A stretch of DNA of 21,348 nt from a virus. The notes beneath the pieces were generated by a model. The model worked only from the letters and a program-made list of their open reading frames with translations. It was not told the origin of the DNA and ran no database searches. Made by a program: the position numbers and the translations under genes. Of this stretch, positions 1-21,348 are shown piece after piece. Within the stretch, counting starts at the first letter, position 1, and each line of letters begins with the position of its first letter. Location: positions 1 to 21,348 of the IMG/VR virus record IMGVR_UViG_3300020438_000329; one strand, written 5' to 3'.

Positions 1-1
1 T

Positions 2-22
2 TCTGGAGGCTTTGGTAAATAA
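2..22 (+). CDS. 3' end of an upstream late gene (partial)
   Basis: Only the last six codons would be inside the window, reading Ser-Gly-Gly-Phe-Gly-Lys then TAA. The glycine-rich end and the 2-base gap to the next ATG suit the tightly packed late operon. The other frames also stop within a few codons, so the reading frame is a guess. The gene cannot be identified. Confidence 0.3.
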   Translation, partial: SGGFGK

Positions 23-24
23 TA

Positions 25-537
25 ATGGGACCATATCTTGATACTCAAATGGGACAAGCAGCTCTTGGAGCAGGACTAGGCATTTTTTCGCCCCCCCCTA
101 ATATTTTTGGTGCGGTCCAACCTAATATATCTACACCTTTTGTAGACCCTACTGCTACTGGAGATTTTGGAGCACAAGAAACTTTATCGAGACTATATGA
201 GGCAGAATTTCAAGATTACTTAACTAGATTTTTCCCAGTAGAACAAAGGCTAATATCAGAAATGCAAGAAGGCTTTCCAGAACAACAACAAGCCGAAATA
301 AATAGAGCTCAATCAGTTGCGGCTAGTACCTTTGCAAATTTAAGAGGGCAAGAGCAAAGGAGACAAGCAGGTTATGGTATGAATGTAGGACAAACAGCTA
401 ATAATTCTTTAGACAGAACTGAAACTAGTTCTATTGTGGCGGCAAAAAACTTTGCTAGAATGAGATCAGAAGAAAGAAGAATGCAAATTCTTTCTGGCGG
501 GTTAGGAAGTATTACACAACAAAGAACAGCGGTATAA
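25..537 (+). CDS. putative internal virion / DNA-ejection protein, small (170 aa)
   Basis: A 170-residue protein with a Gly/Ala/Pro-rich N-terminus (about residues 10-50). A helical, charged core follows around residues 50-100, including the stretch RLYEAEFQDYLTRFFPVEQ, then a Gln/Arg-rich tail. The 'DYLTRFFPVEQRLI' pattern recalls small proteins encoded just before the large ejection proteins of other podoviruses; this is memory of a pattern, not a search. It is first of four head-to-tail genes, with 2 bases to the next. A GGAGG at 5-9 lies 15 bases before the ATG, which is long for a ribosome binding site. A run of eight C at 91-98 lies in its early codons. A role in the virion is inferred from position and the neighbouring giant protein. 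Confidence 0.6.
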   Translation: MGPYLDTQMGQAALGAGLGIFSPPPNIFGAVQPNISTPFVDPTATGDFGAQETLSRLYEAEFQDYLTRFFPVEQRLISEMQEGFPEQQQAEINRAQSVAASTFANLRGQEQRRQAGYGMNVGQTANNSLDRTETSSIVAAKNFARMRSEERRMQILSGGLGSITQQRTAV

Positions 538-539
538 AA

Positions 540-821
540 ATGGCAGCAAAAGGATTAATTGGAATAGGAAGAGTGCAAAAAGATCAGGCAATGAGAGCAC
601 TGACTGAATCTGCAAAACTAGAAGCACAACAAGAACTTGCCGAAGAATCTCTTGAAAGACAAAAAGATATGGCAGCGGCTCAGACAAAAGGTACACTGGC
701 AGGTGTGGGTGCAGCTGTGGGATATGGCGGAGCTTTTGCAAGTGCTGGTGCAGCTGCTGGACCTGTAGGAGCAATAGTAGGTCTAGTAGGTGGCTATCTA
801 TTAGGGGAGCTTTTCGATTAA
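540..821 (+). CDS. small virion protein with glycine-zipper membrane segment (93 aa)
   Basis: The first 55 residues are charged and strongly helical (KLEAQQELAEESLERQKDM), compatible with a coiled coil. Residues about 55-90 form a Gly/Ala-rich hydrophobic segment with small residues every three to four positions (GVGAAVGYGGAFASAGAAAG), typical of a glycine zipper that inserts in or packs against a membrane. It starts 2 bases after the previous stop and is followed with a 1-base gap by the 534-aa gene. The layout suits a small ejection protein, comparable in place to T7 gp14, that enters the host envelope. A holin is possible but less likely in this position. No sequence identity to a named family was established. 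Confidence 0.6.
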   Translation: MAAKGLIGIGRVQKDQAMRALTESAKLEAQQELAEESLERQKDMAAAQTKGTLAGVGAAVGYGGAFASAGAAAGPVGAIVGLVGGYLLGELFD

Positions 822-822
822 G

Positions 823-2427
823 ATGGCAACAGATTTTTCAACAGGCTTTAATCGTTCTTTGTCTACTATGTTGGGCTTTGCAAGACTGGGTGATAATTTA
901 GTTGAAAAAGAACTAGCCGAAGAAAAATTACAAGCACAAACTCAACCTTTTGTAGATTTAGAAGCAAAAGTACAAGACGGAGATGCTACAGTTTTAGAAA
1001 CTGATGTTTTTTCCACAGCCAAAACAAATCTTATAGATTCAAATATTAAGGAGTTAACTTTTCAAGAATCTGAAAGAACTTCAGAATTTAGAAATACAAC
1101 GCTTGATAATGCTTTTTTAGCGAATTCTTTTGATTATCTTGCAGATGTTTCTGACCAAATAGAAAAAGGTACGCTTAAAAGAGGCTCTAACTCTTACGAT
1201 TTAGCAGTTCAAATTGGTTCTTCATATTTTGACCAAGTTTCTGAAAAGGGATTAGATATTTACGAAGTAATAAGCCCAAAGTATGTAAAGGCTTTAAAAG
1301 ACTCAAGACAAGCCTTAGATTTATTGCAAAATGGAAATCCTGCTGGACTAGAAGCCTTAGCTGACAATAGCGATTCTTTTAATGAAATATTTAAACCAAA
1401 AACAACAAACTATTTTGGCAAAAGATTTGTGAGTAGTGATGGAAATTTTGAAGGAAAAATTATTGATGTAAATACTGATTTATCAAATACTCAACTTACA
1501 GAAAATTCGGAAGCTGCAATTATCAAAGGTAATTTTACTGTTCGTAATGACGACATATATAAAGCAGCAATAGAGAAAGGAGCCTCCAAAGAAGCCGCAG
1601 AAGCTCAAGCAACAAAAATTTTTAGTAGTTATATGCCTGACATTACTTCAGATGTTATAAAGCAATCAGATAAAAATTTAGGAGATGCAGTACAGGTTTC
1701 TGTCAAAGATATGGTCGATTTTGCTGGAAGCAGTACACAACTTGTTAGCACTATTTTAAGAACTGGCAATGCTGAAATGTTTAAATTTGTTGCAGAGGCT
1801 AAAGATAATTCTCAAAGGAGAGCAAATGTATTAGACCCAGAAGAAATAGCTAAAATAAATATTAAAGTTCTTGAAACTTATAATAATCAATTTGATAAAA
1901 TTAGAGAATCTTTTGTTAAACAAGGAGGGAATAAACTTCTCGAAAGATTTAAAAGAGGAACCGATAAAAGAAATACAGCAAGAGAGTTGGCTAAAGTTTT
2001 AGAAATTCTTGGACCCAAAAAAAACGAATTTACTAAATTTATTCAACCTCATTCTAACGAATCATACAGAGAAGAAGGTTTATTTGAGTGGACAGGTGAT
2101 TTAACTGATTCATCTATACAACAAGCCTTTATAAACACTTATCCTTCTAAAGAAGAAATTAGATCAGATTTAATGATGGGGCAAAAAACAGAGCCGAAAG
2201 GTTTTCCAGCAGTTCCATCTACAGATGAACTTAAATTTATAAAAGGCAATGAAAGTTTTGATGTAAGTACTGCAAATTACAATTCTGCTATTTCACAACT
2301 CGAAAATAATTATGGCAAAGATTTTCTTGAAAATGAAATACAAACTATTAAAAGTGTTGCAGCAGCCAGAAAAATTGATTTGTCAGAAAAAGAAATTTTA
2401 TTTTTATTACAAAAATCATTGAGGTAG
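823..2427 (+). CDS. putative internal virion protein (534 aa)
   Basis: A 534-residue, mostly hydrophilic protein without a signal peptide, cysteine clusters or recognisable catalytic motif. It is rich in Glu, Lys, Asn and Ser and appears largely helical. Its place directly before a 2479-aa polyvalent protein matches the gp15/gp16 arrangement of T7-like ejection proteins, so a role in the ejected core complex is inferred from order and size only. The ATG follows the upstream stop by one base. A GGGGAG at about 804-809 is rather far upstream, and translation is probably coupled to the preceding gene. Four bases separate its stop from the next ATG. No frameshift or truncation is visible. Confidence 0.55.
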   Translation: MATDFSTGFNRSLSTMLGFARLGDNLVEKELAEEKLQAQTQPFVDLEAKVQDGDATVLETDVFSTAKTNLIDSNIKELTFQESERTSEFRNTTLDNAFLANSFDYLADVSDQIEKGTLKRGSNSYDLAVQIGSSYFDQVSEKGLDIYEVISPKYVKALKDSRQALDLLQNGNPAGLEALADNSDSFNEIFKPKTTNYFGKRFVSSDGNFEGKIIDVNTDLSNTQLTENSEAAIIKGNFTVRNDDIYKAAIEKGASKEAAEAQATKIFSSYMPDITSDVIKQSDKNLGDAVQVSVKDMVDFAGSSTQLVSTILRTGNAEMFKFVAEAKDNSQRRANVLDPEEIAKINIKVLETYNNQFDKIRESFVKQGGNKLLERFKRGTDKRNTARELAKVLEILGPKKNEFTKFIQPHSNESYREEGLFEWTGDLTDSSIQQAFINTYPSKEEIRSDLMMGQKTEPKGFPAVPSTDELKFIKGNESFDVSTANYNSAISQLENNYGKDFLENEIQTIKSVAAARKIDLSEKEILFLLQKSLR

Positions 2428-2431
2428 CTAG

Positions 2432-5400
2432 ATGGCTACACAAAAAGAACTAAATGATATTCTTGGTGAAATACAGCCAACTGTTGATCTTCTAGAAGAA
2501 GAAGAGGAAAATTTAGATGCACCAGCTATTGGAACTATAGCTGAAACTCCTGTTACAGAAGAAATAAAAGAAGAATCTACTTTATCAAGTGAAACTCTCG
2601 ATACACTTGCAAAGGATGTACAGGTTAGAAAAACTTTCAAAGTTCCTCAATTTTTAGTAACAAACAATCCAGCTGGTTTAATTGCAGAAGGTTTGCTTAA
2701 CCCAGAAAAAACAAAAAATGACATTAACAGCTTGTATGATTCTTTTACAGAATTTTTTACAGATGTAGTACCAGCAGGTTTAAAATCTACTTTTCCTACT
2801 GTTGCCAACGCTTTTGACATTGCGAGACAAAGAAAAATACGGGAAGATGTGGATGTAGCTACAGGCAGAGAAGAGCCTCCTGACAGTCTTATAAGTCCAA
2901 ATCCTTTTATATTTTCTGATATAGAAATAGCTGTTAAAAAAGATGAGTTTAGAAAATTTCAAGAAGAAACTTGGAATCAAACTCCGATAGCTAAAAAAGC
3001 TGAAATTATTGAAAGCATTACCAGTGATTATGATGCTCTTGAAGAGAGAATTAAAGAAAGGGAAAAATATATAGAAGGAGTGTATGAACAACATGGATTA
3101 GGCAAAGAAGGCAGGGCAGCTGCTTCTGGAGTTACATCTTTCACTTTAATGGCACCTGCTTTTATAACAACTGCTTTAACTAGGAATCCAGCTTTTGCTT
3201 ATAGTATTTTGCCTGTCTTTGGACAACTAGAAAGCACTGCAACTTATAGAGAATCATTACAAAGTGGTTTGACTCATAGAGAAGCCGCAGCTGCTGGTGA
3301 TGTTTCTGGGGCTTTAGAAATAGGAACTGAACTTATAAGCCTTCCTTTTGTGACAAGAGGTTTAAAAGCTTTTAGACAAAAAAATAAAGGTAAGTTAGAA
3401 AATTTCATCACAAACGGATTTGCAACAGTAGCTACAGAATTAGGAGCAGAAAATTTAAATACTTTTTTACAAGAAACCAATAAAGCTGTTAGAGGTGTAA
3501 AAAATGAACTTAATATAGCTTGGAATTTGAAAGACGACCCAACTTATAAAGGTCCTAGTTGGATTGATGTTTTGAGAGATAATGCAGAAATGACAACTAT
3601 TGCAACTTTAGTAGGTGCTGGGGGAATAGTTACAACTCAGGGGGCAGTTCAATATGCTCCAGAAGTAAAATCATTTTTAAATTCTTTAGACCCCAATGTT
3701 GGCAGGAAAGTAGCTAGAGAGCTTGATACCATGTCAAAGGAAGTAGAATCTAATTTTCATGCGATGGATGATACTTTTTTAAGCTTGGCTAAATATGCGA
3801 ATAGACAGGGTATTATGGGAAGAAATTTTGGTAGATTTTCAGCTAATGAACCCATAGATTTAAAAAACGCAAATATTGACCAACTTCTCAACCCTACAAG
3901 AGAAAGTTTTGAATTAGGGGCTCCTGACTTTTTAGTTGATGCTGAATTAACAAAAAACATTTTAAAAACTGATACACAAATTCCAGAACTCTCTGCTGAA
4001 GAAAAAGTTCTTGTTTCTGAACTCAATGATCTGCTTTCAGAAGAAATGGAAGTAGACTTTGAAGATATTTTGAAAACGAATAAAAATGTTTTAAAAATTA
4101 TGGGTGTGTCTGCAACTGAAATATTAGACACAGATTCTTTTACCCAAAAAGTAAAAGACTTTGCAACTAACATTGAAGAAAGAATTCCAACATCAAAAGA
4201 TAGCGTAAAAGAAAATTTACAAAATGATTTAGAGACTTTAAATAAATTTGTAAATTATTTTTCACCTACAAATTTAACAACACCTGATACATCAAAAGCA
4301 TCAAAAGATATAACAAGAGATGAGTTTCCAGATACAGATGAATTTAAAAGACCGATAGGCACTGTATTAGCTCCTGATTTTCGTGAGGAAGATGTGCCTG
4401 TAGTAAATCATTCGGAAGAGCAAATAAATAAAATTAAAAATAGTTTTATTACAAATTTTTTAATTAGAGCAGCAGAGAAAAAAGAAGGCTTTTTAACAAT
4501 TAGTGAATTCAAAACAACTGAATCTGAAAAAGGAGAAGGTTTAAGTTTTAGCACTTCTCTTGAAACTATGGAAAAGATGAATTTGTATGATATTTCTGCG
4601 GAGGATATTAAAAGAATTATTGATATTGGAAAAGGTAAAGAATTACCAGAGCCAGAAATTACTAAAGACAAAACTGTTGAGCCAGAATTCATAAGACAAA
4701 ATTTAAGAGTTGTTGGCAGATATAGAAGTCCGACAGAAGCAGAAGATGTTAGATTGGCTGAAATTCTAGATATTTCCTTACAACTTGGACTGCCCGAAAA
4801 AGCATTAACAGGGGTTAATTCTATTAAGATACTTAGAAATGATCTTGACGAATTTATTCGTGGTGAATACTATGAAAGTAGTGCATCTATAACGCTAGAT
4901 CAACAATATTTTAATACTGAGCAAGATAGAAATTTTTTAAATTATAATGCAGCTCAAACTTTTTTACATGAAATAGCACACCACATAGACTTTACTTACA
5001 ATCAAAACACTGATGGCTCTGGTATTTCTTTAGCTTTTAATTCTCCCCTTTTTGCTTTTCCTGATTTTAAAAAAGAAAATGTTAGGTTTAATGCTGGAGA
5101 TCAAAAACTTCAAGATTTTTCTTTTAAAACTGGAGGAGAAGTTTTTAATGAAATATACAATCTTTATCGAGACTCTAACTTTCAAACACAAATGGAAACT
5201 TTGAGGTTAGGCAGGGGAATGTCCGAAGATCAAGCTGTCTTCAATGCAAAAATGGAGAACAAAAAATTAGGCGGGTTACTAGCTTATCCAATGAATAGTC
5301 TTTTTGTTCATGCGGATAATGCTTACACAGTTGCCGCAGTAAGGGAAAAAATAAAAAATGGAGAGATAATTTCTACAGAAGAAATTGAAAGTGCAATAGG

Positions 5401-8400
5401 TGACGTAGAAATATATTATAAAAACTTTGGAATGAAATCTTTACGAGTTCCCAAAACAACTTATGAAGAATCAAACTTTCCCCAGTTCTTAGCTTCTGAA
5501 ATGTTTGCACAAGTTTTTTCATTGAAATATACTAATTCTGAGTTTTTTAAATTAAATGCACCAAGAACTACAAAATTAATAGAGGATATAGAAAATGCAA
5601 TCAGTCTCAACACCTTTAACGAAGTTACTGTCGGATTACGAAATGCGTTTGGGTACGATAGTTCCCAGCCAGATTTTAAAATCTACAGAATCAACCAGTC
5701 TTACCTCAACACTAACAGAAGCTTTGCAGAACAGCAGGAAAGTGAAAGAGTGGGAGAAGATAATAGTGCAGATGCAACAGAATCCAGAGACGGGCAAGTT
5801 ACAGGAACTAGAGAGGGAGAACGATCTAGAGAGATTACAGGCGAACAAAGCGTTTCTGAAGGTACAGGAGCTAACAGGTCTGAAAATCTAACTCCTGACA
5901 GAGATGAATCTTCGGGTCATGCCTCAGATTTTGTCCCCGCACAATACGGACCCCCAGCACACGATTTAAATCAAGAAGCTACACAAGAAATTACCGCAAG
6001 AGGAGACTCTGTTTTTTCTTTTGATGCGGGAGAAAATTACGAAAATTTAAAATATTTTAATGACGGCAGATATAAAGAAGAAACAGAATTAATAAATAAG
6101 CTTCGAGAAATTAAAGGCAACCCCGATGCTATCTTAACAGTTTATCGAGCCGCACCTACTTCAGAGTTGAGATATGGAGATTTAGTTACTTTGACTAAAG
6201 AAGATGCAGAGTTTGAAGTAGCAGAATCCAAAATTACACAAGAAGAAGTAGATAAAGCAAATAGAGAAAGAGTAAGACAAGAAGATATAGAAAAAACAGG
6301 TGCTATTGATTTACGAAAAGAAAAAAACAGAGACATTATGGATAGACTTTTTCGACCTCCAGATGTGACTCCATCTAAATTACATACTTATGAAATTAGA
6401 GCTGGAGACATTAGGTTTGATGGCAATGGCGGACTTACAAGATGGGGCTTCTTTCCTTCAACTGTCGTCAATATAAAAGGTGACAGACCAGTAAAGTTAA
6501 TAAGTTCTAAAAGAAAAGATGCAAAAGAACCAACAAAGACTCAAGATCAGATTGATAAAGAAAACGCTTTGACTGATGCAATCGAAGCTGGGCAAGTTAG
6601 GAAACCGCCAGAAGGACCTCCTCCTCCGCCAAAAGGTCCAGACCCCAATGGAGAGTTTACAATACCTCAATTAGGTTTTTATAAAGACCTTGTAGAAGCT
6701 ATAAATATAAAAGTTGCTAACAGATTTGGTAGACAATGGACTTTAGAAGAAAGTATGATTGAGCAGTTTGGCGAAGCTGGAATTGTTGAAAGACTACAAG
6801 AATTAGGCTTGGACCCAGACGCTAAAGACTGGAGAATTACAACTCAAACAGATATTTATCAAGGTAAGGTGAAAGATTTGCTTAGAGACTTGGCAGATGT
6901 TTATTATGAGCCAATGCTTAAGTTTTTGACCTTAAATGCTATTACTGAGACTAAATACAACCATTTTGTTTATAGCTTACACGCACCTGAAAGAAACGCA
7001 TATCTACCAACTAAGTTTACAGAAAGCATAGCTGAAGCCGAAGCAGATTTACTTACCCTTGAAGCTGAAGGAAAAGGTTCAAAGCAAGATGTTATAAATG
7101 CAAAAAGAAAATTAACAACATTACAAAATAAATTAAAAAAAGCCGAAAGTGGTTCTGGAATTACAACAGAACAAGCTGTTAAAAATTTAGAAAAATATGG
7201 AGTAGAGTATAGAAATGGAGTAGCTACAGGTGTTACCGCAAAAGGTAAAGCCTACTTGAATGCTTATGAAAGCTTTCATAAACCCATGATCGAATATATG
7301 AGAAAAACATATACGGACTCTGGTCTTATTACTCAAGACAAAATTTCTGATTGGAATCAAAGGTACAATTATTATGTACCTTTAAAAGGTTTTGCAGAAG
7401 ATACTTTGATAGACCCTAAAACGGGCAGAGAAATAAAAAGATCAGGCACATCTAATAATCTTATAAAGTCACAAATGACTGTCTCTGGACAAATAGTTAA
7501 AAAAGCAAAAGGAAGAGAATCTTTAGCAGACTCTCCTTTACAACAGTCAGTTATAGACACAGTATCTGCACTAATACAAAGTGAAAAAAATGTAATAGTA
7601 AAAAGTATGGCTGACCTTTCAAGGGCTTTTCCAAACGATCAATTCTGGCTAGTTATAGAAGATGCAGGGCAACTAGAAAGTGTTGATGCTACTTGGGATG
7701 ATGCGAAAGGTAAAAGTAGAGTAGGTTTTAAAGAAGATGGGGTTCAAAAGTATGTTGAATTGTACGATAAAAGATTAGCTCAAGGTTTTGATGATTTTGA
7801 TAACACAATAACTGGCAACTTTATGAAAACCTTTAGATATGCCACTAGATATTTATCAATGGTAAACACATCTTTAGACCCTGCATTTATGATTAATAAT
7901 TTTATTAGAGATGTGCAAACAGCTTATTTTAATTTATTAGCTGAAGAAGAAATTACTAGCGGTAGAGCACAAGGTTTAGAAATTTCTAAAAAATATTTTA
8001 CCTCTTTAAATATTTTAAATAATTCTAAGCTACTCATTAAATTTGAAAAAAACAAAACACTTGCTAATAAAGGAATGAAAGAAGAAATGGCTGAGTTACA
8101 ACGAAGCGGTGCAGAAATTAATATACAGTTAATAAAAAAACTTGGAGAAAAATACAACCTTTCACCAGAACTTGTTTTAAAAAATGCAAAAATGTTGCAG
8201 TTTAAAAAATATGGAGGAGAAACGGGATATATAGATCAAAAAAACATAGAACAAATGACTCAAGAATTTCAAACTCTCAGAGATATTTATTCAGGCTCTA
8301 TAAAAGCTGCTCCAAAAAAAGTTTTAAGAGATTCATTAGCAATAGTAGAAAGATTTAATTCAGGTGTAGAAAACGCTGCAAGATTTACAGCTTTTGAAGG

Positions 8401-9871
8401 ATATATAGAAATGATAGGCGGCATAGATGTTGCCACTCCAAAAGATTTTGAAAAGGCAGCTACCTTAGCTAAAAATTTAACTATAAACTTTAACAGAATG
8501 GGAACTATGGGACCAACTGCGAATGCAATGTATATGTTCTTTAATGCTTCAATTCAAGGCTCTGTTAATGTTGCAAGAGGATTAATAGGTAAAGAAAAAT
8601 CATCTAGAAAAGTAAAAGCGGTAGCAGCATTAGGAGCTCTTGGCTCTTTACAAACTATGTGGAATATTCTTTATGCTGCAGAAGATGAAGAAGATGGTGT
8701 TAATTGGTATAAAAAAATTCCTGATTGGGAAAAACAAACAAAATTTATTTTTATGTACCCAGATATAGATTTATCTAAAGGAAAAATAACAGTTGATAAA
8801 TGGGGTACAGGTTCTAAATATTATGTAATTTCAGATGATGGTGAAAGAAAATTACCTATAGGATTAGGAATACCAAAACCTTATGGCTATGCTTTATTTC
8901 ACGATATTGGCAGGATAACAACAGAATATGCCTTGAGCAAAAATATTGATAATTACAATGTTTCTCTTCAACAAGCAGCAGCTGATCTAGGAGAATCTCT
9001 GCTTCACAATTATGCTCCATTAAGTTTTGGAGATAGAGATAACTTGGGTGAAACCCTTACATTAGCTGTTGCTCCTTCCGTTACTAAACCTGTTGTAAAT
9101 TGGATGCAAAATAAAGACCATTTTGGCTCTCCTATTAAAACTTCTGAATCTGTTAGAGACTTAATAGGTGACACAATGCCAAGAAGCTATAATGAGTCTC
9201 GAAGAGCTTTAGGCTTTACAAAAGGACTTACTAAAACTATAAATAATCTAACTGGCGGTAATCAGTTTTATGAAGGAGCCGTTGATATAGACCCTAGAAC
9301 TTTGCAATTTTTCTTGGGAGAAGCAACTGGGGGACTGGGAAGAACTTCTTTTAGATTTTACCAAGCAGGAGAAGCATTAGTTACAGGCTCCCCTTTACCT
9401 CCAACTGATATTTTAGGCTTAAGAAGAATTATTGCTGGACCAAGAGACTATGTTGATAGTGAAATCTATGAAAGAAATGTTCAAGAATTTCTCAAATTTG
9501 AAGGAGCATCAAATCAATTTGCTGATACAGATTTAGATGAAGAAAAAATGTCAGAGACTGAAGAAGAATTTGAAGAAAGAATAGGCACGGGTCTAGATGC
9601 TTTAGGTGTAGTTGGCGACAAAGAAACAAGAGAGAGTTTGTCTGATATTGATACACCATATAAAACAGCTACAAAAGAAATTAAAGAGTTAAATAAACAA
9701 TTAAGAGAATTAAATTTAGAATATCAAGTAGCAGAAACTTTTGAAGAAAAAATGGAATTAGAAGCTGAGAAAAAAGAAATTCAATTAGATATTTTAGTGG
9801 TCAAAAAGAATTTCAATCAAGAATTTAACGAAGCCAAAAAAGATGTAGAAGAAGAATTAAAGGAAAATTGA
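2432..9871 (+). CDS. giant polyvalent ejection protein with zincin, possible ART-like and LPD38 regions (2479 aa)
   Basis: This gene spans more than a third of the window. By eye: an acidic disordered N-terminus (residues 15-50); an Ala/Gly-rich hydrophobic region (about 227-300 and 390-420) resembling membrane-active parts of ejection proteins; a zincin motif HEIAH at 846-850 with a possible third ligand E1023; a low-complexity hydrophilic linker (about 1080-1190); a compact domain with VYRAAP (R1239) resembling an ADP-ribosyltransferase-like polyvalent domain; a proline linker near 1393-1405; a helical 'HAPERN' region; an LPD38-type region with SLDPAFMINNFIRD (near 1813); and a charged coiled coil at 2400-2479. 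Polyvalent proteins co-ejected with phage DNA are an established theme; the domain assignments are pattern recognition. GAGG at 2421-2424 lies 7 bases before the ATG. No lytic transglycosylase motif was recognised. Confidence 0.8.
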   Translation: MATQKELNDILGEIQPTVDLLEEEEENLDAPAIGTIAETPVTEEIKEESTLSSETLDTLAKDVQVRKTFKVPQFLVTNNPAGLIAEGLLNPEKTKNDINSLYDSFTEFFTDVVPAGLKSTFPTVANAFDIARQRKIREDVDVATGREEPPDSLISPNPFIFSDIEIAVKKDEFRKFQEETWNQTPIAKKAEIIESITSDYDALEERIKEREKYIEGVYEQHGLGKEGRAAASGVTSFTLMAPAFITTALTRNPAFAYSILPVFGQLESTATYRESLQSGLTHREAAAAGDVSGALEIGTELISLPFVTRGLKAFRQKNKGKLENFITNGFATVATELGAENLNTFLQETNKAVRGVKNELNIAWNLKDDPTYKGPSWIDVLRDNAEMTTIATLVGAGGIVTTQGAVQYAPEVKSFLNSLDPNVGRKVARELDTMSKEVESNFHAMDDTFLSLAKYANRQGIMGRNFGRFSANEPIDLKNANIDQLLNPTRESFELGAPDFLVDAELTKNILKTDTQIPELSAEEKVLVSELNDLLSEEMEVDFEDILKTNKNVLKIMGVSATEILDTDSFTQKVKDFATNIEERIPTSKDSVKENLQNDLETLNKFVNYFSPTNLTTPDTSKASKDITRDEFPDTDEFKRPIGTVLAPDFREEDVPVVNHSEEQINKIKNSFITNFLIRAAEKKEGFLTISEFKTTESEKGEGLSFSTSLETMEKMNLYDISAEDIKRIIDIGKGKELPEPEITKDKTVEPEFIRQNLRVVGRYRSPTEAEDVRLAEILDISLQLGLPEKALTGVNSIKILRNDLDEFIRGEYYESSASITLDQQYFNTEQDRNFLNYNAAQTFLHEIAHHIDFTYNQNTDGSGISLAFNSPLFAFPDFKKENVRFNAGDQKLQDFSFKTGGEVFNEIYNLYRDSNFQTQMETLRLGRGMSEDQAVFNAKMENKKLGGLLAYPMNSLFVHADNAYTVAAVREKIKNGEIISTEEIESAIGDVEIYYKNFGMKSLRVPKTTYEESNFPQFLASEMFAQVFSLKYTNSEFFKLNAPRTTKLIEDIENAISLNTFNEVTVGLRNAFGYDSSQPDFKIYRINQSYLNTNRSFAEQQESERVGEDNSADATESRDGQVTGTREGERSREITGEQSVSEGTGANRSENLTPDRDESSGHASDFVPAQYGPPAHDLNQEATQEITARGDSVFSFDAGENYENLKYFNDGRYKEETELINKLREIKGNPDAILTVYRAAPTSELRYGDLVTLTKEDAEFEVAESKITQEEVDKANRERVRQEDIEKTGAIDLRKEKNRDIMDRLFRPPDVTPSKLHTYEIRAGDIRFDGNGGLTRWGFFPSTVVNIKGDRPVKLISSKRKDAKEPTKTQDQIDKENALTDAIEAGQVRKPPEGPPPPPKGPDPNGEFTIPQLGFYKDLVEAINIKVANRFGRQWTLEESMIEQFGEAGIVERLQELGLDPDAKDWRITTQTDIYQGKVKDLLRDLADVYYEPMLKFLTLNAITETKYNHFVYSLHAPERNAYLPTKFTESIAEAEADLLTLEAEGKGSKQDVINAKRKLTTLQNKLKKAESGSGITTEQAVKNLEKYGVEYRNGVATGVTAKGKAYLNAYESFHKPMIEYMRKTYTDSGLITQDKISDWNQRYNYYVPLKGFAEDTLIDPKTGREIKRSGTSNNLIKSQMTVSGQIVKKAKGRESLADSPLQQSVIDTVSALIQSEKNVIVKSMADLSRAFPNDQFWLVIEDAGQLESVDATWDDAKGKSRVGFKEDGVQKYVELYDKRLAQGFDDFDNTITGNFMKTFRYATRYLSMVNTSLDPAFMINNFIRDVQTAYFNLLAEEEITSGRAQGLEISKKYFTSLNILNNSKLLIKFEKNKTLANKGMKEEMAELQRSGAEINIQLIKKLGEKYNLSPELVLKNAKMLQFKKYGGETGYIDQKNIEQMTQEFQTLRDIYSGSIKAAPKKVLRDSLAIVERFNSGVENAARFTAFEGYIEMIGGIDVATPKDFEKAATLAKNLTINFNRMGTMGPTANAMYMFFNASIQGSVNVARGLIGKEKSSRKVKAVAALGALGSLQTMWNILYAAEDEEDGVNWYKKIPDWEKQTKFIFMYPDIDLSKGKITVDKWGTGSKYYVISDDGERKLPIGLGIPKPYGYALFHDIGRITTEYALSKNIDNYNVSLQQAAADLGESLLHNYAPLSFGDRDNLGETLTLAVAPSVTKPVVNWMQNKDHFGSPIKTSESVRDLIGDTMPRSYNESRRALGFTKGLTKTINNLTGGNQFYEGAVDIDPRTLQFFLGEATGGLGRTSFRFYQAGEALVTGSPLPPTDILGLRRIIAGPRDYVDSEIYERNVQEFLKFEGASNQFADTDLDEEKMSETEEEFEERIGTGLDALGVVGDKETRESLSDIDTPYKTATKEIKELNKQLRELNLEYQVAETFEEKMELEAEKKEIQLDILVVKKNFNQEFNEAKKDVEEELKEN
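5595..5891 (+). CDS. candidate overprinted gene nested out of frame in the giant ORF (98 aa)
   Basis: A 98-codon ORF reads in the +1 frame relative to the 2479-aa gene. It has AGAGGA at 5581-5586, 8 bases before its ATG, a better ribosome binding site than many genes here have. The product would be a soluble, helix-rich protein with a charged coiled-coil-like second half (KLQELERENDLERLQANKAF). The host frame over the same bases encodes a Ser/Gly/Glu/Arg-rich linker between domains, the sort of segment that tolerates overprinting. The alternative is chance: low-complexity A-rich DNA can be open in several frames. Function unknown. Confidence 0.35.
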   Translation: MQSVSTPLTKLLSDYEMRLGTIVPSQILKSTESTSLTSTLTEALQNSRKVKEWEKIIVQMQQNPETGKLQELERENDLERLQANKAFLKVQELTGLKI

Positions 9872-9872
9872 A

Positions 9873-9938
9873 AGCAGGACAGTTAATAAACATAACCTTA
9901 AAAAGGGGAGAAAATATGAATAAAGTTCCTGTCCTGCT
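9873..9938. repeat. 10-bp inverted repeat at the convergent gene junction
   Basis: AGCAGGACAG at 9873-9882 is perfectly complementary to CTGTCCTGCT at 9929-9938, with 46 bases between the arms. It lies just after the stop of the giant late gene and before the 3' end of the integrase on the other strand. The loop holds a strong ribosome binding site and an ATG, so pairing in a plus-strand transcript would enclose that start. A bidirectional terminator is unlikely because the loop is long and no U-run follows. An attachment site near the integrase is another possibility. Confidence 0.5.
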
Positions 9939-9972
9939 CGAAGGTCTAAAATTAAGATACCAGACTATTTGA
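9916..9972 (+). CDS. possible 18-codon mini-ORF with strong RBS
   Basis: The ORF encodes MNKVPVLLEGLKLRYQTI and stops at TGA 9970-9972. AAGGGGAG at about 9903-9910 lies 5 bases before the ATG, an almost ideal ribosome binding site. The 3' end overlaps the integrase gene on the opposite strand by 21 bases. One arm of the 10-bp inverted repeat lies inside the ORF and the other upstream of its RBS. At this length the sequence alone cannot prove expression. Confidence 0.3.
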   Translation: MNKVPVLLEGLKLRYQTI

Positions 9973-10752
9973 CACCTCACAAGCGTCATTCAAATAATCA
10001 TTTGATAAATGTGCGTATCTAGTAACTATATTAAAATCAGACCAACCTCCTAAAACCTGCAAAGTATGTAAAGGAGTTCCATTTTGAACATGATGTGAAG
10101 CCCAAGTGTGTCTTAAGTCATGCCACCTATAACCTTCTAAACCTGCTTTTTTTAATGCAGCATACCAGCCAGTGTTAGATGCCCTGCTTATTTTTCTACC
10201 AGCATAAGTAAACACATAGGGTCCTTTTCTTTCAATTGTACTTATAAGTTCCTTACATTTTTCATTTAAAGGCACACATAAAACTTTTCCATTTTTGGTT
10301 TCTGTGGCTTCAATAGCGATTTGATTTTTTTTAATTTGCTCCCATTTAAGATTGAGGCAGTTAGACATTCTGACACCTGTCAGCAGGGAGAAAATAAAAG
10401 GCTTTTTTAAATGTTCAGGGAGAAGAACATATAGCCTTTTGACATCCTCTTGCGAAAAGTAAAGTGTGTTTCGGGGACTATCTTTCACACCTTTAACAAG
10501 AGGTTTATTGTCTAACCACCCCAACTCCTCATAAGCAAAAGTTAATATTGCTCTGAAGAAACTAAGATACCTATTAACAGTTCCAGCTTTTCCTTTTATA
10601 CCTGATCTTATTTCAGCTATATCTGATTTGCTTAAACTATTTAATTTTTTGTTTTCTAATAACGGGTCAAAATATTTTCTGTAAGTAAAATCATTTTTGC
10701 CGATATTCCTAAATCTGTAATATTCTTTTATTGCTTCTCTCCAAGTATTCAT
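9952..10752 (-). CDS. int: tyrosine site-specific integrase (266 aa)
   Basis: A tyrosine recombinase that would integrate and excise the phage genome. From the ATG at 10752: N-terminal core-binding SAM-like domain about residues 1-85, then the catalytic domain. Visible active-site residues are R128 (TGVRMS), K153 (beta-hairpin ETKNGKV), H211 and R214 (HDLRHTWASHH), W237 in the His/Trp position (LGGWSD) and nucleophile Y247 (TRYAHLS). The set is complete, so the enzyme should be active. The start at 10752 forms an ATGA overlap with the upstream 76-aa gene. A longer form from TTG at 10803 is possible but adds only a basic stretch. It is last in a six-gene minus-strand unit and converges on the late operon. 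Confidence 0.93.
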   Translation of the reverse strand: MNTWREAIKEYYRFRNIGKNDFTYRKYFDPLLENKKLNSLSKSDIAEIRSGIKGKAGTVNRYLSFFRAILTFAYEELGWLDNKPLVKGVKDSPRNTLYFSQEDVKRLYVLLPEHLKKPFIFSLLTGVRMSNCLNLKWEQIKKNQIAIEATETKNGKVLCVPLNEKCKELISTIERKGPYVFTYAGRKISRASNTGWYAALKKAGLEGYRWHDLRHTWASHHVQNGTPLHTLQVLGGWSDFNIVTRYAHLSNDYLNDACEVSNSLVS

Positions 10753-10979
10753 TTTATTATTTGTATTTCTCCTTCTGTTTCTATAACTACTCTTGCTCCG
10801 CAAGATAATAATGCTTTTTCATTGCCGCCATATTTTACAAGACTTTCACCTTTAATTTTTACTTCGTGACAGTAAGTATTATCTTTGCCTTTTTTAATTG
10901 TAATGACTGGTTCGTTCAAATTGTTTTTTTTATTTGACCTTATTTTGTGTTGATTAACATGAATGTAAGTTTTAGGCAT
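10749..10979 (-). CDS. conserved small phage protein of unknown function (76 aa)
   Basis: A 76-residue protein, probably mostly beta strand, reading MPKTYIHVNQHKIRSNKKN at the start and containing 'LLSCGARVVIETEGE' near the end. The 'HVNQHKIR ... EPVITIK ... SCGARVVIET' arrangement is familiar from small hypothetical proteins of marine phages, again from memory. It overlaps the integrase start by ATGA and the 40-aa gene upstream by 8 bases, so the three are probably translationally coupled. No catalytic motif is visible, and the function is unknown. Confidence 0.75.
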   Translation of the reverse strand: MPKTYIHVNQHKIRSNKKNNLNEPVITIKKGKDNTYCHEVKIKGESLVKYGGNEKALLSCGARVVIETEGEIQIIK

Positions 10980-11094
10980 TGTTTTGTTTTACTCTTTTAA
11001 GTCTGTTTTCTAAATTTTCTTTCTGAAAATTTTTTCTTATATTATTAATGGTTTTTTCTGATAATTTACCTGCTTCACAAGATTTAGTTTTCAT
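10972..11094 (-). CDS. small basic protein (40 aa)
   Basis: A 40-residue Lys/Asn-rich, probably helical protein (MKTKSCEAGKLSEKTINNIR at the N-terminus). GGAG lies 7 bases before the ATG, inside the 3' end of the zinc-ribbon gene, and the two genes overlap by 11 bases. Its stop overlaps the next gene's start by 8 bases. The good ribosome binding site and tight fit between two likely genes are the reasons for calling it. Without it a roughly 100-base gap would interrupt the operon. Function unknown. Confidence 0.55.
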   Translation of the reverse strand: MKTKSCEAGKLSEKTINNIRKNFQKENLENRLKRVKQNNA

Positions 11095-11275
11095 TTATAT
11101 TCTCCATTTTAATAACTTTTCTTTCTTCTTTTTGCAAATGCTTAAAGCAATCAATGCAAATAAAATTTCCCCTTGCAGCCCAAAGACCTTGTTTTTCTGT
11201 AACTTGTTCTGAACATTCATCACAAATATATTTAACATCTTTAAATTCTCCTTTTTCAAAAATAAATAATTCCAT
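11084..11275 (-). CDS. zinc-ribbon protein (63 aa)
   Basis: A 63-residue protein with two CxxC knuckles, C18-x2-C21 (ICDECSE) and C40-x2-C43 (ICIDCFK), separated by 18 residues. This is the classic spacing of a single zinc ribbon. The tail is charged and helical. Phage zinc ribbons of this size often modulate host RNA polymerase or bind nucleic acid, but nothing here picks out a partner. The ATG follows the previous stop by three bases without a clear Shine-Dalgarno sequence, so translation is probably coupled. It belongs to the integrase operon. Confidence 0.7.
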   Translation of the reverse strand: MELFIFEKGEFKDVKYICDECSEQVTEKQGLWAARGNFICIDCFKHLQKEERKVIKMENINEN

Positions 11276-11278
11276 TGT

Positions 11279-11536
11279 TTATATTTTTTCTATAGGATTT
11301 TTTAACACTCTGCCTACAAAATTTTCTTCATTTTGTGCAATATTGTAAAAAAGACCTTTGCCACCAAACACTTGTCTTTTTGCAGAGACTACTTTGTGCC
11401 CTGCTAATTTTAATTCCTTAACATAAAGGTCCATTTCTTTGTTTGTTGAAATATCCCCCTCTTTTGTTTGTTCCCAAGCTATTTGTTTAATTCCATTTGA
11501 TAACTCAATATGTATTTTAAAACCACTATATTCCAT
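11279..11536 (-). CDS. hypothetical protein in the integrase operon (85 aa)
   Basis: I choose the ATG at 11536 over a longer open frame. GAGG lies about 7 bases upstream of it, and the extra N-terminal residues of the longer form would merely be the preceding gene read in another frame. The 85-residue product looks alpha/beta, with 'YSGFKIHIELSNGIKQIAWE' as an opening beta region and a helix 'EMDLYVKELKLAGHKVVSAK'. It contains no cysteines, membrane segments or recognised motif. It overlaps the upstream DUF6447-like gene by 11 bases. Function unknown. Confidence 0.65.
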   Translation of the reverse strand: MEYSGFKIHIELSNGIKQIAWEQTKEGDISTNKEMDLYVKELKLAGHKVVSAKRQVFGGKGLFYNIAQNEENFVGRVLKNPIEKI

Positions 11537-11789
11537 TTTTTTCCTCTTTAGTTTCTGTTTCAATAATAGTAGTTTCTTCACTGCCGCCATTAAGAGCTTG
11601 ACCAAGATCAGCAATTAATTTTTGTTTATGATCTTGTGCCACAACCAATTTATTATTTAAGTCGTTAATTTGTGTTACAACAAATTTAGTCATATTTAAT
11701 AAATTTATTGACTCTTCATTAAAATCAGCTTCAAAATAATCTTTGTTGTTTAAAGTTAATAAAGGTTTTTGTTTTACTTCATCATTCAT
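11526..11789 (-). CDS. DUF6447-like coiled-coil protein (87 aa)
   Basis: An 87-residue protein whose first part reads PLLTLNNKDYFEADFNEESI. A long helix follows (about residues 33-66, QINDLNNKLVVAQDHKQKL), then an acidic Glu/Thr-rich tail. The 'LTL..K.Y....L.EE' opening followed by a Gln/Leu-rich helix matches my memory of DUF6447, a small family common in marine phages and of unknown function. It is first in the unit that ends in the integrase. AAGGAG lies just upstream of the ATG, and a good sigma70-like promoter sits at 11820-11848. Family assignment is by eye. Confidence 0.65.
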   Translation of the reverse strand: MNDEVKQKPLLTLNNKDYFEADFNEESINLLNMTKFVVTQINDLNNKLVVAQDHKQKLIADLGQALNGGSEETTIIETETKEEKNGI

Positions 11790-11819
11790 TTTTTCTCCTT
11801 TTTTGTTTTTTGTAAATTA

Positions 11820-11848
11820 AGAGTATCATAAAATTACAACAGATACAA
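11820..11848 (-). promoter_or_regulatory. sigma70-like promoter of the integrase operon
   Basis: On the minus strand, -35 TTGTAT (11848-11843) and -10 TACTCT (11825-11820) are separated by exactly 17 bases. They lie about 30 bases upstream of the DUF6447-like gene and its AAGGAG. This is the only obvious gap upstream of the unit ending in int. Prediction by eye. Confidence 0.5.
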
Positions 11849-11904
11849 ATAAATGTTTATTGTTCCTTCTGTGGCAAATTAACCTTTCTATGAGGGAATA
11901 TTAA

Positions 11905-12699
11905 CTACCCTTGAGTCTCAGGTGTCACACACATTTGCCTAGATATGCCGCCAGAAGGATAGCAGCATGGAGAGAGACTCTTTCCGTCTAAATCTTTAAT
12001 TCTTTTTTTGAGTACATTTATTATTTTTTTTATTTCTACTTTTTTCTTTTCTGCTCCAATAGCTTTGACAAAATTATTCCCGTAATAATATTCAACAGAT
12101 TTATATTTGTGGGGTATGTGTATAGTGCCGTCACTATATTTAGCTTGTGGTAACTCTTCCATAATACACTTCTCAATATAATAATCGCTTTCATAAGTAT
12201 AGGGTGCTAAATCTATTACTTCTAAACAGTTTTTTGACTCAACAATATTTACATTGCACTTACCATAATGCCCTTCGTGCCATTTACCCGTTTCAGAAAA
12301 AATACTTTCTGCGGGAGTAGGTCTTTTACGATCATCTAACCTAGCTAAGTTGTTACATTGAGTACTACAATATAATGTTTGATTGCCCGTAAGTTCATTA
12401 TCACAAACCACACATTTATATTTTTTATTTTCTTGACGTAGTTTAGCTAATTCTTTATCTAATTTAGCAATACGCTTTTTTTGTTTTTCTTTTTCTCGTT
12501 CTACTTTTTTTATTTCTCTTTTCTTGAACCTTTCCTGTTTTTCTTTATAAGCATCATATCGCTTTTCTTCTTCACGACACTTAGGTGTACAATATTTACG
12601 TTTATGACCACCAAAGTTATCTCCACACCACTCACATTCATAAGGAAAGCTTTCTTTTTTATTTTCTAGCAAAGGATAACAAAGGACAAAATTAGACAT
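11905..12699 (-). CDS. protein with two identical-spacing zinc fingers joined by a coiled coil (264 aa)
   Basis: Two cysteine clusters share exactly the same spacing C-x2-C-x11-C-x3-C. Finger 1 uses C22, C25, C37 and C41 (ECEWCG...YCTPKC). Finger 2 uses C96, C99, C111 and C115 (KCVVCD...YCSTQC). A highly charged coiled coil rich in Lys, Glu and Arg (about 44-92) separates them. After residue 120 comes an unrelated mixed region, with a 30-residue Lys-rich helix near 215-240 and a Cys-containing end. 'YC(S/T)xxC' fingers occur in phage nucleases and nucleic-acid binding proteins, but no HNH catalytic core is visible. The ATG follows the upstream stop by one base. Last gene of its unit; function unknown, DNA or RNA binding likely. 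Confidence 0.7.
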   Translation of the reverse strand: MSNFVLCYPLLENKKESFPYECEWCGDNFGGHKRKYCTPKCREEEKRYDAYKEKQERFKKREIKKVEREKEKQKKRIAKLDKELAKLRQENKKYKCVVCDNELTGNQTLYCSTQCNNLARLDDRKRPTPAESIFSETGKWHEGHYGKCNVNIVESKNCLEVIDLAPYTYESDYYIEKCIMEELPQAKYSDGTIHIPHKYKSVEYYYGNNFVKAIGAEKKKVEIKKIINVLKKRIKDLDGKSLSPCCYPSGGISRQMCVTPETQG

Positions 12700-12700
12700 C

Positions 12701-13015
12701 TTATCTAGCTCTTCTCTTTCTAAAAGAATTTTTTTCTGCTTTATCTTTTTTCAACCATTCTTCAATTCCTTTTGAATATTCTTCAGGGCTTACCCTGACA
12801 TCATTAAAATAAAAGCGATAGCCTTCTTCTGCTATATTTGTAGTTATTTCTTTATAGGAGCCTATGTCCTCACTTAACAACTCTTTAATTAAAAGATCAA
12901 TTAAATTATTAAGGTCTTTTCTAGAAATTAATTTTTTAGTTTTGTTATTGTGATAAATATTATCTAGATGTTCTCTTTCATCATCACTTAACTCAATTGA
13001 TATATTTGTTTTCAA
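12701..13015 (-). CDS. possible ribbon-helix-helix regulator, TTG start (104 aa)
   Basis: The start is TTG, overlapping the upstream stop as TTGA, with AGAGGA five bases before it; no better ATG is available. The N-terminal 50 residues read 'TNISIELSDDEREHLDNIY' then 'ISRKDLNNLIDLLIKELL', a short strand followed by two helices. That pattern fits ribbon-helix-helix DNA-binding proteins such as Arc and CopG. The C-terminal half is charged and ends in a basic 'RKRRAR' tail. With no CI-like repressor in the window, this is one of two regulator candidates. The fold is inferred from the pattern alone. Confidence 0.6.
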   Translation of the reverse strand: MKTNISIELSDDEREHLDNIYHNNKTKKLISRKDLNNLIDLLIKELLSEDIGSYKEITTNIAEEGYRFYFNDVRVSPEEYSKGIEEWLKKDKAEKNSFRKRRAR

Positions 13016-13287
13016 ATTATCCTCTGAGCTTTTATTTCCTGCTTTGCAAAGTCCTTGCCTATGTCTTCGTTTCTTTTAGACTCTAGTCTAAAATAATTTG
13101 TAATAAACAAGCTTTTAATTTTTACAGCTTGTTCTTTAGAAATTTCAAAATCAGAACCCCAGATAGATTCATCAAATGCAAACTGCACCATTTGCATTGT
13201 TGTCATATCTTTTAGATCAGATAATTCAGACCAATGTATTGAGCTAAGGTCTTTGTTAAAAATAAGTTCGTCTTTTTTAGTTTTCAT
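13012..13287 (-). CDS. hypothetical protein, first gene of its unit (91 aa)
   Basis: A 91-residue soluble, charged, mainly helical protein with no recognised motif. AAGGAG lies 6 bases before its ATG, the same 'AAGGAGAAAA' leader seen at the start of the integrase operon. A 92-base gap upstream carries a promoter with a palindrome overlapping it. Its stop overlaps the next gene's TTG start. The strong start site makes it a confident gene of unknown function. Confidence 0.7.
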   Translation of the reverse strand: MKTKKDELIFNKDLSSIHWSELSDLKDMTTMQMVQFAFDESIWGSDFEISKEQAVKIKSLFITNYFRLESKRNEDIGKDFAKQEIKAQRII

Positions 13288-13319
13288 AATTTTCTCCTTA
13301 TATGATTAGTTAAAGTCTA

Positions 13320-13348
13320 AGTGTATCAGCTGATTACATAAATTACAA
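13320..13348 (-). promoter_or_regulatory. sigma70-like promoter with a palindromic operator candidate
   Basis: On the minus strand, -35 TTGTAA (13348-13343) and -10 TACACT (13325-13320) are 17 bases apart. The perfect 10-bp palindrome ATCAGCTGAT at 13325-13334 overlaps the edge of the -10 and the spacer, the usual place for an operator that blocks polymerase. The sequence resembles the integrase-operon promoter. Prediction by eye. Confidence 0.5.
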
Positions 13349-13379
13349 GTGAGTTATGTGACAATTGTGTGAAATCTTT

Positions 13380-13841
13380 TTATTGAAATGTGTTTACTGT
13401 GTATTTTTCAAATATTTTTTTAGGTATTAAACAAGCTATTTTAATTTCTGTATCACCATCGCCTATTATTTCTTGCGATCTAATATTATTAATTAATATG
13501 CACTCAAGTATTTTTTTTGGAGTGGTCCAGAAAATTTCTTTACCTGTATCGATAACCCAATAATCAGCCTCCGTGACTAACAAAGCCGATGGTTTATTAA
13601 ACATAAAAAGTTCTATTAAGATGTTTCCTGTTTCTTGACTTTTGTGGTCAAATTTAACTTCTATTTTTTTTTCAACTTCAGGTACAAAAATATCATACTT
13701 AGAAAATTTTCTAGGAATAAGGACTGCTGATGGATATTTTTTTTGTATAGAGATTAAAACTTTTTTCTCTATATTTTTGCCAATAACTAAATCATCAAGA
13801 AATGCTTCTTGATTATTTTTTTTGAAGTTCCTTGAGGGCAT
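13380..13841 (-). CDS. PD-(D/E)XK nuclease-like protein (153 aa)
   Basis: From the ATG at 13841 the protein shows the core of a PD-(D/E)XK nuclease. An N-terminal helix (NIEKKVLISIQKKYPS) precedes D50 (SKYDIFV), then E61-V-K63 (KIEVKFD), followed by a strand with E77 (TGNILIEL). Small phage enzymes of this fold include junction resolvases and restriction-like endonucleases. The position at the end of the ERF/YqaJ/SSB operon suits a recombination or DNA-processing role. The start is uncertain: no clear Shine-Dalgarno sequence, a 29-base overlap with the upstream gene, and an 18-codon longer form from TTG at 13895. A 92-base gap follows before the next gene. Confidence 0.6.
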   Translation of the reverse strand: MPSRNFKKNNQEAFLDDLVIGKNIEKKVLISIQKKYPSAVLIPRKFSKYDIFVPEVEKKIEVKFDHKSQETGNILIELFMFNKPSALLVTEADYWVIDTGKEIFWTTPKKILECILINNIRSQEIIGDGDTEIKIACLIPKKIFEKYTVNTFQ

Positions 13842-14292
13842 CTTCGGACAATAAAGATTTAACAGAAACTTCGTTAAATCTATGATCTGAATCAATTATT
13901 TTTTTTGCTATTTCAATACACCTTAGATCAGAAGCATTGACCTCAGATTGGAAAGTGGCTGCATTAACAATTACTTGCAACATATCTTTCACTTGTAGTT
14001 CGTCTATATTAGATATTTTAGAAAACTTTTTCCACCTTTTTTCTTGTGATTCAAGTTGCCTAATTTTATAGCCTTGACCAGCATTTTTTAAATTAATTAG
14101 TTTTCTTTTGAGATCAGGATAGGAGTTCCAATTTGTAATATCTTCTTGCTCTCTTCCGCAGCTTCCACATCTTAAGTCTCCATAAGTCGTAGTGCATACT
14201 CCTCTGCAGGGTGAGCCAGATAAACTAGCTTCTCCCTGAATTGATGAGAGTCTAGCTGAATTTGCCAAACTCCTTTCTGAGTTAGTCTCCAT
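13813..14292 (-). CDS. DUF1289-like cysteine-motif protein with C-terminal extension (159 aa)
   Basis: Residues 28-55 (SPCRGVC ... RCGSCGREQEDITNW) have four cysteines C29, C33, C42 and C45 in C-x3-C-x8-C-x2-C spacing followed by W55. This matches DUF1289, a short domain common in proteobacterial genomes, probably metal-binding and of unknown function. About 27 residues rich in Ser/Ala precede it. A 100-residue charged, helical C-terminal part follows, longer than the stand-alone family. It sits in the recombination operon between the SSB-like gene and the nuclease gene, overlapping the latter. No good Shine-Dalgarno sequence precedes the ATG. The domain call is by eye. Confidence 0.65.
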   Translation of the reverse strand: METNSERSLANSARLSSIQGEASLSGSPCRGVCTTTYGDLRCGSCGREQEDITNWNSYPDLKRKLINLKNAGQGYKIRQLESQEKRWKKFSKISNIDELQVKDMLQVIVNAATFQSEVNASDLRCIEIAKKIIDSDHRFNEVSVKSLLSEDALKELQKK

Positions 14293-14309
14293 CTAAGAGA
14301 ATTCTACTT

Positions 14310-14346
14310 CAAAAACTGTTATTTGTATATCTTTTGTAATAAACAG
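14310..14346 (-). terminator. weak terminator-like hairpin after the SSB-like gene
   Basis: On the minus strand, CTGTTTATT (14346-14338) can pair with AATAACAG (14323-14316) with one bulged T and a 14-base loop, followed by five T. It begins 2 bases after the SSB-like stop. The AT-rich stem is weak, so partial termination at most is expected. Confidence 0.3.
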
Positions 14347-14348
14347 AA

Positions 14349-14699
14349 TTAAAATGGAATATCATCTTGAAATGATTCTTTTTGTGCCTCTTCTTTTTTC
14401 ATTTCTTTTTTAGGGCTAAAAGAAAAACTCATAGCAGGGGCTTTTTCACTCGAACCTTGTTTTCTGGTCCAAGCATTTACAAAAAGATCAATTTTTATTC
14501 CAGTGATTTCTCCTCCACCATCTCTAACAAGATATTTTTCTATATTGTCTACAGTGTTATATCCCTTGGGGTCACTAGGCAAATTCTGCGTTGAGACAGT
14601 TATATTTGCTTGACCTTGATGTGTAGCCGAGTTTTCGTTTTTTTTCTCTGTATTACCCCATACAGACCCTCTATTTGTGTTATCAAATTCTTTAGTCAT
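14349..14699 (-). CDS. single-strand DNA-binding-like protein (116 aa)
   Basis: A 116-residue protein opening with 'FDNTNRGSVWGNTEKK', a pattern seen in small phage proteins annotated as SSB-like. It contains beta-rich stretches (ANITVST, ITGIKIDLFVNAW, SFSFSPK) and ends in an acidic tail closing with DDIPF, the typical C-terminal tip by which bacterial SSBs contact partners. AGGAGG lies 5 bases before the ATG. It follows YqaJ exonuclease and ERF genes, so it would coat single strands produced by the exonuclease and support annealing. It is shorter than E. coli SSB and a complete OB-fold cannot be proven by eye. Confidence 0.65.
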   Translation of the reverse strand: MTKEFDNTNRGSVWGNTEKKNENSATHQGQANITVSTQNLPSDPKGYNTVDNIEKYLVRDGGGEITGIKIDLFVNAWTRKQGSSEKAPAMSFSFSPKKEMKKEEAQKESFQDDIPF

Positions 14700-14714
14700 T
14701 ATTACCTCCTATGG

Positions 14715-14921
14715 CTAAAAGTTTTTTTGAACTGGTTCTTTTCTTGTCTCATCATGCACATATCTTCCAATAATTGCTTTAAGACAAGAAGAAATGCTTC
14801 TTGCATAAAATTCATGGTCCCTATCGTCAATAAGACCCATTAAAATATCGTACTCAGATTCAGAAATCCTAGAAAGTACAACCTTGTTTTTGCCTTTTTG
14901 GGGCTCTTTATTATCATTCAT
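14715..14921 (-). CDS. small possible ribbon-helix-helix protein (68 aa)
   Basis: A 68-residue protein with 'NKVVLSRISESEYDILMGL' followed by 'FYARSISSCLKAIIGRYV'. A strand, a helix, and a second helix opening with Ser/Ser-Cys resemble a CopG/Arc-type fold. AGGAG lies 4 bases before the ATG and overlaps the end of the YqaJ gene. It sits between exonuclease and SSB-like genes, so it could autoregulate the recombination operon or be an accessory protein. The fold call is a pattern match and the function unknown. Confidence 0.6.
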   Translation of the reverse strand: MNDNKEPQKGKNKVVLSRISESEYDILMGLIDDRDHEFYARSISSCLKAIIGRYVHDETRKEPVQKNF

Positions 14922-14922
14922 A

Positions 14923-15882
14923 TTACTCCTCTATTAGTTTTGTATAAATTCTTGTGTCTCCTTCTTGTCTATATTTTTCAATAGTTTCATAAGGAATATT
15001 TTCTTCTTTAACAAGATTAGAATAATTAACCCTGCCTTTTGCTTGGGTCATGTGACACCTAACTTTTCCATTTTTTGTAACCGATTCAAAAGAACCCTTG
15101 TTATCTGCAACTAATTTTTTTGCTAACTCTTTTTTTCTTTTTTCCAAAGAGTCTTTTTTTATTGCTAGTTCAGAAAGACTAACTTGTATTTCTGCAAGTT
15201 CTTCAGTTTCTGTGTTGTTGTCTACTTTTTTATATTGTATTCCTGTGCCATCTTTATCTGTGGACCATGCAGAAATATAGTTTGGGTCCTGACAAGATTT
15301 TTTATACCAGCTCATAAATTCTTTTGCTTTTGGTATATAGGTCTCAGCCCACTTTTCTTCTCTTGCTACCCACTCTTGATGATATTCTGTATCGCTATAC
15401 CATTGAAAAAATAACATTTCTTCTATATCCATGCACTCCATTCCAAGCTGCATTTGATGCCAATAATTTCTTTTTTGTTCTCTGACGTTTGTACATGGTT
15501 TTGTTTGAGGACATTTAACCTCTACAGCTGAAGTCTTTCCATTTCTTCCTTTTACAAGAACTCCATCTGGGGACATTCCCATCCAGTCATATTCAGGATG
15601 TACAACAAAAGATGGCTGCACTATTTGATAACCAAGACCTTCTAAAGTTTTCAAAGCCTTGGGCTCGTTTTCTTTACCCATAGATATTGCGTAAAGTGCT
15701 CTTTGGTCAAAAGGGTCTTGCTCTAAGTCTTTCCATTCTCTATACATATCCCTACCAAGTGCTTCCCACTGATCTCCTTTTAACCAAATATTTTCTTTTG
15801 CTGCACTTGCTACTCTGGTTCCTGTGATTCTATTTGTTCTTTGTTCGTGCCACGCTTTTGAGCCTTGTACTATTTCTGACAT
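14923..15882 (-). CDS. YqaJ / lambda-Exo-type recombination exonuclease (319 aa)
   Basis: A YqaJ-family viral recombinase nuclease. The N-terminal signature (QGSKAWHEQRTNRITGTR) is followed by the PD-(D/E)XK core: E73 (MGKENEPKA), S104-P105-D106-G107 (GMSPDGVL), E121-V-K123 (AVEVKCP), and the Gln motif at 142-147 (WHQMQLG). These enzymes digest one strand of duplex DNA from the 5' end, as lambda Exo does, giving a 3' overhang for an annealing protein. The C-terminal third adds a coiled coil (about 235-262) and a domain of unknown role. It overlaps the ERF gene by 13 bases, as expected for a functional pair. All catalytic residues appear intact. Confidence 0.9.
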   Translation of the reverse strand: MSEIVQGSKAWHEQRTNRITGTRVASAAKENIWLKGDQWEALGRDMYREWKDLEQDPFDQRALYAISMGKENEPKALKTLEGLGYQIVQPSFVVHPEYDWMGMSPDGVLVKGRNGKTSAVEVKCPQTKPCTNVREQKRNYWHQMQLGMECMDIEEMLFFQWYSDTEYHQEWVAREEKWAETYIPKAKEFMSWYKKSCQDPNYISAWSTDKDGTGIQYKKVDNNTETEELAEIQVSLSELAIKKDSLEKRKKELAKKLVADNKGSFESVTKNGKVRCHMTQAKGRVNYSNLVKEENIPYETIEKYRQEGDTRIYTKLIEE

Positions 15883-16535
15883 TCAGCATTCTCCAATAAT
15901 TTAGATTCTTGTTTTAATTCTTCTGCTTTAATTGAAATAACTGTTAAAGTTTCTTTATCATTAGACAGGTTAGCTGCCTTGGTATAGTTTTGTATAATAG
16001 TTGCATACTCGCTTTCATTTGCCTGTTCCATTTCCGCTAAAAAAGAATCTCCCGAATTTTTTATAGGAACAAATTCATTTGTTTGATCTTTTGTTATTGA
16101 TTTTTTTTGCTCAACTTCATTGTATTCTTCTTCAGGTTCTCCTTCAGAAAAAGGAACACAAAATGTTGTAAGAAGTGCGGTTTTATAAGCAAAACTTTTT
16201 GCTGCTTCTAAATCTTTTCCTTGTTTTGATTTTGCTTGTCCTGCATACATAACATCCTGATAGCTTCCATCTTCACAAGATATAAATCTTAAAGTGCCTG
16301 TAATTTTTGTCATAGTTACTCCACCATCAAAAGGTTTAGTCACTATTTCTAATTGCGGCTGAACTGCGGTTAATATTTTGTTAGTTCTAAATGGTTTAGA
16401 AAAAGATTCTATGACTGCATCTATAGTTCTGTAGTCATAATTGTTAAAACTGTTGTGACCATCCTTGCCAATACCTTCTTTGTGTATTGTCTTTTGCACG
16501 TTATGAAGTGCTTCATATATTTTGTTTTTACTCAT
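15870..16535 (-). CDS. erf: ERF-family single-strand annealing protein (221 aa)
   Basis: An ERF-superfamily recombinase. The N-terminal half carries the family pattern: an opening helix 'IYEALHNVQKTIHKEGIGKD', then 'FNNYDYRTIDAVIESFSKPF', beta strands with a Gly-rich 'GQAKSKQGKDLEAAKSFAYK' segment, and a helix 'TALLTTFCVPF' near residues 123-133. The C-terminal part is charged and probably disordered. ERF proteins bind single strands and anneal them during phage recombination and circularisation. The gene leads the minus-strand recombination unit, with GGAGG 8 bases before its ATG, and YqaJ follows. It shares the sequence GGAGGTCTAA with the divergent initiator gene. Confidence 0.88.
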   Translation of the reverse strand: MSKNKIYEALHNVQKTIHKEGIGKDGHNSFNNYDYRTIDAVIESFSKPFRTNKILTAVQPQLEIVTKPFDGGVTMTKITGTLRFISCEDGSYQDVMYAGQAKSKQGKDLEAAKSFAYKTALLTTFCVPFSEGEPEEEYNEVEQKKSITKDQTNEFVPIKNSGDSFLAEMEQANESEYATIIQNYTKAANLSNDKETLTVISIKAEELKQESKLLENAECQK

Positions 16536-16538
16536 TAG

Positions 16539-16639
16539 TTAGACCTCCGTAAAACACAATGATACATAAAAATTATTTTATTTCAAATAATTCTTTACTA
16601 ATTTTTATTGGTCAGGCAAAATCTTTTCTGGAGGTCTAA
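16539..16639. promoter_or_regulatory. divergent control region with nested dyad symmetry
   Basis: This stretch separates the leftward recombination and rightward replication units. On the minus strand, -35 TTGAAA (16586-16581) and -10 TATCAT (16564-16559) are 16 bases apart. TTAGACCTCC (16539-16548) is the inverse of GGAGGTCTAA (16630-16639), each arm holding one gene's ribosome binding site. ATAAAAATTA (16566-16575) is the inverse of TAATTTTTAT (16599-16608), and TTATTT-C-AAATAA (16578-16590) is a palindrome. The centres fall within about five bases of one another. No rightward promoter stands out. Shared regulation or an origin element are both possible. Confidence 0.6.
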
Positions 16640-17286
16640 TGTCGCTTGAATACATAACAAAAGTTTTAACAGTAAATGTTAATCCAACACAAAAATTAAT
16701 TCTTATAGTGTTGGCAAATTATTCAAATGAATTTGGAGAATCTTACCCCTCACACAGACGCTTAACACAACTTACTGGACTGTCACTTTCAGCAATAAAA
16801 GACAATCTTAAAAAACTAAGAACCCAAGGTTTGGTTGATTGGCAAAATAGGAAAAATGATAAAGACGAATACACAAGTAATTTGTATAAAATACAGGTAG
16901 GTCTAGAAAAAACCTACTGTGGGTCAGGAGATGGCTACAATACTAAAACTAATACTAAAGAAATATTTATATTAGATTTAGACAAAATAAATGATATTTT
17001 CAAAGAAGAATGCGATAAGTCTTTTTATCAGCATAGTGCTAATTCATTTAAAGCCCAGCCGAGATACAAAGAGTTAAGAGAACTTGCTAGAAAAGGTATA
17101 GTCTCGCCAAAAACGGGGGAAAAAATAAATCTTAACAGCAATGAATTCTGGGTTAAATATTTTAAGATAGCCAACTCAGAAGGGCACAGAAAATGGATTC
17201 GTTCTTACTGGGATAAGAAGCCAAGCCTTATGACTATGTTAGGTATAAATCAGTTTGAAGCAATTATAGAAAGGAGATATGGATGA
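16639..17286 (+). CDS. winged-helix putative replication initiator (215 aa)
   Basis: The N-terminal 75 residues carry a helix-turn-helix/winged-helix pattern: 'PTQKLILIVLANYSNEFGE' then 'SHRRLTQLTGLSLSAIKDNL' then 'KKLRTQGLVDWQNRKNDKDE' as recognition helix and wing. The middle is a linker, and the C-terminal 70 residues are helical and charged. This layout and its position directly before a DnaB helicase resemble phage replication proteins of the lambda-O/HTH_36 type that bind the origin and recruit helicase. The RBS GGAGG ends 4 bases before the ATG, and the stop overlaps the DnaB start as ATGA. A regulatory role is possible instead. Confidence 0.75.
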   Translation: MSLEYITKVLTVNVNPTQKLILIVLANYSNEFGESYPSHRRLTQLTGLSLSAIKDNLKKLRTQGLVDWQNRKNDKDEYTSNLYKIQVGLEKTYCGSGDGYNTKTNTKEIFILDLDKINDIFKEECDKSFYQHSANSFKAQPRYKELRELARKGIVSPKTGEKINLNSNEFWVKYFKIANSEGHRKWIRSYWDKKPSLMTMLGINQFEAIIERRYG

Positions 17287-18605
17287 AAACACTTTATTTG
17301 GATGAGAAAGCAAATTTAGAACTAGAGGGCAACGTAATAGGCTCTATGATCTTAGATAATAAATTTTTTATACAAGCTCAAGACAAAGGTTTGCAGCCAA
17401 GTGATTTTACTGTTTTAGCTTATCAAAAAACTTATGAGATTATGTTGGAAAAACAAGGAATAGATATTATTTCTTTACAAGACTTACTTAATAAACAAAT
17501 GTTTGAAAAAGTAAGACTGGCAACAGCAGAAGGAATTATTCTTGACGACATTTCTAGCTGGATAAAATTAATGCAAGATGCCACAGCCAACAGAAAATTA
17601 TTAACACTGGCAAAAAGAATTCCAGATATAGTAAATCAAGATACAAAGATTGAAGAAAAAATAAGTAAAATTAATGAACATTTGATTGGAGATAGAATAA
17701 CAAAAGCCACAGGAAGTCCTAAAAAAATATCACAAATTTTTGACAGCGTAGAACACGAATTAAGTAATGCAAATGAAATAAATAAAAATTTAATTAAAAC
17801 GGGATTTCAAACTTTAGATAATAAAATTAAAGGTTTTAGATCGGGAGACCTTGTTATTATTGCAGGTAGACCAGCAATGGGTAAAACAACATTTGCATTA
17901 AACATTGCTACTAACTCAGTTTTGCAAGGTAAAAATGTTCTACTCTTCAGCCTTGAAATGACTAATGAACAGCTTTTGAAAAAGATTATATCTGCACAAG
18001 CTGAACTCTCAATGGACTCTTTGCTTACAGGTAATTTAGATTTGAATGGCTGGGATAAATTTAGAAAAATGAAAAGTTTTTTTGAAGAAAAAAATATGTT
18101 TGTTTATGACAGGTCTCCAATAACTATTGAGACTTTAGTAAATAAAACTAAAACGCTACAGGCTGTTATGGATATTGATTTGATTGTTGTTGATTATTTA
18201 CAACTTCTCATGACCTCGAATAAGGCTCCTAGTAATTCTGACTCAAGGGCATCATCAATAAGTTATATATCAAATTTGCTGAAAGGATTGGCTAAAGACA
18301 TACAATGTCCTCTCATCAGTTTATCTCAACTATCAAGGGGTGTAGAGGGAAGGACTGATAAGAGACCAGTCCTTTCAGACTTAAGAGATTCAGGTTCTAT
18401 AGAGCAAGACGCAGATATGGTAATTATGCTTTATAGAGATGAATATTATGATTCCCTTTCAAATAATACTGCTGAAATTATTATTAGAAAAAATAGATTA
18501 GGTGATTCAGGACAAGTTGAACTTGGTTTTAATGGTGCTTATTCAAAATTTTTAGACCCAGATGAAGTGGCGTTTGGAAGAAGAGAAGAGGAGGGACCCA
18601 TTTAA
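17283..18605 (+). CDS. dnaB: DnaB-type replicative DNA helicase (440 aa)
   Basis: A hexameric replicative helicase that drives fork unwinding. The N-terminal domain (about 1-140) precedes a linker and a RecA-like core: Walker A GRPAMGKT at 195-202, the 'FSLEMTNEQL' segment (222-231), Walker B 'DLIVVDYLQ' with D304, then 'LSQLSRGVEGRTDKRPVLSD' (347-366) and 'GSIEQDADMV' (371-380). Length and motifs match bacterial and phage DnaB, and it looks complete and active. AAGGAG at 17271-17276 lies 6 bases before the ATG. The start overlaps the initiator stop and its stop overlaps the next gene as TAATG, indicating translational coupling. Confidence 0.96.
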   Translation: MKTLYLDEKANLELEGNVIGSMILDNKFFIQAQDKGLQPSDFTVLAYQKTYEIMLEKQGIDIISLQDLLNKQMFEKVRLATAEGIILDDISSWIKLMQDATANRKLLTLAKRIPDIVNQDTKIEEKISKINEHLIGDRITKATGSPKKISQIFDSVEHELSNANEINKNLIKTGFQTLDNKIKGFRSGDLVIIAGRPAMGKTTFALNIATNSVLQGKNVLLFSLEMTNEQLLKKIISAQAELSMDSLLTGNLDLNGWDKFRKMKSFFEEKNMFVYDRSPITIETLVNKTKTLQAVMDIDLIVVDYLQLLMTSNKAPSNSDSRASSISYISNLLKGLAKDIQCPLISLSQLSRGVEGRTDKRPVLSDLRDSGSIEQDADMVIMLYRDEYYDSLSNNTAEIIIRKNRLGDSGQVELGFNGAYSKFLDPDEVAFGRREEEGPI

Positions 18606-18943
18606 TGGAACATCAAGCAGAAAACTTTCATCAACAAATAAGAGACATTATTCCTTTTTTAAAAGAAGCTAGAGTAAATGTTTTTAAAAAAGAATTAGTT
18701 TTGAAAAAAATATTTTACATAGAATTAGTAAAAGCAAAAGACGAAGGAGAAAGAAGTTATAACGCACAAAAAGCCAAGGCAGAATCTACAGATGAATATT
18801 ATAAAGCTTCCCTAGACGTTGCCGTGGCTAAATCAGAATATGATTCTTGTCAGGCAAAAATGAAAGCAGCTGATATGGAGTTTGAAGAATGGAGAACCAA
18901 AATGGCAAACTTAAGATCAGAGAGAAGCAGGTATGGGGCATAA
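18605..18943 (+). CDS. coiled-coil conserved phage protein (112 aa)
   Basis: A 112-residue highly helical protein with 'FLKEARVNVFKKELVLKK' near the N-terminus and 'ADMEFEEWRTKMANLRSE' near the C-terminus. Proteins with 'EARVN ... VAKSEYDS ... EEWRTKMA' occur beside replication genes in phages and plasmids to my memory, without a known function. It starts by a TAATG overlap with DnaB and has no cysteine or catalytic motif. A structural or accessory role at the replication complex is only a guess. Confidence 0.7.
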   Translation: MEHQAENFHQQIRDIIPFLKEARVNVFKKELVLKKIFYIELVKAKDEGERSYNAQKAKAESTDEYYKASLDVAVAKSEYDSCQAKMKAADMEFEEWRTKMANLRSERSRYGA

Positions 18944-19043
18944 AAAAATTGAAAATATACGAGATCATATAAAACTAGTTAATGAGTTGAAAAAAGAATC
19001 AAAATCAAAATTAAAAAAACCAAAGAATAAAAATGATAAATGA
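18933..19043 (+). CDS. tiny basic protein (36 aa)
   Basis: A 36-residue Lys/Asn-rich sequence (MGHKKIENIRDHIKLVNELK at the start) whose ATG overlaps the end of the 112-aa gene by 11 bases. It fills what would otherwise be a 90-base gap and overlaps the next ORF by 11 bases. The upstream AGAGAG is only a moderate ribosome binding site. A helical N-terminus and poly-Lys tail are all that can be said. It may be a chance ORF in A-rich DNA. Confidence 0.4.
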   Translation: MGHKKIENIRDHIKLVNELKKESKSKLKKPKNKNDK

Positions 19044-19224
19044 TAATTTTACTTATTTTGCAAAGTTTATGTATATGGAATCTTGTCTTGAAAGAAAAGC
19101 TTGGGGTGAAAAACAAATAACCTATTTAGAATATTTGGAAAATAATTTAGAATTTATCTACAATGAGTTTCAAAAGCAGAACCCCAACAAAAGAAGAAAA
19201 GGAATGGATGAACGAAATAGTTGA
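19033..19224 (+). CDS. small hypothetical protein (63 aa)
   Basis: A 63-residue protein with an aromatic, acidic helical core (FAKFMYMESCLERKAWGEK, then ITYLEYLENNLEFIYNEFQK) and a basic tail. The core composition looks like a real folded protein. The last 20 codons overlap the HNH gene in another frame. No convincing Shine-Dalgarno sequence precedes the ATG, so expression would rely on coupling to upstream genes. Function unknown. Confidence 0.5.
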   Translation: MINDNFTYFAKFMYMESCLERKAWGEKQITYLEYLENNLEFIYNEFQKQNPNKRRKGMDERNS

Positions 19225-19465
19225 ACACGGGTGTATTGTTTGTAAATTACATCACAACGTTTTTACTCCAGCTGAAGTGCATCATTTAGACGGCAAAAAT
19301 AAAATTGGAGCACATTTATCTTCAATAGGTTTATGTCCTAACCATCACCGAATGGGGCTGAATAATAATTTAATAGTTTCAAGGCACCCATACAAAGCTG
19401 AATTTGAAAAAAGATATGGAAAAGAAAAGGAACTTTTAAAAAAATTAAAAGAGATATTATCTTGA
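19163..19465 (+). CDS. Ref-like HNH nuclease (100 aa)
   Basis: A compact HNH/zinc-finger nuclease: C24-x2-C27 (HGCIVCKL), the H40-H41 pair (AEVHHLDGKNK), H51 (GAHLSSIGLC), C58 and H61-H62 (CPNHHRMG). The 'KSRTPTKEEKEWM' opening and 'SRHPYKAEFEKRYG' tail recall phage Ref-type recombination-enhancing nucleases, which in P1 act with RecA; this link is from memory. The start at 19163 keeps that N-terminal motif and overlaps the preceding ORF. The alternative ATG at 19205 would remove it. The stop overlaps the next gene's TTG start (TTGA). A role in recombination or DNA maturation fits the replication operon. Confidence 0.75.
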   Translation: MSFKSRTPTKEEKEWMNEIVEHGCIVCKLHHNVFTPAEVHHLDGKNKIGAHLSSIGLCPNHHRMGLNNNLIVSRHPYKAEFEKRYGKEKELLKKLKEILS

Positions 19466-19566
19466 ATCCTTTTGATTTAAAATTTTTATTATTATTTTTG
19501 ACAAGCCTATCTATTAGTTTTGTTTATTTTTATTTTTTACAACTTACAAGATTTTCTTTTTTTTAA
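19462..19566 (+). CDS. 34-residue single-pass membrane protein, TTG start
   Basis: A tiny ORF starting TTG (overlapping the HNH stop as TTGA) and ending TAA that overlaps the next ATG as TAATG. The overlaps at both ends are the main evidence that it is a gene. The product reads NPFDLKFLLLFLTSLSISFV followed by a short aromatic tail, one hydrophobic helix of about 22 residues preceded by a Lys. Upstream AGAG is a modest ribosome binding site. Tiny phage membrane proteins can be holins, pinholins, superinfection-exclusion or membrane-anchoring factors. Nothing chooses among these. Confidence 0.55.
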   Translation: MNPFDLKFLLLFLTSLSISFVYFYFLQLTRFSFF

Positions 19567-19757
19567 TGCCTACTAAATACAAAAGAAGCGAAAAGAGAAG
19601 AGATAAATCTACAGGAAAAATATCTGTTGAACATTTTTATATAAAAGCCCTGAGCACTGCTAAATTAAACGAGATGTTTGAAAATAAAAATACTCCCAAA
19701 AAATTAAAACAAAAAATAAAAAACGAAATTGTCAAAAGAAAAAAAATCCTCTTATAA
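19566..19757 (+). CDS. small basic phage protein (63 aa)
   Basis: A 63-residue Lys-rich protein with 'MPTKYKRSEKRRDKSTGKIS', then 'VEHFYIKALSTAKLNEMF' and a basic helix at the end. The 'KYKRSE(K/R)R ... EHFYIK' opening is familiar from short hypothetical proteins of marine phages. It begins by TAATG overlap with the membrane mini-gene, and its tail overlaps the next ORF by 29 bases. No catalytic motif is seen; nucleic-acid binding is plausible from charge only. Confidence 0.65.
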   Translation: MPTKYKRSEKRRDKSTGKISVEHFYIKALSTAKLNEMFENKNTPKKLKQKIKNEIVKRKKILL

Positions 19758-20055
19758 CTACAAACACTCTAAGCAAGACGGAGAACCAAGCTTGTTAGAC
19801 TATTCTTACAAAATATCATTTTTAAAAACACACAAGGAAAGGCTTGAATATATGTCTGACCTAGATGAAAAATTTCATGATCTGGTGTATCTTACAAGTA
19901 TGCAGATGGGTTTAGCTAAAACTATTTCTAACTTGCCAAATCGGGAAGAAAGAAAAAAAGCTTGGCAAGAATTACCAGAGCATAATGTTACTTTTAAGAA
20001 TATGAAAGACATGGTTTATCATAGAGTATTACAAATATTTAAGGAAAGAAGATGA
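19729..20055 (+). CDS. hypothetical helical protein, TTG start (108 aa)
   Basis: The open frame begins at TTG 19729. The first in-frame ATG is at 19852 and would remove the 'NYKHSKQDGEPSLLDYSYKI' region, which looks like a real N-terminal part, so TTG is preferred despite a weak upstream RBS. The rest is helical ('RLEYMSDLDEKFHDLVYLTS', 'NREERKKAWQELPEHNVTF'). It overlaps the preceding gene by 29 bases, and its stop overlaps the next ATG as ATGA. No recognised domain. Confidence 0.6.
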   Translation: MSKEKKSSYNYKHSKQDGEPSLLDYSYKISFLKTHKERLEYMSDLDEKFHDLVYLTSMQMGLAKTISNLPNREERKKAWQELPEHNVTFKNMKDMVYHRVLQIFKERR

Positions 20056-20231
20056 AAGGTGTAAATCACTACAAAAAAGATGGAACAAAGTACAAAGGCA
20101 ACACTCATAAAATGGCTGATGGTGTTTTGCATTCTGGAAAAACTCATACGGCAAAAAGTATTAAACTTTTTCATTATGGAGAGCTTTCAAAAAAAGCAAA
20201 AATTAAAGCTAAAACTTTTTGGAGTAAGTAA
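20052..20231 (+). CDS. small conserved phage protein (59 aa)
   Basis: A 59-residue Lys/His-rich protein opening MKGVNHYKKDGTKYKGNTHK and containing 'HSGKTHTAKSIKLFHYGELS' before a helical Lys-rich end. This 'NHYKKDGT ... GNTHKM ... H(S/T)GKTH' pattern recurs in small hypothetical proteins of marine phages, from memory. It starts with an ATGA overlap with the preceding gene, AAGGAAAGA being immediately upstream. Function unknown; it begins the run of very small basic proteins. Confidence 0.75.
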   Translation: MKGVNHYKKDGTKYKGNTHKMADGVLHSGKTHTAKSIKLFHYGELSKKAKIKAKTFWSK

Positions 20232-20242
20232 TAAAAACTAAT

Positions 20243-20350
20243 ATGAAAAAAATAAATACCCCAGTTCCTACTAAAAAAGCTGGACTTAATAGAAACATAC
20301 TAATTCATTCAGGTCACGTTTACGGATGTGGGAAATCAAGAAAAAAATAA
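20243..20350 (+). CDS. tiny basic protein (35 aa)
   Basis: A 35-residue protein beginning MKKINTPVPTKKAGLNRNIL, with 'HSGHVYGCGKSRKK' at the end, so one Cys and two His close together. It lies 11 bases after the previous stop and 11 before the next ATG, which suits the packing of this cluster. No strong ribosome binding site precedes it. Function unknown. Confidence 0.5.
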   Translation: MKKINTPVPTKKAGLNRNILIHSGHVYGCGKSRKK

Positions 20351-20361
20351 AGAGGTAAAAT

Positions 20362-20439
20362 ATGTACGGCAAGAAAACTAAAGGTAAAAGTTATGGCAGC
20401 AAAAAAACCAAGAAGAAAAACTACGGCAAAAAAAAGTAA
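20362..20439 (+). CDS. 25-residue YGxK-repeat mini-protein overlapping the next gene
   Basis: MYGKKTKGKSYGSKKTKKKN and four more residues give three copies of a Tyr-Gly-x-Lys unit. AGAGG at 20351-20355 lies 6 bases before the ATG, the best ribosome binding site of the local cluster. The last 47 bases overlap the 70-aa gene in a different frame. Such Lys/Tyr/Gly mini-proteins could bind DNA or be virion components. A leader that raises translation of the next gene is an alternative. Confidence 0.5.
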   Translation: MYGKKTKGKSYGSKKTKKKNYGKKK

Positions 20440-20605
20440 GTCCAGAGTTAATGAAGCAGGTAACTACACAAAACCTGCTATGCGTAAAAGACTTTTTAAT
20501 AAAATAAAATCAGGAAACAAAGGAGGTCGAAGCGGTCAATGGTCTGCTCGAAAGGCTCAAATGTTAGCCAAACAGTACAAAGCCGCAGGAGGCGGCTATC
20601 GCTAA
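20393..20605 (+). CDS. conserved basic phage protein (70 aa)
   Basis: A 70-residue strongly basic protein with a Lys/Arg tail region (1-18), then 'VNEAGNYTKPAMRKRLFNKI' and 'GQWSARKAQMLAKQYKAAGG' to the end GGYR. I recognise this 'NYTKPxMRKRLFN ... SARKAQMLAKxYK' pattern from small marine-phage proteins; the function is not known to me. AAGG lies 8 bases before the ATG. The start lies inside the mini-gene upstream. AGGAGG at 20587-20592, just before its stop, may serve a downstream tiny gene. Confidence 0.75.
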   Translation: MAAKKPRRKTTAKKSKSRVNEAGNYTKPAMRKRLFNKIKSGNKGGRSGQWSARKAQMLAKQYKAAGGGYR

Positions 20606-20687
20606 ACAGCAAAATCAAAAAGTAGAAATCAAAAAACAATTAAAGATCAGGAAAAAACAACAAAAATTAAAAAAACATAATCAATAA
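20598..20687 (+). CDS. candidate 29-residue basic protein with an ATC start
   Basis: After the 70-aa gene an 82-base gap seems empty, but the +1 frame is open from 20568 to the TAA at 20685-20687. That TAA overlaps the next ATG as TAATG, like true gene junctions here. The frame contains no ATG, GTG, TTG or CTG. It does have AGGAGG at 20587-20592 exactly 5 bases before an ATC codon at 20598. Translation would give about 29 residues, very Lys/Gln-rich, ending in KIRKKQQKLKKHNQ. A +1 frameshift extending the 70-aa protein, or a sequencing error, are alternatives. Confidence 0.35.
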   Translation: MAKQQNQKVEIKKQLKIRKKQQKLKKHNQ

Positions 20688-20938
20688 TGGCTTTAAAAAA
20701 ATCACAAAAATCTTTAAAACTTTGGACCAAACAAGAGTGGCGGACTAAATCTGGAAAGCCTTCAACTCAAGGAAAAAAAGCAACTGGTGAAAGATACTTA
20801 CCTAAAAAAGCAATCAAAGCTATGTCAGCTGCTGAGTATGCTGCAACTACTAGAAAAAAAAGAGCAGATACAAAAAAGGGAAAGCAACATTCAAAACAAA
20901 CTAAGAAAGCCAGAAGAACAACTAAGAGGTATAGATAA
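20687..20938 (+). CDS. DUF5872-like basic protein (83 aa)
   Basis: An 83-residue Lys/Arg-rich protein with 'KSLKLWTKQEWRTKSGKPST' near the start, 'RYLPKKAIKAMSAAEYAATT' in the middle and a poly-basic tail. The 'LxxWTxQxWRTKSGKxS ... GERYLPxxAI ... YAATTRKKR' arrangement matches my memory of DUF5872, found in phages and large viruses, function unknown. It overlaps the following gene by one base (TAATG). The family is by eye. Confidence 0.7.
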   Translation: MALKKSQKSLKLWTKQEWRTKSGKPSTQGKKATGERYLPKKAIKAMSAAEYAATTRKKRADTKKGKQHSKQTKKARRTTKRYR

Positions 20939-21249
20939 TGGCTAAAGCTTCAGAGGCAAAAAGAGTAAGTGGCGGTGTCGTTTATCGGGGAAAAAAATTT
21001 AGTGGCTTCAATAAACCCAAAAGATATTCTGGTAAAGGTGATTATAAAAAAGAAGTTCTGGCAAAAAAGGGTGACGAAATAAAAATAGTTAAATATGGTC
21101 ATAAAGATTACAGGCACAACTATTCCAAAGAAGCTAGAAAAAATTATCTTACTCGTTCAGCAGGAATAAAAAACAAATCAGGGAAGCTAACAAAAGATGA
21201 TAAGTTTTCTTCAAATTATTGGGCTAGAAAAGACTTATGGAAAGCATGA
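20938..21249 (+). CDS. basic conserved phage protein, possibly DUF6321-like (103 aa)
   Basis: A 103-residue basic protein with 'VVYRGKKFSGFNKPKRYSGK' near the start, then 'EVLAKKGDEIKIVKYGHKDY' and the end 'KFSSNYWARKDLWKA'. The 'GxxFSGFNKPKR ... GDxIKxVxxG ... YWA' pattern recalls a small family widespread in phages, probably DUF6321, whose role is not known to me. The start overlaps the DUF5872-like stop as TAATG and its stop overlaps the next ATG as ATGA. No metal or catalytic motif is visible. Confidence 0.7.
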   Translation: MAKASEAKRVSGGVVYRGKKFSGFNKPKRYSGKGDYKKEVLAKKGDEIKIVKYGHKDYRHNYSKEARKNYLTRSAGIKNKSGKLTKDDKFSSNYWARKDLWKA

Positions 21250-21348
21250 AAATATATATAACTGAATATACCCATAAAGGTAAAACAGAAGAAGGACCTA
21301 TTCTTTATGCACACTCAATGAGTGAGGCTCAAGAGGTAGCTGACGAAT
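21246..21348 (+). CDS. 5' end of a small conserved phage gene (partial)
   Basis: The gene starts with an ATGA overlap and runs off the window after 34 codons. The visible part reads MKIYITEYTHKGKTEEGPIL and then a 'SMSEAQEVADE' helix, an alpha/beta opening familiar from short marine-phage hypothetical proteins. No function can be given. Confidence 0.65.
   Translation, partial: MKIYITEYTHKGKTEEGPILYAHSMSEAQEVADE

Follow-up and report, generated by a model that had tools for sequence, protein, structure and literature searches.

The right end of the phage record IMGVR_UViG_3300020438_000329 poses the question of whether a gap between two small genes hides a third gene that lacks a standard start codon. 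The window analyzed here is this whole stretch of DNA, 21,348 bases in length, which encodes an integrase, ERF and YqaJ recombination proteins, a DnaB-type helicase, and a RecA-dependent nuclease; a single 2,479-aa frame (positions 2432 to 9871) takes up a third of the record. Small basic genes cluster at the right end of the window, including genes A and B (Table 1), which are separated by 81 nt (A stops at 20605 and B starts at 20687). Inspection by eye also revealed a 25-aa frame, MYGKK..YGKKK (positions 20362 to 20439), which extends into the 5′ end of A in a different frame and terminates at a run of eight As, and a 35-aa frame, MKKINTPVPT.. (positions 20243 to 20350), which fills the gap preceding the 25-aa frame. 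For the gap between A and B, a preliminary description proposed either a hidden tiny gene starting with ATC or a +1 shift extending A.

Table 1. Coordinates of the A-B junction in the window, and contigs carrying the interrupted sister form
Feature	Position	Strand	Basis or remark
Gene A, upstream, basic, 70 aa	20393..20605	+	phrog_17747 (unknown function), E 6.6e-35
Predicted 6-bp hairpin AGCCGC/GCGGCT with AGGAG in the loop	20581..20597	+	71-nt fold
AGGAGG, Shine-Dalgarno-like, within the Gly codons of A	20587..20592	+	ends 5 nt before ATC
ATC, candidate start codon	20598..20600	+	position of ATG in homologues
Putative microprotein gene, 29 aa, IAKQQNQKVEIKKQLKIRKKQQKLKKHNQ then stop (homologues MAKQ..HNQ then stop)	20598..20687	+	homology
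TAATG, tiny-gene stop overlapping the start of B	20685..20689	+	no Shine-Dalgarno site near the ATG of B
Gene B, downstream, basic, 83 aa	20687..20938	+	phrog_14910 (unknown function), E 2e-31
A9 loci (29)			L164-L167, L169, L172, L174, L176, L177, L179, L181-L183, L186, L192-L198, L200, L201, L203, L205-L209

Signals in the gap and their chance expectation

The signals reported in the preliminary description were all recovered. The frame at positions 20568 to 20687 consists of 39 uninterrupted codons followed by TAA, which forms a TAATG overlap with the ATG of B; the frame contains no ATG, GTG, or TTG, either in the window or in contigs L180 and L187, whose sequence at this site is the same; and AGGAGG lies inside the end of A, 5 nt ahead of ATC. 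The locus thereby combines the absence of an in-frame standard start with a strong, properly spaced Shine-Dalgarno site, as looked for in a non-AUG gene. By themselves, the open frame and AGGAGG are near chance, since at least one frame was open in 3,267 of 5,000 dinucleotide shuffles of the gap (65%) and the motif is encoded by the conserved glycines in the C-terminal AAGGGYR of A; the homologues described below exceed chance. Because it encodes these glycines, GGxGG is universal at the end of A (159 of 159 relatives with an A match, among the matches listed), and the exact AGGAGG occurs in 14 of the 159, among the same matches. The relatives were taken from two lists, each comprising the best 80 matches. 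B starts 0 to 9 nt past the last aligned codon of A in 86 of 159 loci with both genes placed, so the GGxGG-type motif probably serves B directly in the normal arrangement; the distance is 10 to 300 nt in 42 of the 159, mostly with other small genes in between.

The 71-nt fold containing the hairpin has a predicted energy of −12.5 kcal/mol (z = −4.06), and none of 200 shuffles was equally stable; AGGAGG could be hidden by this predicted structure. The ATG of B has no Shine-Dalgarno match of at least 4 nt in the window, and neither do the next-gene starts at related junctions (nine of the nine listed, out of 10 selected), an arrangement that would suit coupling. Such starts are not rare in the window, where several other genes have them, and B therefore need not depend on coupling.

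The open frame taken alone is compatible with chance, which was rejected on the basis of homology. A base-call error is also unlikely, as the independent contigs L180 and L187 match the window at >99.9% identity across 7.5 and 3.7 kb, respectively, and the junction is unchanged in L163, L173, and L178.

A family of marine phage microproteins

A first scan of IMG/VR combining the C-terminal motif with the TAATG overlap retrieved 25 contigs, and a looser scan retrieved 29. The matches form three sets: genes with an in-frame ATG, the ATC lineage to which the window belongs, and a sister group interrupted by a run of nine As (A9). Homologues of 29 aa with an ATG start occur in L168, L170, L171, and L189 to L191 and, from a start-anchored scan, in L199, L202, and L204, while those of L175, L184, and L185 have 28 aa, with one codon fewer and the ATG one codon later. 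The L188 homologue starts with GTG, so ATG is common in the family and not defining. Except in the 28-aa genes and L188, the ATG of the homologues coincides exactly with the ATC of the window, which upholds the proposal of a hidden tiny gene. The family pattern is MAKQ.QQK...KQQ.L..HNQ, with 27 to 29 Lys/Gln-rich residues. A stop overlapping or adjoining the next ATG is usual among the relatives and is absent in L199, L202, and L204.

The window peptide shares 14 to 17 of 28 residues with six representatives of the ATG set, and none of 20,000 shuffles scored as well. Pattern scans bias which relatives appear, and residues beyond the patterns were therefore compared separately: outside the search-pattern positions, 8 to 10 of 19 residues are identical (7 to 448 of 50,000 shuffles as good), and another comparison gave 7 of 16 (3 of 50,000 shuffles as good). 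The window copy thus has full-length homology and the stop overlap but not the ATG start, and its family membership rests on homology. Judged in this way, the hidden gene in the gap is real and is a member of a marine phage microprotein family.

The start-anchored scan cannot match the ATC lineage or QQNQ types, and a complementary scan was added. It retrieved 46 stretches, 41 of them new; an ATG-started 27-aa relative (MAKQQNQKLKK...RNG or RNR) was present in 13 of the 41 and was not seen in the other 28. In L211, L213, L232, L233, L241, and L249, this 27-aa relative adjoins genes that we take to be holin-type membrane protein-, CsgG-, FecR-, and CHASE2-like. The peptide sequence is conserved across different gene neighborhoods. 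Its composition, together with the lysis, terminase, or portal genes that adjoin it in several contigs, leads us to guess at a small nucleic acid-binding or virion assembly accessory. None of the Pfam and PHROGs models scanned represents the family, and isolate phages gave no match for three peptides or two DNA stretches, with a low-complexity filter that may hide peptide matches. Literature searches covering titles and the openings of abstracts returned no description of the family and nothing on programmed transcriptional slippage in a phage small protein.

Candidate start codon, proposed origin, and signs of constraint in the ATC lineage

The ATC lineage comprises six contigs (the window, L163, L173, L178, L180, and L187) with three haplotypes. 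The preliminary description had named related phages as the check, asking whether they have an ATG at this position or conserve ATC plus AGGAGG, and had taken in-frame stops as refutation. Both of the patterns asked about were found, the former in the homologues and the latter, together with TAATG, in all six contigs. As for stops, there are none in the five related ATC-lineage contigs, and the interruption in the sister group follows a pattern, with a break at A9 and resumption in the −1 frame. Translation of the tiny gene from ATC is the best reading of the locus and a likely one (probability of about 0.57), as AGGAGG at 5 nt, the lack of a Shine-Dalgarno site for B, and the signs of constraint given below are all consistent with it. 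AUC starts are far weaker than AUG starts. AUC is counted among the less common of the known bacterial starts (PMC6397469).

The origin of this start may be reflected in the sister group, in which 8 of the 14 contigs with the A-tiny gene-B order carry GCTAA-TG-GCTAA where the A stop meets the tiny-gene start. A 7-nt deletion of one GCTAA repeat plus TG would have removed the ATG, kept the stop of A, and put ATC at codon 1.

Between the window and L163, 6 of 81 gap bases differ, and synonymous divergence rises from 0.23 in A to 0.52 in B and 0.63 in the gene after B. The tiny frame carries 4 nonsynonymous changes in 74 sites versus 7 changes in ~31 synonymous sites of the nearest A and B codons (local rate of 0.23), i.e., fewer changes than at local synonymous sites (Fisher p = 0.014) and than at all A plus B synonymous sites (Fisher p = 1.4e-7). 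The low-divergence tract runs from the last part of A through the tiny gene into the first part of B, and because it reaches beyond the tiny gene, recombination or another local constraint could explain part of this conservation. The constraint argument is also weakened by the few ways in which a Lys/Gln-rich sequence can vary. Variants among the ATC haplotypes are 2 synonymous and 4 amino acid changes, small counts with no synonymous excess.

The same data bear on the alternative that the gene is decaying, its ATG having been deleted and its frame being untranslated but still open because of the short time elapsed and the A-rich sequence. Decay would agree with the lack of a standard start in any of the six contigs, with the openness of the frame in 65% of the shuffles, and with haplotype changes that are not enriched for synonymous ones. 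However, the ATG loss predates the split of the window and L163, across which 52 to 63% of synonymous sites in B and the next gene differ, yet so few gap bases have changed; the local test and the stop overlap, intact in six of six contigs, also speak against decay, which we consider less likely than translation from ATC but the main rival to it. Far less probable is a +1 ribosomal frameshift near the end of A that would yield a longer basic protein with a 29-aa tail. The open frame does reach back to 20568, overlapping the end of A, and AGGAGG precedes the last sense codon, CGC, by 7 nt, in a loose resemblance to the layout of prfB, but 158 of 158 A homologues end 1 to 5 aa after GGGY, so that no fusion is conserved and the longer protein of the preliminary description finds no counterpart. 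In addition, the relatives have two separate genes, the homologous starts coincide with ATC, and no obvious slippery +1 site was seen by reading. Finally, a noncoding spacer whose resemblance to the family is a by-product of A-rich composition is scarcely credible, for although composition alone often keeps a frame open, the homology exceeds both composition and search patterns, and there are ATG-bearing homologues with identical length and junctions.

A conserved A9 break in the sister group

A scan anchored solely on the downstream half retrieved the 29 sister contigs (Table 1). The A run is exactly nine in all 29 and breaks the frame; after it, the −1 frame gives a product that is homologous to the in-frame genes, 29 residues in register. 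These contigs fall into two settings, one between A and B (14 contigs) and the other before an Rz-like spanin (15 contigs), where the product has 30 residues and ends in HNQE. Shared neighbors in L182, L193, and L206 (with the spanin match in L206) indicate that the two settings belong to related phages, and the A9 run may therefore have a single origin. The −1 frame pattern had 0 matches in genome_contigs.

Variation was counted in 23 unique sequences, with L101 and L081 dropped as duplicates of L166 and L163, respectively. In the downstream half, the −1 frame has 21 synonymous and 6 amino acid variants versus 6 and 19 in the 0 frame, while the upstream half has 15 synonymous and 10 amino acid variants in the 0 frame. 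This pattern of variation indicates that the −1 continuation is under purifying selection. All 23 of the 23 unique sequences use AAA for the lysine codons of the run (codons 12 to 14), against a background in which AAG accounts for 1,030 of 2,601 Lys codons in the longer ORFs of the sister contigs. Among 27 third-base-variable codons, none of the 3 in the run varies, as opposed to 22 of the remaining 24 (visual count; Fisher p = 0.003).

An assembly error is an unlikely source of A9, given that all 29 loci and all 23 unique sequences carry it. An independent start in the −1 frame was also rejected, as this frame does not open until the A run itself and contains no ATG, GTG, or TTG. The exact A9 and the apparent selection on the −1 frame suggest transcriptional slippage or −1 frameshifting. 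Folds of 4 of the 29 loci gave z values of 0.29, 0.31, −0.77, and −1.57; transcriptional slippage needs no structure. The A9 break is a stronger and more general discovery than the ATC start.

Proposed mechanism and comparison with known systems

In the model that we propose, a member of the Lys/Gln-rich family was inserted between A and B. Ribosomes finishing A at TAA (positions 20603 to 20605) would be held by AGGAGG and would reinitiate inefficiently at ATC, which lies 5 nt past this motif, to make the 29-aa peptide; a second reinitiation would follow at the ATG of B, for which there is no Shine-Dalgarno site. In this way, the tiny gene would keep its own level and that of B low, and slippage on A9 would fill the same low-yield role in the sister group. 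That two devices hold the family at low yield, an AUC start in the window lineage and A9 slippage in the sister phages, with TAATG throttling the next gene, is put forward tentatively, and we would not give it even odds.

AUU/AUC-type starts have been experimentally shown in infC and pcnB. The window gene resembles them in its AUN start, strong Shine-Dalgarno site, and implied low yield, whereas its start is deduced from homology and is tied to translational coupling in a phage. Small translational-coupling ORFs exist between phage or bacterial genes and likewise show a TAATG overlap and a next gene without its own Shine-Dalgarno site; the difference here is that the peptide sequence itself is conserved across differing neighborhoods.

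A further comparison, with A-run slippage and −1 systems (dnaX, IS elements, and Shigella spa13), concerns the sister phages and not the window copy. The sister group shares with these systems a conserved A run, here A9, and halves selected in different frames. Bacterial slippage occurs on runs of nine As and, in spa13, affects the overlapping next gene (PMC5009743), as is proposed for the sister group, and A_AAA_AAA is among the ribosomal shift heptamers (PMC3711429). Unlike these systems, the sister gene, a candidate for recoding from its sequence, has only ~29 codons and no clear predicted stimulator.

Genes of this sort should escape gene finders restricted to ATG, GTG, or TTG starts or to a single continuous frame. 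If the ATC start works, the window would hold a rare natural AUC-initiated phage gene. If recoding does take place at the sister break, a 29-codon gene with a conserved frameshift would rank with the smallest recoded genes and, to our knowledge, be one of the shortest. The A9 break would offer a simple test bed for slippage-controlled coupling in AT-rich marine phages, and the findings suggest that a class of microproteins is being missed in the genomes of marine phages.
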